A stretch of DNA of 64,000 nucleotides from an uncultured Thalassolituus sp. (lineage in GTDB: Bacteria > Pseudomonadota > Gammaproteobacteria > Pseudomonadales > Oceanobacteraceae), in NCBI RefSeq assembly GCF_950066645.1, contig NZ_CATMFB010000001.1:186001-250000 (forward strand), read 5' to 3'. The notes beneath the pieces were generated by a model. It was not told the DNA's origin, ran no database searches, and was given only the letters and a program-made list of their open reading frames with translations. Position numbers and translations under genes: made by a program. Below are positions 1-64,000 of this stretch, one piece after another (position 1 is the stretch's first letter; each line of letters begins with the position of its first letter).

Positions 1-1
1 A

Positions 2-163
2 GCATCGCTGATGTATCCCGCGGTTGATGATATTCGTCAAGGGTACCGACGTAGTGTTTGCGGAGTACATTCGATCTACTACCGTATTCATGTCGACCAC
101 GTTGAGATTATACGAGTGCTGGGTAGGCAGAACACGACGAGTGAGATACCGACAGAGCACTAA
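2..163 (+). CDS. ParE/RelE-family toxin, C-terminal part (5' end outside window)
   Basis: The frame is open from the left edge to a TAA at 161-163. The translation has the C-terminal pattern of ParE/RelE toxins: a DIRxGYRR segment, then GVHSIYYRIH and VEIIRVLGRQ. These residues form the last beta-strands of the toxin fold. Family knowledge: such proteins poison gyrase (ParE) or cut mRNA (RelE), and their antitoxin gene usually lies upstream, which would be outside this window. An internal ATG at 11 is available, but the fold would then be truncated. Whether the whole gene is intact cannot be judged from here. The YefM gene follows after 39 bases but belongs to another antitoxin family. Confidence 0.6.
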   Translation, partial: ASLMYPAVDDIRQGYRRSVCGVHSIYYRIHVDHVEIIRVLGRQNTTSEIPTEH

Positions 164-202
164 AAGAGTAGCGCAAATGATTAACCGATCAGCGGAGGGC
201 CT

Positions 203-445
203 ATGAAAACAATCTCTTTTACCGAAGCGCGGGATAATCTTAATAAAGTACTGGATCAGGTTGTTAACGACGCGGAGCCCATCGTCATCAATCGCTCTAG
301 GGAAGGCGACGTGGTGATGATGTCTCTCCATGATTACAGCAGTCTGATGGAAACAGTACATCTGCTGCGTTCATCAAAAAACTCCGCGCACTTAGGTCGT
401 TCGATTGCGCAGTACAGTGAGAGGAAGTCTACCCAAGGGCGTTGA
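203..445 (+). CDS. yefM: YefM/Phd-family antitoxin
   Basis: The 80-residue product matches the YefM pattern: start MKTISFTEARDNLNKVLDQV, then PIVINR, then VVMMSLHDYSSLMETVHLLRS. In the family the N-terminal half is a Phd/YefM dimer that binds its own promoter, and the C-terminal tail neutralises the YoeB mRNA interferase. The length is normal (E. coli YefM has 83 residues). The start is preceded by a GGAGG ribosome-binding site at 195-199. The expected yoeB overlapping the 3' end is missing except for a possible remnant, so this looks like an orphan antitoxin. It could still protect against a YoeB encoded elsewhere or repress another promoter. Confidence 0.85.
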   Translation: MKTISFTEARDNLNKVLDQVVNDAEPIVINRSREGDVVMMSLHDYSSLMETVHLLRSSKNSAHLGRSIAQYSERKSTQGR

Positions 446-491
446 TGATACAAATCGCCTTGTCTGGTTGACGACGTGGGCTGTCATACAG
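445..491 (+). pseudogene. possible yoeB toxin remnant
   Basis: An ATG at 445 overlaps the yefM stop in the usual TGATG arrangement of yefM-yoeB pairs, but that frame stops after eight codons. In a shifted frame from 456 the bases read R-L-V-W-L-T-T-W, similar to the start of YoeB (xLVWxxxAWxDY). Nothing YoeB-like follows before the next gene ends at 492. The best reading is a frameshifted and deleted toxin. The match is short, so chance is possible. Confidence 0.35.
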
Positions 492-1064
492 TTAGGATAA
501 TATTTCATCCGTTTCGCTCACCGCCAACCAACGCTCTATCTGTTCGTCGGCCTTTTTTAAGAGATGCTCTTCATCGCCCGCAAACATAGCGGTTTCCCAC
601 TCGGGTGTGGTGAACTGACGTTCGAAGTCTTCGATGGGCTGGTCGCGTTCGTGGTCGTCGTAGAAGCGGGTAACGTAGACGGTTTTAGTGGTGGCCTCAG
701 GCGCTGTACGATCAAACTGCATCACCTGCCAGTTAATCTCGCCTCCTGCGTTGATGCAGATCACCGTGGTGCCTGTCACAGCCTTCAGGCGTTCTGGCCA
801 GTCGTTGGGAATGTCGGCGTCATATTCTCCGCCATCGCATACCCAGCGCAGGCCGGTGCTGCCGATGGTTTTTATGGTTAGAGGAAATACGCAGTCATCG
901 ACGGCTTCGAAGATGGCTTCCTCGTCTGCGGAACAGTCATCAAGGCAATCATCACCCCATTCTGGCCGGGTGTCTTCGGCCAGATAGTGAGCAGCGCGGT
1001 CACGCTCGGCGGGGCTGTTAAACTCGGCCTGAAATAGCACCAGGCGGTAGTCGATGACTGACAT
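492..1064 (-). CDS. hypothetical acidic cytoplasmic protein, 190 aa
   Basis: I do not recognise this family. The product is strongly acidic, with runs such as DDCLDDCSADEE near residue 40 and an EDFERQFTTPEWETAMF segment near residue 150. There is no signal peptide or membrane segment. Only two bases separate it from the upstream gene at 1067-1930, so the two are co-transcribed leftwards and probably act together. Small acidic proteins beside toxin-antitoxin genes are often immunity-type or accessory proteins, but no motif here supports a specific role. Confidence 0.6.
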   Translation of the reverse strand: MSVIDYRLVLFQAEFNSPAERDRAAHYLAEDTRPEWGDDCLDDCSADEEAIFEAVDDCVFPLTIKTIGSTGLRWVCDGGEYDADIPNDWPERLKAVTGTTVICINAGGEINWQVMQFDRTAPEATTKTVYVTRFYDDHERDQPIEDFERQFTTPEWETAMFAGDEEHLLKKADEQIERWLAVSETDEILS

Positions 1065-1066
1065 CT

Positions 1067-1930
1067 TCAGACAGAGACCTTGCCGTCACGTACATCGGCC
1101 CAGATTTTACGCAGCCACTGGGGCGTGCCTTCGTCTTCGAGGATTTCTATCATCAAACGATTCGCCTTGATGTTATTCGGGTGATATAGCTCTTCAGCAT
1201 CATCCCGAAGGCCGTTTTTGATATCACAACAGTTATAAACAGCGTCTGATTCACTGTCCTTATCCGATAACAAATCATACGAAAAAGTCGATACCAGCAG
1301 GCCATGCAGCCATTGGTATGGAACAAACCCGCAGGGGTTCGATTTATTGGGCGTTAGTTTCGACATATAAAAAAATATCTGGAGAAAGGTCTCTTGCGGG
1401 CTTTTCCAGGGGATTTTGCGGTATTCGTCCCGGCCTAGTGTGATCATGTCATCGGTATAGACATCGCTCTGTACAAAATAGGGCAGCATACGCTGCTCCA
1501 GGCCACCAAAAATGCCAAAAGCCAATGATTCCTCAGACTGACCGATGTAGGTGTTGTATTTGATAAACATGTCGCGGCTAAAATTGTAGTTACAACCGTA
1601 TTTAACGCAACGTTCCCAGATGTTAGCCCAGGCCGCTTCGCTCTGATCTGAGCACAAGAGCAATGTCAGCCATAGTCCCCCATCCCACTGATGGGGGTGG
1701 TACTCAGCCGATATTTCTGAATACGCCCATTTAGAATACTCAGCGTCGAAATTGGGAGACTCCAGAAGAAAGTATTCTTTCTTAATCTGCGGAATTGATA
1801 ACTTTAAAGCGGACGAGCGGCACTCCTCGATGATATTTTTAATAAACTTCCACTGTTTCTTCCGGATTTTCTGCCAGTCTTTGACATGATTTCCCGGAAA
1901 TACCGGCTCGATCTTTTCATATTCGAACAT
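1067..1930 (-). CDS. hypothetical protein, 287 aa
   Basis: I do not recognise this family. The product is soluble, aromatic-rich and lysine-rich near its N-terminus, with no signal peptide. The ATG at 1930 has a strong AAGGAAG ribosome-binding site in the leader. Its base composition is visibly more AT-rich than the neighbouring polA, which suggests acquired DNA. It is the first gene of a two-gene unit with the acidic protein ending at 492. The unit lies between toxin-antitoxin debris and the polA terminator, so it fits an accessory insertion next to polA. The function is unknown. Confidence 0.65.
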   Translation of the reverse strand: MFEYEKIEPVFPGNHVKDWQKIRKKQWKFIKNIIEECRSSALKLSIPQIKKEYFLLESPNFDAEYSKWAYSEISAEYHPHQWDGGLWLTLLLCSDQSEAAWANIWERCVKYGCNYNFSRDMFIKYNTYIGQSEESLAFGIFGGLEQRMLPYFVQSDVYTDDMITLGRDEYRKIPWKSPQETFLQIFFYMSKLTPNKSNPCGFVPYQWLHGLLVSTFSYDLLSDKDSESDAVYNCCDIKNGLRDDAEELYHPNNIKANRLMIEILEDEGTPQWLRKIWADVRDGKVSV

Positions 1931-1984
1931 TTCACTTCCTTATGAACTATTAGTTTCCCGGAAATTTACCGGCGAATAATTCAA

Positions 1985-2017
1985 TAAATAGAAAAACAGG
2001 CGCTTAATGCGCCTGTT
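1985..2017 (-). terminator. intrinsic terminator of polA
   Basis: A perfect 9-bp stem (1995-2003 with 2009-2017) encloses a 5-base loop. Read on the minus strand it is followed by TTTTTCTATTT. The polA stop codon (2004-2006) lies in the loop, so translation to the end would cover the hairpin. Confidence 0.85.
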
Positions 2018-4817
2018 CCCAGTTATCCCCAATACCCACATCCACGATTAACGGCACGTCCAACGCGGCCGCGCATTGCATCTGGGTTTTCAGTTCTACC
2101 GCAAAGGTTTCGGCTTGGTCTTCGCGTACTTCAAGTATCAGTTCATCGTGTACCTGCATCAGCAGTTTGGCGTCGTAGCCTGACGCTGGCAGCCATTCAT
2201 GCACACGAATCATGGCCCGTTTAATGATGTCGGCGGCGGTGCCTTGCATAGGGGCGTTGATCGCGGTGCGTTCGGCATGCTGGCGGCGCTGGCCGTTGGA
2301 TGAACGGATATCCGGCAGGTACAGGCGGCGGCCGTAGAGGGTTTCAACGTAGCCTTGTTCTTTTGCCTGTTCGCGGGTGTTGTCCATGTATTCACGCACG
2401 CCCGGATAGCGCTCGAAGTATTTATTCACGTAGTCCTGGGCTTCGCCACGGGCAATGCCGAGCTGCTTCGCAAGACCAAAGGCTGACATGCCGTAAATCA
2501 GACCGAAGTTAATGGCTTTGGCGCTGCGGCGCTGGTTGTCGGTGACGTCGGCTTCGGTTTCACCAAAAACCTCGGCGGCAGTCGCACGGTGTACGTCGCG
2601 GTCTTCCGAGAAGGCGCTGACCAGGCCTTGGTCGCCCGACAGGTGCGCCATGATACGCAGTTCAATCTGGCTGTAGTCGGCCGCGACCAGTTTGTAGCCT
2701 GCCGGCGCAATAAACGCCTGACGGATCTTACGGCCTTCTTCCGAGCGGATCGGAATATTCTGCAAATTCGGGTCAGTCGACGATAAACGACCAGTAGCTG
2801 CAACGGCCTGATGGTAAGACGTATGCACGCGACCGGTTTTACCGTTCACCATTAATGGCAGCTTATCGGTGTAGGTGCTTTTTAATTTCGCCAGACCACG
2901 GTTTTCCAAAATCAGGCGCGGCAGTTCATATTCTTCGGCCAGTTCCTGAAGCACTTCTTCTGCCGTTGATGGTGCGCCTTTCGGCGTCTTTTTGATGACA
3001 GGTAAACCCTGCTTTTCAAACAGGATTTCAGCCAGTTGTTTTGGCGAACCGAGGTTGAATACCTGACCGGCGCTGTCGTGGGCAGCTCGCTCCAGCTCCT
3101 GCAGGCGTTGTTCAATCTGTGCGCTTTGCTCGTGCAGCATATCGGCGTCGATCAAGGCACCGTTTTCTTCCATTTCAAACAGCACGGGCATGACGGGCAT
3201 TTCGATGTCTTTAAAGACTTTCGCCTGTGCTTTGCGTGCTTCAAGTTGCGGCCACAGCATCTGGTGCAGACGCAGGGTGATGTCTGCGTCTTCAGCGGCG
3301 TATGGGCCTGCTTCGTCAATGCCGATCTGATTAAAGGTCAGCTGCTTTGCGCCTTTGCCAGCGATGTCTTCAAACCCAATGGTTTTATGGCCGAGGTATT
3401 TGAGCGACAGGCTGTCCATGTCGTGCTTGGTCGCGACGGAATCAAGTACGTAGGATTCGAGCATAGTATCGAATTCCACGCCTTTTAATTGAATACCGTA
3501 ATTCGCCAGAACGTGCGCATCGTATTTCATATGCTGGCCGACTTTTTTCAGATCTTTGTCTTCTAAAAGTGGCTTTAATCGCTGGAGCACGGCGTCGCGG
3601 TCGAGCTGTTCAGGTGCGCCAGCATAGTCATGCGCTAATGGTACGTAGGCGGCTTTGCCGGCTTCAGTACAAAAAGACACGCCGACGATTTCGGCGTCTT
3701 TATAATTCAGCGATGTAGTCTCGGTATCGAAGGCGAATAATTCACTGGCTTTTAATTGTTCGATCCAGCGATCAAGCTCGGCTTGTTCAAAAATAATTTC
3801 GTATTCACCTTTGCCGGTGAATACTTCTGGCGTTGGAATATTTTCTTCGTCGCCATTTTCAGACGCTGTTGCCATCGAAGCATTAGAAGAAGAGCTTGAC
3901 GCGTTGGCTGCAACTTTAGCGGCGACGTCGTCACCCACTTCATCTGACAGCTCTGCAATCCAGGCTTTAAATTCCATATCGCGGAAAAGGGTGAGCAGAG
4001 TTTCCTGATCCGGCTCGGTGCTTTTGATTTCGGTCAGGCCTTGCTCAAGTTCAACATCGCATTTAATGGTCGCGAGTTCTTTCGACAGGAAAGCCTGATC
4101 TTTGTGTTCTTCGAGTTTTGGCGCGAGGGTCTTTGCGCCACGGAAGCTCAGCTCTTTGACCTTATCCAGGTTGGCGTAGATATCTTCGAGGGAGCCTAAA
4201 CCGGCAACCAGGCCAACGGCGGTTTTTTCACCGACTTTAGGTACACCCGGAATGTTATCGACTTTGTCGCCCATCAGTGCGAGGTAGTCGATGATGTGCT
4301 CCGGCGGTACGCCGAATTTTTCTTTTACGCCCTCTACATCCATAAACACGTCGTTCATGGTGTTAATCAGCGATACGTGTTCGTTCACCAGCTGGGCCAT
4401 GTCTTTATCGCCGGTGGATACGATTACATCCTGTTTGTGCTCTAACGCCTGTGCGGCGAGGGTGCCGATCACGTCGTCGGCTTCAACGCCGTCGATAATT
4501 AACAGCGGCAGGCCCATGGCGCGGATGATGTTATGAATCGGTTCGATCTGTTCGCGCAGCTCGTCGGGCATCGGTGGGCGGTGCGCTTTGTATTCCGGGT
4601 AGATGTCGTTGCGGAAGGTTTTGCCTTTGGCATCGAAAATCACGATGACCTGAGATTCTGGGTAATCTTTGCCCAGACGTTTCACCATGCTGATCACGCC
4701 CTTGATAGCGTTGGTGTGCAGACCTTTGGAGTTAGTCAGCATCGGAATCGCATGAAACGCACGGAACAGGTACGATGACCCGTCAACGAGAATCACAGGT
4801 TTTGTTGTCTCAGACAT
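2004..4817 (-). CDS. polA: DNA polymerase I
   Basis: The 937-residue product replaces RNA primers and fills repair gaps. The N-terminus (KPVILVDGSSYLFRAFHA) is the 5'-3' exonuclease domain with an H3TH region (GVPKVGEKTA). A 3'-5' exonuclease domain follows and keeps its DxE motif (FAFDTET) and the later AAEDAD motif, so proofreading looks intact. The polymerase domain has DYSQIELR (motif A), RRSAKAINFGLIYG (O-helix) and QVHDELILEV (motif C). I chose the ATG at 4817 because the family begins at MSETTKPVILVDG; the frame stays open 74 codons further upstream without homology. The length is close to the 928 residues of E. coli PolA. It is divergent from the DUF2782 gene, as in Pseudomonas. Confidence 0.98.
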   Translation of the reverse strand: MSETTKPVILVDGSSYLFRAFHAIPMLTNSKGLHTNAIKGVISMVKRLGKDYPESQVIVIFDAKGKTFRNDIYPEYKAHRPPMPDELREQIEPIHNIIRAMGLPLLIIDGVEADDVIGTLAAQALEHKQDVIVSTGDKDMAQLVNEHVSLINTMNDVFMDVEGVKEKFGVPPEHIIDYLALMGDKVDNIPGVPKVGEKTAVGLVAGLGSLEDIYANLDKVKELSFRGAKTLAPKLEEHKDQAFLSKELATIKCDVELEQGLTEIKSTEPDQETLLTLFRDMEFKAWIAELSDEVGDDVAAKVAANASSSSSNASMATASENGDEENIPTPEVFTGKGEYEIIFEQAELDRWIEQLKASELFAFDTETTSLNYKDAEIVGVSFCTEAGKAAYVPLAHDYAGAPEQLDRDAVLQRLKPLLEDKDLKKVGQHMKYDAHVLANYGIQLKGVEFDTMLESYVLDSVATKHDMDSLSLKYLGHKTIGFEDIAGKGAKQLTFNQIGIDEAGPYAAEDADITLRLHQMLWPQLEARKAQAKVFKDIEMPVMPVLFEMEENGALIDADMLHEQSAQIEQRLQELERAAHDSAGQVFNLGSPKQLAEILFEKQGLPVIKKTPKGAPSTAEEVLQELAEEYELPRLILENRGLAKLKSTYTDKLPLMVNGKTGRVHTSYHQAVAATGRLSSTDPNLQNIPIRSEEGRKIRQAFIAPAGYKLVAADYSQIELRIMAHLSGDQGLVSAFSEDRDVHRATAAEVFGETEADVTDNQRRSAKAINFGLIYGMSAFGLAKQLGIARGEAQDYVNKYFERYPGVREYMDNTREQAKEQGYVETLYGRRLYLPDIRSSNGQRRQHAERTAINAPMQGTAADIIKRAMIRVHEWLPASGYDAKLLMQVHDELILEVREDQAETFAVELKTQMQCAAALDVPLIVDVGIGDNWEQAH

Positions 4818-4926
4818 CTTGTTTGGCCCTGAAGTCAAAGGAACACTTATTAACGGAATACTGACGTTCGCAGTGCCCCTCAGGTACACTGGCCATAACG
4901 ACGTAAAACTGGACGGGAAGTCTACC

Positions 4927-5205
4927 ATGAAGATGGCTAAAACTCTGGCCGCAGGCCTGCTCTCTGTTGTATTCAGCGCCAGCGTGATGGCAGATGATCC
5001 TGCCGGTGAAACGGTGACCATCCGCAATGATGGCGACAATACCTACTACGAATTCCGTGTGAATGGCGAAATCGTGGAGATTAAAGTTCAGCCCAAGGTT
5101 GGCCCTGCTTATTACCTGACCCCGACACAGACGGAAGATCAGGAGTTTGAGCGTACCGATGCTCCGAACATGCGCGTCCCTAAGTGGGTGCTTTTCCGCT
5201 GGTAA
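4927..5205 (+). CDS. DUF2782 small periplasmic protein
   Basis: The 92-residue product has a signal peptide (about residues 1-22, ending in SVMA/D) and a compact beta-rich domain with ETVTIRNDGDNTYYEFRVNG and a PPK-like VQPKVGPAYYL segment, ending in PKWVLFRW. This is the DUF2782 family, usually found between polA and thrB in Pseudomonas and relatives. No function is established. It lies 15 bases before thrB and is probably co-transcribed with it. The start at 4927 is chosen because it opens the signal peptide. Confidence 0.85.
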   Translation: MKMAKTLAAGLLSVVFSASVMADDPAGETVTIRNDGDNTYYEFRVNGEIVEIKVQPKVGPAYYLTPTQTEDQEFERTDAPNMRVPKWVLFRW

Positions 5206-5220
5206 TACGTAGATAGAGAC

Positions 5221-6159
5221 ATGGCTGTTTATACGCTACTTTCCAGGGACGATATCGCTGAGCTTCTGGCTCTGTATGATGTAGGTGGGCTGCAGGCCTT
5301 CTCGGCCATCAGTGCGGGGATCGAAAATTCAAACTACGCCATTACAACGGATGATGGCGAGTTTGTTTTGACAATATTTGAGCATCATGCCCCGGACGAA
5401 GTGCGAAGCTTCGTGCGCCTCGGCCGTCACCTGGGGACCAGAAATCTCCGTGTTCCCAGCCCGATTGAAGATCAGGCAGGCTGTTGGCTGCATACACTCA
5501 AACACAAACCGGCCATTCTTTGTCAGCGCTTTCCCGGACGCCATCCTGAGATGGTCACTGAGCAGCATTGCGCTGCGATCGGGCGTGAACTCGCTGAGTT
5601 TCATCTGGCCTCGGCTGATCTGACGGATCCACGACAGGATGAGCGGGGTTACGATTGGTGGCAGTCGGTTGCGCCTGATCTGTCTGCGGACCTCAGCCCC
5701 GACGACCAGCAACTGCTGAACGATGAACTGTTGTTTCAGCGACACCAGCGCCAGCGTTGGCTGGCGCTGCCTCATGGCTGGATTCATGCGGATCTGTTTC
5801 ATGATAATGCACTGTTTGATGGAACCGACCTGACCGCGATTCTTGATCTCTACAATGCCTGTGAAGGCGCCTGGTTATATGACCTGGCGATTGTTGCGAA
5901 CGATTGGTGCGTCGCCACAGATGGCGTGACTCTGGATGATGCCAGGGTCAGTGCCCTGACATCGGCGTATCGCGCGGTGCGGAATATTGATGCGGAAGAG
6001 TGGGGTATGTGGACGGTGGTGCTGCGTGGTGCGGCGTTACGTTTCTGGCTGAGCCGGTTATTGGCCGCGCGTCTCGCCAGAAGTCGCTGTGAAGAGCTTC
6101 CTGCACATAAGCAACCGGTTGAATACAGGAACCGGCTGCTCAGTCACAGAGCAGGCTGA
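5221..6159 (+). CDS. thrB: homoserine kinase, choline-kinase-like (type II ThrB)
   Basis: The 312-residue enzyme of the aminoglycoside/choline-kinase fold phosphorylates homoserine in threonine synthesis. The nucleotide loop region is SAGIENSNYAITTDDGEFVL near residue 33. The Brenner-type catalytic motif is HADLFHDNALF near residue 188, followed by the metal-binding ILDLYNA and LYDLAIVANDW. The length matches the Pseudomonas enzyme (316). The position beside polA and the DUF2782 gene is the conserved context that separates it from other phosphotransferases. The GHMP-type ThrB of enterics is a different family. Confidence 0.92.
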   Translation: MAVYTLLSRDDIAELLALYDVGGLQAFSAISAGIENSNYAITTDDGEFVLTIFEHHAPDEVRSFVRLGRHLGTRNLRVPSPIEDQAGCWLHTLKHKPAILCQRFPGRHPEMVTEQHCAAIGRELAEFHLASADLTDPRQDERGYDWWQSVAPDLSADLSPDDQQLLNDELLFQRHQRQRWLALPHGWIHADLFHDNALFDGTDLTAILDLYNACEGAWLYDLAIVANDWCVATDGVTLDDARVSALTSAYRAVRNIDAEEWGMWTVVLRGAALRFWLSRLLAARLARSRCEELPAHKQPVEYRNRLLSHRAG

Positions 6160-6164
6160 ACAGA

Positions 6165-6617
6165 TCAGTCTGCCGCGGCCATTTTACTGAACAGCTCGTA
6201 CCCGTCGGACATCTTCTTGCGGAAATCTGCCACCGTCACACTGTCGAGCTGGGTGATCATCCAGCGGCAGTAATGGCCGGCATCCGATACCTTAAGGCGA
6301 TTAATCTTCTGTTGTGCCTGGGCCATCAGTGAGCTGCGCAGCGCTGTCAGCTCGGCTTCTGGTCTGTGTGCGCTGGTGTCTTTGCGTACTTCTTCAATCA
6401 GAGGAGCCAGGGCCTCGTCTACTTTGGCGCCATATCGTTCGAACGATGCTTCGAGGGCGTCTTTAAGCTCAGGTTGATGCAGGGCGCAGTAATCTATCAG
6501 AGGGCGCGTGGTGTCTCTCTGAGCAGCGGCGATCACATCCATTGTGGTTTTCGGGGCGTCGGCGAGGGCGAATAAGCTCAGCGTGCTGAGTGCCAGCGCC
6601 ATACTGAATCTGCGCAT
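6165..6617 (-). CDS. hypothetical periplasmic helical protein, 150 aa
   Basis: A signal peptide (MRRFSMALALSTLSLFALA, then DAPK) is followed by a mainly helical domain with two cysteines (in DYCALHQ and HYCRWM) that could form a disulfide. I do not recognise the family. The gene runs convergent to thrB with five bases between them and lies 108 bases after the thiamin unit, so it may be the distal part of that transcript or independent. Confidence 0.6.
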   Translation of the reverse strand: MRRFSMALALSTLSLFALADAPKTTMDVIAAAQRDTTRPLIDYCALHQPELKDALEASFERYGAKVDEALAPLIEEVRKDTSAHRPEAELTALRSSLMAQAQQKINRLKVSDAGHYCRWMITQLDSVTVADFRKKMSDGYELFSKMAAAD

Positions 6618-6724
6618 ATCGGATTATCCTGAGTGTTCTTTTTATGGTTCGGACAGACAGATAGTAACGCTATCCGTGATGAACACAAAATAAACAGGGC
6701 AGAATGGCCCGCTGGGACTGGTGG

Positions 6725-7492
6725 TCAGCGTTCGGGCTGAGCAAATCCCGCTTTGTACCAGAGGGTTTCCAGTAACTGCAGCTGCTGTAGAGCGGCTTGC
6801 CAGTCGGTTTCTGAATGAGGGGGCAGACAGCGTCGCCAGTGCGCGGTCAGATGGTGAGGGATATGCAGTGCCACCGCCGCGTAGTCGAGCAGGGGGTGAC
6901 CTGAGGCTGCGTACTCCCAATCGATCAGCCAGAGCTTCCCTGCGGTGTCCCTGATCCAGTTCGCGGGCAGGGGGTCCATGTGACATAACGTCGGAGCGCT
7001 TAGAGTGACTCCCGTGACTTCGTTGATCTGCTGCGTAAGAGCGGCCTGTTCTGCTTCCGGGCAGTGTTTCAGGTAATGCTGAGCTTTTGCTGCGACATTC
7101 ATGGGCGGAACGCCAGCAATAATCAGTTGATGACAGGTTTTCAGGGTGTCGGCCATCATGCTCAGGTCGTCGGCATCCAGAGCGCTGATGTCCAGACTTT
7201 CTCCCGGAATGTAATCGCGTAGCCAGTAGTGCCCATCTGCAGAGATGACCCGTACGCGCGGGCTGATGCCCGCGTCGGCAGCGGCCTGATGAATAGCTCG
7301 TTCGTAGTCCCGGTGAACATCAAGCGCTTCCGGTTGCTGGTGATTCAACCGCAGCACGAAGGTGCCCAGGCTTCCCCTCAGCAGGTAGTTGCGGTTTGTC
7401 AGGCCCCCACAGAGGCGCTCAGGAGGCTGGGCCTGATCACCCACAACCTCTTTGATCAGAGGGTCCTGCAGTGCCCGCGCAAGATCTTTCAT
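6725..7492 (-). CDS. thiamin-kinase-like phosphotransferase
   Basis: The 255-residue protein has the aminoglycoside/choline kinase fold, with GGLTNRNYLLR as nucleotide loop, LCHMDPLPANWI as catalytic loop and LIDWEYAASGHPLLDYA as metal-binding segment. It overlaps the pnuT-like gene by four bases (ATGA) and is the last gene behind a TPP riboswitch. Phosphorylation of imported thiamin, as by E. coli ThiK, is therefore the natural inference. The sequence alone shows only the fold, and a related small alcohol substrate is possible. A kinase next to a PnuC-type channel would trap the vitamin inside the cell. Confidence 0.8.
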   Translation of the reverse strand: MKDLARALQDPLIKEVVGDQAQPPERLCGGLTNRNYLLRGSLGTFVLRLNHQQPEALDVHRDYERAIHQAAADAGISPRVRVISADGHYWLRDYIPGESLDISALDADDLSMMADTLKTCHQLIIAGVPPMNVAAKAQHYLKHCPEAEQAALTQQINEVTGVTLSAPTLCHMDPLPANWIRDTAGKLWLIDWEYAASGHPLLDYAAVALHIPHHLTAHWRRCLPPHSETDWQAALQQLQLLETLWYKAGFAQPER

Positions 7493-8118
7493 GCCATGGC
7501 TTCAGCGTCTTGCTGCTGGGTTCGCATTGCGTTCAGCCACATGAAGTAGCCCGCAACGGCCAGAACCACATACAGTGCCATCAGGACTGCTGTGAGATAC
7601 AGCCCCCGGTCGATATACAGATAAATGGCAACGGCATCGATGACGACCCAGTAGAGCCAGTTTTCCAGCACTTTGCGGGTGACCATCCAGGTGGTCAGAA
7701 TCGCCCCCCAGGTGGTGAATGAATCGAGGTAAGGCAGAGCCGCTGAGGTGTTATTGGTCAGCAGCCAGCCACTGAGCAGGCTGATCAGGATCACACTCCC
7801 GATGGCGATGCCGTGTTGGCTCAGATTCCAGCGCTGTACCGGCAGATCGGGTTGATCACCCGCGCCATTCCGCCAGGCAAGCCATCCGTACACCGCCATT
7901 GCCAGATAATAGACGTTAAGGGCCGACTCCATCACCAGGGACACATCGAAGAACAGCCAGCTGAAAATAGCCGTGCTGCCAAACGCGGCGTACCAACACC
8001 ATTGGCTCTGGCGCATCGCCAGCACCAGATAAGCCACGCCGAGAATGACAGCGGTGGTTTCCCAGTGGCTCATAGTCTGCGCGTATTCGATGGCGCCTGA
8101 AATAATGGTGTCGAGCAT
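7489..8118 (-). CDS. pnuT: PnuC-family permease, probably thiamin-specific (PnuT)
   Basis: The 209-residue membrane protein has about seven hydrophobic segments. The PnuC signature occurs in the C-terminal half (NWLYWVVIDAVAIYLYIDRG) and an earlier WEYTA-like SHWETTAVILGVAYL region is present. PnuC proteins carry nicotinamide riboside; members behind TPP riboswitches next to thiamin genes were predicted by comparative genomics to carry thiamin and are called PnuT. Its place between the YkoF-like and kinase genes supports thiamin. The facilitator mechanism depends on phosphorylation by the next gene. Confidence 0.88.
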   Translation of the reverse strand: MLDTIISGAIEYAQTMSHWETTAVILGVAYLVLAMRQSQWCWYAAFGSTAIFSWLFFDVSLVMESALNVYYLAMAVYGWLAWRNGAGDQPDLPVQRWNLSQHGIAIGSVILISLLSGWLLTNNTSAALPYLDSFTTWGAILTTWMVTRKVLENWLYWVVIDAVAIYLYIDRGLYLTAVLMALYVVLAVAGYFMWLNAMRTQQQDAEAMA

Positions 8119-8155
8119 GGTGGCTCCCGGTGTTCGTAATTGATCTCAGTAAATA

Positions 8156-8202
8156 GTGCGCAGTGCGCACCCTACATGCCGGTAGGACGGGCATCGCCCG
8201 CC
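8156..8202. repeat. REP-like double palindrome, copy 1
   Basis: The element has GTGCGC-AGT-GCGCAC (8156-8170), then a CCTAC...GTAGG arm pair (8171-8186), then CGGGC-ATC-GCCCG (8188-8200). The same order of palindromes occurs in copy 2 at 8508-8556, on the other side of the small YkoF-like gene. Confidence 0.65.
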
Positions 8203-8205
8203 AGA

Positions 8206-8472
8206 TTAACCGTGCGGTTTCAGCGCCGGATCAAGATTCACGCCGATAAACTTACAGGCAAAAATCGCTTTGCCGTATGTTTCCCAACTCAGCTTCATTT
8301 CGTCACGCAGAGTGTTCATCACCAGATCGTGATCACCGAATACCTGAGTACTCATCGTGTTGGTGACGACGGTCAGTCCGTCGATGGTGTTAAGGCGGTC
8401 GATAAAGCTTTTGATCGCCGGGATATAGTCATCGGCAAGCGGGTATTTGCTGATTTCTACCGAGATTTCCAT
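8206..8472 (-). CDS. YkoF-like thiamin-binding protein
   Basis: The 88-residue cytoplasmic protein starts MEISVEISKYPLADDYIPAI and contains VTNTMSTQVFGDHDLVM, as in single-domain YkoF/MTH1187-type proteins that bind thiamin or its pyrimidine part. The ATG at 8472 was chosen because it opens the ferredoxin-like fold and has an AGAACTT leader; the frame upstream runs through REP-like DNA. It lies between the TonB receptor and the permease behind a TPP riboswitch, so a thiamin-handling role is likely. It is bracketed by two REP-like elements, which may shape its mRNA ends. Confidence 0.75.
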   Translation of the reverse strand: MEISVEISKYPLADDYIPAIKSFIDRLNTIDGLTVVTNTMSTQVFGDHDLVMNTLRDEMKLSWETYGKAIFACKFIGVNLDPALKPHG

Positions 8473-8507
8473 GAAGTTCTCCGGATGAAAGGTAGACGTC
8501 GTTACAG

Positions 8508-8556
8508 GTGCGCGGTGCGCACCTTTAATGCTGGTAGGGTGGGCATTGCCCACCGC
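8508..8556. repeat. REP-like double palindrome, copy 2
   Basis: GTGCGC-GGT-GCGCAC (8508-8522) is followed by GGTGGGC-ATT-GCCCACC (8538-8554). It aligns with copy 1 at 8156-8202, with compensating changes in the second stem. The family resembles the GTAGGGTGGGC palindromes dispersed in many proteobacteria. Confidence 0.7.
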
Positions 8557-8566
8557 TTTGTCAGTG

Positions 8567-10645
8567 TCAGAAGTAGAATTTACCTTCCACACCGTACGTC
8601 AGAGGCTCACCGTACTGGTAGTGACCATACGACGAGTAACCATCGCGAGGGTCGTTACCAAAACCGAAACCACGAACCTCGTAGTCACGATCGGTCAGGT
8701 TGCGACCATACAGGGCGACTTCGTACGCCGGCTGAGCATAAGCAACACGGGCGTGCCAGAGAACGTAGGCTTCCGATTTAAGGTCGTGACTGTCTGAAAA
8801 GTAGTACTCGTCTTTCGCTTCCGTTTCCAGGCGAACAGACAGTGCATCCGTCAGGCCATAGGTCAGTGCGGTTGCTGCACTGTACTGAGGAGCGTGAGCC
8901 TGCTGGCGACCATCCTGAACGAAGACACCGTAGTATTCAGACTCATAGGTGTATTCGCCAATTTCAGTGATCAGATAGCCGTAGCTCAGTGCCCAGTTCA
9001 GGCGCTCTGTGATGTCCCAGTCTGATTCCAGCTCGAAACCGTAGTTTTTACCGTTTTTGGTGTTGCCGATGTAGTCCTTAAACTGAGGCGCCCCATCTTC
9101 CATATAGGTAAACGAGTTCTTGATCTGCTGGTCTTTCCGGTCAATATAGAAGGCGGCGATACGGGTTTTCAGCGAGTTTTCCAGCATGGATGATTTGAGG
9201 CCCACTTCGATGCTGTGATTGATTTCTGCATCAAAAGTGCGCAAAGCAGAGTCCAGTGCAGGCTCACTGTTTACTCCCCCGGCTTTATAGCCACGGGCGA
9301 GAGACAGGTAGGCCAGGTGGTCGTAGGTGATCAGTGCTTCAGCAGTAAGCTTGGCAGCCACCAAGGTTTCGTCTGTCTTATCATCCAGACCGTTACTATC
9401 GCTGAACTCATTGGTCCAGTTCTCAACGCGGGTCCCGGCGATAAACCGGAGCATCTCGCCAAGGTTCAGAGATAATTCGCCGTACGCTGCAAATGACGCA
9501 GCATCAAGTTCGCTTTGGTATTGTGCTTTGCCCGTTTTGTTACGTGTCAGATCTTCACTACGCTGCATGGCGTACAGGCCAACGACCCAGTCAGTGCTGT
9601 TGCCGAACAATCGACCGTCGGTGCCTGACAGCAGGCGGATGTCTGCGGTGTTACGCTCGTATTCACGCAGGTACTGGTCGAAAACGCTGTACTCCCAACC
9701 CGGTGCTATTCCAACGTAAGACCAGTCTTCATCGTAGCTGTATTCAATGTCTGAGCGACTGCTGGTGATCTCGCTCTGCAGTACCGCTGCGCTGTTGAGC
9801 TGAGTATCCAGAGACAGAGCAAGCGCATGGGTTTCCTGAGCGTCAGTACCCGGATCGTCAGACAGCGTCTCCCGCGTGTTATCCAGACTGAACGCATCGT
9901 AGCCGTTGTCGATATCGGCGTAGAGGTAAGTCAGGCCGATGTCTGTGTCGTCACTGACCTGAAACGCCAGCTTACCGCGGGCGACGATTTCGTCGATGTT
10001 GTTGGTGTCATCGCGGTCCAGGAAGGTGTTATCGATATAACCGTCTGACTGATATCCGTGAACGGCAATCCGGCCTTGTGCTGTATCGCTGAGGCTACCT
10101 GACACTGCCCCACCCAGGCCGTAGCTGTCATAGTTACCGGCGCGCGCTGACAGATAGCCTTCGGTTTCTTTGGTTGGATTATTCGAACGGATATTGATCA
10201 TACCGGCCAGTGCATTGGCACCGAAACGTGTCCCTTGCGGGCCACGGAGAACTTCCACCTGTTTGATGTCGAAGAGTGTGGCAGCGCCGCCCAGACCCGT
10301 CATATCGATGCCATCAATAACGAGACCGACGGAAGGGTTGACCGGATCGATAAACTGACTGCGCTCACCAATGCCGCGAATCTGATAAAAACGACCGCGT
10401 GAGGCACCCGATGAGTAATTCACATTCGGCGCGAAGCTCAGTACCTGTTCGAGGTGTTCGGCGCTGCGGGCGCTGATGTCATCGCTGCCGACAACGGTGA
10501 CGGCCTCGGGGATCTGCTGTACGTCAGTCTGGCGGAAATCGGCCTCTACCGTCACGGGAGTCAGTGCCACCTCATCAGCATGGCTGAGGGTGCTGGCAGC
10601 GAAAACAGCCAGCGCGAGCGGCGAGCGGAGCAGTCTTGATGTCAT
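8567..10645 (-). CDS. TonB-dependent outer-membrane receptor, probably for thiamin
   Basis: The 692-residue protein has a signal peptide (to LSHA/DE), a TonB-box-like LTPVTVEA, a plug domain with VEVLRGPQGTRFGANALAGMINI, and a 22-strand barrel ending in an aromatic terminus (YGVEGKFYF). The plug and barrel are complete, and the ATG at 10645 has an AGGAAG site. It is the first gene behind the TPP riboswitch and precedes the other thiamin genes, so thiamin or a thiamin phosphate is the likely cargo. The substrate is inferred from the riboswitch, since such receptors look alike. Confidence 0.9.
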   Translation of the reverse strand: MTSRLLRSPLALAVFAASTLSHADEVALTPVTVEADFRQTDVQQIPEAVTVVGSDDISARSAEHLEQVLSFAPNVNYSSGASRGRFYQIRGIGERSQFIDPVNPSVGLVIDGIDMTGLGGAATLFDIKQVEVLRGPQGTRFGANALAGMINIRSNNPTKETEGYLSARAGNYDSYGLGGAVSGSLSDTAQGRIAVHGYQSDGYIDNTFLDRDDTNNIDEIVARGKLAFQVSDDTDIGLTYLYADIDNGYDAFSLDNTRETLSDDPGTDAQETHALALSLDTQLNSAAVLQSEITSSRSDIEYSYDEDWSYVGIAPGWEYSVFDQYLREYERNTADIRLLSGTDGRLFGNSTDWVVGLYAMQRSEDLTRNKTGKAQYQSELDAASFAAYGELSLNLGEMLRFIAGTRVENWTNEFSDSNGLDDKTDETLVAAKLTAEALITYDHLAYLSLARGYKAGGVNSEPALDSALRTFDAEINHSIEVGLKSSMLENSLKTRIAAFYIDRKDQQIKNSFTYMEDGAPQFKDYIGNTKNGKNYGFELESDWDITERLNWALSYGYLITEIGEYTYESEYYGVFVQDGRQQAHAPQYSAATALTYGLTDALSVRLETEAKDEYYFSDSHDLKSEAYVLWHARVAYAQPAYEVALYGRNLTDRDYEVRGFGFGNDPRDGYSSYGHYQYGEPLTYGVEGKFYF

Positions 10646-10749
10646 GGGTCTTCCTGTAAACCTTAAAACTGGTGGTTAACAAAGACCCGGCGTATGCGTA
10701 GGTGTGCTGAGCACTACATCCGAATTGTCATGCAGAGGTCACAGGCCCC

Positions 10750-10852
10750 TGCTATCCCATTCCTACGCCGGTACTAACCGGATCAGGTTCCGGGGTTTAA
10801 GCTCTGAGGCTAATCTCAGGCTGCTCGGCGGCAACCTCCCCCTGGGTAGGGG
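10750..10852 (-). promoter_or_regulatory. TPP riboswitch (THI element)
   Basis: Read on the minus strand, the leader has the conserved parts of the TPP aptamer in order: a GGGG-rich 5' arm, CCTGAGA, then GGAACCTGATCCGGTTA and GTACCGGCGTAGGAA. The CTACCC and GGGATAG ends can close stem P1. The element lies about 105 bases before the TonB receptor ATG. Thiamin pyrophosphate binding would lower expression of the whole leftward unit. I saw no clear terminator between aptamer and ATG, so translational control is possible. Confidence 0.93.
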
Positions 10853-10903
10853 CATGATACCCATGTCTGAGGGTGTCATCACGTTTTTTTACACTGACCG
10901 GCA

Positions 10904-10932
10904 ATTGAATTCAGGGAGAAAAACCCCCACTT
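10904..10932 (+). promoter_or_regulatory. sigma-32-like heat-shock promoter of htpX
   Basis: TTGAA (10905-10909), then about 14-15 bases, then CCCCACTT (10925-10932) fits the sigma-32 consensus CTTGAAA / CCCCATNT. It lies about 45 bases before the htpX ATG. htpX is sigma-32 controlled in E. coli, which supports the call. Confidence 0.6.
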
Positions 10933-10975
10933 CAGGCATCATAGGTAACAGAGTTTAATAACGGAGAGCACAGAG

Positions 10976-11863
10976 ATGCTTCGCATATTTTTGTTTTTGG
11001 CAACCAACTTAGCTGTGATCGCAGTCGCCAGCATAACGCTGAGCCTTCTGGGTGTGGATAGCTATTTTCAACAGAACGGTTCGGGTCTCGACCTGAAATC
11101 GCTGATGATTTTCTGTCTGGTGTTCGGCATGGCCGGCTCTCTGGTGTCGTTGTTCATTTCTAAGTGGATGGCGAAGAAAGGTATGCGCGTCCAGATCATT
11201 GATCAGCCGCATAACTCCGGCGAGCAGTGGTTGGTCAGCACAGTAAAAGAACTGGCCGATAAAGCGGGCATAGGTATGCCTGAGGTTGGTATCTTCCAGT
11301 CTGACGCGCCGAACGCGTTTGCGACTGGCTGGAATAAGAATGATGCGCTGGTGGCTGTGTCTACGGGACTGCTGCAGCGTATGAGCAAAGAAGAAGTGAA
11401 AGCGGTACTCGGTCACGAGATAGGCCACGTGGCCAATGGTGACATGGTGACGCTGGCTCTCATTCAGGGGGTTGTGAACGCGTTTGTTATGTTCTTTGCC
11501 CGTATCATCGGTAACTTCGTGGATAAGGCGATTCTTAAGAACGAAAACGGCCCGGGGATTGGCTTCTTTGTGGCGACCATAGTGTCGGAGATTATTCTGG
11601 GTATTCTGGCATCGACCATTGTCGCCTGGTTCAGCCGTCGTCGTGAGTATCGCGCCGATCAGGCCGGTGCCGAACTGGTCAGTCCGGCGGCGATGGCGTC
11701 TGCCCTGATGCGTCTGAAAGAAACCTACGAGCAGCCAAGCGAGCTGCAGGGTGAGTTAGTCGCCTTTGGTATCCGCGGTGAAGGTAAGTTTTCGGCCTTG
11801 TTTGCCACTCACCCTCCGCTGGATGACCGGATCCGTGCGCTGCAGGAGCGCTACGGCAAGTAA
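10976..11863 (+). CDS. htpX: membrane zinc protease HtpX
   Basis: The 295-residue inner-membrane M48 peptidase helps remove damaged membrane proteins. Two N-terminal transmembrane segments are followed by the zinc site HEIGH near residue 145, two further hydrophobic segments, and the third-ligand region [12 protein letters not shown] near residue 223. The C-terminal [15 protein letters not shown] is typical of the family. Length and order match E. coli HtpX (293). It is monocistronic, between a sigma-32-like promoter and a bidirectional terminator. Confidence 0.96.
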
Positions 11864-11864
11864 G

Positions 11865-11896
11865 AAAAAAGAGCCCGCATCCGCGGGCTTTTTTTA
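11865..11896. terminator. bidirectional intrinsic terminator
   Basis: AGCCCGC-ATCC-GCGGGCT (11872-11887) is flanked by an A-run before it and a T-run after it, so it can stop htpX rightwards and the acyltransferase gene leftwards. The minus-strand stop codon lies at 11894-11896. Confidence 0.9.
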
Positions 11897-12901
11897 TGCC
11901 TTAGCCCGGGTGGCTCCGGCGCTGGTCAGTTGGCCGGTCTCCCGCAGCACTTCGTTTTTCCAGGCGTCGGCCAGTGACTGCACCATCGCCTGATCGCGGC
12001 AGATGGTTGGGTGCAGTTTCAGTGTCAGGGCGATCGCGCCGTACCACTCGATCATACTGCTCGACACAGGATAATTCGCCGTCCCCGGGGCAGCGCCGAC
12101 AAGATAGCGGCCATCGTCCGGATTGGGTGGGTTGTTCTCGTGAGGCAGCGGCCAGCTTCCGAGGTTGCTGCAGTTTCCAGCGTAGAAATGTTTACCGCTG
12201 GTCATTCGATACACGAGTGCGGTACCGGTTTCTCCGAGATATCTCGACAGGCAGGCCTGCTTCCACATGGCCCAGTGTTCCCTGGCCTTCATTCGCTGAC
12301 GCATCTGATCCTGCCACTCGTTCGCGGTTGTGGCGGGTGTTACGCGGATATTGACACCGGATACCTGATTGAAGCTTTCAGTCTGAATACCGGTGGCGCC
12401 GCGGACATTCACGGGGAAGAACCAGTAGAAAGGTTGATCGCCACTGACCAGCTCCCGCGCAACCACACGGCTGAGTGCAGCAAAAATCAGATTGCCATAG
12501 CTGACGCGGATCTCTTTGCAGTGTGCTTTTACCTGATCAGATTCGTCTTTTGACAGGGTAGTAACCTCAGGCCTGAACAGCGTGCCGTCTGGGTGGGTGT
12601 ACTTATGGCGCCAGTGGACGATTTTTTCGGATTCTTCCGTCGGATACTCCGCCTTTGCTGCCCGGATGCTCTTCCAATCGGGTACTTCTGTTTCATTGCA
12701 GACGGGGAGAGGCGTCGATGGGTAGCCAAGCTTACGCATTTCTATGGCCAGCCCCGCGAGGCCGTCGGCATCTGCATGACGCCAGGACTTCCAGTCGATG
12801 GTGCGGGTTTCAGGGTAATACCAACCCCAGTAAATGGTATCGCTGATACCGTAACGACGGCGCGCATTGAACCACATGGCAATGTAATCTTTTTCAGCCA
12901 C
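11894..12901 (-). CDS. condensation/CAT-fold acyltransferase-like protein (paralogue 1)
   Basis: The 335-residue product has RHADADGLAG near residue 45, which fits the HxxxDG catalytic motif of the condensation-domain, WS/DGAT and CAT superfamily. Later come FPVNVRGATG, a FNQVSG segment and NCSNLGSWPLP, corresponding to conserved turns of that fold. I chose the GTG at 12901 because GGAGCACC before it aligns with the leader of the next paralogue and the proteins then start identically (VAEKDYIAMW / MAEKDYIAMW). An ATG 25 codons upstream is an alternative. There is no signal peptide. The acyl donor and acceptor are unknown; a standalone O- or N-acyltransferase is inferred. Confidence 0.65.
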   Translation of the reverse strand: MAEKDYIAMWFNARRRYGISDTIYWGWYYPETRTIDWKSWRHADADGLAGLAIEMRKLGYPSTPLPVCNETEVPDWKSIRAAKAEYPTEESEKIVHWRHKYTHPDGTLFRPEVTTLSKDESDQVKAHCKEIRVSYGNLIFAALSRVVARELVSGDQPFYWFFPVNVRGATGIQTESFNQVSGVNIRVTPATTANEWQDQMRQRMKAREHWAMWKQACLSRYLGETGTALVYRMTSGKHFYAGNCSNLGSWPLPHENNPPNPDDGRYLVGAAPGTANYPVSSSMIEWYGAIALTLKLHPTICRDQAMVQSLADAWKNEVLRETGQLTSAGATRAKA

Positions 12902-13042
12902 CGGGGTGCTCCAGAAAGAGGGAAGTAATGTGTTAAGCGTAGGAGCAGCCCGCAGAGCGGTGCAGGAAAAAGTCACTAAAGGCGTGAAAGTGCGGAGGCT
13001 GATTGGCCCGAGTTGAACGCTCAGACCAATCAGACAGGAGGA

Positions 13043-14017
13043 TCAGCGGATATAACCCATTAATGCTTCGTACCAGGCGTCTGCAAGCTCTGCGATCAGC
13101 TCCTGGCTATCACAAACGTAGGGGTGCATTTTGAAGGTCAGAGTTAACTGCCCATACCATTCCAGGGTTGTGCCTGAAATTGGGTAGTTGGCCGTGCCGG
13201 GAGCTACTGCCGCCAGAACCCTGTGATCAGGGCGGGGCGGATTGTCTTGGCCGGGAAGTGGCCATTCACCGAGATTAGAGCAGTTGCCGGCGTAGAACTG
13301 TTTGCCGCTGGTCAGTTTATAGATCAGCGCGACACCCCGCTCACCGACGTACTTACCGATATTTGCGAGCTTCCAGTTTTTCCATTGCTCCTTCGATTTC
13401 AGGCGCAGGCGCATCTGTGCCTGCCAGTCCTGAGGTTCGGAATTCTTATTCACTTCGATGTAGATACCGGAGGCCTGATTAAAAGACTCCGTTTTAATAC
13501 CCGTGGCGCCACGCACATTGACCGGAAAGAACCAGCTGAAGGGCTCACCGCCTTCGATCATACGGGCTGAGACCACTTTACTCATGGTGGCGTACACCAG
13601 ATTTCCGAAGCTGACCTTGTTCTCTTTGCACCAGGCTTTGAGCTTCTGGGTATCTTCTTCAGAGAAGCTGCGAACTTCGGGCATAAAAGTGTCGTTGGGG
13701 GAGTAGACGCAGGGGTAGGTCTGTTTCCACTTTACCTGATTCGCGGCTGGTGGCTGGCCGAACTCTTTCTGAGCTTTGCGTATTTCGCGCCAGCTTGGGA
13801 CGGATGTCTCGTTACAGACGGGAAGTGGATAGCAGGGGTAGCCCATCGGACGAAGAATGTTGGTGAATCCAATCATGCCGTCCGCATCGGCGTGTTGCCA
13901 TGTCTTCCAGTCGATGTCTTTGGTGGCGGGGTCATACCAACCCCAATAAACGGTATCACTGATGCCGTAAGGCTTACGGACATTGAACCACATGGCAATG
14001 TAATCTTTCTCTGCCAT
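13043..14017 (-). CDS. condensation/CAT-fold acyltransferase-like protein (paralogue 2)
   Basis: The 324-residue product is closely similar to the previous gene over its whole length, with QHADADGMIG (HxxxDG), FPVNVRGATGIKTESFNQASG and NCSNLGEWPLP. The ATG at 14017 has an AGGAG site in its leader. Both copies lie on the minus strand 141 bases apart, so they arose by tandem duplication and divergence. In classical members the motif is HHxxxDG; here the first His is Gln or Arg, while the catalytic second His and the Asp-Gly remain. It looks active, with unknown substrates. No carrier-protein or NRPS gene lies nearby. Confidence 0.65.
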   Translation of the reverse strand: MAEKDYIAMWFNVRKPYGISDTVYWGWYDPATKDIDWKTWQHADADGMIGFTNILRPMGYPCYPLPVCNETSVPSWREIRKAQKEFGQPPAANQVKWKQTYPCVYSPNDTFMPEVRSFSEEDTQKLKAWCKENKVSFGNLVYATMSKVVSARMIEGGEPFSWFFPVNVRGATGIKTESFNQASGIYIEVNKNSEPQDWQAQMRLRLKSKEQWKNWKLANIGKYVGERGVALIYKLTSGKQFYAGNCSNLGEWPLPGQDNPPRPDHRVLAAVAPGTANYPISGTTLEWYGQLTLTFKMHPYVCDSQELIAELADAWYEALMGYIR

Positions 14018-14222
14018 TGGGTGCTCCTGTTAATCATTATCGTTATGCGAAGCAGTAGCGGTATGGCGACCGACTACGAAAATAGTTGTATATGGTAACA
14101 GCCTGACCAGGTGCTGGCATCCTTTGATTTATCGCACTGCTGCAGGCAAAGTGATAACGGCCCGTAGTGACTCAGCTTTCCGTCGGGCGTCTATACTGTG
14201 ACTGGGTTGTAATTAACTGGAT

Positions 14223-16937
14223 ATGTCATTGCACAGGATCTTAATAGTCCCCGGCGTTGCTCTACTGTACTTCGTGGGGGCAATGTTGGGTCATCTGCTG
14301 GCGATACCGCCGAATTTTGCCGCACCTGTGTGGCCCGCGGCAGGATTCGCTCTGGCAGCGATTATGCTGATTCCGGGAATACTGCCAGTGATAGGCATTT
14401 TTCTCGGTGCGGTGGCAGCGAATTCGATCAATCTGGCTTATGAAGCCTTCCCTTCCTTCGACGCTCTTGCTCCCGGACTATTTATCAGTCTTGGCTCTAC
14501 CGTTCAGGCGGTGATTCAGGGAATGGTGTACCGCCGTTTCATCGGTGAAGACAGTCGTTGGGGCGATCCCGGTGTGCTGGTGCGCTTTACACTGATGATT
14601 GCCATTGCCTGCAGCACAGTGGCTGCAACGGTCGGGGTGATCACCCTTTACAGTGCAGGCGTGGTGACGGATACCTATGTGGCCTTCACCTGGGTGACCT
14701 GGTTGATTGGTGATGCAGTGGGGGTGCTGCTGGTGGCCCCCGTAGCGAATGTTGTCTTCAGCAACCCCGACTTTAAACGACGCCAGAAGATCCGCTCTCT
14801 GATCCCCTTTGCCGCAATTCTGGCCATGGTGTATCTGTTGTTCCTCAAGTCACTGGGGGATGCTGAAGAAAAACGCTACCAGACGCTGCAGGCGGAAGCA
14901 GATCACCTCGCCAATACGATCCAAACGCGTCTTGAGATATCCGAAAATAAGCTGTCGGCGTACGCGGCCCTGTTTGTTGCCAGTGATTATGTGTCACGGG
15001 AAGAATTTAATCATTTTTCCGATCTGATCATGAAAGAAGACAGCGTATTTCATGGCATCGGCTGGACTGAGGCGGTAGACCACGCAGGCCGTCTTAAGTG
15101 GGAAGAGTATTTCCGTACCCATGGTTTCCCTGACTATGTTTTCACTGAGTTCGCTGAGGACGGTTCATTGCAGCCCGCTGCTGAGCGGGACCTCTATTAC
15201 CCTGTGCTTTATATCTACCCCTTTGAGTTAAATAAGCGGGCGTTCGGTCTGAACCTGGCTGCCAATGAAGCACGCAGGACTGCTCTGGTGAATGCCGCAA
15301 AACTGGGCAAGCCCGTTGCAACAGCGCCGATTGTACTGGCTCAGGAAACGCAGCAGCAGAAGGCCATCATCGTCTACAAACCCGTGTTCAATCCGGTAGA
15401 TAAATCCCTCGTGGGCTATGCCAGTGGGGTGATGCGTCTTGAAGGCATTCTTGGGGACAGTTTTGAACGGGCCCGTCAGGCGAACTTAAGCTTCAACCTG
15501 ACTGATATTACCGATGGCGGTAAGCGTCTGTATGAGGCCGAGAGTCGCAATCAGAATCACCTGGTTGATTTTGTTTACTACCGCGACTTTGGTACCCGCA
15601 ATTACGAGATCGAGATTTTTCCTTCGGCAGATTACACCTACGAGGCTGACGACTGGTCGAGTTACGTCATTCTCACCGGGGGCTTTATCATCGCGGCGTT
15701 GTTCCTGGCTTTTACTATGACGACAGCGGGCACCATTGAGTCCATCAGTCTGAAGGTACGCGAGAAGACGAGCGAGCTTGAAATTGCCGCCCAGCAGGCC
15801 AACGCCGCCAGCCTGGCGAAATCTTCGTTTCTTGCCAACATCAGTCATGAACTCAGAACACCCATGAACGCCATCATCGGCTTCCTGCATCTGGTGCTGA
15901 GAACCCCCCTGACCCCGGAACAGAAGCGGTATCTGAAAAATGCTCAGCTGGCGTCGGATACCTTGCTGGCACTGATTAATCAGACGCTGGACTATGCCAA
16001 GATCGAGGCCGGGAAAATGGAGCTCGAAGTGTCGGTCGTGGATATCCGTCTGATTGCTGAGAAAATGCAGGCACTGTTCGGACAGGTCGCTCAGGATAAG
16101 CGACTTGATTTCAGTATTGATATACAGGAGTCCGTTCCTGAGCAGCTGGAGGGCGACTATCTGCGTACGGAGCAGATCGTACTCAATCTGCTCAGCAATG
16201 CCTTCCGCTTTACTTCTGTCGGTAGTGTCAGTCTCAGTTTTGCTTATATGGCGGCAACTCACACCCTGCAGATCCGGGTGCGTGATACCGGTATCGGGAT
16301 TCCGAAAGAAAAGCTGGATCATATTTTTACCGCGTTCGGGCAGGTAGACGTCACCACCAGTCGCGAATACGGTGGTACAGGGCTGGGGCTGAGCATCTGT
16401 AAGCGAATCGCCTCTCTGATGGACGGTGACATTCTTGTCCGCAGCACAGAAGGTATGGGCAGTGAGTTCTGTGCCAATCTCTCGCTCAAGGAAATCAGCC
16501 AGCCGCTACCGGTGCGTCGTCCGATAGAAAGCATCGGGCTGGAAGAAGAAGACCTTCCGCTCACCGGGTGTCGTATTCTGGTGGTCGAAGACGTAGCCAT
16601 GAATCAGATCATCACCAGAGAACTGCTGGCGGGCTTTGGTGCTGCTTCCGATATCGCTGAAAATGGCCTGGAAGCATTGCATCAGCTGCGCGATGGGATG
16701 GAATACGATGCCGTGCTGATGGACATTCAGATGCCAGTGATGGATGGATATCAGGCCACAAGAAGAATACGGGACGATATCAGTACGTCGTTACCCGTCA
16801 TCGGTATGACCGCGAATGCGATGGATTCGGACATCGAGCAGTGCCTTGCCGCAGGTATGAATGCACACGTGGCCAAGCCTGTTGATCCGCAGCGGCTGCT
16901 GGAGGTTCTGATATCGGTCTGTCGTGTGCGTCAGTAG
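14223..16937 (+). CDS. hybrid sensor histidine kinase: MASE1-CHASE-HisKA-HATPase-REC
   Basis: The 904-residue inner-membrane kinase starts with a MASE1 multi-helix domain (PVWPAAGFALAAIML, about residues 1-200). An extracytoplasmic CHASE domain follows (about 240-415, GIGWTEAV to VYKPVFN), then a further membrane helix, a HisKA domain with SHELRTPMNAIIGF near residue 540, an HATPase with NLLSNAFRFT, DTGIGIP and GTGLGLS, and a receiver with phospho-acceptor Asp in AVLMDIQMPVMDG near residue 834. CHASE domains bind small molecules, but the ligand is unknown. No separate Hpt or output regulator is adjacent. A GTG-started unknown gene follows after nine bases. Confidence 0.93.
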   Translation: MSLHRILIVPGVALLYFVGAMLGHLLAIPPNFAAPVWPAAGFALAAIMLIPGILPVIGIFLGAVAANSINLAYEAFPSFDALAPGLFISLGSTVQAVIQGMVYRRFIGEDSRWGDPGVLVRFTLMIAIACSTVAATVGVITLYSAGVVTDTYVAFTWVTWLIGDAVGVLLVAPVANVVFSNPDFKRRQKIRSLIPFAAILAMVYLLFLKSLGDAEEKRYQTLQAEADHLANTIQTRLEISENKLSAYAALFVASDYVSREEFNHFSDLIMKEDSVFHGIGWTEAVDHAGRLKWEEYFRTHGFPDYVFTEFAEDGSLQPAAERDLYYPVLYIYPFELNKRAFGLNLAANEARRTALVNAAKLGKPVATAPIVLAQETQQQKAIIVYKPVFNPVDKSLVGYASGVMRLEGILGDSFERARQANLSFNLTDITDGGKRLYEAESRNQNHLVDFVYYRDFGTRNYEIEIFPSADYTYEADDWSSYVILTGGFIIAALFLAFTMTTAGTIESISLKVREKTSELEIAAQQANAASLAKSSFLANISHELRTPMNAIIGFLHLVLRTPLTPEQKRYLKNAQLASDTLLALINQTLDYAKIEAGKMELEVSVVDIRLIAEKMQALFGQVAQDKRLDFSIDIQESVPEQLEGDYLRTEQIVLNLLSNAFRFTSVGSVSLSFAYMAATHTLQIRVRDTGIGIPKEKLDHIFTAFGQVDVTTSREYGGTGLGLSICKRIASLMDGDILVRSTEGMGSEFCANLSLKEISQPLPVRRPIESIGLEEEDLPLTGCRILVVEDVAMNQIITRELLAGFGAASDIAENGLEALHQLRDGMEYDAVLMDIQMPVMDGYQATRRIRDDISTSLPVIGMTANAMDSDIEQCLAAGMNAHVAKPVDPQRLLEVLISVCRVRQ

Positions 16938-16946
16938 AGGTGAGTA

Positions 16947-17468
16947 GTGGCTGATCTTTCTTCCAGTGACATGGAGAAAATCCAGTTAGAGCATCAGGCT
17001 GCCAAGTTGTTTATGCGTGCGTATGAGCGTGAAACAGGACGTGAAATCCGTCACCTCTGGCACAACCAGCCGGTCCGCCCGGATGTCTCCTGCATGCTCG
17101 AAGGGAGCAAGCTGGATATCGAAGTCGCACACCTCTATGGCAGTGAAGAAGAGGCGATGAATATTCTCCGGCGCCCACTCAGTGAGGAGACGAGAGCCGC
17201 CCTCGAAGAACAATCCCGCGAGCAGAACACCAACCACCGGTTGCTGTCTGCACTGAATCGCATTCTGGCTCAGAAGGCGACCAAATCGTATAAAAGTCAG
17301 CGTGTCTGGCTGTTGATCCGCAATGCCCATCCACAGTGGAATGCACACGCCATCAGGCACCTGCGGCGGCACATCTGTGTGCCGCGCCATCATCCGTTCG
17401 AGCAGATCTGGATACTGGGAGATTTCGAGGGTAAATCCGGGATTGTGCGTCTGGATACTGACGCCTGA
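16947..17468 (+). CDS. hypothetical protein, 173 aa
   Basis: I do not recognise this family. The GTG at 16947 has a GAGG leader and lies nine bases after the hybrid kinase, so translation is probably coupled. The N-terminal half has RPDVSCMLEGSKLDIEVAHLYG, whose spacing of PD then DxE loosely recalls PD-(D/E)xK nuclease folds. The rest is helical and basic, with a final IWILGDFEGKSGIVRL strand region. There is no signal peptide. The nuclease idea is weak because the usual lysine is not evident. The gene ends one base before the convergent lipoprotein gene. Confidence 0.6.
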   Translation: MADLSSSDMEKIQLEHQAAKLFMRAYERETGREIRHLWHNQPVRPDVSCMLEGSKLDIEVAHLYGSEEEAMNILRRPLSEETRAALEEQSREQNTNHRLLSALNRILAQKATKSYKSQRVWLLIRNAHPQWNAHAIRHLRRHICVPRHHPFEQIWILGDFEGKSGIVRLDTDA

Positions 17469-17469
17469 G

Positions 17470-18531
17470 TTACTGGAGTCGTTCCGTCAGAGTCTCAGCC
17501 AATGTCCCGGAGAGCTTCTGCGCCAGTGCTTCTGACGCCTTATGCAACGCGGTCTGCTGCATGCCTGATATGCCACGCGATGTGTCAGAGAAGGAGCTCA
17601 GAACCCGCCCCTGCGGGTCTCTCAGATTAACCCGGGCATTCGCGAACACGTAATAGTTACCTTCCTGCTGACGGCTATCCAGAACCGCGCTGACTTCAAA
17701 GGTCAGGTCCGGGACGCCAACGGTACTGAGGCGCAGGCCCTGCGCTGTCAGGGTTTCTGTTAAACCACCCCGCATGATTTTGGCACCGTCATCCATCAAT
17801 ACGAGACGGACGTTCAGATCTTTGACCGCTGCCAGAATACTGCGACGAAAATCCTGCATCTCTGTGCTGACCTGAGGGGTACGTCGGCTGATGGCGATCA
17901 GAGCGTACTGTTGGGCCAGCTTGTCGTGGCGTGCAAACAGCGTCAGTGCCGGCAGTTGCTGTTGCAGTCGCTCCAGCTTGCCTGTGCCGCTGACGGGTTG
18001 CTGAGACATCGTCTGCAGCTGGCTTTCGATGTCCTGCATCTGTGTCTGCAGTCGCGAGGTGGCAGCGACACGATCCAGGGATGCCAGCGCATAGGCATAA
18101 CGGTTATCGACGTATGTATCGCGGATTTCCACCTCGTCGAGGGTAACGGTGGGAATACGGCTGCTGACGGCCTGCGATACGCTTTTCTGCAGGCTGGTTT
18201 CGCCGTTCAGGCTGTACTCGCTGGTGGTACTGCTGGTTTCTGCAGAAACCGTGACCTTAAGGCGGCTGACAAGATCGGCCCGGGCGAAATCGGAAGCCCG
18301 CTTCAGCGCCTGATCGGGATTACCATAAATTTCCATTGAGCCTACGCCGTAGGCCATTTTCTTATCATCCGGTGTGTCCGTGACCCAGCCGGGTAGTGCG
18401 GATGCCTGAATACGGTCGTCCGGAATAATCTCAGAATCATCAGAGGGCGTGGTGGCGAGGCCAGAACAGCCTGCCAGTAATACGGCAGAGCAGGAAGCAA
18501 TTAAAAAGTTACAGCGGAAATGTCGGATCAT
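17470..18531 (-). CDS. LPP20-like lipoprotein, 353 aa
   Basis: A lipoprotein signal ends in LLAGCSG, with the acylated Cys near residue 21. The body begins LPGWVTDTPDDKKMAYGVGSMEIYG and includes ALKRASDFARADLVSRLKVTV, the pattern of LPP20-family proteins, which are often found in outer membranes. A coiled region (LQTQMQDIESQLQTMSQQ) lies mid-protein. I chose the ATG at 18531 because it has a GGAAGG site and opens the signal peptide. It is the last of three lipoprotein genes in the same direction, with a 159-base gap before it. It may help place or activate envelope enzymes; the role is inferred from LpoB next door. Confidence 0.8.
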   Translation of the reverse strand: MIRHFRCNFLIASCSAVLLAGCSGLATTPSDDSEIIPDDRIQASALPGWVTDTPDDKKMAYGVGSMEIYGNPDQALKRASDFARADLVSRLKVTVSAETSSTTSEYSLNGETSLQKSVSQAVSSRIPTVTLDEVEIRDTYVDNRYAYALASLDRVAATSRLQTQMQDIESQLQTMSQQPVSGTGKLERLQQQLPALTLFARHDKLAQQYALIAISRRTPQVSTEMQDFRRSILAAVKDLNVRLVLMDDGAKIMRGGLTETLTAQGLRLSTVGVPDLTFEVSAVLDSRQQEGNYYVFANARVNLRDPQGRVLSSFSDTSRGISGMQQTALHKASEALAQKLSGTLAETLTERLQ

Positions 18532-18690
18532 CGGTGCCTTCCGGTCTGAATCGTCCTTTGCAGTGGCGAAAACAGCCACCCCGTGTTAATCAGAGGCGGC
18601 CTAGTGTACATGCATTACAACCCGGGTATCAGGTTAATAATGTGACAATCCGTAGCCTGAAGAATTCAGCCCGGAAGTGTGGCCCGGGTC

Positions 18691-19293
18691 TCAGAAACCG
18701 AACGAATCGCGCTTCTGATACTTCTGAATTTTCTTCTGGCCATTCCATACTTCGATGTTCGATTCCATGTCGATCAGCTTCATGTCCACCTGATAGAAGG
18801 TCACCCGCTTTTTGCCTTCTTCATCGACGATGCTGTTAATGGAACCAGAGAGTGCAAAATCAGCGGCCTTTTCCTGGCCCATCTGCTTCGCGTCTTTCGC
18901 GTTCAGCTCCTGATCACGACGTTCTTCCCGGAGAGAGTCGCGTTCTTCACCACCGGCAACAAAGCTGGCTTTGCCTGAACGGATGATGGCGCGCTTAATG
19001 TCGTTAACGAAGGTATCTACGGCAATATGCTCGTGGGACTTGTTACTGATGCGCTGAATGATAACGGTCGGACGACGGTTGTTCTGCAGTTCAAATTCAC
19101 TTGCCCACGGGAACGACACCATGTCAGTGATCATTTCGTTGGCAACAAGCTCCGAGTCTTTAGCATTCCACTGATCTGACAGCGCGATCTCTTCGCTGGT
19201 ATCAACGCGGGCCACTTTTGTGGTGCAGCCTGTGGTAATCAGAGCAGCGCCGATCATGGTCAGGGTGGCCAGTCTGGTCATAGTAGTGAGCAT
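18691..19293 (-). CDS. lpoB: LpoB-like penicillin-binding-protein activator lipoprotein
   Basis: The 200-residue product has a lipobox (LITTGCTT, Cys near residue 23) and the LpoB fold order: RPTVIIQRISNKSHEHIAVDTFVNDIKRAIIRSGKASFV, then ADFALSGSINSI, then YQVDMKLIDMESNIEVWNGQKKI. In E. coli LpoB spans the periplasm from the outer membrane and activates PBP1b. The length is similar (213 in E. coli). Three bases separate it from the upstream COG3014-like gene. The partner synthase is not in this window, so the activator role is by family. Confidence 0.82.
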   Translation of the reverse strand: MLTTMTRLATLTMIGAALITTGCTTKVARVDTSEEIALSDQWNAKDSELVANEMITDMVSFPWASEFELQNNRRPTVIIQRISNKSHEHIAVDTFVNDIKRAIIRSGKASFVAGGEERDSLREERRDQELNAKDAKQMGQEKAADFALSGSINSIVDEEGKKRVTFYQVDMKLIDMESNIEVWNGQKKIQKYQKRDSFGF

Positions 19294-19296
19294 GGT

Positions 19297-21078
19297 TCAG
19301 TCCTTGGTTGGCAGTCGTCGGGTCGGTTTTGTCGATTCATCTTCGGTACGGCCTGCATTCTCGTCGTGTCCGGGCGCAGGCGCGGAAATTTCGTCAGGTG
19401 CAGCAGTCTGGTTGGCGGCAAGAGTTCGTACCTGCCAGAGTCTGATATCACCGGTCTGCAGCGATAACTCTGTCGTACGGCGGGTGCGCTGCCCGGCCTC
19501 CAGCGTCGAGTCCAGTGCCAGTGTGTAGTCTCCCGGATCAAGAAACAAGCGCCTGATGTGGACTTCTGCAGGCAGCAGAAGCCAGCTTCGGGTGTCGGCT
19601 GCATCTGTCAGTTGCGCCGCCAGTTTTCCTGCAAACGCCAGAAAACCTGAGCTGTCCCCCTGGCCAATCGCCATAGCTGTCATCGCTTTTACGGCCGACC
19701 TTGCCAGGGCGGCACGTATTTCCGGACCCGCCTGTTTCATCTGCTCCTGAATCGCCATCTGTTGTGGGCTCGCCGCGACAGAGAGGGGCAGGGTGACGCC
19801 GTTCGCCGTCACACGGCTGGCGCCATACGCCACCGGCTTACCATAATAAGGCACAGTGACGCGCAGAGAGTTCCCTATGGCACTGGTGAGGCCGATGCGT
19901 TCTGCCTCATCGTAAAGCGGACCGAGAAACAGGGTTTTACTGAAGAAATCGATACGGAAGTTACGGGTCGCATTGAGATAGTCGGCGACCAGCCCAAACA
20001 CCATTTTGTCGGCGTAAAGCAGGTAAAACCAGTTCATCTGTTCCTGGCTGTACTCAAAAAAGTAAGGCTGCAACTGCAAGGCCCGAAGGTTGGGGTTGAT
20101 GGCCAGTGACAGGTTGAGCTCTTTCTTGGGAGGGACCCGGCCCTTATGCTCCATCACCAGCACCTGAGCTTTGCCCCGGACCTGCTGCAACTCCTGCTGG
20201 CGTGCCTGCGACAGATGCCTGTCTGCGAAGATCTGCCACTCGCCACTGCTGAATCCACTCAGCTGCATCATCCGTACGGTGTCGAACCAGGCCTGTTCTT
20301 CCATTCCTTCGCCCAGGCGGAACTGCTCGGCGTAACCCTTGCCGTAACTTTCGGCCGCTTTCTGATAGCTGATCCGGGCATTGTCGTACTCGCCGTTCAT
20401 TTCGAAGCTGATGCCCGTCAGATAGTGCGCCAGTGCATCGTCGCGGTAGGTGAGCGCATCCGCATCGACAAGATTCCCCATCAGCGCTGAGAACACATTC
20501 ATCACCTTACTGAAGGTGCGTTCCTTATCGTCCTGCGCATTGTCGTAAGATCCCTCATTATTCTTCAGAGCCTGGAGGCGCAACAGCAGGCGACGGGATT
20601 CAATACGGGCGCCCTCGATGGCGTCCTGACGGGCATTGCCGGCAGGAAGGTTTCCGGCGATTGCGAGGTAATTCAGAGCTTTGTAGTAGTAGATAAGTAC
20701 CCGCTCGTGCTCGTTGCCGGCGTAAGCGGCATTGCGGGGGTTGCTCATCAGAGACACCAGCGAGTCACTGATGCTGGTGGTCTGCAGACTTTCAACGATA
20801 CGGGATGCGCGCTCAAGTAGCGTATTACTTGTGGCGTAATCGCCTTCGAGGTGGCGGATAACGCCGAGTTCGAGGTGATACAGGAGGCGGTCGCTGCCTT
20901 CCGGAGTCAGGCTTGCTTCAATTCTGCGTGCGGCCTCCGGGTAGTTTCCCTGCTCCACGCTGGTCAGCGCCTGTTCGATACCACTGCCATAAGTGGCACA
21001 ACCACTCAGCTGCAGTAGCCCGGTCATCAGCAGAAAGAATGTCAGTATGCGTGGCTTCAAAACAGGTCTCCGTGACAT
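19297..21078 (-). CDS. COG3014-like TPR-type lipoprotein, 593 aa
   Basis: A lipobox (LLQLSGCATYG, Cys near residue 27) precedes a repeat-helical N-terminal region with SVEQGNYPEAARRIEASL and LELGVIRHLEGDYATSNTLLERA, typical of TPR-like hairpins. A second domain (about residues 300-480) contains KAQVLVMEHKGRVPPKKEL. A Pro/Ala/Glu-rich tail ends the protein. This matches the COG3014 lipoproteins that often occur with LpoB and LPP20 homologues in gammaproteobacteria. It is the first gene of the unit. Its leader holds a strong hairpin (21143-21174). It is probably an outer-membrane lipoprotein facing the periplasm. Confidence 0.82.
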   Translation of the reverse strand: MSRRPVLKPRILTFFLLMTGLLQLSGCATYGSGIEQALTSVEQGNYPEAARRIEASLTPEGSDRLLYHLELGVIRHLEGDYATSNTLLERASRIVESLQTTSISDSLVSLMSNPRNAAYAGNEHERVLIYYYKALNYLAIAGNLPAGNARQDAIEGARIESRRLLLRLQALKNNEGSYDNAQDDKERTFSKVMNVFSALMGNLVDADALTYRDDALAHYLTGISFEMNGEYDNARISYQKAAESYGKGYAEQFRLGEGMEEQAWFDTVRMMQLSGFSSGEWQIFADRHLSQARQQELQQVRGKAQVLVMEHKGRVPPKKELNLSLAINPNLRALQLQPYFFEYSQEQMNWFYLLYADKMVFGLVADYLNATRNFRIDFFSKTLFLGPLYDEAERIGLTSAIGNSLRVTVPYYGKPVAYGASRVTANGVTLPLSVAASPQQMAIQEQMKQAGPEIRAALARSAVKAMTAMAIGQGDSSGFLAFAGKLAAQLTDAADTRSWLLLPAEVHIRRLFLDPGDYTLALDSTLEAGQRTRRTTELSLQTGDIRLWQVRTLAANQTAAPDEISAPAPGHDENAGRTEDESTKPTRRLPTKD

Positions 21079-21131
21079 ACCCGGAGTGTAACCCAGATTA
21101 GGGGCGCTGCCATTGCTGAGCTGGAAGATTC

Positions 21132-21174
21132 AGATAAACAAACGGACAGGCTGGCTTCCTGCCAGACCTGTCCG
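21132..21174 (-). promoter_or_regulatory. leader hairpin with U-tract before the lipoprotein operon
   Basis: CGGACAGG-CTGGC (21143-21155) pairs with GCCAG-A-CCTGTCCG (21161-21174), a 13-bp stem with one bulge. On the minus strand it is followed by TTTGTTTATC, as in an intrinsic terminator. It lies about 65 bases before the first gene, so it could attenuate the operon or end a small leader RNA. A possible minus-strand promoter (TTGTTA-N17-TAGACT) lies upstream near 21212-21240. Confidence 0.5.
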
Positions 21175-21315
21175 CCGACGTCAGGTGCTGTGTTGATCGC
21201 TGTTTTCTGCAGTCTAGGTACAGTGTCGCGATATAACAAGACGATTTTTCGTAAAACGTGACCTGTTTATCCTGTATTTGTTAACGTAGCCACTCACTTT
21301 CAGAGGACGCGACGC

Positions 21316-22089
21316 ATGTCTGGACAAAAAGCCCCCATCGTTCTGGTTGCCGGAACTTACTGCTACCCCGAAGTCTGGGACGATATGAAAGCCGAGTTCG
21401 AAGCCCGGGGGCATACGGTGTATGCGCCACCGCTGCGTCACCATGACCTCCCGCTTCTCGAGGGGGCATTGGCCATGAAAGACACCAGCCTGCTGGACTA
21501 CCGCGATGATTTCATTGAACTGATCCGGACTCTGGAGCAGCCGCCTATCATTGTTGGTTGGTCGATGGGCGGCCTGATTGCCCAGCTGATTGCTCAGGAA
21601 GTGGAGCATGCGGGCCTGATGCTGCTCTCTCCTGCACCGGCAGCAGGCATGTTTGCCATGTATCCGACGATGTTAGCGACCTTTCAGCACCACTTTGCCC
21701 GTTGGGGATTCTGGCGCAAGCCGCTTATGCCCGAGTGGGAAACATTCCGCTGGAGTACCTGCCAGTTGCAGGATGAAGAGAAAATGCGTGACGCTTTCGT
21801 GCAGCTGAAGGCCGAGTCTGGCAAAGCCTACTTTGAAATGGCGCTCTGGTTTCTTGATAAAAAACGGGCCAGCAAAGTGTATCCAGAGCGGATCAAATCC
21901 CCTGTTCTTGTGGTCTCAGGTACCCAGGACCGCATTGTCCGTACACCGATAGGCCGTGCCACTGCCGACCGGTATGCTCAGGGTAAGTTTGTCGAGCTGT
22001 ACAATATGGATCATATGCTGGTCACTGGCACGGGCCTGCCTCGGGTGATGCCAGAGTTTGACCGTTGGGTTGATGATCGTGGGCTCTGA
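21316..22089 (+). CDS. alpha/beta-hydrolase
   Basis: The 257-residue soluble enzyme shows VLVAGTYCYPEVWDD (oxyanion region), the nucleophile elbow GWSMGG (Ser near residue 83), the acid region VVSGTQDRIV and the catalytic His in YNMDHMLV. The triad is complete. The substrate cannot be told; esterases, lipases and dehalogenase-like enzymes share this fold. It is monocistronic, facing away from the lipoprotein operon, and two hairpins follow it. Confidence 0.85.
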   Translation: MSGQKAPIVLVAGTYCYPEVWDDMKAEFEARGHTVYAPPLRHHDLPLLEGALAMKDTSLLDYRDDFIELIRTLEQPPIIVGWSMGGLIAQLIAQEVEHAGLMLLSPAPAAGMFAMYPTMLATFQHHFARWGFWRKPLMPEWETFRWSTCQLQDEEKMRDAFVQLKAESGKAYFEMALWFLDKKRASKVYPERIKSPVLVVSGTQDRIVRTPIGRATADRYAQGKFVELYNMDHMLVTGTGLPRVMPEFDRWVDDRGL

Positions 22090-22126
22090 GATCTGAAACA
22101 GAGGCTGGCATGGTGGCGGGTGTAGT

Positions 22127-22162
22127 AGCGGGCATAGTGGCGTCCTGTCACTACCGCCCGCT
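22127..22162. repeat. imperfect inverted repeat
   Basis: AGCGGGCATAGTG (22127-22139) pairs imperfectly with CACTACCGCCCGCT (22149-22162). It lies between the convergent hydrolase and lipoprotein genes and may act as a mutual stop, although no T-run follows. Confidence 0.5.
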
Positions 22163-22177
22163 TAGTGCGGGTGCTGC

Positions 22178-22205
22178 GGGTACTGTAGCTAAGACAACAG
22201 TACCC
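22178..22205. repeat. perfect inverted repeat
   Basis: GGGTACTGT (22178-22186) and ACAGTACCC (22197-22205) form a perfect 9-bp stem with a 10-base loop. It is the second hairpin in the same 162-base convergent spacer. Confidence 0.6.
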
Positions 22206-22251
22206 TCAGAAGTTCATGATTATTTAGTGCTGGCCTTGTAACCAGGTACTA

Positions 22252-23064
22252 TCACTGGATCCTGATCTGACTCAAGGGATAAGGGTCATTCTCGGAAGGA
22301 GACAGTTTCTGATAGGGGTGATCTCGATAAAGGTTGTAGCGATTCTCTACTGAAAGAGTGAATAAATAATATTCTGTTTCTGGGTATGGTAGGTCGCCCG
22401 TCCTTAGGTGATCAAGGAAACCATAGGCATTAAAAAGCTCTTCATAAACTTCAGGCGAGTTTCCGGTAAACAGATTGGGGAATGGCGTCGAATGAGCAAC
22501 TGACTCTCCAGCTGGTGCCATGATGTAATCGGTAATAAATGGAATATTGGCTATCAGTCCTGATTCTGTAGTCTCAATTTCCACGTTCACCATGATTCTC
22601 TCATCGGCCCTGAAAAAGATAACAAAAGGGGATAGAGGCTCACTGTCAGATGTGTCCTCTCTGTACTTATAGTCCGTTGAATAAACACCGTTTGTACGTG
22701 AACTGTCAGTCATCACTGTGCTTAAAGATATAGTGTCTTCCTTTAAGTTCTCTCCGGTTATTTTTGCGCTGTAACTGACGAGCGGCAATTCTGTATTTAT
22801 ATTGCACTTTTCCTGAACCGGGGCAGATATCGTTAAAGTGATTTCTTCGGAGCTCTCCATCGTCAGTAGATCGTAGTAGCACCACTCGTTTCCTTCGACA
22901 TCATAGAAATGTATGGTACGTCCGTAGGTGCCGTAGTCGGTAAAAACGCTTTTACTGTTGAAGTCCGGGTTCGTTGGGGTTGTCGAATTCGGGTGGTCAC
23001 AACCAGACAGGCAGGCAGAAGACGCTACCGCAGTAAAAGCCAGTGCCAGTGATAATTTAGTCAT
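22252..23064 (-). CDS. hypothetical lipoprotein, 270 aa
   Basis: A lipobox (ACLSGCDHP, Cys near residue 22) is followed by a Ser/Thr/Asn-rich linker and a beta-rich domain with YGRTIHFYDVEGNEWCYYDLL and several ITISAP-like strands. I do not recognise the family. It follows the other exported gene (23075-23965) by ten bases, so the two form one transcript and perhaps one surface assembly. The pair is more AT-rich than its flanks, suggesting accessory DNA. Confidence 0.65.
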   Translation of the reverse strand: MTKLSLALAFTAVASSACLSGCDHPNSTTPTNPDFNSKSVFTDYGTYGRTIHFYDVEGNEWCYYDLLTMESSEEITLTISAPVQEKCNINTELPLVSYSAKITGENLKEDTISLSTVMTDSSRTNGVYSTDYKYREDTSDSEPLSPFVIFFRADERIMVNVEIETTESGLIANIPFITDYIMAPAGESVAHSTPFPNLFTGNSPEVYEELFNAYGFLDHLRTGDLPYPETEYYLFTLSVENRYNLYRDHPYQKLSPSENDPYPLSQIRIQ

Positions 23065-23074
23065 AGTGCAGACC

Positions 23075-23965
23075 TTACTTCAGGATCAGTTGATAAATTT
23101 CTGTTCTTTCCTGTTCTACTGAGGATATTTCGGCGTAAAAGTCGTAAATATCGAAGTAGGGCGGATTGACTATCTCTTCATTCGGGCCTGCCCAGTCGTC
23201 GGGCAATATTCTGGTTGTTACCGTGTTGTCGTTGTTTTTGGTTGTTGTTTGTTTAAACGCTCCGAAGCATGAGACGCTGATTTCTGTATCCAGGTCGTCG
23301 TTGTCCGAAATGGACGCGGTATTACTGATTTTTATGCCTTGAAAACGTAGCGAATGCGCGATCAGATTGTCGGCATTGAAGCGCCCTTTGAAGCCTGCAG
23401 GATGTTGAAGAAATGCTCCGTGCCCGGACAGTTCTGCACCGTTAATATCGACTGTGAGTTTGCCGGTTTCGGTCTCAGTATCAGTGATGGGGTTGTAGTA
23501 GTAATTAATTCTTTCGTAACTCTCCGACCAGTCGTCCGGAGCCGTTGGTATGCCATCCTCTCTATCAAACGGGAGGCAGCTCAGGTCCAGAGGTATTGGT
23601 CGGGAATGGTCGTAGGTTGTGGTGTCCGTTTCGGAGTTATACTCGCTTGATGGCTCTATAACTGAATAGATCCGGCCAACAGTACTGACGGTGGTTTTGG
23701 TGGTATGGCCGTCGTAATCTACGGATTCATAGAAAGCATCGTCTTTGAAACTGAGTAGCCATACGCCGGTGTGGCGGTGGGTCTCAATACCTTCCGGCAC
23801 GGGAGGCAGTGCGGCATCAAAGTCTTCGGAGTAGATGGGGTCAGCGATAGCTGCGTTGTACGCAATAGAGGTAAGACTGACCAGCGTGGCGGACACGATG
23901 CAGCGCAATGCCGAGATATGTGATTTATAGATACGTCTTGCAGAACAGGGCTTAGATAACTTCAC
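23075..23965 (-). CDS. hypothetical exported protein, 296 aa
   Basis: The N-terminus is basic and then hydrophobic (CIVSATLVSLTSIAYNAAIA/D), fitting a long signal peptide with cleavage near residue 41. The mature part starts PIYSEDFDAALPPVPEGIETH and is rich in Asp, Thr and Tyr, with beta-sandwich character. Two cysteines (in LDLSCLP and SVSCFG) could pair. The family is not recognised. It is the first gene of a two-gene unit with the lipoprotein ending at 22252. Confidence 0.62.
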   Translation of the reverse strand: MKLSKPCSARRIYKSHISALRCIVSATLVSLTSIAYNAAIADPIYSEDFDAALPPVPEGIETHRHTGVWLLSFKDDAFYESVDYDGHTTKTTVSTVGRIYSVIEPSSEYNSETDTTTYDHSRPIPLDLSCLPFDREDGIPTAPDDWSESYERINYYYNPITDTETETGKLTVDINGAELSGHGAFLQHPAGFKGRFNADNLIAHSLRFQGIKISNTASISDNDDLDTEISVSCFGAFKQTTTKNNDNTVTTRILPDDWAGPNEEIVNPPYFDIYDFYAEISSVEQERTEIYQLILK

Positions 23966-23988
23966 AGGCGTCCATGTCTTGAGTCTGA

Positions 23989-24022
23989 GTTACCGGAAGG
24001 GTATCAGATTCCCTCCGGTAAC
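23989..24022. repeat. strong hairpin between yheV and the exported-protein unit
   Basis: GTTACCGGA-A-GGG pairs with CCC-TCCGGTAAC (12 bp with one bulged base, loop TATCAGATT). No T-run follows on either strand. It lies after yheV and before the next minus-strand unit, so it may stabilise the yheV 3' end or weaken read-through. Confidence 0.55.
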
Positions 24023-24069
24023 ATCAGTGCTCTCAAGAGCCAGGCTGAGCATTAACCTGCAGGGAAGTT

Positions 24070-24369
24070 TTAACTCTTAGGATCGTCCAGTCCCAGAATC
24101 TTCAGCGGTTTTACATCTTCATCTAACAACGCTTTGCCATTCACTGGTGTCACGCGGGTGGTCAGTTCAGTCGCCAGGCCGTCAGCCTGGGCAACTTCCG
24201 CTGCCTGCTCTGTGCTCGTCTGGCTGTAACCACAGCTTATGCATTCGCGGACTTCGTCGCCGTCGTCGTTGGAGTACATCACTGTGCGGTCCATTTCTGA
24301 GCACTTAGGGCAGACCGCGCCGGCAATAAAGCGGCGCGGGCGTTTTGGGGATGCTGGGGTGTCACTCAT
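24070..24369 (-). CDS. yheV: YheV-family zinc-ribbon protein
   Basis: The 99-residue protein has one zinc ribbon formed by CPKCSEMDR and ECISCGYSQ, preceded by a basic PKRPRRFIAG. This matches the YheV/DUF2387 family. The function is not established; a nucleic-acid or protein-binding role is inferred from the ribbon. It overlaps the prlC stop by four bases (ATGA), the common arrangement in gammaproteobacteria, so its translation is coupled to prlC. Confidence 0.88.
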   Translation of the reverse strand: MSDTPASPKRPRRFIAGAVCPKCSEMDRTVMYSNDDGDEVRECISCGYSQTSTEQAAEVAQADGLATELTTRVTPVNGKALLDEDVKPLKILGLDDPKS

Positions 24370-26426
24370 GCGACCTCCGGGATTTCAATGCCGGAATGAC
24401 GCAGCAGCGGTTCTACCGATGGCTTGCGGCCACGGAAGGCTTCAAACAGTTCAGCAGCTTCACGGGAACCGCCCTGAGAGAGGATTTCTTTCAGGAAGCT
24501 TTCGCCGGTGGTTTTGTTGAAGATGCCTTCTTCTTCAAAGCGTGAATACGCATCGGCGCTCAGTACCTCGGCCCATTTATAGCTGTAGTAACCGGCCGCA
24601 TATCCACCCGCGAAGATGTGGGTAAAGCCATGCTGGAAGCGGTTGAAATCCACGGTTGGTACCACGGTCACTTTTTCGCGCACTTCGCTCAGGATCTGGG
24701 CGGCTGTAACTGGGTTGCTGTCGCTGTATTCGCGGTGTAGGCGGAAGTCGAACAGGGCGAATTCGAGTTGGCGCATGGTCATCATGGCGCTCTGGAAGTT
24801 TTTCGCCGCGAGCAGCTTATCCAGCAGCTCCTGTGGCAGTGGTTCGCCGGTTTCATAGTGTCCCGACAGGAAGGCCAGCGCTTCCGGCTCGTAGCACCAG
24901 TTTTCCATAAACTGACTTGGCAGCTCGACCGCATCCCAGGCTACACCGTTAATACCGCTGACGGCGCTGACGTCGATCTCGGTCATCATATGGTGCAGGC
25001 CGTGACCAAACTCGTGGAACAGGGTGGTCATTTCGTCGTGGGTCAGCAGGGCAGGCGTATCTTCCACCGCCGGGCTGAAGTTACAGACCAGATAGGCAAC
25101 CGGTAGCTGCACGCCGTCTTTGGTGGAGCGACGCACGCGGCAGTCGTCCATCCAGGCGCCGCCACGTTTTTTCGAGCGGGCGTATAAATCGAGATAGAAG
25201 GCCGCGATTTGTTTGCCGTCTTTGGTGACGTGGAAGAAGCGTGCATCCGGGTGGTAAGTATCGAACTCGTTCTGCTCTTCAAATTCAACGCCGTACAGGC
25301 GAGAGACCACTTCGAACATGCCTTTGATGACGGTATCAACCGGCAGATACGGGCGGATGTCTTCCTGAGAAATGCTGTAGCGTGCCTGACGCAGTTTTTC
25401 TGCGGCGAAGGTCACGTCCCAGGGTTTCAGGTCGGTCATGCCCAGTTCGTCGGCAGCGTAGGCTTTCAGCTCGCCAAATTCACGCTCAGCCTGTGGTTTG
25501 GCTTTGGCCGCCAGATCATTGAGGAAGTCGATGACCTCCTGGCCAGATTCCGCCATCTTGGTCGCCACTGAGTATTCTGCGTAGTTGTCGAAGCCCAGCA
25601 GAGTGGCGAGTTCATAGCGAAGCGCCAGAATGTCTTTCATGTTCTGGCTGTTATCGAATTCGCCGGCGTTCGGGCCGGTGTCTGAGGCGCGGGTGACGAA
25701 GGCGGTGTACAGTTCTTCGCGCAATTCGCGGTTGGTGCAGTAGCTCATGATCGGCATGTACGACGGGAAGTCGAGGGTGATCACGTAGCCTTCGAGTTCG
25801 CGTTGTTTGGCTTGTTGCGCAAGCAGACCTAAGCCCGACTCCGGTACGCCGTCGAGTTCTGAAACGTCGGTGATGTGCTTGGTCCATGCGGCGGTAGCAT
25901 CCAGAACGTTCTCACTGAACTTACTGGTCAGGGCTGACAGCTTCTGCTGGATTTCGGCGTAACGCGCTTTTTTATCGGCGGGCAGATCAATGCCGGATAA
26001 ACGGAAGTCACGCAGCGCATTATTGATCGCCGTCTTCTGAGGCACGCTCAGATTGTCGAATTCCGGACTGTTCTTCAGCGCGTCGTAGGCTTTGAACAGG
26101 TCTTCGTTCTGGCCGAACTCCGTCCAGTACTGGCTCAGCAACGGCAGACAGGCGTTGTAGGCTTCACGCAGCTCATCACTGTTAAGCACGCCATTGAGGT
26201 GGCCGACTGGCGACCAGGCTTTGCTCAGCTCATCGTGCCATTCGTCCATGGGCTCGATTAACGACTCCCATGTTGGTGTCGCTTCACCACTGGCGAACTT
26301 ACCCAACAGCTCGCTGATGCGGGTGCGGTTGGTGTTCAGGTGCTCTTCCACCGCCGGCAGTACGTGCTCGGCGTTAATGTCAGAAAAAGGAGGTAGGGCG
26401 TGTTTCTGCAGAAGCGGGTTGGACAT
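24366..26426 (-). CDS. prlC: oligopeptidase A
   Basis: The 686-residue cytoplasmic M3 metallopeptidase degrades short peptides, including cleaved signal peptides. The zinc motif HEFGHGLHHM is near residue 470, with the third ligand region in WDAVELPSQFMENW about 25 residues on. The start NPLLQKHALPPFSDI and the end (HSGIEIPEVA) match the family, and the length is near E. coli PrlC (680). It is first in the prlC-yheV operon behind a sigma-32-like promoter. Confidence 0.97.
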   Translation of the reverse strand: MSNPLLQKHALPPFSDINAEHVLPAVEEHLNTNRTRISELLGKFASGEATPTWESLIEPMDEWHDELSKAWSPVGHLNGVLNSDELREAYNACLPLLSQYWTEFGQNEDLFKAYDALKNSPEFDNLSVPQKTAINNALRDFRLSGIDLPADKKARYAEIQQKLSALTSKFSENVLDATAAWTKHITDVSELDGVPESGLGLLAQQAKQRELEGYVITLDFPSYMPIMSYCTNRELREELYTAFVTRASDTGPNAGEFDNSQNMKDILALRYELATLLGFDNYAEYSVATKMAESGQEVIDFLNDLAAKAKPQAEREFGELKAYAADELGMTDLKPWDVTFAAEKLRQARYSISQEDIRPYLPVDTVIKGMFEVVSRLYGVEFEEQNEFDTYHPDARFFHVTKDGKQIAAFYLDLYARSKKRGGAWMDDCRVRRSTKDGVQLPVAYLVCNFSPAVEDTPALLTHDEMTTLFHEFGHGLHHMMTEIDVSAVSGINGVAWDAVELPSQFMENWCYEPEALAFLSGHYETGEPLPQELLDKLLAAKNFQSAMMTMRQLEFALFDFRLHREYSDSNPVTAAQILSEVREKVTVVPTVDFNRFQHGFTHIFAGGYAAGYYSYKWAEVLSADAYSRFEEEGIFNKTTGESFLKEILSQGGSREAAELFEAFRGRKPSVEPLLRHSGIEIPEVA

Positions 26427-26473
26427 AAACAGCGGCTCCGTGAGCGGGGGAATTTCGTTAACGATGCTGTAAG

Positions 26474-26500
26474 TATTGGGGTTTGGGGGGGGATTTCAAG
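26474..26500 (-). promoter_or_regulatory. sigma-32-like heat-shock promoter of prlC
   Basis: On the minus strand CTTGAAA (26500-26494) is a perfect -35 element. Twelve bases later CCCCAATA (26481-26474) resembles CCCCATNT. It is about 50 bases before the prlC ATG. prlC is a heat-shock gene in E. coli, so the site fits. The spacer holds an 8-C run. Confidence 0.62.
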
Positions 26501-26535
26501 CGCGACCGTATGGGTTGTCTGTTGTTATTTCTTTC

Positions 26536-26562
26536 TACAATGCACTATGATGCATCAATAGT
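26536..26562 (+). promoter_or_regulatory. parDE promoter and operator-like palindrome
   Basis: A TACAAT hexamer (26536-26541) is followed by ACTAT-N9-ATAGT (26544-26562) enclosing GATGCATC. ParD antitoxins autorepress through such palindromes. The -35 spacing (TTGTCT, 15 bases) is short, so this is tentative. Confidence 0.4.
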
Positions 26563-26593
26563 ATGATTATTGGTGCGAAGCATCGGAGCTGGT

Positions 26594-26875
26594 ATGTCGA
26601 CGATCCGTAAAACCATTACCGTCACCGCGCCGCAGAGTGAGTGGATTAAGTCCCGCATCGCCAGCGGTGATTTTACGAATGACAGTGAGTACATCCGTGA
26701 TCTGATCCGCCGTGATCAGGAGAGACTGGATGAAGTCGAGCGTGTGCGCAGGGCATTGGCTGAAGGTGAACGCTCGGGGCTCTCGGAAAAGAGCTTTGAC
26801 GACATTTTAAACGCTGCCAGGGATAAGGTTGCCATTCATGAGAACGCTGCGGTTTACCAATCAGGCAGAGAGTGA
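26594..26875 (+). CDS. parD: ParD-family antitoxin
   Basis: The 93-residue protein begins STIRKTITVTAPQSEWIKSRIASGDFTNDSEYIRDLIRRDQE, the ribbon-helix-helix pattern of ParD/CC2985-type antitoxins, followed by a helical toxin-binding tail (FDDILNAARDKV). I chose the ATG at 26594 as the family start; an upstream ATG at 26570 would add eight residues. It overlaps parE by 38 bases, so the genes are coupled. Confidence 0.9.
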   Translation: MSTIRKTITVTAPQSEWIKSRIASGDFTNDSEYIRDLIRRDQERLDEVERVRRALAEGERSGLSEKSFDDILNAARDKVAIHENAAVYQSGRE

Positions 26876-27122
26876 TCTTACTGACATCTATGAGTATGGA
26901 GTAAGGCAATTCGGCGTTCGCGCTGCTGAATCATACATGCAGATGTTGGGCGACAAGTTCGCGCAGATGACGGAGCTTCCAGAGCTGCTTCCTGTATTTA
27001 AGGGCATTGAATCAGATTACCGCAAAGCCGTCGTGCAGAAGCATGTCATCTGTTTCCGCAGCGGGCCTGACGAGGTTGTGGTTGTGCGCGTTATCGGACG
27101 GCAGACGACAGAGCAACTTTAA
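26838..27122 (+). CDS. parE: ParE-family toxin
   Basis: The 94-residue protein has TNQAESDLTDIYEYGVRQFGVRAAESYMQ, then PVFKGIESDYRKAVVQKHVICFR and a VVVVRVIGRQ strand, the full ParE fold. Family members poison DNA gyrase. The ATG at 26838 opens the first strand (MRTLRFTNQA). The module appears complete, unlike the toxin fragments at the left window edge. Confidence 0.9.
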   Translation: MRTLRFTNQAESDLTDIYEYGVRQFGVRAAESYMQMLGDKFAQMTELPELLPVFKGIESDYRKAVVQKHVICFRSGPDEVVVVRVIGRQTTEQL

Positions 27123-27147
27123 ATACTATTTATGAGAGACCTTTCCA

Positions 27148-27708
27148 ATGACCAGTAATCACCAGGATATTCGTACCTATCAGGGCATCACTCCGACATT
27201 GGGCGAACGGGTATTTGTAGATCGCACCGCGGTTGTCATCGGTGATGTTCATCTGGGAGAAGACTGTTCGGTCTGGCCCTTAGCAGTCATCCGTGGCGAT
27301 ATGCACCATATACGTATCGGTGCGCGCACTTCGGTTCAGGACGGGGCCGTATTGCATATCACTCATGCCTCCGACTACAACCCCGGCGGTTATCCGCTGA
27401 TCATAGGAGACGATGTGACCATCGGCCATCAGGCGATGCTGCATGGCTGCACCATAGGAAGTCGCGTACTGATCGGTATGAAGTCGATGATTATGGACGG
27501 TGCCGTGGTAGAAGACGAAGTTATTGTCGCGGCGGGTGCGACAGTTTCTCCAGGCAAAGTACTTGAAAGTGGTTTTGTATATATGGGAACGCCTGCAAAA
27601 AAAGTGCGCCCTGTTACCGATAAAGAGCGCAGCTTTTTTACGTACGGAGCCGGCAACTATGTGCGTTTAAAAGATAAGCACATTGCCGAAGGTTATGATG
27701 CTAAATAA
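27148..27708 (+). CDS. gamma-class carbonic anhydrase-like hexapeptide protein (YrdA family)
   Basis: The 186-residue left-handed beta-helix protein has repeats such as VVIGDVHLGEDCSVWPLAVIRGD and VLIGMKSMIMDGAVVEDEVIVAAGA. Zinc-ligand histidines occur in VLHITH and TIGHQAMLHGC, as in YrdA/CaiE/Cam-like proteins. These form trimers with metal between subunits; carbonic anhydrase activity is proven in only some. It follows parE by 25 bases but is a core-type gene. Confidence 0.92.
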   Translation: MTSNHQDIRTYQGITPTLGERVFVDRTAVVIGDVHLGEDCSVWPLAVIRGDMHHIRIGARTSVQDGAVLHITHASDYNPGGYPLIIGDDVTIGHQAMLHGCTIGSRVLIGMKSMIMDGAVVEDEVIVAAGATVSPGKVLESGFVYMGTPAKKVRPVTDKERSFFTYGAGNYVRLKDKHIAEGYDAK

Positions 27709-27716
27709 TGTTTTAT

Positions 27717-28061
27717 TTATTCAGCGTCCTTTTTTTTATTCTTGTCTTTGCCGCGGTGACTGAATTTCTTACTGGAGAATTCTTCTTCAGAAATTACGCC
27801 ATCTGAGTTGGTGTCCATCTCGGCGAAAGAACCCAGGCCGCGCATGCCGCGCTTTTTCTTATCGTCGTCGTTCTGCTTTTCTGCACGTGCAGCCATCACT
27901 TCGTTCAATTCAATTTCGGTGATGCCGCCATCACCGTTCAGATCGAATTTTTCGAACGCAGACGATTTTCTGTCTTTATGATCGTCTGATGCCTGAGCCG
28001 GGAGCGCCACTGTTGCGGCCAGTGCGAGAGCAACACATCCTGTTTTTACGAAGGTTTTCAT
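27717..28061 (-). CDS. EF-hand calcium-binding exported protein
   Basis: A signal peptide (to LPAQA/SDD) precedes two EF-hand loops, DLNGDGGITEIE and DTNSDGVISEEE, with the acidic residues at positions 1, 3, 5 and 12. The linker and C-terminus are strongly basic (DDDKKKRGMRG and KFSHRGKDKNKKKDAE). The 114-residue protein probably binds Ca2+ in the periplasm. Similar small EF-hand proteins are common in marine bacteria without a known role. It ends eight bases from the convergent carbonic anhydrase gene. Confidence 0.85.
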   Translation of the reverse strand: MKTFVKTGCVALALAATVALPAQASDDHKDRKSSAFEKFDLNGDGGITEIELNEVMAARAEKQNDDDKKKRGMRGLGSFAEMDTNSDGVISEEEFSSKKFSHRGKDKNKKKDAE

Positions 28062-28195
28062 TGGTTAGATCCTTTTTACATGGGGTTATCTGAGAGCTGC
28101 AGTATATAGGGTGCGTGCAGCTCCGATAGTGAGGGTTGACCAATTCAAAGCCTTGCTGACGAATCTGAACAATCGCTGCCAATACGTGGCGTTAT

Positions 28196-28213
28196 CAGCC
28201 CCGGGCGGGGCTG
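28196..28213. terminator. GC-rich hairpin after the K+ channel gene
   Basis: CAGCCCC-GGGC-GGGGCTG is a perfect 7-bp stem, ten bases beyond the channel stop codon. No T-run follows on the minus strand, so its role as terminator is uncertain. Confidence 0.4.
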
Positions 28214-28223
28214 CGGACTGGGA

Positions 28224-28976
28224 TCAGACGTTGTAATCGTCGTTTTTTGTTTCTTCGGCGAGGCGCTCTCTGACGGTATGCAGTGATGCCGCAATAATAG
28301 CCGTTGGGACGGCAATTAAACCTAACCCGGTGAGTAACACACCAAACGTAAACAGGCGCCCTGCGTGCGTTATCGGAACCATATCGCCGTAGCCAACTGT
28401 GGTCAGCGTCACGATGGCCCACCAGAGGGCATCGAACAATGACCTGTAGACCTCAGGCTGAGCTTCGTGTTCAAAATGATAAATTCCCACCGCCGCGAGG
28501 AAAATCATCACCATACTGGCAGCAAAAAAGAGCGTCAGTTCTTCCCAGGCGTCAGCCAGCGCCAGATAAAAGCGCCTCATGGCCGTCAGGTAGCGGGTGA
28601 GTTTAAGAATGCGCACGAGGCGGAACAGTGACAGAAGCCTCAGAGGTTGCAGGCCAAAGAGCATGACCAGGTAATAAGGCAGGATGGCGAGCAGGTCGAT
28701 AACACCGTAGAAGCTGAATATATATTGTGTTTTCTTTTCTGCCCGGATCAACCGGATAAGGTACTCAAGGGTAAATACGGAGACAAATACGTGCTCTGAC
28801 AGGTTCAGTATCCACAGCGTCGTCTCGTCTGGAGACGGCAGTGTGCCGACCGCGAAAGCGATCACAGAAGTAATAATTGCCAGAGCGATAATGAATTCAA
28901 ACGGCTTGCTGAATCCGGGTGAGTTAAAGAAGGCCTGCAGCGAAGTCATATCCCTGTCCGTTATAAGGTCTTTCAC
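28224..28976 (-). CDS. voltage-gated potassium channel
   Basis: The 250-residue inner-membrane protein has six transmembrane segments. S4 has regularly spaced arginines (LRLLSLFRLVRILKLTRYL, about residues 110-128), and the pore has the selectivity filter TVGYGD near residue 198. The S6 helix (GLGLIAVPTAIIAASL) is followed by a short acidic tail without an RCK domain. This is the KvAP/Kv-like bacterial type. It may set membrane potential or osmotic K+ balance; TrkAH is encoded near the other window end. Confidence 0.93.
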   Translation of the reverse strand: MKDLITDRDMTSLQAFFNSPGFSKPFEFIIALAIITSVIAFAVGTLPSPDETTLWILNLSEHVFVSVFTLEYLIRLIRAEKKTQYIFSFYGVIDLLAILPYYLVMLFGLQPLRLLSLFRLVRILKLTRYLTAMRRFYLALADAWEELTLFFAASMVMIFLAAVGIYHFEHEAQPEVYRSLFDALWWAIVTLTTVGYGDMVPITHAGRLFTFGVLLTGLGLIAVPTAIIAASLHTVRERLAEETKNDDYNV

Positions 28977-29072
28977 AGTATAGTGAACTTTTGCCGCACT
29001 GAACGGGTTGAAACTGGGTTCCCTGGTCAGTGAGCTTTTTTTGCTTAACGGCCATAAAAACCGCTACTTATG

Positions 29073-29087
29073 TGTCAATTCCGGACA
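29073..29087. promoter_or_regulatory. operator-like palindrome, site 1
   Basis: TGTC-AATTCCG-GACA, extended to TGTGTC/GACACA on its flanks. It shares half-sites and spacing with site 2 at 29208-29222. Confidence 0.45.
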
Positions 29088-29207
29088 CAAATTGATGATC
29101 TGGCGCTTGTGGTGTTATTGGTCGAGTGAAAAAATCGTAGTTAAGTGCACTGTTAACGACAAAATTATCAATAAGGCGTGCTTGTTCATCAACCTGACTA
29201 TTTGTTA

Positions 29208-29222
29208 TGTCAAATTACGACA
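29208..29222. promoter_or_regulatory. operator-like palindrome, site 2
   Basis: TGTC-AAATTAC-GACA, 135 bases from site 1 centre to centre and about 108 bases before the haloperoxidase ATG. The two sites may loop or bind one dimeric regulator each; the regulator is unknown. Confidence 0.45.
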
Positions 29223-29329
29223 AATGCAATGATTCAGTAAGGAAAAAGGCGCATATTCTTATCTGCCGCTAGTTATGTCTTCAGCGGTTTTGGGTGCAAA
29301 ACTCTAATCAATCAGATAAGGAAAATCTT

Positions 29330-30844
29330 ATGAAACTCCCTCTCCTCAAGGGCCGCCCTCTGGCTCTGGCGACATCTGCTCTGCTGACGGTTGCAGCTTC
29401 TCAGGCGTCTGCTTATGACTTCCAGAACGGCAATGCTCCGGTGGAACTGGTGATCTCTAATGTTGCTCCGGCGATCTTCCAGGATGTTTCTACTTCAGGT
29501 GGTGATGCGACGCTGGTTCTGCGTATTACTGCGCAGATCACGAATGCCTGGTTTGATGCTGCAGCGCCGTATCATCCAACGGCTGTTGGTGTGTATTCGC
29601 GTATCCCTAACCGCCCTGCGTCAGAGAGCGTTGATAACGAAAACATCAACATCGCGACTGTCTACGCTTCTTACCAGGTTCTGAAAACTCTGCTGCCACA
29701 CCGCCTGAACGAGTGGCGTCAGATTCTCATCGATGCTGGCCTCGATCCAGACGACAACAGCACTGACCTGACGACGCCAGTCGGTATCGGTAACGTTGCC
29801 GGTGCGGCCGTGGTTGAAGGTCGTCTTAACGATGGTATGAACCAGGCCGGTTGGGTGAACCAGGATGTGCATCCGCAGCCGTACGCTGATTACACCGGTT
29901 ACGAGCCAAAGAATACCGCCTATGAGCTGAAGCGTCCTTCCAAGTGGCAGCCAGATGTTCAGCGTAAGGGTGTTGGTCTGTACAAAGTTCAGCAGTTTGT
30001 GACTCCGCAATACTCCAACGTTGAACCTTATGCCTACGACGATCCACAGCAGTTCAGCGTGCCATGGCCGGCAAACAGCTTTGCACCCTTCAAGCACCTG
30101 TATAAGCAGCAGGCCGATGAAGTACTGGCAGCTTCTGCCAACCTGACTGAAGATCAGAAACTGAAAGCAGAGCTGTTCGACAACAAGATTCTGTCGCTGG
30201 GCTTCTCTGCAGTATTTGCGGCACAGTCCCGTGGTCTGTCACTGATGGAATTCATCCAGCTCGACTTCCTGACCAATATGGCGGCGTTTGATGCCGGTAT
30301 CTTCGTATGGCAGGAAAAAATCGAATACGATGCCGTTCGTCCCTTCTCTGCAATTCGGCATATCTATGGCGACCAGCCAGTTGAAGGTTGGGGCGGCCCG
30401 GGTGCTGGCACAGTGACGATGCCTGCCAACCAATGGCGTGCATACATGGAAGAGGCGGATCACCCAGAGTATCCATCAGCGTCTTCCTGTTTCTGTGCGG
30501 CGCACTCTCAGTCTGCGCGGGTATTCCTGGGTGATGATCAGCTGGGCTTCCCGGTTGAGTATCCAGCAGGTTCGTCACGCATCGAGTCTGGCCTGACACC
30601 GGCAGCAGACACAACGATCGTGTTCGATACCTGGAGTGACTTCGAGCAGGATTGTGGTCAGAGCCGTGTATGGGCGGGCGTACACTTCCAGGCGGCGGTT
30701 GATGAGTCTCTGGCCTACTGTGGTGTCTTCGGTGACATGGCCTACAACTACATGCAGTCTCTGATTGATGGTACGGCACCGGTCCGTGGACCGAGCTCGC
30801 CACTGAAAGACCCATCAACGTTCGAGAAAAAGTGGTGGAAATAA
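29330..30844 (+). CDS. vanadium-dependent haloperoxidase-like exported protein
   Basis: The 504-residue protein has a signal peptide (to QASA/YDF). Its C-terminal part has the vanadate-binding pattern of the VHPO/PAP2 superfamily: K and R in KIEYDAVRPFSAIRH (near 330-340), HPEYPSAS near 378, and RVWAGVHFQ near 445 with the vanadate-ligand His. Such enzymes oxidise halides with H2O2. The acid-base His that normally follows PS(G/A) is Ser here, so activity may differ. The ATG at 29330 is chosen for its AAGGAAAA site and signal peptide; a GTG at 29294 is less likely. The gene is monocistronic with a good terminator. Confidence 0.85.
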   Translation: MKLPLLKGRPLALATSALLTVAASQASAYDFQNGNAPVELVISNVAPAIFQDVSTSGGDATLVLRITAQITNAWFDAAAPYHPTAVGVYSRIPNRPASESVDNENINIATVYASYQVLKTLLPHRLNEWRQILIDAGLDPDDNSTDLTTPVGIGNVAGAAVVEGRLNDGMNQAGWVNQDVHPQPYADYTGYEPKNTAYELKRPSKWQPDVQRKGVGLYKVQQFVTPQYSNVEPYAYDDPQQFSVPWPANSFAPFKHLYKQQADEVLAASANLTEDQKLKAELFDNKILSLGFSAVFAAQSRGLSLMEFIQLDFLTNMAAFDAGIFVWQEKIEYDAVRPFSAIRHIYGDQPVEGWGGPGAGTVTMPANQWRAYMEEADHPEYPSASSCFCAAHSQSARVFLGDDQLGFPVEYPAGSSRIESGLTPAADTTIVFDTWSDFEQDCGQSRVWAGVHFQAAVDESLAYCGVFGDMAYNYMQSLIDGTAPVRGPSSPLKDPSTFEKKWWK

Positions 30845-30870
30845 TCCGCGACAGATTTTGAACGTGAAGT

Positions 30871-30902
30871 AAGAAAACGGGGCCACTGGCCCCGTTTTTT
30901 GT
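30871..30902. terminator. intrinsic terminator, probably bidirectional
   Basis: ACGGGGCCA (30877-30885) and TGGCCCCGT (30887-30895) form a perfect 9-bp stem, with AAGAAAA before and TTTTTT after. It ends the haloperoxidase gene and may also stop the convergent giant lipoprotein gene. Confidence 0.88.
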
Positions 30903-30931
30903 TGCTGTGTTTTCAATTCGGCGAACAGTAC

Positions 30932-33900
30932 TTAACGCATCAGCTCAGGTGCGAGCGCCTCCAGCGTGCTGGTTCGCATCAGCTCGGTGGCGATGCTGTC
31001 GTCGATATCATGAAGATCGACGACTCCCATCACTTCGTCGTAATCCATGTCGATGAATGCCGTCGTCTCCAGCATAAGTGAGTACTGACTGTCTGGTAGC
31101 ACCGCATCGGTGATGCCGGCAGGCAGTGAGGGCAGAGTCACTGAAGTTTCGCCTGCAGGCAGGTGGATCGCCCAGGCCGTCTGGTAGCCGGCACTTGCCT
31201 GAGAGGTTTTCAATCGCAGTGTCGTCAGGTCGCTGTAGCCATTAATACGGTCACGCACCGGCGTCCAGCTGATTGTCGGGTTGTCACTGCTGTCGTTCTG
31301 GCTTTCCATGATTGGACGATAGGCAATGCCGCTCGCCACGGAAAATTCAGCAATGTCACCGCTGCGGTCAAGCACATCACCGGGCTGCCAGTACTCCCAG
31401 GTTTCGGTATATGCCACGCTTGCCAGTCGGGTTTCTGGCAGGTCTATGTCTGCACCGGGCAGTTGCACAGGCGAGCCCAGTGTCAGGAAACCACCCAGGT
31501 TGACCAGCCCATTGCCGGATACTGCGACCGTCACCAGATCGGTCGCGGTGAAGCTGATGGACAGCTGTTCGCGATCAGCGACGATCGGATTTTCGCCTGA
31601 AGGAATGGTGGTGAAGGTCTGGCTACCCAGATCTTCTGCGCTGGTCACCACGCCGCTCTCGACTTTGAAAGCCCACAGATTTCCAGTGACTTCCGTGCCA
31701 ACCGGAACATCGAAGTAGAGATCTTCGTAGTAATAGTTGGCTTCGTAGGAGGTCAGGAAGAAGCGATCAACCTCGTGCACAGGCCGATGGTTATCGTCGA
31801 GCAGCGCCAGTACATAGCTTTCGCCGGTATCGTTATAGAAAGGTACGTAAGAGCGATCCGCTGCTACGCCAAGCTGGTCAAGCTCAGAGTACAGTGTGAC
31901 ATCCTGCCCCGGAGCAACGCAGTAGAAGCTCTCGTAACCGTAGCCGTCATTGAATACGTGCACATTCTGAGTGCCCGACAGCCCCGTGAATGAAGCCATG
32001 CCAGACGCATCCGTTGTGAGCGTGGCGTCATTGTCGTTCAGCATTACGATAGCCCCTGCGATTGCTGCGCCATTGGCGTCGCGCACCATCACAGAGATAT
32101 CTCCGCTACCAGCAACGACATCCGCACATGTGGCCGGGATAAAGCCTGCGTTTGATGCCAGCAGCTCAGTGCCATAATCGAGAAGATAGATTGCACTGAC
32201 GATGTAGCGGTCGTCTGTCGTATTCCAGATGCCATCACTGCCCCAGTATTCACTGGCGGACATCACCAGCTCGCCGGCCGCGTTGTACTCACTGAGCGAG
32301 TAATAACTGAAATCATCGTCCGTTTTCCAGATACCGTCTGCGCCGGGGCTGTAGGCGCTGCTTTCGCGCACAATCAGGCCGTCAGAATTCCGCTCTGTGT
32401 AGGCGACATTGGTGATCTCTCCCGCAGCATCGAACCCGGTGGTAAACAGCGGGTTGCCGTAAGCGTCTTCTTCTATCTCACGATAGCCCGTCAGGTCGAA
32501 GGTGCCTGCGTCATTCCGCTGGAAGTCTTCCAGACGGTACGATGTTGGCGAGAGCTCACTGTATTGGGTGTAAAACAGCAGGGTATCGCTGGTGTCGTAA
32601 CGCTCATATACGGTGAGGCGGCTGCCGCTGAAGGTCTCAACGATGTAACCACTGAGCACATCGTCATCCGTAAACCATTCGGCATCCGGCCCCGGCTGGT
32701 TGTACTGGTTATAGCCTGTGTCTGTGGCTGTCGAATATGGCCATGGCAGAGTGTCATCTGCGGTCAGAGGTACGCCGTCAGTGCCAAAGTCAGCGGCATA
32801 CAGTCCCAGGCTGTTTGAGAAGTCTGCCGAGTACACGGTATAGCGATAGATCTGGCTGTCACTGAATGCAGGATCGTTAGGAGCTCGCGCGGGGTCATAG
32901 TAAAACTGCTTGAGAACCCGCCCTTCGGCATCGCGCTCGTACTTCCAGTAGTTGTAGGAGGCCGTCGGCAGATCGTCCGACGTAAACCACAGGCCGTCCG
33001 TTCCTTTGCTGCTGAAATCCGCACGCTCAAGCTCGTTGTTGGCGTCGTCATACATCCGGTAGCTGTAACCATAGATATTGTCGTCGCCGCTCAGCCATTT
33101 ACCATCCGGCCCCATGCCGTTCACCCGTGCGCTGATGCTGACGATGCCGGCATCGGTGTCTGAGGTGAATGACAGGGTGCCGCTGGCGAAATCGTCAGCG
33201 GTGAACCACTCGCCATCCAGGCCGATGCCGGTATGGTTGGCGATGATCAGCAGGTCGCCGTCGTCGTTATAACCGTAGTAGCCATAGCCACTGACGTTGT
33301 CGTCGCTGGTAAACCACACGCTGTCGCTGCCGGCCAGGTTATATGTCGCTGAGTACAGCGGCTGATAGTTGTCTCCCAGGCGTTGCTGTACGTGGGTCTG
33401 TACCCGGTCGTCAGCGGTAAACCATTCGCCGTCCGCGCCTTCGCCATTAAAGACCGCCGTGACCGTCTGAGGAATACTCACATCGGTGGAGATCAGGGTG
33501 TAGTTGTCAACGGCATCGTCGCTGGTAAACCAGAGGTTATCCGGGCCACTACTGTCGTAGGTAACGACCTGCCCCCGGTTCCCCTCGCCATCGATCACCA
33601 TGACCTGATAACCCATGCGACAGCCCGGGTAGTCGTCTGCGGTAAAGGCGATGCCGTCGTCACCAGGGTTCAGACACGGCAACACCAGAACAGCGCCTTC
33701 GCTGGCCCCTTCAAATTCCAGTAACGCGTTTTGCGGAATCATCACGGCACCGCCATTGCCTGCGGCAACGTCGTCCTCGGTGTACCACTGACCATCCGCG
33801 CCGGGGTGATCAAAGCCGTACGAGACGCCCAGGTAGCCGAATGGCGAAATGCTGTAGCTGATGATGTAGTCATCGTGAGTGTCAGCGACGCCGTCGATTC

Positions 33901-35416
33901 CCATGCTCACTTGGGTGATTCTTACCCAGTCATGCGTCGGGGTTGCTTCCGTGATGTCATAGCTGGTGCCAGTAGAAATACTGGTCACCGTGCTGGTGAG
34001 CCCGGCAGGCACAGGTGCAAATATCGCGTCCTGTTGTTGTGCCGCCAGCTGAGCGTACAGGCTGGCGATATTGCTGGATGGATCAAGAGGAGAAACGTCC
34101 GGGGCGATAGGGGTAAAGCCAGCGGGCAACTCAGGGTCCAGATTCAGCGTTGAGAAGTCGTAAAGCGCTTCACCCGGTGCCGGTGGTGGTGTGACCACCT
34201 CGTCCTCACAGGTGATAGATACGTTGCTGACGTCCGCGTTGAGCGTGCCGCTGCCGTTGCTCACGCTGCAGGTCTGGACCGTTGGTGATGAGTTGATGCT
34301 GACAGCCCAGGTACTGCCACTGACCATCGCGCCGGTAAAGGTCACCGCTCCATTGGTTGCGCTACCGTCGTTATGGAAGGCGCCGTCTTTGCGTAGCTCC
34401 CAGGTCACCGGGCCTGATGCCCCTGCCACTGTCCCACTGATGCTGTAATTGGTGGGGCCGACGACAATATCTGCACAGGTAATAGCCACGTTATCGACAT
34501 CAGCCGACAGTGTGCCATTGCCGTCCGTAACCAGGCAGGTCTGACCCGCGGGCGCGGTGTTGATGACGACGCTCCAGTTGCTGCCTTCCCCGATGCCAGC
34601 AGCGGGCGAAAAGACGACGGTGCCGTTGCTGTCACCACCATCGCGGACGATGCTGCCGGCAACGCGGGTTTCCCAGATCACAGTGCCGGTCGCCCCTGAA
34701 ATCGTCCCTGAAATACTGAACATTTCAGCCGGTGGCGGTGCGGGCAGATTCGCCAGATTGCCGTCTCTGATCAGAGTGACCAGAGCGTCGTAACCGTCGA
34801 TGGCCGGATCATTGTCAATGGCGTCACCGATGTCGTCGAGTAGCCCGTCCCAGCCGGTACCATCGGCAACGAACGGTGTGGTCATAGGATTGCCGGCTGC
34901 CGGAATATCGAAGCCTTTGGCGGCGAACGAATTCAACAGACTGGTTGAAGCTGTGCTGGTGTCCACGGGCGTGCCATCAAAATTCGCGAACCAGTCCGCC
35001 GGTGTCTGCCCCGTTGCCGACGCCATAATCATATCGGTGAGCGGAGTGATATTCACCGTCCCTGCGGTGGTGGCGTAACTGTGCAGCGTCACGGGAGGAT
35101 TGCCGCCAGTCACCTGTAACGCACAGGGCATCGCCCCGTTTGTGACTTCGCCCGACCAGTTACCGTTGGCATCCGTGGTGACCGCTTCCGTGAAGCCCGT
35201 TCCATCAGAACATATTGCCGTGACAGTGCCATCGGTAATGGCAGCGCCGATCGCCGCGGTACCCGAGAGTGACTCGGTCGTGGCAGGTGCCTGAGGTGTG
35301 GGTGTGACCGGTGTGGGCTCATCCGAGCCTGAACCAGAAGAACCGCTGCAGCCTGCCAGCAGGAAGGTTCCGAACAGCGTGCCGAGCAGCAGGCGATGCC
35401 TGAAGTGAGTATCCAT
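30932..35416 (-). CDS. giant surface lipoprotein with GxDGxWFTxDD repeats, 1494 aa
   Basis: A lipoprotein signal (FLLAGCSGSSG, Cys near residue 22) is followed by a Ser/Thr/Pro linker and a helical region (to about 230). Two similar beta modules come next (about 231-315 and 322-405, SISGTISGATG / SISGTVAGASG). About 13 repeats of GxDGxWFTxDD with Tyr-rich strands between them span roughly 505-1070. An Ig-like module (ISVMVRDANGAAIAGAIVML) and a C-terminal beta domain complete it. Acidic loops in each repeat could bind Ca2+. I do not know this repeat family. The ATG at 35416 opens the signal peptide. A shared palindrome lies about 62 bases upstream. It is probably an outer-surface adhesin or matrix protein. 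Confidence 0.8.
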   Translation of the reverse strand: MDTHFRHRLLLGTLFGTFLLAGCSGSSGSGSDEPTPVTPTPQAPATTESLSGTAAIGAAITDGTVTAICSDGTGFTEAVTTDANGNWSGEVTNGAMPCALQVTGGNPPVTLHSYATTAGTVNITPLTDMIMASATGQTPADWFANFDGTPVDTSTASTSLLNSFAAKGFDIPAAGNPMTTPFVADGTGWDGLLDDIGDAIDNDPAIDGYDALVTLIRDGNLANLPAPPPAEMFSISGTISGATGTVIWETRVAGSIVRDGGDSNGTVVFSPAAGIGEGSNWSVVINTAPAGQTCLVTDGNGTLSADVDNVAITCADIVVGPTNYSISGTVAGASGPVTWELRKDGAFHNDGSATNGAVTFTGAMVSGSTWAVSINSSPTVQTCSVSNGSGTLNADVSNVSITCEDEVVTPPPAPGEALYDFSTLNLDPELPAGFTPIAPDVSPLDPSSNIASLYAQLAAQQQDAIFAPVPAGLTSTVTSISTGTSYDITEATPTHDWVRITQVSMGIDGVADTHDDYIISYSISPFGYLGVSYGFDHPGADGQWYTEDDVAAGNGGAVMIPQNALLEFEGASEGAVLVLPCLNPGDDGIAFTADDYPGCRMGYQVMVIDGEGNRGQVVTYDSSGPDNLWFTSDDAVDNYTLISTDVSIPQTVTAVFNGEGADGEWFTADDRVQTHVQQRLGDNYQPLYSATYNLAGSDSVWFTSDDNVSGYGYYGYNDDGDLLIIANHTGIGLDGEWFTADDFASGTLSFTSDTDAGIVSISARVNGMGPDGKWLSGDDNIYGYSYRMYDDANNELERADFSSKGTDGLWFTSDDLPTASYNYWKYERDAEGRVLKQFYYDPARAPNDPAFSDSQIYRYTVYSADFSNSLGLYAADFGTDGVPLTADDTLPWPYSTATDTGYNQYNQPGPDAEWFTDDDVLSGYIVETFSGSRLTVYERYDTSDTLLFYTQYSELSPTSYRLEDFQRNDAGTFDLTGYREIEEDAYGNPLFTTGFDAAGEITNVAYTERNSDGLIVRESSAYSPGADGIWKTDDDFSYYSLSEYNAAGELVMSASEYWGSDGIWNTTDDRYIVSAIYLLDYGTELLASNAGFIPATCADVVAGSGDISVMVRDANGAAIAGAIVMLNDNDATLTTDASGMASFTGLSGTQNVHVFNDGYGYESFYCVAPGQDVTLYSELDQLGVAADRSYVPFYNDTGESYVLALLDDNHRPVHEVDRFFLTSYEANYYYEDLYFDVPVGTEVTGNLWAFKVESGVVTSAEDLGSQTFTTIPSGENPIVADREQLSISFTATDLVTVAVSGNGLVNLGGFLTLGSPVQLPGADIDLPETRLASVAYTETWEYWQPGDVLDRSGDIAEFSVASGIAYRPIMESQNDSSDNPTISWTPVRDRINGYSDLTTLRLKTSQASAGYQTAWAIHLPAGETSVTLPSLPAGITDAVLPDSQYSLMLETTAFIDMDYDEVMGVVDLHDIDDSIATELMRTSTLEALAPELMR
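32205..33910 (-). repeat. coding repeats: about 13 copies of GxDGxWFTxDD
   Basis: Within the giant lipoprotein, units such as GADGEWFTADD, GSDSVWFTSDD, GLDGEWFTADD and GTDGLWFTSDD recur, mostly every 35-40 residues (105-120 bases) with a few longer gaps. The connecting parts carry Y-x-Y-x-Y strands and an NG/DG turn. The first and last copies are the most degenerate. Confidence 0.85.
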
Positions 35417-35478
35417 ATTGCGCCCCGGGAGTTTAGTGATTGTCCCGGGCACGATAGAGAGTCGGTGCTTGCGCGAGT

Positions 35479-35496
35479 ACCCCGTATTTAAGGGGT
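35479..35496. promoter_or_regulatory. ACCCC-N8-GGGGT palindrome, site a
   Basis: ACCCCGTATTTAAGGGGT lies about 62 bases before the giant lipoprotein ATG and overlaps the kinase stop codon. It shares arms and a central TTT with the sites at 37638 and 38384. No T-run follows, so a simple terminator is unlikely. Confidence 0.55.
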
Positions 35497-37605
35497 TACC
35501 GCCAGTGGAGTGGTCAGAATGACCGACCATTCGTAACCCTGGCTTGTTTTGTCACAGGATACGTCAGCAGTGCCGCCCGTGCGTTGCATCCTCTCCTGCA
35601 GGTTACGCAACCCCATGCCTTGTCCGGCAGAGCGCTCAAGGGCACCTTCTTCGCACAGGTTGGTGATCCTGAGCTGCAGCTGGTCGCCTTCCTCTTTCAC
35701 TGTGACAGACACAGGGCCACCACTGCGATACCGGATGGCGTTACTGAGGGCCTCCCTCAGGGCCATACTGACCTGCGATACGGCGACCGCGCTCAGCTCA
35801 CCGTCACTGGCGGCAGAGTGCCAGGTCAGCGGGATGTTATGGTCCTGGCAGCGCAGGTCCGCTTCAGCCTGCCACTGATGCAGAACACGGGACACCGGGC
35901 TACCGGAAGTCGCATTGTTCTGAAGCAAAGTGCGCAGGTCCTGAATTGCTTCTTTGACCAGCGGTCGGTCATCGGGTTGGGCACGGTGCAGAAGACGCAG
36001 TAATTTGGCGCCCAGATCATCGTGCAGGTCCTGTCGGATGCGGGCCCGCTCTTCCTGCGCGCCTTCGGCCCGGGCGGCGAGACTTCGCTGCACCAGCTCG
36101 TTCAGAGCCAGCACCAGTTCCCCGATACGCAGGTCGGATTCGCGGAAGGTGCGCCGCCCCTCAGCCGGGTGGCTGAGAACAAAGGCCTGACCTTTGCCAT
36201 TCGCGAGGCGCAGGGTGTTATTGCCTGCCTCCAGAGTGTGGAGGTCGGAATCGTGAGCCTGAAGCTCGACCGAAAGTGGAGAAAAGACAGCTTTCAGGGC
36301 GTTGATCACGCTCGTGCTTCTGGTCACGCCATCCGCAGACTGGTGCGCACGCAGCAGCTCAGGTAGCGAGCGGGTCAGCCAGTCCTGCAGCTGATCATCA
36401 CGACGCATAAAAAAGCGCCGCCAGAGCATCTGCCTGACCGGGAAATACAACCAGCCGATGACGGCAAGTGAAACGGCCAGTGTTGTTGTCTGCGACAGGC
36501 CGATCGCCGAGGCTATCGCAACGTCCGCCAGCAGGACGGCCATGCCGCCCAGAAACCAACCCCAGAGTTTGTAAGACCAGCGCTCGATGTCGAACATCTG
36601 ATGACGGGTGACGGCGATCATCATGCCGGCGTAAACAAACACAAAACTGGCGATCATGACGCTTTGCGGCACGTCCGTGTAGAGCTTTAACACCGCAGGG
36701 ATGGTTGTGGCGGTCATAAACAGCAGAATCCAGCGCAGCGCCGCCCGGTTCTTCGGGTTGTCGGCGTTGTTTCTGAATTGCTGCACCATGCCGAAAACAG
36801 CGATGGCAAGAATGCAGGTGAAGGGCAGATAAACACTCAGTGCCAGCTCGTCAAACACCTGGAAGACAGCGAGCTGACTCGTCAGCAGTGGCAGGACTAA
36901 CAGCAGATAACTGGTGCGGACCGACACCAGCGCTTTGGGATAATTCCACAAGAGCACGCTCAGTCCGCCCATAAACAGATTGGTTCCGAGCAGATTGACC
37001 AGAGACAGGGGCTGAAACAGGTCGCTGGCAATAAACAGATTGCGGGAACTGTAAATACCCGCGCTGGTGGCCAGCAGGAAATACCCGACGCCGGTCAGGA
37101 TAAAGCCTGCTTTCGCAAGGGTGACCTGGCCGGGCAGCCAGACCAGTGTGCACAACAACAGACCGACAAAGGCCGCACTGACCTGAATCCAGAAGTCGGT
37201 CGGCAGATCACTCAGCGTCCTGCTTCTGGCCGTCAGGCGATAACTTGCTGTCGTAGTTTCTGCCGTAGTTTCTGTCGTGGTTTCAACCACCAGGACATCA
37301 GCCGTCAGCGCCTGAGTCAGTAGCTGGATATCAGCGAACAGCCGGTTCAGCTCGGGGTAAGTTTCGATGACATCCGGCTCGTCGATGGCAAGCTCGGGAT
37401 AAGCTTTCAGATAGCCGAGCGGCCAGTGAAACGCGACGACCTCAACGGCTGGTCCATTATTGTCAGGTTCGACCAGCAGAGACTCGGGAGTGTGGATAAA
37501 GCGCGCATCCGTGGTCGGAAGCGACAGAGCAATGCCGAAAATTAACAGGGTCATCAATACCGGTACGGCAATACCAATAAAAATACGTGACCTGACTGAG
37601 TTCAT
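35488..37605 (-). CDS. membrane sensor histidine kinase, NarX/DesK-type
   Basis: The 705-residue kinase has an N-terminal membrane anchor and extracytoplasmic region (about 30-140) with the TTTETTAETTTA stretch. About seven to eight further membrane helices follow (about 145-395), then a cytoplasmic part. The HisKA_3 phospho-acceptor is in EERARIRQDLHDDLGAKLLRLLH, and the HATPase has SMALREALSNAIRYRSGG and GMGLRNLQERM. It is divergent from its likely partner, the NarL-type regulator at 37731. The signal is unknown. A palindrome in the shared promoter suggests autoregulation. Confidence 0.9.
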   Translation of the reverse strand: MNSVRSRIFIGIAVPVLMTLLIFGIALSLPTTDARFIHTPESLLVEPDNNGPAVEVVAFHWPLGYLKAYPELAIDEPDVIETYPELNRLFADIQLLTQALTADVLVVETTTETTAETTTASYRLTARSRTLSDLPTDFWIQVSAAFVGLLLCTLVWLPGQVTLAKAGFILTGVGYFLLATSAGIYSSRNLFIASDLFQPLSLVNLLGTNLFMGGLSVLLWNYPKALVSVRTSYLLLVLPLLTSQLAVFQVFDELALSVYLPFTCILAIAVFGMVQQFRNNADNPKNRAALRWILLFMTATTIPAVLKLYTDVPQSVMIASFVFVYAGMMIAVTRHQMFDIERWSYKLWGWFLGGMAVLLADVAIASAIGLSQTTTLAVSLAVIGWLYFPVRQMLWRRFFMRRDDQLQDWLTRSLPELLRAHQSADGVTRSTSVINALKAVFSPLSVELQAHDSDLHTLEAGNNTLRLANGKGQAFVLSHPAEGRRTFRESDLRIGELVLALNELVQRSLAARAEGAQEERARIRQDLHDDLGAKLLRLLHRAQPDDRPLVKEAIQDLRTLLQNNATSGSPVSRVLHQWQAEADLRCQDHNIPLTWHSAASDGELSAVAVSQVSMALREALSNAIRYRSGGPVSVTVKEEGDQLQLRITNLCEEGALERSAGQGMGLRNLQERMQRTGGTADVSCDKTSQGYEWSVILTTPLAVTP

Positions 37606-37637
37606 TGGTCTCCTTACCTGACGCTTATGGCAGCCAG

Positions 37638-37656
37638 ACCCCCATTTCGTGGGGGT
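37638..37656. promoter_or_regulatory. ACCCC-N9-GGGGT palindrome, site b
   Basis: ACCCCCATTTCGTGGGGGT lies in the 125-base spacer between the divergent kinase and regulator genes, 32 bases from the kinase ATG and 74 bases from the regulator ATG. It matches sites a and c apart from one extra base, so it is a candidate binding site of the regulator. Confidence 0.55.
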
Positions 37657-37730
37657 TAATCTGTCTGGGGCTCTGTGGCATTGTGGGATTGGAATTAACG
37701 GCTGGCAATAGGGCGAAACGGGACGACATC

Positions 37731-38384
37731 ATGAAAACCATGCTGATCATTGAGGATATTCCGGAAGTCGGAGACTGGCTTCAGCAGCAGTCGGGCCGGG
37801 TGTTCCCTCAAGCTGTCCAGCATCGGGCGGCCTCTGTTGCTGAAGCCTGTGCCCGTCTCTCGTATCTGTCTCCCGACCTGGCGCTGATTGATCTTGGCTT
37901 GCCCGACGGCGACGGGCTGAGTGTGCTGCGAACACTGAAACGCGATCACCCTCAGACCTGTTGTGTGGTGACCACCATTTTTGATGATGCCGGGCACCTG
38001 TTCCCGGCACTGCGGGCGGGTGCAGACGGCTACCTGCTGAAAGACGATGACGAGCAGGAGTTCACCGCGGCACTGTCCGGAATCGTGGATGGCCGGCCTC
38101 CCTTGTCACCCTCCATCGCCAACATGATGCTCCGGCATTTTCAGCAGACCGCACAGCAGATGGCGCAACAGGAAATCACCCTCACCAGTCGGGAAGAAGA
38201 CATGCTGGTGCTGGTTGCCAATGGCTACAGTGTGAAAAATGCCGCAGAGTCACTCGGGATTTCCGTGCATACGGCTTCCGGGTATCTGAAAAACCTGTAC
38301 CAGAAACTTCAGGTGACAAATCGGGCAGAGGCCGCGCTGAAGGCCGTCAATCTTGGTCTTATTAATCCCGCCGATACGCTCTGA
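37731..38384 (+). CDS. NarL/LuxR-type response regulator
   Basis: The 217-residue protein has a receiver domain (MLIIEDIPEVGDWL with acidic pair, Asp in LALIDLGLPDGDG near residue 53, Lys in GYLLKDD) and a LuxR-type helix-turn-helix (LTSREEDMLVLVANGYSVKNAAESLGISVHTA). I chose the ATG at 37731 because it opens the receiver; the frame upstream crosses the promoter palindrome. It pairs with the divergent HisKA_3 kinase. Likely targets are the two lipoprotein genes with the shared palindrome. Confidence 0.93.
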   Translation: MKTMLIIEDIPEVGDWLQQQSGRVFPQAVQHRAASVAEACARLSYLSPDLALIDLGLPDGDGLSVLRTLKRDHPQTCCVVTTIFDDAGHLFPALRAGADGYLLKDDDEQEFTAALSGIVDGRPPLSPSIANMMLRHFQQTAQQMAQQEITLTSREEDMLVLVANGYSVKNAAESLGISVHTASGYLKNLYQKLQVTNRAEAALKAVNLGLINPADTL

Positions 38385-38401
38385 CCCCCTGTTTGCGGGG
38401 T
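38384..38401. promoter_or_regulatory. ACCCC-N8-GGGGT palindrome, site c
   Basis: ACCCCCTGTTTGCGGGGT begins at the last base of the regulator stop codon and ends 56 bases before the next lipoprotein ATG. It has the same length and arms as site a (ACCCCnTnTTTnnGGGGT). Confidence 0.55.
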
Positions 38402-38457
38402 ATCCGTCAGACCATTTCCGCCAGAGACTGTGCTCCTGATTTATTAAGGAGCTGATC

Positions 38458-39471
38458 ATGAAGAAAACTCTTGCCTCTGTGTGTACTGCCGTCTTTCTGA
38501 TTGCCGGTGCGGGTGCCCTGACAGGGTGCGCCTCGCTGATGGGAGGTGGTGAAAAAGAAGTCCGCCTGTGGACTAAAAACGAAGATTCACTCGCCGGTAA
38601 AAAAGATGTCTATGTCGGACACGTGGCCGTGGTCTTTCAGACCGAAGACAAAGGGTCAGCCAAGGCTGAGAGCCCTATGTTCAGCCGCCATAACCGTGGC
38701 GACTACGCCAATATGACTGTGGTCGCGAAACTGAATGGCGTGCCCGAGTCCACCATGCAGGAAATCGCCGACAATGCCCGCGCGCAACTGGTCGCGCAGC
38801 TGCAAGCCCGCGGTTTTAATGTGCTGAATTACAGTGATCTGACCCGGCACAATAAGTGGGATGACGGTGCCGTTGAGTCGCCTTATCGCCCATCAGGTAT
38901 CGGCAGTTTTCTGCGTAACGAAGACAGCAGCAGCCTGATGTTTGCGCCGACGGGCATGCAGCTGTTTGCGGGTGGTCAGACCAAACTCTGGCATCTGAAC
39001 AATATTGCGGACGATCTGGAAGTCCCGGTGATCACCGCTGAATACACCATTCATTTCGCTTACTTCGGCAGCGAGGCCGATCGTACGGTCGATTACATGA
39101 CGCCGACCCTGTCAGGGCGTCCGACTCAGACACTGACTGCCAGCGTTGAAATGGGGCAGGGGATTTCAGTCGCGCCATATTCGGGGATTTCATACTCCCT
39201 CGATGCGGCGGGTTCTTTCAGTGATAATGGCTCGATCAAACTGCGCGATCCTGTCGTGGTGGCCGGCACATACGGTACGAACGAAGACACCACCTCCGGT
39301 GGCCGCAAAGCGGCGAATGCGTTGAGTTCTTTTCTTGGTATGTTCAGCGGTAAATCGAGCAAGGTGACCGAATTCACCATTAATGCGAACCCCGACCATT
39401 ACAAAGCGGGCGCTGAGATGGCCATCGAAGCTGCAAACGAAAAACTCTTCGCGGCGCTCGAACTGAACTGA
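38458..39471 (+). CDS. hypothetical lipoprotein, 337 aa
   Basis: A lipobox (GALTGCASL, Cys near residue 24) precedes a beta-rich domain with KKDVYVGHVAVVFQTEDKG, a mid-region STMQEIADNARAQLVAQLQARGFNVL, and a C-terminal amphipathic region (NPDHYKAGAEMAIEAANEKLFAAL). I do not recognise the family. An AAGGAG site precedes the ATG. It follows the response regulator and has palindrome c in its leader, so it is probably under that regulator. Confidence 0.75.
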   Translation: MKKTLASVCTAVFLIAGAGALTGCASLMGGGEKEVRLWTKNEDSLAGKKDVYVGHVAVVFQTEDKGSAKAESPMFSRHNRGDYANMTVVAKLNGVPESTMQEIADNARAQLVAQLQARGFNVLNYSDLTRHNKWDDGAVESPYRPSGIGSFLRNEDSSSLMFAPTGMQLFAGGQTKLWHLNNIADDLEVPVITAEYTIHFAYFGSEADRTVDYMTPTLSGRPTQTLTASVEMGQGISVAPYSGISYSLDAAGSFSDNGSIKLRDPVVVAGTYGTNEDTTSGGRKAANALSSFLGMFSGKSSKVTEFTINANPDHYKAGAEMAIEAANEKLFAALELN

Positions 39472-39494
39472 TCTTCCTGATCATCTTGCTCTGA

Positions 39495-39522
39495 GGCAGA
39501 ATACGCGCCTGTGTATTCTGCC
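39495..39522. repeat. perfect hairpin between lipoprotein and DTW genes
   Basis: GGCAGAATAC (39495-39504) and GTATTCTGCC (39513-39522) form a 10-bp stem with an 8-base loop. It could end the lipoprotein transcript or affect the DTW start eleven bases later. No T-run follows. Confidence 0.55.
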
Positions 39523-39532
39523 CGGAGCCACT

Positions 39533-40252
39533 GTGTCCCGACCCGCCCCGATCCATGCTGTCAAAGCGCTGCGCCTGCAGGAGCTGGCACAGTCACGTCG
39601 CGAGTTTCTTGCCCGGGGGTGTCGTGTCAGTCGCTGCGAGGATTGTCTGCTCGCCCAACCTCAGTGTATCTGTTCCGAACGTCCTCAGGCCCGTCAGGGG
39701 CTCGGAGTGTGCCTGCTGTATTACAAAGGTGAAGTGTACAAGCCCAGCAATACCGGGCGCCTGATGGCTGATGTGGTGGAGAATACACACGCTTTTCTCT
39801 GGAACCGCACTCAGCCGGACGCCGCCATGCTGACGCTGATCCGCGATCCCGGATACGCTCCGTTACTGGTGTTCCCGTACGAATACGCCGAGCACACCCG
39901 GCATATGCGCAGTGACGATGTGCTGAATGCATACCTTGGTGGCCGAACGCCTCTGCTGATTTTTCTCGATGGTACCTGGCGCGAAGCCCGGAAAATGTTC
40001 CGCAGTCACTGGCTGGCCGATATTCCGGTCATTGCCGTAGAGCCTCAGCAGGCGTCGCAGTATCAGCTCCGCGAGGCCGCGCACGATCATCAGCTCGGCA
40101 CGGCCGAAGTGGCTGTACCTCTTTTGCAGCGGCTTGGTCAGCCGGAAATGGCTGGGGCTCTGGACGCGTGGTTTGCGCTTTTCCGCGAGCGGTATCTTGC
40201 CGGAAAAGCCAGACACTATCCGCAGACAGACAGCGCGCAGGGCGAAGACTGA
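39533..40252 (+). CDS. tapT: DTW-domain tRNA uridine aminocarboxypropyltransferase
   Basis: The 239-residue protein has a cysteine cluster CRVSRCEDCLLAQPQCICSE that probably binds zinc, then the DTW-family segment LLIFLDGTWREARKMFRS and a C-terminal WFALFRERYLAGKARH. E. coli TapT (YfiP) of this family makes acp3U47 in tRNA from SAM. The length matches (232). The GTG at 39533 follows a CGGAG site. I infer the same role because only one DTW gene is visible here. Confidence 0.85.
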   Translation: MSRPAPIHAVKALRLQELAQSRREFLARGCRVSRCEDCLLAQPQCICSERPQARQGLGVCLLYYKGEVYKPSNTGRLMADVVENTHAFLWNRTQPDAAMLTLIRDPGYAPLLVFPYEYAEHTRHMRSDDVLNAYLGGRTPLLIFLDGTWREARKMFRSHWLADIPVIAVEPQQASQYQLREAAHDHQLGTAEVAVPLLQRLGQPEMAGALDAWFALFRERYLAGKARHYPQTDSAQGED

Positions 40253-40312
40253 CAAGCGCCGCGCCTGCGGGTACAATCGCTTTTTTTCAACCAGCCACAA
40301 GAAGCAATTCCT

Positions 40313-41032
40313 ATGGGCCGCGCGTATCAGAACCGTAAAGAATCCATGGCCAAAACGGCCGCTGCAAAAACCAAGGTCTACTCCAAGTATGGCCGTGAGA
40401 TCTATGTAAGTGCCAAGGCCGGTGGTACCGATCCGGCCGGTAACCTGGCTCTGCGCTCGCTGATCGACCGTGCAAAGAAGGATCAGGTGCCTTCTCACGT
40501 GATCGAGAAAGCCATTGATAAGGCTGCTGGTGGTGCTGGTGAAGACTTCGTACCGGCCCTGTATGAAGGTATTGGCCCTGGCGGTGCGATGGTGCTGATC
40601 AGCGCTCTGACCGATAACAGTAACCGTACCTTCGGCGAAATCCGTGGTGTGTTCTCTAAGTGCAAAGCGAAACTGGGCTCACAGGGTTCTGTGTCGCACA
40701 TGTTCGACCACCGCGCTATGTTCGTATTTGCCGGTGACGACGAAGAACAGGCGCTGGAAGCACTGATGATGGCGGACGTTGATGTGTCTGACATCGAATG
40801 CGAAGACGGCATGATCACCGTACTCGTACCGCCAACAGAATTCTTCAAAACCAAAACCGCACTGCAGGAAATGAACCCTGAGATCGATTTTGAAGTGGAA
40901 GAAATCACCTACCTGCCAACCATGGAGCACCCGCTGTCTGGTGATGATGCCGAGCAGTTCGAACGCTTCGCTGCGTTGATGAATGACCTCGACGACGTGC
41001 AGGAAATCTACCACAACGGCGTATTCGAATAA
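40313..41032 (+). CDS. yeeN: YebC/PmpR-family protein, YeeN-like
   Basis: The 239-residue protein starts [32 protein letters not shown], typical of YeeN-type YebC paralogues, followed by [19 protein letters not shown] and the acidic middle domain [14 protein letters not shown]. YebC-family proteins act in translation (relief of ribosome stalling) and were earlier described as transcription regulators. A good terminator follows. Confidence 0.9.
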
Positions 41033-41056
41033 GATGCGCAGTCTGTGGTGACGATA

Positions 41057-41080
41057 ACGGGAGCTTCGGCTCCCGTTTTT
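41057..41080 (+). terminator. intrinsic terminator of yeeN
   Basis: ACGGGAGC-TTCG-GCTCCCGT (41057-41076) is an 8-bp stem with a UUCG tetraloop, followed by TTTTATTTG. Confidence 0.92.
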
Positions 41081-41173
41081 ATTTGCCATCTCATGCCATC
41101 AGTCGCGTTGTCACGCTTCTGAAATAATTATCAGTCAGTCTGCGCCACCAGAATCTAACAACTGGTGATCACA

Positions 41174-43003
41174 ATGAAAAAGACTCTGCTGGTTTCTGCC
41201 ATCTCCGCCGCGACTCTGGTGGGCTGCGGTGGTGACGACAATAAAGACCGTCCATACAAAGCACTGCGGGATCTCGATCTGGCGTGCGTTGCTGTCACTC
41301 GTGCTGAAGACGAGAATTACACAGGGGCTCTGACGCTGTCTGTGGTAGATACCTACGTTTCAGGGAATGATTTCGACACGGCTTCGGCAGAAATCGTATC
41401 GTACGACGCCTGTTCCGATCGTCTGTATGTGGTAAACGCCGAAGATCAGACCGTAGATGTACTTGCGCTGGCTACGACGACCAGTGCGCCTACGAAAGAA
41501 AGCACCATCGACCTCGCCGCTGCCGCCTCGGCGGCGGGCATTGAGATTGGCGCTGCTAACAGTGTGTCAGCACGACAGGGCCTGGTGGCCGTCGCGATTG
41601 AAGCGGCTACGAAACAGGACGCGGGTCTCATTGCTCTCTATCGCTCAGACACTCTTGAACTCTTGGGCACTTACACTGCCGGTGCTCTGCCAGACATGGT
41701 GGCCCTCTCTGATGATGCCCGTTATATCCTCAGCGCGAACGAAGGCGAACCAAACGGCGATTACAGCCGCGACCCGGAAGGCTCGGTCACTATCGTTGAC
41801 CTGAAAAAAGGCTTTGGCGCAGATGACGCCGTGGTCTCACAGGTCACCTTCACTGATTTCAATACCGATGGCAGCCGTGCGGCAGAGATGCCCGCCGGTG
41901 TCCGCCTGGCAGGCCCTGAAGGCACCACAGTCGCACAGGACCTTGAGCCAGAATATCTGACGCTCGATAAGGATGCGGACACTGCCTGGGTCGCGCTGCA
42001 GGAGAACAACGCCTTCGCGATTATTGATGTGAAAAACGCGCAGGTAACTTCCTTTGTTGCCCTGGGGACTAAATCATGGGCAGAAGCAGAGCTGGATGCT
42101 TCTAACAAAGATGACCTCGCGGGTAACTTCGCCAGCTACAGCCAGCTGGTCGGACTCTACATGCCAGACACGATCGCCAGCATCGAGATCGATGGTGAGA
42201 CCTACATCCTCTCTGCAAACGAGGGCGATGGCCGCGAATATATCTACGAAACCACTCAACAGGCTTGTGATAACGCAGGCCACACCTGGGATGGCGACGA
42301 CTTCGCACCGGGCGGGGACGACGAAGACGCAGACGCTTACGCTAATGAAGAAGATGACTGCATCTCGTTTACTGACGAAACTCGCGGCGGCAAAATTTAC
42401 GACCTGGTGGATGCTGCTCACCCATTGAAAGACGCTTTGGATGATGACGGCCAGCTGAAACGCCTCAAAGTCATCAATGACTTCGACAGTTACGCCGCGG
42501 ATGCACCTGTAATCAGTTACGGTGCCCGTTCGTTCTCTGTCTGGAATGCTCAGGGCCAGCTGGTGTCAGACAGTGGCGATACGATCGCTGAGAAAGTGTA
42601 CGAGGCCGACGCCGATAACTTTAACTCCACCAACGACGAAAACGGTTCGGCGGATGACCGCTCTGATGATAAAGGTACTGAGCCCGAAGCCATCGAGGTT
42701 GCTCAGATCGGCGACCGTTACTTCGCTTTCGTCGGTCTGGAGCGCCAGGGTGGTGTGATGGTGTTCGATATCACTGACCCGGCTGCGCCTGTCTATCAGA
42801 GCTACCTGAATAACCGCGATTTCGCTGCCGGTGTGTGCGAGACAGTGGATGGTACCGAATGTGATGACGATACCTACAACACGGCTGCGGGAGACCTGGG
42901 GCCAGAATCCATCGATTACTTCACCCGCGAAGGCGCGCACTTTATCGCCGTGGGCAATGAAGTCAGTGGTACGACTACGGTTTATCGCATCAACTTCGAA
43001 TAA
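41174..43003 (+). CDS. choice-of-anchor I family lipoprotein
   Basis: The 609-residue product has a lipobox (ATLVGCGGDD, Cys near 18). The body is a beta-propeller-like domain with repeated ...DALALSDDARYILSANEGEPNGDY-type strands: PDMVALSDDARYILSANEGE, YILSANEGDGREY and GPESIDYFTREGAHFIAVGNE. This is the choice-of-anchor I family, often associated with alkaline-phosphatase-like proteins. An Asp-rich insert lies near residue 380 (GDDEDADAYANEEDD). It is probably surface-exposed and Ca2+ binding. It is monocistronic with its own terminator. Confidence 0.85.
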   Translation: MKKTLLVSAISAATLVGCGGDDNKDRPYKALRDLDLACVAVTRAEDENYTGALTLSVVDTYVSGNDFDTASAEIVSYDACSDRLYVVNAEDQTVDVLALATTTSAPTKESTIDLAAAASAAGIEIGAANSVSARQGLVAVAIEAATKQDAGLIALYRSDTLELLGTYTAGALPDMVALSDDARYILSANEGEPNGDYSRDPEGSVTIVDLKKGFGADDAVVSQVTFTDFNTDGSRAAEMPAGVRLAGPEGTTVAQDLEPEYLTLDKDADTAWVALQENNAFAIIDVKNAQVTSFVALGTKSWAEAELDASNKDDLAGNFASYSQLVGLYMPDTIASIEIDGETYILSANEGDGREYIYETTQQACDNAGHTWDGDDFAPGGDDEDADAYANEEDDCISFTDETRGGKIYDLVDAAHPLKDALDDDGQLKRLKVINDFDSYAADAPVISYGARSFSVWNAQGQLVSDSGDTIAEKVYEADADNFNSTNDENGSADDRSDDKGTEPEAIEVAQIGDRYFAFVGLERQGGVMVFDITDPAAPVYQSYLNNRDFAAGVCETVDGTECDDDTYNTAAGDLGPESIDYFTREGAHFIAVGNEVSGTTTVYRINFE

Positions 43004-43032
43004 TCTCCCCCGGGGTTATTCGTGTGTTGTGC

Positions 43033-43057
43033 AGCCCGGCTTTGGCCGGGCTTTTTT
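43033..43057 (+). terminator. intrinsic terminator of the choice-of-anchor gene
   Basis: AGCCCGGC-TTTG-GCCGGGCT is an 8-bp stem followed by TTTTT. The stop codon of the convergent kinase gene lies in the T-run (43056-43058). Confidence 0.9.
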
Positions 43058-44435
43058 ATGGCTGGCGGAATACCAGCGTTGCACGGAAGCCACCTTCCTC
43101 CCGGTTTTCCAGCAGGAGTTCTGCTCCCATGTGAGCACAGACGCGCTGGACAATCGACAGCCCCAGACCGGAACCGGGTACTTCCTGTCCGGCGAGACGG
43201 AAAAAGCGCTCATGCAACTGTGACAGCGCGTCGGCGCGGACGCCCGGCCCCTGATCTTCTACAGTGATCCGTATCGTGTGGTCGTCGCTGATCAGCGTCA
43301 CCGTTATTTCGCTGTGTGCGGGACTGTATCGAATCGCGTTTTCCACCAGATTCCGCAGGGCAACATCAAGCAGGACAGGATGAAACACCCACTCCGTTAC
43401 CTGCTCAGTACCACAAACAACCAGCTCAATATGCTTACGGGCTGCTTCGGGCCAGACTTCCGCCAGTGTCAGACGGATCTGTTCGCAGATGTCCTGTGGC
43501 TCAAGCTCTTCAGTTGGTCGCTGATTCTGATCCAGCGACGCCAGCATCAGTAATTGTTCAACAACCCGGTGACTGCGTGACACACTGGCCTCCAGCGCTT
43601 TCAGCTCTTGTCGGGTGTTATCGTCGTGAGGCTGATCAAGCAAGGTTTGCGTGCGCAGCTTCATCACCGCCAGTGGTGTGCGCAGCTCGTGTGCTGCGTC
43701 AGCAACGAAGCGTTTTTCCCGTGCCAGACCATCTTCAATCTTAATAAATAACAGATTGATACTGTTAACGACGGCAGCCAGCTCACGGGTCTGGCCGGGT
43801 AGCTCCAGTGGCGCAAGATTGTTGGCATCTCGATGTTTCAGTAGCTGACGAAGCCTGGCCAGAGGTGCCAGCCCGAAATTGATCGATGAAATCGCAAGAA
43901 TTGAAGCAATAATCAGTGCCAGTGCACCTGAGGCAATAAATACGGCAACCAGTGATTGGCTTAACTCATCGCGTGCAGTGGGAATTTCGCCAACCAACAG
44001 CCAGGCATCAGCTTCATGCAGGGCGGTGACATAGACAATCCACTCACTACCGGCCTGCTCGTGGTAATAAAAGCCCTGACGTAGCGGAGCCAGGGCGAAA
44101 TCGGGTGCCTGGGACGAGCGGAAAAGCATATCGTCACCATGATGGTCCCACACCTGGAGAAGAATTTTCTTTTCGTAAGTCTGTAGTTCAGAAGGCATTT
44201 CTTCGTTGTCGCGAAGCGTTTCTTCCAATGCCTGGCCAATGCGCCCGGCGTCTTCGACCAGACTTTTCTGATTGAGAAGACCCTTAATGATTCGGGCCGT
44301 CGACAGCAGTTCGGCATCGAAAACCTCATCAACTTCGTGGCGGGCGACGAAATGAGCCAACAGGCTGTTGAAACTCAGGGCCGCCAGTAGCGTCAACAGC
44401 AGACTCCATAACAGGCGACGTCGGATGGAGATCAC
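43056..44435 (-). CDS. sensor histidine kinase, QseC-like
   Basis: The 459-residue kinase has two membrane helices (about 8-30 and 160-185) around a periplasmic domain, then a HAMP-like region (FGLAPLARLRQLLKHRDANNLAPL). HisKA has FVADAAHELRTPLAVMKL and HATPase has NLVENAIRYS, DQGPGV and GSGLGLSIV. It overlaps the regulator stop by four bases and closes a six-gene leftward operon with the flavin-transfer genes. It therefore probably senses a redox or metal state of that system; the ligand is unknown. Confidence 0.93.
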   Translation of the reverse strand: MISIRRRLLWSLLLTLLAALSFNSLLAHFVARHEVDEVFDAELLSTARIIKGLLNQKSLVEDAGRIGQALEETLRDNEEMPSELQTYEKKILLQVWDHHGDDMLFRSSQAPDFALAPLRQGFYYHEQAGSEWIVYVTALHEADAWLLVGEIPTARDELSQSLVAVFIASGALALIIASILAISSINFGLAPLARLRQLLKHRDANNLAPLELPGQTRELAAVVNSINLLFIKIEDGLAREKRFVADAAHELRTPLAVMKLRTQTLLDQPHDDNTRQELKALEASVSRSHRVVEQLLMLASLDQNQRPTEELEPQDICEQIRLTLAEVWPEAARKHIELVVCGTEQVTEWVFHPVLLDVALRNLVENAIRYSPAHSEITVTLISDDHTIRITVEDQGPGVRADALSQLHERFFRLAGQEVPGSGLGLSIVQRVCAHMGAELLLENREEGGFRATLVFRQP

Positions 44436-45103
44436 AACTCTTCCTCTGCGCTCAGAAGATAACCGATTCCCCGCACGGTACGGATAAGCTGATTACTGAA
44501 CTTTTTGCGCAGGTGATGAATGTGGACTTCGAGAGCATTACTGCCAACGTCGTCATCCCAGCCGTAAACTGCCTGCTCCAGTTGTTGCCGGGTAAACACC
44601 TGGCCCGGGCGCGCCAGCATAGTTTCGAGCAGCGCAAATTCACGCCGGGCAAGCGGGACTGCCTGTCCGTGAAACCAGGCCTGATGACTGTCCGGTTCCA
44701 GCGTAATGCCGGCATAAGTAAGGGTTTTTAATGCTGGTGCGCGCTGTTGGCGTCGCAGTAATGCCCGCAGGCGAGCCAGGAGTTCATGAAGGTCGAAGGG
44801 TTTGAGCAGATAATCGTCGGCACCGGCATCCAGCCCGCAAACTTTATCCTCTGACGCACTTCGGGCGGTCAGAATCAGCAGTGGAATACTGATACCGGCC
44901 CGGCGACTCTGTTCGATGACCTGAATGCCGTTCAACCGCGGCAGACCGACGTCGATGATTGCAAGATCAAACGGCTCGTCTTTCAGGGCGGCCAGCGCGT
45001 GCTCGCCATCCTTTACCCAGTCGGTCACGTAACCCGCTGCGCGCAGAGCATCGCGTAGCGATTCCCCCAGCATCAGATCATCCTCGGCCAGTAACAGACG
45101 CAT
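44432..45103 (-). CDS. OmpR/QseB-type response regulator
   Basis: The 223-residue protein has a receiver domain (LLLAEDDLMLGESLRDAL, Asp in LAIIDVGLPRLNG near residue 51, Lys in YLLKPFDLHEL) and a winged-helix DNA-binding domain (REFALLETMLARPGQVFTRQQLEQAVYGW, ending VRGIGYLL). Its ATG shares one base with the apbE stop codon (TAATG), so it is translationally coupled to apbE. It probably controls the operon in which it lies. Confidence 0.95.
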   Translation of the reverse strand: MRLLLAEDDLMLGESLRDALRAAGYVTDWVKDGEHALAALKDEPFDLAIIDVGLPRLNGIQVIEQSRRAGISIPLLILTARSASEDKVCGLDAGADDYLLKPFDLHELLARLRALLRRQQRAPALKTLTYAGITLEPDSHQAWFHGQAVPLARREFALLETMLARPGQVFTRQQLEQAVYGWDDDVGSNALEVHIHHLRKKFSNQLIRTVRGIGYLLSAEEEL

Positions 45104-45990
45104 TAGCGCTCGCTCCAGTAGCGGACTTTCTGTTGATCAAGGAAGGTTTCGGCCTCTGCTCCCATCAGCATGGCGAGCGAGCTGAGCATACCCGCTTGCA
45201 GGCACGTGGGGGCCATTACTGAAACGGACCGCGGAGCATTTTTGACCGGCCAGCCACTGCGTGGATCGAGTATGTGGCTATAACGGATGCCATCTTTGAG
45301 CAGGAAGCGGCGGGCATCTCCACTGGTGGCCAGCGCGCCCTGGGTCAGGCTGACGACCTGGTCGGAAGCTGCACCGGAAGCCTTCTCGATACCAATCTGC
45401 CAGCTACGCCCATCTGTTCGTGGGCCCTGGGCGCGCAGATCACCACCAAAATTGACCAGACAGGCACCGTGCCAGCGGCTCTGGATGATGGCAAAAACCT
45501 TATCAACCGCATATTCCTTACCAACGCCTCCCAGATCAATCTGCATGCCAGCCGGTAGAGTCAGAGCTGGCTTTTGCCAGGATACCTTGTGCCAGCCGAT
45601 GTGCGGCAGCACAGACGCAACGTCGGCCTGAGCCGGAATCTTGTCGGAGCCATCAAAGGTCCACACTTTGCGTAAGACGCCGGAAGTAATATCAAAACGT
45701 CCTTCTGACATCTGCCAGAGCGAATGCGAAAAATCGATCAGTGCAGCGGTTTCTTCGTCCAGAGAAACGGTCTGCCCGTTGCTCTGATTGATTTCCCAGA
45801 CTGGGTTACCTTCGCGGTAGCGGCTGTACTTGTGTTCGATTCTCAGAGCCTCTGCACGGGCGGCCTGTCCGAGCGTCAGGGCAAGAGAAAGATCGGTGGT
45901 ATCAAGTAACACTTCACAGGTACTCGCCATTGCCGGGAAAGTTACCCGGCAATGGTCGTGCTGAAGCGTTAATTGAAACTGCGGAGGCAT
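45103..45990 (-). CDS. apbE: FAD:protein FMN transferase ApbE
   Basis: The 295-residue enzyme transfers FMN from FAD to Ser/Thr of partner proteins. Motifs are MASTCEVLL (N-terminal strand), EHKYSRYREG, DITSGVLRKVW, the cofactor loop MQIDLGGVGKEYAVDKV, and the metal-binding VKNAPRSVSVMAPTCLQAGMLSSLAMLMG. I chose the ATG at 45990. No signal peptide or lipobox is seen at this start or at the longer one (46080), which is odd because most bacterial ApbE proteins are exported. The next upstream gene, DUF3570, has a matching flavinylation motif. Confidence 0.9.
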   Translation of the reverse strand: MPPQFQLTLQHDHCRVTFPAMASTCEVLLDTTDLSLALTLGQAARAEALRIEHKYSRYREGNPVWEINQSNGQTVSLDEETAALIDFSHSLWQMSEGRFDITSGVLRKVWTFDGSDKIPAQADVASVLPHIGWHKVSWQKPALTLPAGMQIDLGGVGKEYAVDKVFAIIQSRWHGACLVNFGGDLRAQGPRTDGRSWQIGIEKASGAASDQVVSLTQGALATSGDARRFLLKDGIRYSHILDPRSGWPVKNAPRSVSVMAPTCLQAGMLSSLAMLMGAEAETFLDQQKVRYWSER

Positions 45991-46009
45991 AGACTTATCC
46001 GGACTCAGG

Positions 46010-47395
46010 TTACCAACGGAAAGAATACCCGACCTGAATCCAGTTTGCTGACAGTTCCGCAAACTGATCCTGGCCATCAAGATCGCTTCCTGCGGCGGTT
46101 TCCCGGTAGCTGTTTTTATCCTGCTGTTGGTAGGCTTCGTAACTCAGGCTCAGTTCATGGCTACGGAACAAAGGGACGCCCACTTTCATACCGTACGTTG
46201 TTGCTGAGAAGGCCCCCAGGCGAGGATCTGCCGATGCGTAATCCACCAGAGCATTGATCTCTGTACCCGACATGCTGACATCAGTGCCGAGTTCCAGAAA
46301 GGGGGTGTAGAAGTCGGCAGCCGTCTGTTCGTAGTAACGGAAGTGCGGTTCAAGATAGAACTGCCCAGCGACATCAAGATGATAAGTCAGATCGAATGTA
46401 TTGGAATCAATCCCCCAGTCATCCGTCATGTAACGGTAACTGATATCAACAGCGTCATTACTGAATACCGCAACCTTGTTCTGAAGGTACAGACTGATCT
46501 TCTGTCGGTCTTCCGGGCGATGCTCGTACAGATAGAGGTAAGTCGTGACGCCATCCAGGCCATTGTCGTTCGGGTCTTCAATCAGGTTGCCCTGATCAGC
46601 AACCGTGAGGAACTTATAGGGGTCATCATGGTGGCCCGACGACTGGCTGAGAGACAGATTGAGTTGCGTGACCCAGCGCCTGGTCATGACCTGTGTGATC
46701 CCAAACACAAGGTCGGTGACCTGTTTGGTATCGGTGTTGCTGGCCGTGTCGGCAGCGATAATGGAGGTCAGAGGCTGTGGGATGCCGGAATCCGGTGCCA
46801 CTTCATCAAACTCCAGATTGACCCCAAGGGAGAGCGTTGTATTGTTCTGCGCCAGGTCTTTAGATAACGCAGTATTAATGCTGTATGAAGTAAAGTCGCC
46901 TTCGGTCGAATAAGCGCCACCGAGGTTCAGTTTAAAACCGTTGTCCAGTGGGCGCAGCCAGGAGAGAGACAAGGTCGTGCGGTTGTCCTCGAAGTTCTCG
47001 TCGTACGGTGTGTCACCAGCCTGGGTCACGTAATAGGCACGGTCTCCATATTCTTCGATTTCATCATCGTCATCATCATCTTCGGCCTTCTGTAAGCGAG
47101 CGATACCAGAGGCTGAGGTAAATGTCTGCGGAATCGCCGCGACCGCCGCACCGTTTGGAGAAGCACCCGACAGACTATCGAGCGTGAGGCGCGCACTGAC
47201 GCTGCTTTCATCGGCGAAATTGCGGGTGACGCTAATGACAGGCTCAGTCGCTGATACGCGGCTGTCTGATTCGCTGTAGATTAACAGCCCGGTATCGACC
47301 TGCCAGTCTTCTGCGGCCGCAGCAGTCTGGTTCAGCAGGGCTGAGGTGGCCAGTGCCAGACTGACGGCCACCGGCTTTCTCTTATTTAATTGCAT
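46010..47395 (-). CDS. DUF3570 outer-membrane barrel-like protein with flavinylation motif
   Basis: The 461-residue protein has a signal peptide (cleavage after TAAAA near residue 28) and many amphipathic strands with an aromatic C-terminus (NWIQVGYSFRW), fitting an outer-membrane beta-barrel. Near residues 73-79 it has DSLSGAS, which matches the ApbE target consensus Dxx(S/T)GA(S/T). An Asp run (EDDDDDDEIEEYGD) near residue 110 may be a loop. It overlaps the DUF4266 gene by ten bases and precedes apbE. A covalent FMN on Ser79 is inferred. Confidence 0.85.
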   Translation of the reverse strand: MQLNKRKPVAVSLALATSALLNQTAAAAEDWQVDTGLLIYSESDSRVSATEPVISVTRNFADESSVSARLTLDSLSGASPNGAAVAAIPQTFTSASGIARLQKAEDDDDDDEIEEYGDRAYYVTQAGDTPYDENFEDNRTTLSLSWLRPLDNGFKLNLGGAYSTEGDFTSYSINTALSKDLAQNNTTLSLGVNLEFDEVAPDSGIPQPLTSIIAADTASNTDTKQVTDLVFGITQVMTRRWVTQLNLSLSQSSGHHDDPYKFLTVADQGNLIEDPNDNGLDGVTTYLYLYEHRPEDRQKISLYLQNKVAVFSNDAVDISYRYMTDDWGIDSNTFDLTYHLDVAGQFYLEPHFRYYEQTAADFYTPFLELGTDVSMSGTEINALVDYASADPRLGAFSATTYGMKVGVPLFRSHELSLSYEAYQQQDKNSYRETAAGSDLDGQDQFAELSANWIQVGYSFRW

Positions 47396-47598
47396 CCGCA
47401 GCCACCTCCGCCAAAGCCCCGACCACCGCTGGAGGCTTCTTTACTGAAATAAATATGGTCATTAAAGGCACTACGCAGGGGATCACTGTCGAGTGCCATG
47501 TGTTCTTTCGCCAGCAGGTCTCTCTGCCAGGGTTTGACGTTGGCGCAGCCGCTGAATAGCAGGGCAGCGACCATCAGTGGAATCAGAGTTTTCATCAT
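47386..47598 (-). CDS. DUF4266 small lipoprotein
   Basis: The 70-residue product has a lipobox (ALLFSGCANVKPWQR, Cys near 19) and a short body with EHMALDSDPLRSAFNDHIYFSKEASSGG, ending in a Gly-rich GGGGCGCN. This is the DUF4266 family, which occurs beside DUF3570 and ApbE genes. The terminal Cys-Gly-Cys could bind metal or exchange thiols with the TlpA protein upstream. It overlaps tlpA by four bases and the DUF3570 gene by ten. Confidence 0.88.
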   Translation of the reverse strand: MMKTLIPLMVAALLFSGCANVKPWQRDLLAKEHMALDSDPLRSAFNDHIYFSKEASSGGRGFGGGGCGCN

Positions 47599-48029
47599 TC
47601 CTCTCCCAGAAGTGTCTGAATTTCCTGCTCATAAGCAGCGCGTTTTTTATCGTGGAAGCCGAGGTGCCTGACGCGTATTTCGCCATCCCGTCCGATCAGG
47701 TAGCTGGTGGGCATGGCGGATACGCCGAATTTACCGGCCAGCTCGCCTTCGGAGTCATATTCGATGCGGAATTCCGGCCCCATTTCTGCGATAAATTCTT
47801 CGGCAAGCTCAGGTTCCTGATCGAGATTCACGGCGACGACTACCAGGCCGTCTTTTTCGTATTTGTTCTGCATGCTGTTCATCCAGGGAAACGATGAGCG
47901 ACAGGGGCCACACCAGGAGGCCCAGAAGTCGAGATAGACGACCTTGCCTTTCAGCGGTTCAAGGTTGAGCTCGGCATGAGTAAAACCGGATAGGACAAAT
48001 CCGGCCATAAGAATCAGCAGTTGGCGCAT
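47595..48029 (-). CDS. TlpA-like periplasmic thioredoxin
   Basis: The 144-residue product has a signal peptide (to SGFTHA/ELN) and a TlpA/ResA-type thioredoxin fold with WASWCGPCRSSFPW (active CxxC) and the cis-proline segment VSAMPTSYLIG. I chose the ATG at 48029, which has a GAGG site and opens the signal peptide. It is the first gene of the operon and divergent from dsbD, which supplies electrons to periplasmic thioredoxins. A role in keeping Cys of DUF4266 or a cofactor site reduced is inferred. Confidence 0.93.
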   Translation of the reverse strand: MRQLLILMAGFVLSGFTHAELNLEPLKGKVVYLDFWASWCGPCRSSFPWMNSMQNKYEKDGLVVVAVNLDQEPELAEEFIAEMGPEFRIEYDSEGELAGKFGVSAMPTSYLIGRDGEIRVRHLGFHDKKRAAYEQEIQTLLGEE

Positions 48030-48160
48030 GAACAAACCTCTATTAGTGGGGACAGCGTCACACTCAATAAAGTAACCCGTCAGTCTTAACGGAGTCTTAA
48101 GGCTCACTTAAGTAAAGGCTGCTAGTCTCTGCCTACCAATTATCCAATGGTGTTATTGTC

Positions 48161-49882
48161 ATGACATTGATCCGAAGTTTGTTTGTCTCGCTTCTGCTGT
48201 TGTCCGGACTCTGGTCTCCGGGAGTGTTTGCAGCATCGGGTGAGGAGGAAGAATTCCTGCGCGCCGAAGAGGCATTCCAGCCCGTGGTAGAACGCACTGG
48301 CAGTGGCTGGCACGTGCGTTTTGATATCGCCGATCACTACTATCTGTATCAGTCACGGATAAAGCTGAAGAAGCCACTCGAAGGAGATCAGGTCAGCTTC
48401 CGTCAGACCGCCGAACTGAAGAATGACCCGAATTTCGGTGAAGTTCTGATTTACCATAATGTCGTGGATGTCGATGTCACTGTGACCGCTGAAGGCGACC
48501 GGGTGCTGAGCTACCAGGGGTGTGCGGAAGCGGGGCTCTGCTATCCGCCGCAGAAACTGACGCTGAGTGCGGCTCTCGCTGTCACCGAAGCAGCACCGGC
48601 TTCTGCTTCAGCACCTGCAGCTGAAAGTGAACTGGGCGGTGAGAGCCTGTTCTGGGTAGTTCTGAGTTTTCTTGGGTTAGGGATTGGCCTGTCTCTGACG
48701 CCTTGTGTGTTCCCTATGATTCCGATTCTTTCCTCTATTATCGTGGGGCAGTCGGGTGCTATCTCTGCGCGGCGTGGTTTTACGCTCGCACTCTCGTATG
48801 TGGTGGGTATGGCCTCGTCCTACGCCATGATCGGGATTCTCGTCGCGGCCTTTGGTGCGCAACTCAACATTGGCGCATTAACGCAGACGCCAGCCGTCAT
48901 CATTGGTGCTACGCTGTTGTTTATTTTTCTGTCGTTGCCGATGTTCGGACTGTTCGAGCTGCAATTACCGGCCGCTATCCGCAATCGTCTCAATGACATG
49001 CAGTCCCGCCAGAAGGGTGGTGCACTGCTCAGCACATTCGTCATGGGCTTTTTCGCAGCGCTGGTGGTCTCTCCGTGTGTCAGTGCGCCGCTGGCGGGAG
49101 CCCTGGTCTATCTGTCCAGTACCGGAGATGTACTGACCGGCGGATCAGCACTCTTTGCGATGGGGCTTGGTATGGGTGGTCCGCTGCTGTTGATCGGACT
49201 CAGTGGTGGCAAACTGCTGCCCAAAGCGGGCACCTGGATGTTACTGATTAAGGGCGCGTTTGGTGTGGGCCTGCTGGCCGTTGCGATCAGTCTGCTTGAT
49301 CGTATTCTGCCGGGACAGATCATTCTCCTGCTCAGCGGTGCGCTGGCGATTGGCTGTGGTGTGTATCTGGGAGCCCTGGAAAGTAGTGCGGACAACAAGG
49401 CCCGGCTGGCGAGAATTATTGGAATACTGTCGCTCTTAACCGGTGCGGGCTGGTGGCTCGGCGCAGGCATGGGGAATGACAGCCTGCTGCGTCCGCTGGC
49501 GATAAGTGCCGGCCCAGCGGTGGTGAGCGCCCATGCGGGCGCAGATCATGTCGTTGTCGACAGTCGCGCCACCCTTGAAAAAGCCATTGCCGCGTCTGCG
49601 GCGCAAGGGCGTAAAGTCTTGGTCGATGTGTATGCCGACTGGTGCACCAGTTGCCGGGATGTGGATCGCCTGTTGGCGCAGCCTGCAGTGGTGACTGCGC
49701 TCTCGGGCTACGATGTTATCCGTTTTGATATTACCGAAGGCAGTGACGATCAGACGTCGGTGCTGGCCGACTGGCAGGTGTTTGGCCCGCCGGCCCTGCA
49801 ACGCTTCGATCAGCAGGGCCTGAAGCAGGGGGCTGCGATTCAGGGCGTGCCAGCCGAAACCGAACTGATCGACTGGCTCTGA
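48161..49882 (+). CDS. dsbD: thiol:disulfide interchange protein DsbD
   Basis: The 573-residue protein carries electrons from cytoplasmic thioredoxin to the periplasm. A signal peptide is followed by the alpha domain (CAEAGLCYPP Cys pair), eight membrane helices with Cys in LTPCVFPM and VSPCVSAP, and a C-terminal gamma thioredoxin domain (YADWCTSCRD). All three redox pairs are present. The length equals the family norm (E. coli 565). Its promoter region is shared with the tlpA operon on the other strand. Confidence 0.96.
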   Translation: MTLIRSLFVSLLLLSGLWSPGVFAASGEEEEFLRAEEAFQPVVERTGSGWHVRFDIADHYYLYQSRIKLKKPLEGDQVSFRQTAELKNDPNFGEVLIYHNVVDVDVTVTAEGDRVLSYQGCAEAGLCYPPQKLTLSAALAVTEAAPASASAPAAESELGGESLFWVVLSFLGLGIGLSLTPCVFPMIPILSSIIVGQSGAISARRGFTLALSYVVGMASSYAMIGILVAAFGAQLNIGALTQTPAVIIGATLLFIFLSLPMFGLFELQLPAAIRNRLNDMQSRQKGGALLSTFVMGFFAALVVSPCVSAPLAGALVYLSSTGDVLTGGSALFAMGLGMGGPLLLIGLSGGKLLPKAGTWMLLIKGAFGVGLLAVAISLLDRILPGQIILLLSGALAIGCGVYLGALESSADNKARLARIIGILSLLTGAGWWLGAGMGNDSLLRPLAISAGPAVVSAHAGADHVVVDSRATLEKAIAASAAQGRKVLVDVYADWCTSCRDVDRLLAQPAVVTALSGYDVIRFDITEGSDDQTSVLADWQVFGPPALQRFDQQGLKQGAAIQGVPAETELIDWL

Positions 49883-49891
49883 TGGCAGGGC

Positions 49892-50716
49892 TCAGCGACG
49901 ACGCTCCCCGCGCAGTTCCAGCATCACCCGCGTGGTATCCGGCCGGACGCCACGCCACAGCGTAAAAGCTTCAGCGGCCTGTTCTACCAGCATACCCAGC
50001 CCATCAATGGTTTTCAGCGCACCCTGACGGGTCGCCCAGGCGTTAAACACCGTCGTCTGAGTGCTGTACATCATGTCGTAACAGACCGTCTTAGCGTTCA
50101 GCAGTCCTTCCGGCAGGGGAGGCAGCTCGCCGGCGAGGCTGGCGGAGGTACCGTTGATGATGATGTCGAAGACGCCTTCGAGGTCTGCGAAACCCTGACC
50201 AGAAAGCTGGCCCAGATCACTGAAGTCGCTGGCAAGGTCTTGGGCTTTGCTGATGGTCCGGTTGGCGATCACGATTTCCGCTGGCTGTTGCTCAAGCAGA
50301 GGCTGAAGAACGCCACGCACTGCGCCGCCAGCTCCCAGTAAGAGCACGCGCTTACCTTTGATCGCGACGCCGTTGTTGACGGTCAGGTCGCGTACCAGAC
50401 CGGCGCCATCGGTGTTGTCGGCGAGCAGGCGACCGTTCTCCAGACGCTTCAGCGTGTTTACAGCACGTGCCCGGCGTGCGCGCGGCGTCAGTTCATCTGC
50501 AAGCCGGTAGGCGTTTTCTTTGAAAGGAACAGTGACGTTGAGCCCTTGCCCTCCGTGCGCCATAAAGCGTTTCACTTCTGTATCAAAACCATCAAGCGGC
50601 GCCAGAATGGCTTTGTAAAACAGGTCTTCACCGGTCTGTTCGGCGAAGCTGTTATGGATCACAGGCGATTTGCTGTGTCCGATCGGATTTCCGACTACTG
50701 CGTAAAGGTCGGTCAT
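49892..50716 (-). CDS. aroE: shikimate dehydrogenase
   Basis: The 274-residue enzyme reduces 3-dehydroshikimate with NADPH in aromatic amino acid synthesis. The N-terminus has [23 protein letters not shown], the catalytic Lys in [11 protein letters not shown], the substrate site in [11 protein letters not shown], and the nucleotide loop [13 protein letters not shown]. It follows hemF by ten bases. Order tsaC-hemF-aroE is as in Pseudomonas. Confidence 0.96.
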
Positions 50717-50725
50717 AAAATCTCC

Positions 50726-52232
<1,507 letters not shown>

Positions 52233-52338
52233 AGCTGGTTCCCCTGGTGCCTGAAAAAATAAAGCCGGAACCCTACCTCAAGGGGCTGATGGCGGCAAGA
52301 TGGTCCCGGGTTCTGACAGGCCACTATGGAGATATGAC

Positions 52339-52620
52339 ATGAAGGATGAGGTCTGGATCTGGCTGCGTGTCGCGCTCTCGCTCACGCTGGTGGGTGGTGT
52401 GGGTTACGGCATTTACGATCTGGTGCTGACTGGCTTAAGGGCAGAGGTCATTGTGTTGATCATTGTGTGTGCCTCAGGCGCATGGTGGGTCTGGCCACGA
52501 GACGCCGAACTGCCTGAATGGCTGCAATGGTGTGAAGATATCCTGTTTATGCCCCTGCGTATCGGGTTTGCTATGGCGCGGTCCCTGATCGGACTGGTGC
52601 GCCATGGCGGAGATTTATAA
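52339..52620 (+). CDS. hypothetical two-helix membrane protein, 93 aa
   Basis: The product has two adjacent hydrophobic segments (about 9-32 and 35-52, LRVALSLTLVGGVGYGIYDLV and VIVLIIVCASGAWWVW) and an amphipathic C-terminal helix (FMPLRIGFAMARSLIGL). A GGAG site precedes the ATG at 52339. I do not recognise the family. It ends overlapping the convergent BLUF gene by six bases. Confidence 0.62.
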   Translation: MKDEVWIWLRVALSLTLVGGVGYGIYDLVLTGLRAEVIVLIIVCASGAWWVWPRDAELPEWLQWCEDILFMPLRIGFAMARSLIGLVRHGGDL

Positions 52621-53016
52621 GGCTGCCAATCCAGTGAGAAATGACACTGCCTGCTCAGGCGTCATGTCTGCAGGATTAAAGGTATTCTGACCCAGTTTAT
52701 TCAGCAGTTGGTAAAACTGGTCAGAGGCGGGTGCGAACCCCATGTCCCAGGAGCCGAAGGTTGTTGCAGGGATGTACTCATAACCGACGATGACCACATC
52801 GTCGTGTCGGGGATCTTCAGCAATCTCCAGAAACAGCTCATTTACCTGATCCCGCTCGCCTTCGAGAGTCTGCAGGAAGTAACGTTGGTCGTAGCACAGC
52901 ATGCCGCAGATGTTGATGCCCTGATTATTCTCCCGTGCGACCTGCAGAATGTCCTGGATATCCTGCAGGCTCATATCGCGGGTCGCCCGGCTCATGTAGG
53001 TGAGTCTTACCAGCAT
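52615..53016 (-). CDS. BLUF-domain blue-light sensor
   Basis: The 133-residue protein is a single BLUF domain with LVRLTYMSRATRDMS (the flavin-quenching Tyr near residue 7), NNQGINICGMLCYDQRYFLQTLEGE (conserved Asn and Gln that hydrogen-bond FAD) and a C-terminal pair of helices. BLUF proteins sense blue light through FAD and usually act on a partner protein. The two neighbours on the right are a cytoplasmic kinase and a CheW-CZB protein, which could be partners. Confidence 0.92.
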   Translation of the reverse strand: MLVRLTYMSRATRDMSLQDIQDILQVARENNQGINICGMLCYDQRYFLQTLEGERDQVNELFLEIAEDPRHDDVVIVGYEYIPATTFGSWDMGFAPASDQFYQLLNKLGQNTFNPADMTPEQAVSFLTGLAAL

Positions 53017-53122
53017 GGTTGTTCCTCCGACTGTGGTTCACTGTCTTTTGTGATCTTTGGTTATTCCCTTCGGGACATATTGTCTACTCTGAGTGTAGTC
53101 AGTTTTTTTGTCAGGGGAGTTT

Positions 53123-54892
53123 ATGTCACGGATTAACATGGCCAGCGCTGAATGGGGGATTTTGGGTGATATGCCATCGTCTCAGCTCGGTTTTGTGCCG
53201 GTTCCACCAGTATCCATATCGCCAGACAAAGCAGGGCAGAAATGGCTGAAGCGGAATCCAGATCATCCGTTACTGGTTGCAGTCATCAATTCAGAGAATT
53301 ACAGCGCGGCATTGGACACGATCCGGTTCCTGCGTCAGCGGCTGCAGAATCAGCAGATGCGCCTGATCATATTTGCCAGCGACGAGGTCAAAAGTGAGAT
53401 AGCGGCTCAGCTGAATACCTTGTCGATTCACCGGCTGCAATCATTGGCTGATTGGTCAGATTCATTTCTGCGTGAACTCCTTGAGGCTGAGGGACATGAA
53501 TTTGCCAGAGTGAAGGCACGGCTCAGACGTCGTGAGTCGGAGATGGCGTTGCTGACCTGGCTGGCGCGCAGTGGGCGTGAAGCGGTCCTTGAAACCCGCC
53601 ACCTTCGGGAAATTTCCGGTCTTCTCTGCGAACTGGTTGGGGCTCGTGGACTGTTTATCAGCGCTGGTAAGACACTGGCTGAAGTTTATCCGGCCGACTT
53701 GCAGAACGTGGCATGGACCCACGTTCTGGAGTCACAGTTTGAGACTCTCGATCTGGCGGAGCAGCCGGTCAGGGTCCAGCTGGACCCTGATGCACCGATG
53801 CACAGACAGGCATCTGATCTTCTCCGTATCTCTGTCACCGGCAGCGTTCTTCTGCCGTTTCGCTGCTATCAGGATATCCGGGGATACCTGTTGATGCTGC
53901 TGACGCCGGATGAGCTTGCCGCCCTGGATGTTGCAACGGTCAACCTGCTGGAAAAAACAGCTGATCAGCTGCGCGCGCATGCAGAGCGTCAGCAAAGTGA
54001 AGCCAGCTTAAAATCTCAGTATGAACGTCTGCAGCAGACACTGGAGCAGCTTTACTCAACTCAGGAGCAACTGTTTCACGCTGAAAAACTATCTTCTTTG
54101 GGGCAACTGGCGGCGGGCATCGCGCACGAAATCAACAACCCTGTTTCGTATGTGCTCAGTAATTTTGAACCACTGGACGAGTATATTTCGGGCATGACCG
54201 AGCTTATCCGTATGCACGATGAATTTGCCAGAACACTCGATCTTGGTGATGAGGCATTCCGTCAGCAGTTGCAGAACAGCATCCGGGTACGCAGTGAAGC
54301 CATTGATCTCGAATTTATGATGGAGGATGTGTTCGCGCTGGTATCGGACTCCCGCAAGGGGCTCTTGCGGGTCTGTGATATCGTTAAAAACCTCAAAAAC
54401 TTCGCCCATAAAGACGCCATGGAAGACAACGCGTTTGATCTGGCGGAGTGCTTCCGTGACAGCCTGGGTATCCTCCGGCACCAGCTCGGCAACGAGATTG
54501 AGCTGTGTGAAGAACTTCAATGTCCGGCAATGGTGCACGGAAACGCCGGTATGATCGGGCAGGTGATCATTAATCTGGTGCAGAACGCATTGCATGCGAT
54601 GGAGAGTCGGGGTCAGCTCAGAATAAAACTACAGGCGCTGAATGGCGGTTGGGAGCTGGTCATCCATGACTCTGGGCCAGGGGTACCAGAAGATATACTG
54701 TCCCGGATTTTTGATCCCTTCTTTACGACCAAGCCCGTTGGTAAAGGAACGGGCCTGGGCCTGTCGACTGTCCACACCATCATGAGTCGCCACAAGGGTT
54801 GGGTGAAGGTCAGAAACGACCAGGGAGCGAGGTTCAGTATCTGGCTGCCCGACGCTTCTGCTTCACCAGGCTTGTCGGATCAAGACGGATAA
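53123..54892 (+). CDS. cytoplasmic histidine kinase with receiver-like and GAF-like N-terminus
   Basis: The 589-residue protein has no membrane segment. Residues about 45-130 look like a degenerate receiver fold (HPLLVAVINSENYSAALDTI... LIIFASDE) without a clear phospho-acceptor. About 150-290 resembles a GAF-like sensor, then a coiled coil, then HisKA with SSLGQLAAGIAHEINNPVSYVLSNF and HATPase with NLVQNALHAMESRG, DSGPGVP and GKGTGLGLSTVH. I chose the ATG at 53123 for its GGGGAG site. It may receive input from the divergent BLUF protein. It overlaps the CheW-CZB gene tail by 59 bases on opposite strands. Confidence 0.85.
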   Translation: MSRINMASAEWGILGDMPSSQLGFVPVPPVSISPDKAGQKWLKRNPDHPLLVAVINSENYSAALDTIRFLRQRLQNQQMRLIIFASDEVKSEIAAQLNTLSIHRLQSLADWSDSFLRELLEAEGHEFARVKARLRRRESEMALLTWLARSGREAVLETRHLREISGLLCELVGARGLFISAGKTLAEVYPADLQNVAWTHVLESQFETLDLAEQPVRVQLDPDAPMHRQASDLLRISVTGSVLLPFRCYQDIRGYLLMLLTPDELAALDVATVNLLEKTADQLRAHAERQQSEASLKSQYERLQQTLEQLYSTQEQLFHAEKLSSLGQLAAGIAHEINNPVSYVLSNFEPLDEYISGMTELIRMHDEFARTLDLGDEAFRQQLQNSIRVRSEAIDLEFMMEDVFALVSDSRKGLLRVCDIVKNLKNFAHKDAMEDNAFDLAECFRDSLGILRHQLGNEIELCEELQCPAMVHGNAGMIGQVIINLVQNALHAMESRGQLRIKLQALNGGWELVIHDSGPGVPEDILSRIFDPFFTTKPVGKGTGLGLSTVHTIMSRHKGWVKVRNDQGARFSIWLPDASASPGLSDQDG

Positions 54893-55670
54893 ACAGCTCG
54901 CCTTCGCTTTTCTGCAGAAAACCGTCGTAGCTTGGATGCTGCAGATCCCTCTCGCGGCCGGGCAACCAGTGCTTGTCCGTAAACTCCATGATCTGATCAA
55001 TGCTGTCGAGTTCAATCGCATAGGTGTGCTGGTCGGAGCGCAGAATCACCACCACCGGACGCAACAGGTCTTCAAGTCGTGACGTCGCGAGTGCAAACAG
55101 GTTCAGCAGATGCTTCAGGGTTGAATGGCGCTCTTCTTCCAGGCGCTTCAGCGCAAGCTCACGGGTCGCTTGATCAGCCGCCTGAGTGAGAAGTGTCTCG
55201 GCGAGGGCGTGAATGCGTTTATGGGGGGCATCAAACTGCGTCATGATTTTGCGCAACTCTTCATCCGTCGCCCGGTAGGCGTCGTACCACTGACCAAAAG
55301 CACAACGGTGTGGGTCAGTGGCTTTAGAAAATTCGTCGCCGGTACGAAGGCTGTGTTCCAGGGCTTCCATCCAGTCGATGTGGTCCTGGCGACGTTGCTT
55401 CAGCAGGCCAATGAGTTTTTCGCATTCTTCGCGCTGTGATGCAGAACCTATCAGGCGACTGAAGTTGTAGAGCGAAATCTGGTTGCCCTGAAACGTAAAT
55501 ACCCGTACCTGCGTGGTATCGCCCTTCGGTACTTCATGAGGCTCTATCGAGTCGAGCGTCGTGATGTACTGGATGCCTGCAACGGGCAGAGCATACTTTG
55601 CGTGTGTCAGATGAAATGTCAGATAGCTTCCGGCGACAGGGCGGGTGGAAATAGCAGCGGCGTCAGACAT
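54834..55670 (-). CDS. CheW-like protein with inserted CZB zinc domain
   Basis: The 278-residue protein begins as the first half of CheW (LTFHLTHAKYALPVAGIQYIT ... VFTFQGNQISLYNFSRLIG). A CZB domain follows, with HIDWMEALEHSLR, HRCAFGQWYDAY and HKRIHALAETLL, giving the 3-His/1-Cys zinc set. It ends as the second half of CheW (VVVILRSDQHTYAIELDSIDQIMEF ... GELFIRLDPTSL). CZB domains respond to zinc and to hypochlorous acid in chemotaxis proteins. The ATG at 55670 has a GAGG site. Domain halves and insertion are read from sequence; the signalling role is inferred. Confidence 0.78.
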   Translation of the reverse strand: MSDAAAISTRPVAGSYLTFHLTHAKYALPVAGIQYITTLDSIEPHEVPKGDTTQVRVFTFQGNQISLYNFSRLIGSASQREECEKLIGLLKQRRQDHIDWMEALEHSLRTGDEFSKATDPHRCAFGQWYDAYRATDEELRKIMTQFDAPHKRIHALAETLLTQAADQATRELALKRLEEERHSTLKHLLNLFALATSRLEDLLRPVVVILRSDQHTYAIELDSIDQIMEFTDKHWLPGRERDLQHPSYDGFLQKSEGELFIRLDPTSLVKQKRRAARY

Positions 55671-55725
55671 ACAAAACCTCCATAACTGATGGAGAGTGTA
55701 GTTCAGCCGCTGCAGACGGCCAGTC

Positions 55726-56814
55726 TCAGCGCTGGCGGCAATAGCCTCCGGGTGACTGAGTGAGCCAGCCCTCAAGCTCGAGCTGGAGCAGCTCCGGCAA
55801 CAGCTCATGAATCTGCCGTGCCGAACGTATGGCGATCACATCAACCGGTGTCGGGGCGAAGTCGATCATACCGAGCAGTGCCGGAGCCGTAGTCTCTGAT
55901 GGCGTGGGCACTGCTGCAGCGATGGGTGCTGTCAGGCGGAAATGATTCAGCTCGTCGAGTACGTCGTTTCCATCCCGGATCAGTAAGGCGCCTTCACGGA
56001 TCAGCTGGTGCGGTCCATGACTCAGTGGATTTGCCAGACTGCCGGGAACGGCGAACACATCCCGGCCCTGTTCTGCTGCCGCGCGGGCGGTAATCATGCT
56101 GCCACTGCGCAGACCCGCCTCAGCCACAATGGTCGCCTGACAAAGCCCGCTGATGATGCGGTTGCGAGACGGAAAATGTCGTGACTGAGGTGCGGTGCCG
56201 GGTTCGAATTCCGTCAGTAGCAGGCCCTGCCTGCGTATGTCATCGGCAAGACGACGATGGCGCGCAGGGTAGGTGATGTCTGGTCCTGTACCCATCACCG
56301 CGATCGTCCGGCCAGATCCGAGCGCGCCTTCGTGCGCGGCGGCATCAATGCCTAACGCCAGACCGCTCACAACCGTGATGCCTGCTGCCGCCAGTGTCGA
56401 TGCACACTCATGTGTCCACTGCAGGGCTTCGCGACTGGCCCCCCGGCTGCCAACGATAGCGACCATGGGGTGATTCAGGGCGGCGATGTCTCCCCGGTAC
56501 CAGAGAAACGTCGGAGCGTCGCGCAGACTTGCGAGTGATTCAGGGTAGGGATAACAGCCAGCAAGCAGAACGCCCTGGTCGGCTTCCGACTGCCATGCCT
56601 GCAGTTGCTCAAACCCCTGAGACAACGAAGAATCGGTCGTAAACTGCTGAGCCTGCGATTCGCTGCAGCCCAGGCGGATGAGGTCATCGGTGGTGGAATG
56701 AATGAGATCTTCCGGATTCAGCAGCTGGCTGCGGATCTCATTGGCGGCAACGGTGCCGATGCCGCGCAGGCGGCGCAATCGCCACCAGGCAAGTAACAGC
56801 TCATCCTTGAGCAT
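55726..56814 (-). CDS. dprA: DNA-processing protein DprA
   Basis: The 362-residue protein loads RecA on incoming single-stranded DNA in transformation. It has a helical SAM-like N-terminus (LLAWWRLRRLRGIG), the Rossmann-like DprA domain with MVAIVGSRGASREALQW, GLALGIDAAAHEGAL, SRHFPSRNRIISGL and GSMITARAAAEQGRDVFAVPG, and a C-terminal winged-helix (about 310-362). It is complete and follows the LysM gene, as in Pseudomonas. Confidence 0.95.
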   Translation of the reverse strand: MLKDELLLAWWRLRRLRGIGTVAANEIRSQLLNPEDLIHSTTDDLIRLGCSESQAQQFTTDSSLSQGFEQLQAWQSEADQGVLLAGCYPYPESLASLRDAPTFLWYRGDIAALNHPMVAIVGSRGASREALQWTHECASTLAAAGITVVSGLALGIDAAAHEGALGSGRTIAVMGTGPDITYPARHRRLADDIRRQGLLLTEFEPGTAPQSRHFPSRNRIISGLCQATIVAEAGLRSGSMITARAAAEQGRDVFAVPGSLANPLSHGPHQLIREGALLIRDGNDVLDELNHFRLTAPIAAAVPTPSETTAPALLGMIDFAPTPVDVIAIRSARQIHELLPELLQLELEGWLTQSPGGYCRQR

Positions 56815-56830
56815 AATGTCCCCGGTTGTA

Positions 56831-57892
56831 TCAGATCTCCGGCGATTCGAAGTAGTCGCCCACTTTCAGCGGACGTTTTGCCCGCATGATCAGGGCGTAC
56901 GACATTTTGTCGAATACGCGGAATACCATCATGCTGCCTGCCTCTTCAGACGGCAGACGTACTTTTTCTTTCTCTACGCGGTCGTACACAACAGCGCCCG
57001 CTTTCTTAATCAGCATCACATGACCTGGCTCCATACCGTCACGGGTACCGCGGTTCAGTGCGACCACATCGAATTGGCCAACATGAGACACGCCATTGGT
57101 AACGGCCAGAATCTGTCCAGCAATCTTCTGTCCAGGTGCCTTCGGAATAAAGCGGGACATCAGGCTGCGGTCTTCGGTTTCGAGCAGACGGTCACCGATA
57201 GACACCTGCTGGTTCGTCTTCTCCAGCATCAGGGTCATTACGTCGTTTTCAGTAGCGACGACTTTAGCAACACCGATATCGGTCGCTTCGAGACCAAGAA
57301 TTTCACCGCTCTGCGGGTCTTTGTAAATCTGGCCCTTGCGGAAGATGCCGTATGCGGCCGCGACGTCCTGATCAAGATCACCACGCGCGTAAACTTTGGT
57401 GCCGGCACCCATGAGAACACGGCTGTCATAGCCGCTGATAACGTATGGAGCTTTCTCAAGTTCATCGCCGGTGACGATACGGTGGTTGCGCAGGAAGCCC
57501 TGAATAGCATCCATTGGAATGGCAGCAATCGCTGCTTCAATCGGCTCTACGCGGGCGGTGGGTGCCATTTTGACATCGCCCGGGCGCAGTTTAACGGTGC
57601 GGCTGGCGTCGCCACGGTTCATGACCGTCAGCTTCTTCTCGCCGTCGACCATAATCAGGCCGATTTCATCACCAGGAAAAATAAGGTGTGGGTTGCGGAT
57701 CTGGTCGTTCTGGTACCAGATTTCCGGCCATTCCCAGGCGTTGCCTGTGAATCGTTCAGCGATCTCCCAAAGGGTGTCACCCTTCTTAACCAGATAACGC
57801 TCAGGGGCGTCAGCTTTCAGCTCCAGTGCGGTTGCACCGGCTGACAGGCACATCAAACCCGTGACAATAAGACGTTTGATGGTTTTGCTCAT
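56831..57892 (-). CDS. LysM peptidoglycan-binding protein
   Basis: The 353-residue protein has a signal peptide (to SAGATA/LEL), a LysM domain (YLVKKGDTLWEIAERFTGNAWEWPEIW ... NPHLIFPGDEIGL) and a beta-rich C-terminal part with FDVVALNRGTRDGMEPGHVMLI. It binds peptidoglycan in the periplasm. The gene between dprA and the divergent def-fmt operon is the conserved PA0020-type neighbour. It starts a leftward unit that contains dprA. Confidence 0.93.
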   Translation of the reverse strand: MSKTIKRLIVTGLMCLSAGATALELKADAPERYLVKKGDTLWEIAERFTGNAWEWPEIWYQNDQIRNPHLIFPGDEIGLIMVDGEKKLTVMNRGDASRTVKLRPGDVKMAPTARVEPIEAAIAAIPMDAIQGFLRNHRIVTGDELEKAPYVISGYDSRVLMGAGTKVYARGDLDQDVAAAYGIFRKGQIYKDPQSGEILGLEATDIGVAKVVATENDVMTLMLEKTNQQVSIGDRLLETEDRSLMSRFIPKAPGQKIAGQILAVTNGVSHVGQFDVVALNRGTRDGMEPGHVMLIKKAGAVVYDRVEKEKVRLPSEEAGSMMVFRVFDKMSYALIMRAKRPLKVGDYFESPEI

Positions 57893-57999
57893 CCTTTATT
57901 CCCTTTATTATTGGCATATTAGGGTGACGTTGATATTCGCTGCCACGCAGCCATCTTAGCAAGTCACCGCCACAAAGTTCTATAAGCACAGCACTTAAC

Positions 58000-58521
58000 A
58001 TGGCCATACTAGATATTCTGGAATTTCCCGACCCACGTCTGAGAACCGTAGCACAACCTGTGAAGACGGTTGATGACCGCGTCCGCACAATGATCGATGA
58101 CATGTTTGAAACCATGTACGACGCCCCCGGCATTGGTCTGGCGGCGACTCAGGTCGACATTCATGAACGTATCATTACCATCGATGTCTCGGAAGACAAA
58201 AGCGAGCCACTGGTGTTCATCAATCCGGAAATCACCGTTCTTGACGGTGAAATGGAGACCATGCAGGAAGGTTGTCTCTCTGTGCCGGGTTTTTATGAAG
58301 ACGTGACCCGCATTGAACACTGCCTGGTGAAAGCGACCGACCGCAACGGCGAGGCGTTTGAACTCGAATGTCGTGGCCTGCTTGCTGTCTGCATCCAACA
58401 CGAAGTGGATCATCTCGATGGCAAACTGATGGTTGATTACATTTCGCCGCTGAAGCGTAAGCGCATCAAAGAGAAACTGGATAAGAAACATAAGCTCGAA
58501 GCCCGTCAGGGGAAGCGCTGA
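58000..58521 (+). CDS. def: peptide deformylase
   Basis: The 173-residue iron enzyme removes formyl from nascent proteins. The three motifs are intact: GIGLAATQ (motif 1), EGCLSVP (motif 2 with the Cys ligand) and QHEVDHLDG (motif 3 with two His ligands and Glu). It is the first gene of def-fmt-rsmB-trkA-trkH, and four bases separate it from fmt. Confidence 0.97.
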
Positions 58522-58524
58522 TCT

Positions 58525-59475
58525 ATGTCTCTGCGAATTATTTTTGCCGGTACGCCGGACTTTGCTGCGGTGCATCTGCAGGCGCTGGTCGACAGTGATC
58601 ATGAGATCGTTGCTGTGTACAGTCAGCCAGACCGTCCGGCCGGGCGTGGCAAAAAGCTGCAGCCCAGCCCGGTAAAACAGGTCGCACTGGATCACGATAT
58701 TCCTGTCTATCAGCCACTGAACTTCAAAGACCCTGCGGATGTTGAACAGCTGCGCGCTCTGAACGCCGATGTGATGGTCGTGGTGGCGTACGGTCTGATT
58801 CTGCCCAGCAGCGTGCTCGAAGCACCAAAACACGGTTGCCTGAACGTTCATGCGTCGCTGCTGCCACGCTGGCGCGGCGCCGCGCCGATTCAGCGCTGCA
58901 TTGAAGCGGGCGATATGGTCACCGGCATTACCATCATGCAGATGGATATCGGTCTGGACACCGGCGATATGCTCAGCAAAGTCACTACCGGCATTTCACT
59001 GGATGATACTGGTGGATCACTGCATGACCGTCTGGCCTCTATGGGGCCTGCCGCACTGCTGAGCACTTTGGCTGACGTCGAAAGTGGAAGTCTGACGCCT
59101 GAGGCTCAGAACGATGCCGCAGCCTGCTACGCGCACAAACTGACGAAAGAAGAAGCACTGATCGACTGGACGCAAGACGCTGATGTGCTGGCGCGACGTA
59201 TCCGGGCATTTAATCCGTTTCCTATGGCCTACACTCTCCTTGGTGACGAGCGCATCCGAGTTCATCTGGCCGAGCCTGTGGTAAAGGCGACACAGCTGGC
59301 ACCGGGCACGATCGCGCACGTCGACACTGACGGCATAGAGGTCGCCTGTGGCGAAGGTGTGCTGCGCCTGACGCGCATTCAGCTTGCCGGTAAAAAGCCG
59401 ATGGCCGTCGCCGATATCATTAACGGGCAACCTAAGCTGTTCCAGCCTTTTTACGTGCTAGCAACTGAGATCTGA
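58525..59475 (+). CDS. fmt: methionyl-tRNA formyltransferase
   Basis: The 316-residue enzyme formylates initiator Met-tRNA. The N-terminal formyl-donor domain has IIFAGTPDFAAVHLQAL, KLQPSPVKQVA, VVVAYGLILPSSVL and NVHASLLPRWRGAAPIQRCIE. The C-terminal OB-like domain ends normally. Its length matches E. coli Fmt (315). It is coupled to def and rsmB. Confidence 0.97.
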   Translation: MSLRIIFAGTPDFAAVHLQALVDSDHEIVAVYSQPDRPAGRGKKLQPSPVKQVALDHDIPVYQPLNFKDPADVEQLRALNADVMVVVAYGLILPSSVLEAPKHGCLNVHASLLPRWRGAAPIQRCIEAGDMVTGITIMQMDIGLDTGDMLSKVTTGISLDDTGGSLHDRLASMGPAALLSTLADVESGSLTPEAQNDAAACYAHKLTKEEALIDWTQDADVLARRIRAFNPFPMAYTLLGDERIRVHLAEPVVKATQLAPGTIAHVDTDGIEVACGEGVLRLTRIQLAGKKPMAVADIINGQPKLFQPFYVLATEI

Positions 59476-59477
59476 TC

Positions 59478-60806
59478 ATGGAATCACCTTATGGCCGCGC
59501 GCAGACGACTGAACTTAGTCCACGTCATGCCGCGGCAATTGCCCTGTATTCAGTCACCGCAGGGCAATCGTTAAACCAGGTGATTCCCGCGCTGGAGTCA
59601 CGGGTTGATCCGGACGACAGGTCCTTTTTCCGGGATATGGCGCTTGGTTCCTGCCGCTGGTATTACCGCCTGAACGCCATCGCCAAAATGCTGCTCAAAA
59701 ATCCGTTTCAGGAAGAAGACCAGGACCTGCACGCGCTGCTGATTATTGGTCTCTACCAGTTGCTGATTCAGGGCAAAGCACCCCACGCAGCGGTGCACGC
59801 CACCGTCGATGTGTGTGATGAAATGGGCAAAGGCTACGCAAAAGCCGTCATTAATGCCTGCCTGCGCCGCTACGGCCGCGAGTATGAAGCCCTTCTGCCG
59901 CCACTGGATGAAAATCCGGTGACCGCGACGAGCCACCCGAAATGGCTTGTGAAAATGCTCAGTAAGGCATGGCCTGAACAATGGCAGAGCATACTCAACG
60001 CAAACAACGAGCGTGCACCTCTCTGTCTGCGCATCAATCGCCGGCAACTGTCGCGTGAAGATTACCTGGTGCTGCTGGCTGAAGCCGGAATCGACGCCCA
60101 CGCGGGTCGTTATAGCGCCGATGCTGTCTACCTTGAGGAGAGCTGCGACGTTACCAGCCTGCCTGGCTTTGCTGACGGGTACTTCAGTGTTCAGGATGAA
60201 GCGGCACAGCTGGCCGCTCAGATACTTAATCCGCAGGACAACGAGCGGGTGCTCGACGCCTGTGCTGCGCCCGGTGGTAAGACCTGCCACCTGCTGGAGT
60301 GCGCAGACATCCGCCTGCTGGCTGCCGATGCCGACGATAACCGCCTGCAGCGCGTTAATGAAAACCTGCAACGGCTGGGGTTAGTTGCCGATGTTGTCTG
60401 TGCTGATGTCAGTGTGGCGGGCGACTGGTGGGGCGAAGAAAAATTCGATGCCATCCTGCTCGACGTGCCCTGTTCGGCCACGGGCGTGATCCGTCGTCAT
60501 CCTGATATCCGTATGCTGCGGCGTCGCGAAGACATCGACGCTCTGGCCGCAGTGCAGCAACAGATTCTTGAACAGGCCTGGAGCATGCTCAAGCCTGGCG
60601 GGCGTCTGCTGTACGCGACCTGTTCGGTATTGCCGCAGGAAAATACCCTTCAGATTGAACGTTTTGTTGATATGCATCCCGAAGCCAGTGAGGTTTCTCT
60701 GGACACTGAGTGGGGAGTGGCCTGTAATGCCGGTCGTCAGCTGTATCCTCAGAACAACAGCCATGACGGTTTTTATTATGCCCTGTTGCAGAAGGCGGCG
60801 GTTTAA
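59478..60806 (+). CDS. rsmB: 16S rRNA m5C967 methyltransferase
   Basis: The 442-residue enzyme has an N-terminal NusB-like RNA-binding domain (about 15-145) and a SAM-dependent domain with FSVQDEAAQLAAQIL, VLDACAAPGGKTCHLLE, FDAILLDVPCSATGVIRRHPDI (catalytic PC motif) and LLYATCSVLPQEN (second catalytic Cys). It lies two bases after fmt in the conserved operon. Confidence 0.97.
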   Translation: MESPYGRAQTTELSPRHAAAIALYSVTAGQSLNQVIPALESRVDPDDRSFFRDMALGSCRWYYRLNAIAKMLLKNPFQEEDQDLHALLIIGLYQLLIQGKAPHAAVHATVDVCDEMGKGYAKAVINACLRRYGREYEALLPPLDENPVTATSHPKWLVKMLSKAWPEQWQSILNANNERAPLCLRINRRQLSREDYLVLLAEAGIDAHAGRYSADAVYLEESCDVTSLPGFADGYFSVQDEAAQLAAQILNPQDNERVLDACAAPGGKTCHLLECADIRLLAADADDNRLQRVNENLQRLGLVADVVCADVSVAGDWWGEEKFDAILLDVPCSATGVIRRHPDIRMLRRREDIDALAAVQQQILEQAWSMLKPGGRLLYATCSVLPQENTLQIERFVDMHPEASEVSLDTEWGVACNAGRQLYPQNNSHDGFYYALLQKAAV

Positions 60807-60840
60807 CCGCGCCTGCAGGGCAAACGGAGTCTGAATTGCT

Positions 60841-62214
60841 ATGAAGATCATTATCCTGGGTGCAGGGCAGGTCGGGGGCACCCTGGCTGAAAACCTCTCC
60901 AGCGAGAAGAACGACATCACCATCATTGATACCGACACTGTGCGTCTGCGTGAGCTGGCTGACCGTATCGATTGTAAGACGGTCTATGGTCATGGCTCCT
61001 TCCCGCACGTGCTGCGTGATGCCGGTGCTGATGACGCCGATATGCTGGTGGCAGTGACCAACTCGGACGAGACCAACATGGTGGCCTGTCAGGTGGCCTA
61101 TACACTGTTCCGTACGCCCACCAAAATCAGCCGTATCCGCTCCAGTGCCTATCTGAAGCAGACCGAACTCTTTAAGGCGGATGCCTTTCCGATTGATGTT
61201 CTTATTTCACCAGAGCAAGTGGTGACCAACTATATCCGTCGCCTGCTGGAACATCCGGGGGCACTGCAGGTGCTCGATTTCGCGGACGGTAAAGTGCAGC
61301 TGGTCGCCGTCAAAGCCTACTACGGTGGCCTGCTTGTAGGTCATGCGATTTCGGCCCTGAAAGATCATCTGCCAGACATTGATACCCGCGTAGCGGCGAT
61401 CTTCCGACGGAACAAAGCGATTGAGCCGACGGGTGATACCGTGATTGAAGCCGACGATGAGGTCTTCTTTGTCGCCGCGACCGAGCATATTCCCAAGGTC
61501 ATGAGCGAACTGCGCCGGGCCGAAGATTCGTACAAGCGCATCATCATCGCCGGGGGCGGTAACATTGGTTACCGGCTGGCGCGGGCGCTTGAAAAAGACT
61601 ATCGCATCAAACTGATCGAGCACGGTGAAGAGCGTGCCCGCTACCTGAGCGAAAACCTCAATAAAACCGTAGTACTGCATGGCAGTGCAACGGATAAAAC
61701 CCTGCTCGAAGAAGAGAATATTGAAAACACCGACGTGTTCTGTGCGCTGACCAACGACGATGAGGTCAATATCATGTCGTCGCTGCTCGCTAAGCGTCAC
61801 GGGGCGCGTAAATGTATGACGCTGATCAACAAGGCGGCGTACGCCGATCTGGTTCAGGGCGGCATGATCGACGTCGCGATCTCGCCTCAACAGGCCACCA
61901 TCGGCAGCTTGCTCACACACGTTCGCCGTGGTGACGTTGTGAATGTTCACAGCCTGCGTCGTGGTGCCGCTGAAGCGATTGAAGCGATTGCCCACGGCGA
62001 TCGTAACTCGTCAAAAGTTGTCGGGCGGGAAGTCAGTGAGATCCGCCTGCCACCGGGCACCAATATTGGTGCGATCGTGCGCGGCGACGAAGTGATTATG
62101 GCCCGCTCAGACGTCGTCGTTGAATCTAATGACCACGTTATCCTGTTCGTGATGAACAAGCGCCACATTGCCGATGTGGAACGACTCTTCCAGGTAGGAT
62201 TAGGCTTCTTCTGA
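60841..62214 (+). CDS. trkA: Trk K+ uptake regulatory subunit TrkA
   Basis: The 457-residue cytoplasmic protein has two RCK modules, each with an NAD-binding Rossmann loop: [19 protein letters not shown] at the start and [18 protein letters not shown] near residue 237. TrkA-C domains follow each. It forms a ring under TrkH and gates it in response to nucleotides. trkH follows one base later. Confidence 0.97.
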
Positions 62215-62215
62215 T

Positions 62216-63664
62216 ATGCACTTAACTGTGATTGCCCGGGTACTGGGCATCTTTCTAATGCTGTTCAGTCTGACCATGTTGCCACCGATACTGGTGTCTA
62301 TGTGGTACAACGACGGTGCGACCGAAGCCTTCAGTATCGCGATGTCGCTGATTTTCGGCATAGGGTTTATTTCCTGGTTGCCAGTGCGTGATGTTCGTCA
62401 GGACCTGAAAACACGGGACGGATTTATCGTAGCTGCCCTGTTCTGGTTTACCCTCGGTCTGGCCGGCACTCTGCCGTTTATGCTCGCCGACAACCCCGGG
62501 CTGAGCTTTGCTGACGCCTTTTTCGAATCGCTCTCAGGCTGGACCACCACCGGGGCGACGGTGATGACAGGTCTGGAATACCTGCCGAAATCCATTCTCT
62601 GGTATCGACAGCAGCTGCAGTGGCTTGGTGGTATGGGGATTATCGTACTGGCCGTCGCGATTCTGCCGATGCTCGGCATTGGGGGCATGCAGCTGTTCCG
62701 GGCTGAAATGCCTGGCCCCCTGAAAGACTCGAAACTGACACCGCGAATCACAGAAACCGCAAAAGCGCTCTGGTACATCTATCTGTTTCTGACCGTCACC
62801 TGTGCCCTGGCCTACTGGCTGGCCGGCATGTCGACCTTCGATGCCATTGCGCACAGCTTTTCGACGGTAGGCATTGGTGGCTTCTCTACCTATGACGCTT
62901 CCATGGGGTACTTCGACAGCGCTCTCATCGAAGCCATCGCCATCGTATTTATGCTTGTCGCTGCGCTTAACTTCTCTCTTCACTTCTATGCCTGGCGGCA
63001 TAAATCGTTGCGGCATTACTTTCTCGATTCTGAGGTGAAATTTTTTCTGTTCATACTGGCAGGGGGCGCAATTCTTACCATCGCAGCGCTCTGGCTGACG
63101 GACACCTACGACTTTGGCGGCTCAGTCCGCCACGGCCTGTTTGAGTTAGTTTCTGTTGCGACAACCGCCGGGTTTGGCACCGCAGATTTCTCGGTGTGGC
63201 CCGTCTTCCTGCCGGTACTGCTGTTTATGATGGCCTTTATTGGTGGTTGCTCCGGGTCGACTGGCGGTGGCATGAAAGTGATCCGTATTCTGCTGGTATT
63301 CAAACAGGGTATCCGCGAAATCCATCGTCTGATTCACCCGAACGCGATTATTCCGGTGAAGCTCGGCAAGCAGCCGGTTTCTGACCGGATTCTTGAATCG
63401 GTATGGGGCTTCTTCGCCCTCTATGTGGTGACCTTTATGGTGATGATGCTGGCCCTGATGGCGACAGGTCTTGATCAGGTCACCGCGTTCTCTGCCGTTG
63501 GGTCCTGTCTCAATAACCTGGGCCCGGGCCTGGGGGAAGTCGCGGCACATTACGGGAATATCTCTGACACCGCCAAGTGGATACTGGCGCTCACTATGCT
63601 GCTGGGACGCCTTGAGATCTTCACTCTGCTGGTGCTTATCAGCCCGAGCTTCTGGCGTAGCTGA
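62216..63664 (+). CDS. trkH: Trk K+ uptake channel subunit TrkH
   Basis: The 482-residue membrane protein has four repeated M1-P-M2 units. The selectivity loops show SGWTTTGAT, TVGIGGFST, VATTAGFGTAD and the last in SAVGSCLNNLGPGLG. The length matches TrkH (483 in E. coli). It forms the K+ channel with TrkA encoded just before it. I see no clear terminator after the stop at 63664. Confidence 0.97.
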   Translation: MHLTVIARVLGIFLMLFSLTMLPPILVSMWYNDGATEAFSIAMSLIFGIGFISWLPVRDVRQDLKTRDGFIVAALFWFTLGLAGTLPFMLADNPGLSFADAFFESLSGWTTTGATVMTGLEYLPKSILWYRQQLQWLGGMGIIVLAVAILPMLGIGGMQLFRAEMPGPLKDSKLTPRITETAKALWYIYLFLTVTCALAYWLAGMSTFDAIAHSFSTVGIGGFSTYDASMGYFDSALIEAIAIVFMLVAALNFSLHFYAWRHKSLRHYFLDSEVKFFLFILAGGAILTIAALWLTDTYDFGGSVRHGLFELVSVATTAGFGTADFSVWPVFLPVLLFMMAFIGGCSGSTGGGMKVIRILLVFKQGIREIHRLIHPNAIIPVKLGKQPVSDRILESVWGFFALYVVTFMVMMLALMATGLDQVTAFSAVGSCLNNLGPGLGEVAAHYGNISDTAKWILALTMLLGRLEIFTLLVLISPSFWRS

Positions 63665-63778
63665 GTGCGCTTCTACCCTAAATGTGATTTGTGGCAACTC
63701 TGATAGATACATTACTTGACATATTTGAACTAAATGGTGACAGTTGGACACCAACAGGATGTGTATAACAATAAAGTG

Positions 63779-63807
63779 TTTAAAGTAGTCTAATCTTCCT
63801 TTATAAT
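63779..63807 (+). promoter_or_regulatory. sigma-70-type promoter of the right-edge gene
   Basis: TTTAAA (63779-63784), a 17-base spacer and a perfect TATAAT (63802-63807) precede a short leader that contains a GCCCT-GTTT-AGGGC hairpin at 63813-63826. The region is clearly AT-rich compared with trkH. Confidence 0.6.
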
Positions 63808-63875
63808 TCGCCGCCCTGTTTAGGGCATAAGATTGATTGCTATCAAACTTAATAACGGCAATAGAGGCCGAAAGT

Positions 63876-64000
63876 ATGGATAACTTAACTACAGATGTGT
63901 TCTGGAATACAGACCTTAAAGATTACAGTGCTGGTGATATAAAGCTGGTTAGAGGTCGTACGGACGCTCGTGTTCCAGCACAGGGACACATAAACCTTGA
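63876..64000 (+). CDS. unidentified protein, N-terminal 41 residues (runs off window)
   Basis: The ATG at 63876 follows an AGAGG-containing leader and a good promoter. The reading frame stays open to the edge and starts MDNLTTDVFWNTDLKDY, continuing with SAGDIKLVRGRTDARVP. I do not recognise the protein and the fragment is too short to place. The lower GC of gene and leader hints at different origin or a highly expressed gene. Confidence 0.45.
   Translation, partial: MDNLTTDVFWNTDLKDYSAGDIKLVRGRTDARVPAQGHINL

Follow-up and report, generated by a model that had tools for sequence, protein, structure and literature searches.

Closest described systems and gene content of the locus

CrbR of Pseudomonas fluorescens and NarL of Escherichia coli represent the closest described counterparts of the regulatory system analyzed here. 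CrbR is a LuxR-family response regulator associated with the ACTU imperfect inverted repeat, located at -52 to -36 of the acs promoter (PMC5715377). NarL uses inverted-repeat operators, one site being centred at -44.5 (PMC7419079).

The window, i.e., the whole stretch of 64,000 nucleotides that was analyzed, encodes a NarL/FixJ-type response regulator of 217 aa (37731..38384, + strand) composed of a receiver and a GerE helix-turn-helix domain (PF00072, E 3.7e-15; PF00196, E 9.2e-14; each above cut-off). Its score of 107.8 bits against the NCBIfam NarL equivalog model did not reach the cut-off of 250, and the nearest solved structures by sequence were those of VraR and DevR (PDB 5hev, 3c3w), NarL (PDB 1a04) being matched as well. 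Divergently encoded is a sensor histidine kinase of 705 aa (35488..37605, - strand) with a HATPase domain, an H-box QDLHDDLG assigned by reading and a UhpB-like C-terminus scoring below cut-off. Two lipoprotein genes, each with a lipobox assigned by reading, flank this pair. The giant lipoprotein GLP (1494 aa; 30932..35416, - strand) showed one carboxypeptidase-regulatory-like match under its cut-off. For the second lipoprotein LP2 (337 aa; 38458..39471, + strand), Pfam and NCBIfam gave no match. Its AlphaFold model, based on 6 sequences, is of modest confidence (pLDDT 61, pTM 0.65); comparison with the PDB yielded no match at E up to 0.001, with Helicobacter HpaA surfacing weakly.

Three palindromes and their genome-wide context

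The pattern ACCCCN{7,10}GGGGT occurs three times in the window, a count reached in none of 100 dinucleotide shuffles of the window (shuffle mean 0.18). Palindrome a (35479..35496, - strand) reads ACCCCGTATTTAAGGGGT on the + strand and ACCCCTTAAATACGGGGT towards the giant lipoprotein gene, its proposed target; it overlaps the kinase stop codon (gene end 35488) and lies 62 nt from the GLP ATG. Palindrome b (37638..37656; ACCCCCATTTCGTGGGGGT) is located in the intergenic region between the divergent starts of the kinase (37605, -) and the regulator (37731, +). Palindrome c (38384..38401, + strand; ACCCCCTGTTTGCGGGGT) overlaps the final base (38384) of the regulator stop codon and lies 56 nt from the ATG (38458) of LP2, its proposed target. 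All three share a central TTT that is always on the + strand and is thus inverted at site a relative to the lipoprotein gene. The sequence-only reading had described these sites, both distances to the lipoprotein start codons, the overlap of a and c with the stop codons and the position of b, and each of these statements held on recalculation.

Within the whole genome, ACCCCN{7,9}GGGGT was found at 12 places versus 3 for the backward-read pattern. Of the other nine, five are located in long ORFs, three are terminator-like, their stems being accompanied by A/T runs, and the remaining one follows an ORF that is trpB-like by reading. That three of the 12 matches fall into 2.9 kb, the genome measuring 3.7 Mb, represents an outlier. 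The bare motif showed the background frequency that the sequence-only reading had named as refuting it: ACCCC-N7-GGGGT with up to two mismatches occurred at background frequency in this genome (1100 versus 1054 in the control), and the A/T-centred core showed no enrichment (33 versus 33). When places with this core were checked for a -10 hexamer at 22–24 nt, only an intragenic one fitted besides site a, and no extragenic target was gained. The exact motif did not exceed its control in nine of the 15 other genomes examined (counts versus control: G001 7/8, G002 5/12, G003 4/7, G004 3/1, G005 7/5, G006 7/9, G007 8/10, G008 12/10, G208 9/2, G211 1/8, G263 7/8, G293 53/20, G420 4/6, G137 8/0, G126 8/12; G- and L-numbers denote the compared genomes and loci, G000 being the genome of the window). 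Since the bare motif occurs at background frequency, it defines no regulon on its own.

The NarL heptamer reads TACYYMT, and the arms of the palindromes resemble it. In the 7-2-7 layout of NarL operators about 4 nt separate the C and G tracts, whereas the C4 and G4 tracts found here are mostly 6–8 nt apart and do not follow that layout. Moreover, the kinase and the targets differ from those of NarL. Shared features are the protein family, the proposed use of inverted-repeat operators and the predicted location of a site near -44 (PMC7419079). The likeness to VraR and DevR consists in membership of the NarL/FixJ family, as judged by sequence similarity. CrbR is similar in being a LuxR-family regulator with a conserved imperfect inverted repeat, at a position close to the one predicted here, and with a small regulon that was delineated from its conservation among Gammaproteobacteria (PMC5715377). 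In contrast, the ACTU repeat sequence (e.g., TACTACCATCGTCGAAT) is by inspection not matched by the palindromes, the CrbR targets described there are acetate-utilization genes, and CrbS is an SLC5-fused hybrid kinase (PMC5715377).

Conservation of the palindromes in relatives

Site c was retained in all six LP2-bearing genomes among the 55 searched, the window genome included; in G001 and G008 it was kept despite a different gene order. Likewise, a palindrome preceded GLP in six of six testable genomes (G000, G001, G003, G008, Halioglobus japonicus L044 and G293). A downstream arm shortened to GGG is found before the GLP genes of G001, G003 and G008, and in G293 the palindrome is present although GLP and the regulator reside on different contigs. 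Equivalents of site b between divergent kinase and regulator genes were found in seven loci (window, G003, G004, G007, L043, L044 and L045). Three of the loci examined have no GLP match (G004, G007 and Alloalcanivorax L045), and at their kinase end no palindrome was detected; nor was there one after the regulator of H. japonicus, which is not followed by an LP2 match.

Furthermore, the motif was present in two distant genomes at homologous lipoprotein genes not linked to the regulator. A motif match in G137:C22 led to an unlinked GLP-like lipoprotein (E 5e-11); this was one of six stretches chosen by eye from the exact-motif matches in the 15 other genomes, and the remaining five contained no GLP-like gene (a contig end without a visible gene, an intragenic place, a repeated element and two positions after or beside other genes). 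Further regulator-unlinked GLP-like genes with a palindrome are those of G208:C175 and G137:C8, the latter with a GGG arm. Four of nine matches to the GLP N-terminus lacked a palindrome (G208:C68, G191, G371 and a paralog in the window genome), although the G371 regulator carries a GYIK helix. Since the sites are related by descent, these counts are not independent events. Spacing ranges from N6 to N8 across the sites, which is unusual for a rigid dimer and counts against an operator function.

A set of 40 loci (the window and 39 others, weaker homologs being excluded) was searched, in each case over a stretch beginning 1500 nt ahead of the regulator gene and ending 600 nt beyond it. The motif was found nearby in 14 of the 40, and the reversed GGGG...CCCC control in none. 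Grouped by helix class, 13 of 22 loci whose regulator has a [GS]YxK/R recognition helix possessed the motif, nine of the 22 lacking it nearby, versus one of 18 loci without this helix (Fisher p 0.0006, uncorrected for descent).

Distance to -10-like hexamers

The -10-like hexamer TATCGT (35451..35456, - strand) follows the final G of site a at a distance of 23 nt. Weak hexamers on the + strand, neither of them the best within 40 nt, follow site b in the direction of the regulator (CATTGT, 37679..37684; score 1.1) and site c (GAGACT, 38424..38429), likewise at 23 nt, so that a good -10 hexamer at 22–24 nt exists in the window genome at site a but not at b and c. The five orthologs of site c carry TAAAAT, TAGAAT, TAGACT, TAGAAT and CAGAAT at 22–24 nt.

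Sites b were analyzed separately from all other promoters. When the best -10 hexamer was sought over 40 nt in 19 of the latter, it fell at 22–24 nt in 15, versus 1.4 expected by chance, the misses being G000 c, G007 c, G293 and the linked G208 GLP-like gene. Not all of the 19 belong to lipoprotein genes; two precede a regulator, one a kinase, one an operon and one an unknown target (G211, G321, G208, G137 and G126). Five promoters added later, the G001 GLP site among them, fitted in three cases, giving 18 of 24 in the enlarged set (2000 dinucleotide shuffles: mean 1.70, maximum 6). G208:C175 missed the distance, with TATGGT at 22 and a better TATAAT at 17, as did G137:C8. The distance was first spotted in same-genus and Halioglobus sequences, and the remaining genomes alone yielded 8 of 12. 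When scores were averaged the test was weak, 115 of 2000 dinucleotide shuffles reaching the observed value; when the first 19 promoters were subjected to simple shuffling, 2 of 2000 did so.

Given 22–24 nt to the -10-like hexamer, the palindrome would occupy about -53 to -35 of putative sigma-70 promoters, with its centre near -44. This predicted position, derived from -10-like hexamers (weak at site c here), agrees with the -52 to -36 of the CrbR repeat (PMC5715377) and the -44.5 of the NarL site (PMC7419079). For the regulator promoters at site b, the -10 peak lies one helical turn further out, at 33, where the best hexamer was found in four of nine (G003, G007 and both Halioglobus). The idea of autoregulation is thereby suggested for the regulator gene, while nothing comparable in -10 geometry was found towards the kinase.

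Proposed mechanism and alternative explanations

Based on these results, we propose, with a probability of roughly 0.8, that the palindromes serve as operators of a dimer of the neighboring NarL/FixJ-type regulator, which would activate the GLP gene from site a and the LP2 gene from site c and exert feedback at site b. The membrane kinase would phosphorylate the regulator, and the phosphorylated dimer is predicted to bind ACCCC(C)-N6-8-(G)GGGGT as double-stranded DNA, occupying the -35 position with the centre near -44. From site a it would bring RNA polymerase to the giant lipoprotein gene and from site c to that of LP2, and at site b it may feed back on its own gene.

Alternatively, the palindromes might be operators of another regulator encoded elsewhere, or might repress rather than activate. 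Repression of the kinase from site b, close to its start, is conceivable, the arms are similar to the heptamer of NarL, and another related regulator is encoded in the genome (G000:C9, 32% identity). However, the motif tracks the present regulator lineage and its recognition-helix type, it occurs at unlinked targets in genomes having this regulator, and a site just upstream of or over the -35 element is where CrbR and NarL activate (PMC5715377, PMC7419079); this explanation is judged improbable.

Even less probable is that a and c are intrinsic terminators or 3'-end-stabilizing hairpins of the kinase and regulator genes, b being a chance match. The overlapped stop codons, a TTTTT after site c in G008 and G001, and the resemblance of three of the other nine exact matches in this genome to true terminators with A/T runs would fit such a role. 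Yet all three sites lack a T-run, as originally noted, and a terminator scan of 35000-39600 reported nine sites, none at a, b or c. Moreover, the equivalents of site b lie between divergent genes in seven loci, gene ends without a following target have no palindrome in the loci compared, and C stays in the left arm and G in the right one, no reversed form being found near any of the 40 regulators. Conservation together with the regulator and the lipoproteins, occurrence at unlinked homologous lipoprotein genes and the preferred -10 distance favor an operator of the LuxR-type regulator, as the sequence-only reading had suggested, over a terminator. An RNA hairpin in the leader of the downstream gene, e.g., protein-bound or acting on translation, would suit the site b equivalents only about 7–32 nt before the kinase start, the sole promoter-scan match (- strand, 37708-37680; 1 versus a shuffle mean of 1.2), which would place b in the kinase leader, and a centre that, read towards the gene, is A-rich in 14 and T-rich in four of 24 cases, but it is very unlikely, since for most targets the -10 distance leaves the site ahead of the transcript, the TTT centre of site c is replaced by AAA or GAAC in four out of the five orthologs, the arms were not swapped for other complementary sequences (control 0/40) and Rfam at gathering thresholds gave no match in 35000-39600.

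Implications

Recurrence of the layout of the preferred operator model in distant relatives indicates that this type of gene switch is real, though rather ordinary. The two-component system is of a known kind, and its operator appears undescribed in the literature searched, no description being present in titles and abstract openings of open-licence papers among the matches listed. An apparently undescribed operator is hence proposed for a conserved two-component system and tied to functionally uncharacterized lipoproteins, one of them 1494 residues long. More tentatively, and with somewhat less than even odds, a NarL-type clade with a [GS]YxK helix may read a C-tract/G-tract operator with a spacing longer than that of NarL, its regulon consisting of scattered surface lipoproteins that share the GLP N-terminal domain in several gammaproteobacterial families. 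If true, such a helix-to-operator rule would allow targets to be predicted from sequence. Since the motif, the -10 distance and the type of recognition helix tend to coincide even in distant genomes, targets should be predictable elsewhere. The system is also a natural test case for the way in which DNA specificity is determined by half-site spacing and by the recognition helices of NarL-type regulators.

Palindromes at the kinase-regulator locus

The locus comprises a divergent two-component pair, a sensor kinase (705 aa; 35488-37605, minus strand) and a NarL/FixJ-type response regulator (217 aa; 37731-38384, plus strand), flanked by the genes for the giant lipoprotein GLP (1494 aa; 30932-35416, minus strand) and the second lipoprotein LP2 (337 aa; 38458-39471, plus strand). 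The three ACCCC-N8/9-GGGGT palindromes described in the sequence-only reading are present as the only matches in the window: a (35479-35496) upstream of GLP, b (37638-37656) between the divergent starts and c (38384-38401) upstream of LP2. This number exceeds shuffle level (mean 0.18; 0/100 shuffles reach three). Within the host genome, 12 exact matches were counted vs. three for the reversed control; of the remaining nine, five lie within long ORFs, three resemble terminators and one follows a gene. In 9/15 other genomes, exact matches did not exceed the control. The motif by itself is unspecific, and the case rests on position and conservation.

Reading the GLP translation by eye revealed many GxDGxWFTxDD-type repeats resembling calcium-binding loops; its one carboxypeptidase-regulatory-like match was under the cut-off. 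Elsewhere in the window, two small overlapping ORFs (26570-27122, plus strand) have, by eye, the appearance of a ParD/ParE-type toxin-antitoxin pair.

Conservation with the lipoprotein genes

LP2 was found in 6/55 genomes searched (host included), all of the same genus and all with LP2 adjoining the regulator; palindrome c was present in 6/6, despite altered gene order in two (G001, G008). GLP was detected in 5/55 genomes, the G005 copy being a C-terminal fragment only. A palindrome precedes GLP in the four genomes with more than this fragment, in Halioglobus japonicus and in G293, where GLP homolog and regulator are located on separate contigs; the arm of the palindrome on the downstream side is reduced to GGG in G001, G003 and G008. 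No palindrome was found at the kinase end of the G004, G007 and Alloalcanivorax (L045) loci, which show no GLP match there, or after the H. japonicus regulator, where no LP2 match follows. Since it is present before GLP or LP2 and absent at ends without them, the palindrome seems, from these sequence comparisons, to go with its target gene.

GLP promoters also have additional half-sites, namely, in G003 (L123 6425-6460), two copies of CCCCCCTAAAG 15 bp apart, and CACTTTAGG adjoining the palindrome in G008 (L124 9130-9190) and G001, suggesting possible direct-repeat or multi-dimer binding. The G007 regulator (L127 8832-9796) aligns as two segments, covering residues 1-126 and 122-215 and separated by about 320 bp, which gives it the look of a split or interrupted gene.

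Promoter geometry

Distances were measured from the last G of the palindrome, read into the gene, to the highest-scoring -10-like hexamer in the first 40 nt. For palindromes other than b sites, this hexamer lies at 22-24 nt in 15/19 promoters (chance 1.4) and, after five additions, in 18/24 (2000 dinucleotide shuffles: mean 1.70, maximum 6). The spacing was first spotted on same-genus and Halioglobus sequences (10/12 promoters there) and recurs in 8/12 promoters of the remaining genomes. Orthologs of site c carry TAAAAT, TAGAAT, TAGACT, TAGAAT and CAGAAT at 22-24 nt, the CAGAAT of G007 scoring below another hexamer at 34 nt; host site a has TATCGT, and host site c, with GAGACT only, was counted as a miss. 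The averaged -10 score of 19 promoters peaks at 23 nt (reached by 2/2000 simple shuffles); with 24 promoters it was equalled in 115/2000 dinucleotide shuffles, so the averaged-score version of the test is weak. Nine regulator promoters have their score peak at 33 nt, a full helical turn beyond (3/2000 simple shuffles; best hexamer there in 4/9), and seven kinase-directed readings showed no -10 peak (516/2000 shuffles).

If the hexamer occupies -12 to -7, the palindrome would cover about -53 to -35. This position, deduced from -10-like hexamers, resembles those given in two reports, namely the CrbR repeat at -52 to -36 (PMC5715377) and, compared with about -44 here, NarL acting from -44.5 at ogt (PMC7419079).

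DNA operator, terminator or RNA hairpin

A terminator role of sites a and c had been thought conceivable. No terminator was called at a, b or c; five T follow site c in G008 and G001, and because of these a double role of c is possible there. An RNA hairpin is disfavoured by the -10 geometry, which places most palindromes upstream of the transcript, and an Rfam search returned no family at threshold. One promoter match ahead of b, itself no better than chance, would place b within the kinase leader, and its role for the kinase may therefore differ. The arms retain their strand sense (C left, G right). Along transcription, the centre is A-rich in 14/24 and T-rich in 4/24 cases, perhaps reflecting unequal half-site strength; at site c it is TTT in the host vs. 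AAA or GAAC in 4/5 orthologs.

Recognition helix and candidate unlinked targets

Among 40 regulator loci (window plus 39), C4-N6-9-G4 with flanking A or T occurred near the regulator gene in 14, and the reversed control (GGGG...CCCC) in none. It accompanied 13/22 regulators with a [GS]YxK/R helix vs. 1/18 with another helix (Fisher test, p 0.0006, with no correction for shared descent).

In G137, one of eight exact matches lies upstream of a 467-aa lipoprotein gene that does not share a contig with the regulator, and the N-terminal part of this protein matches GLP residues 50-196 (E 5e-11). It came from six motif stretches chosen by eye, the other five of which yielded no GLP-like gene. For the kinase adjoining the regulator of G137, a 7TMR-DISM match scored slightly under cut-off (27 vs. 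29 bits). Searching 19 genomes (host and 18 with regulator homologs) with the GLP N-terminus gave nine matches in five genomes. Five have a palindrome upstream: host GLP, G208:C61, G208:C175, G137:C22 and G137:C8 (the last with a GGG arm). It is missing upstream of G208:C68, where the domain is internal in the protein, of a host-genome paralog, and of the matches in G191 (regulator helix SHLK) and G371 (GYIK); the helix rule thus has an exception in G371, as its regulator carries GYIK.

Close to the end of G208:C147 (L186 3224-3242), ACCCCCCTGTTTAGGGGGT is followed by no visible gene; it may mark another target lost at the assembly edge. In Wenzhouxiangella (L057 4368), ACCCCCCATTCGGGGGA stands right behind the regulator stop, ahead of a secreted-looking protein, with TAACAT at 24 nt; the regulon may thus extend to other families with other surface targets.

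Proposed regulation

Judged from sequence, a phosphorylated regulator dimer would most likely bind the palindrome at about -44, where it would recruit RNA polymerase to the lipoprotein genes, and would feed back on its own gene. The fold family, the architecture and the promoter position have known precedents; operator sequence, spacing and lipoprotein regulon appear undescribed among the matches listed from the open-licence literature.
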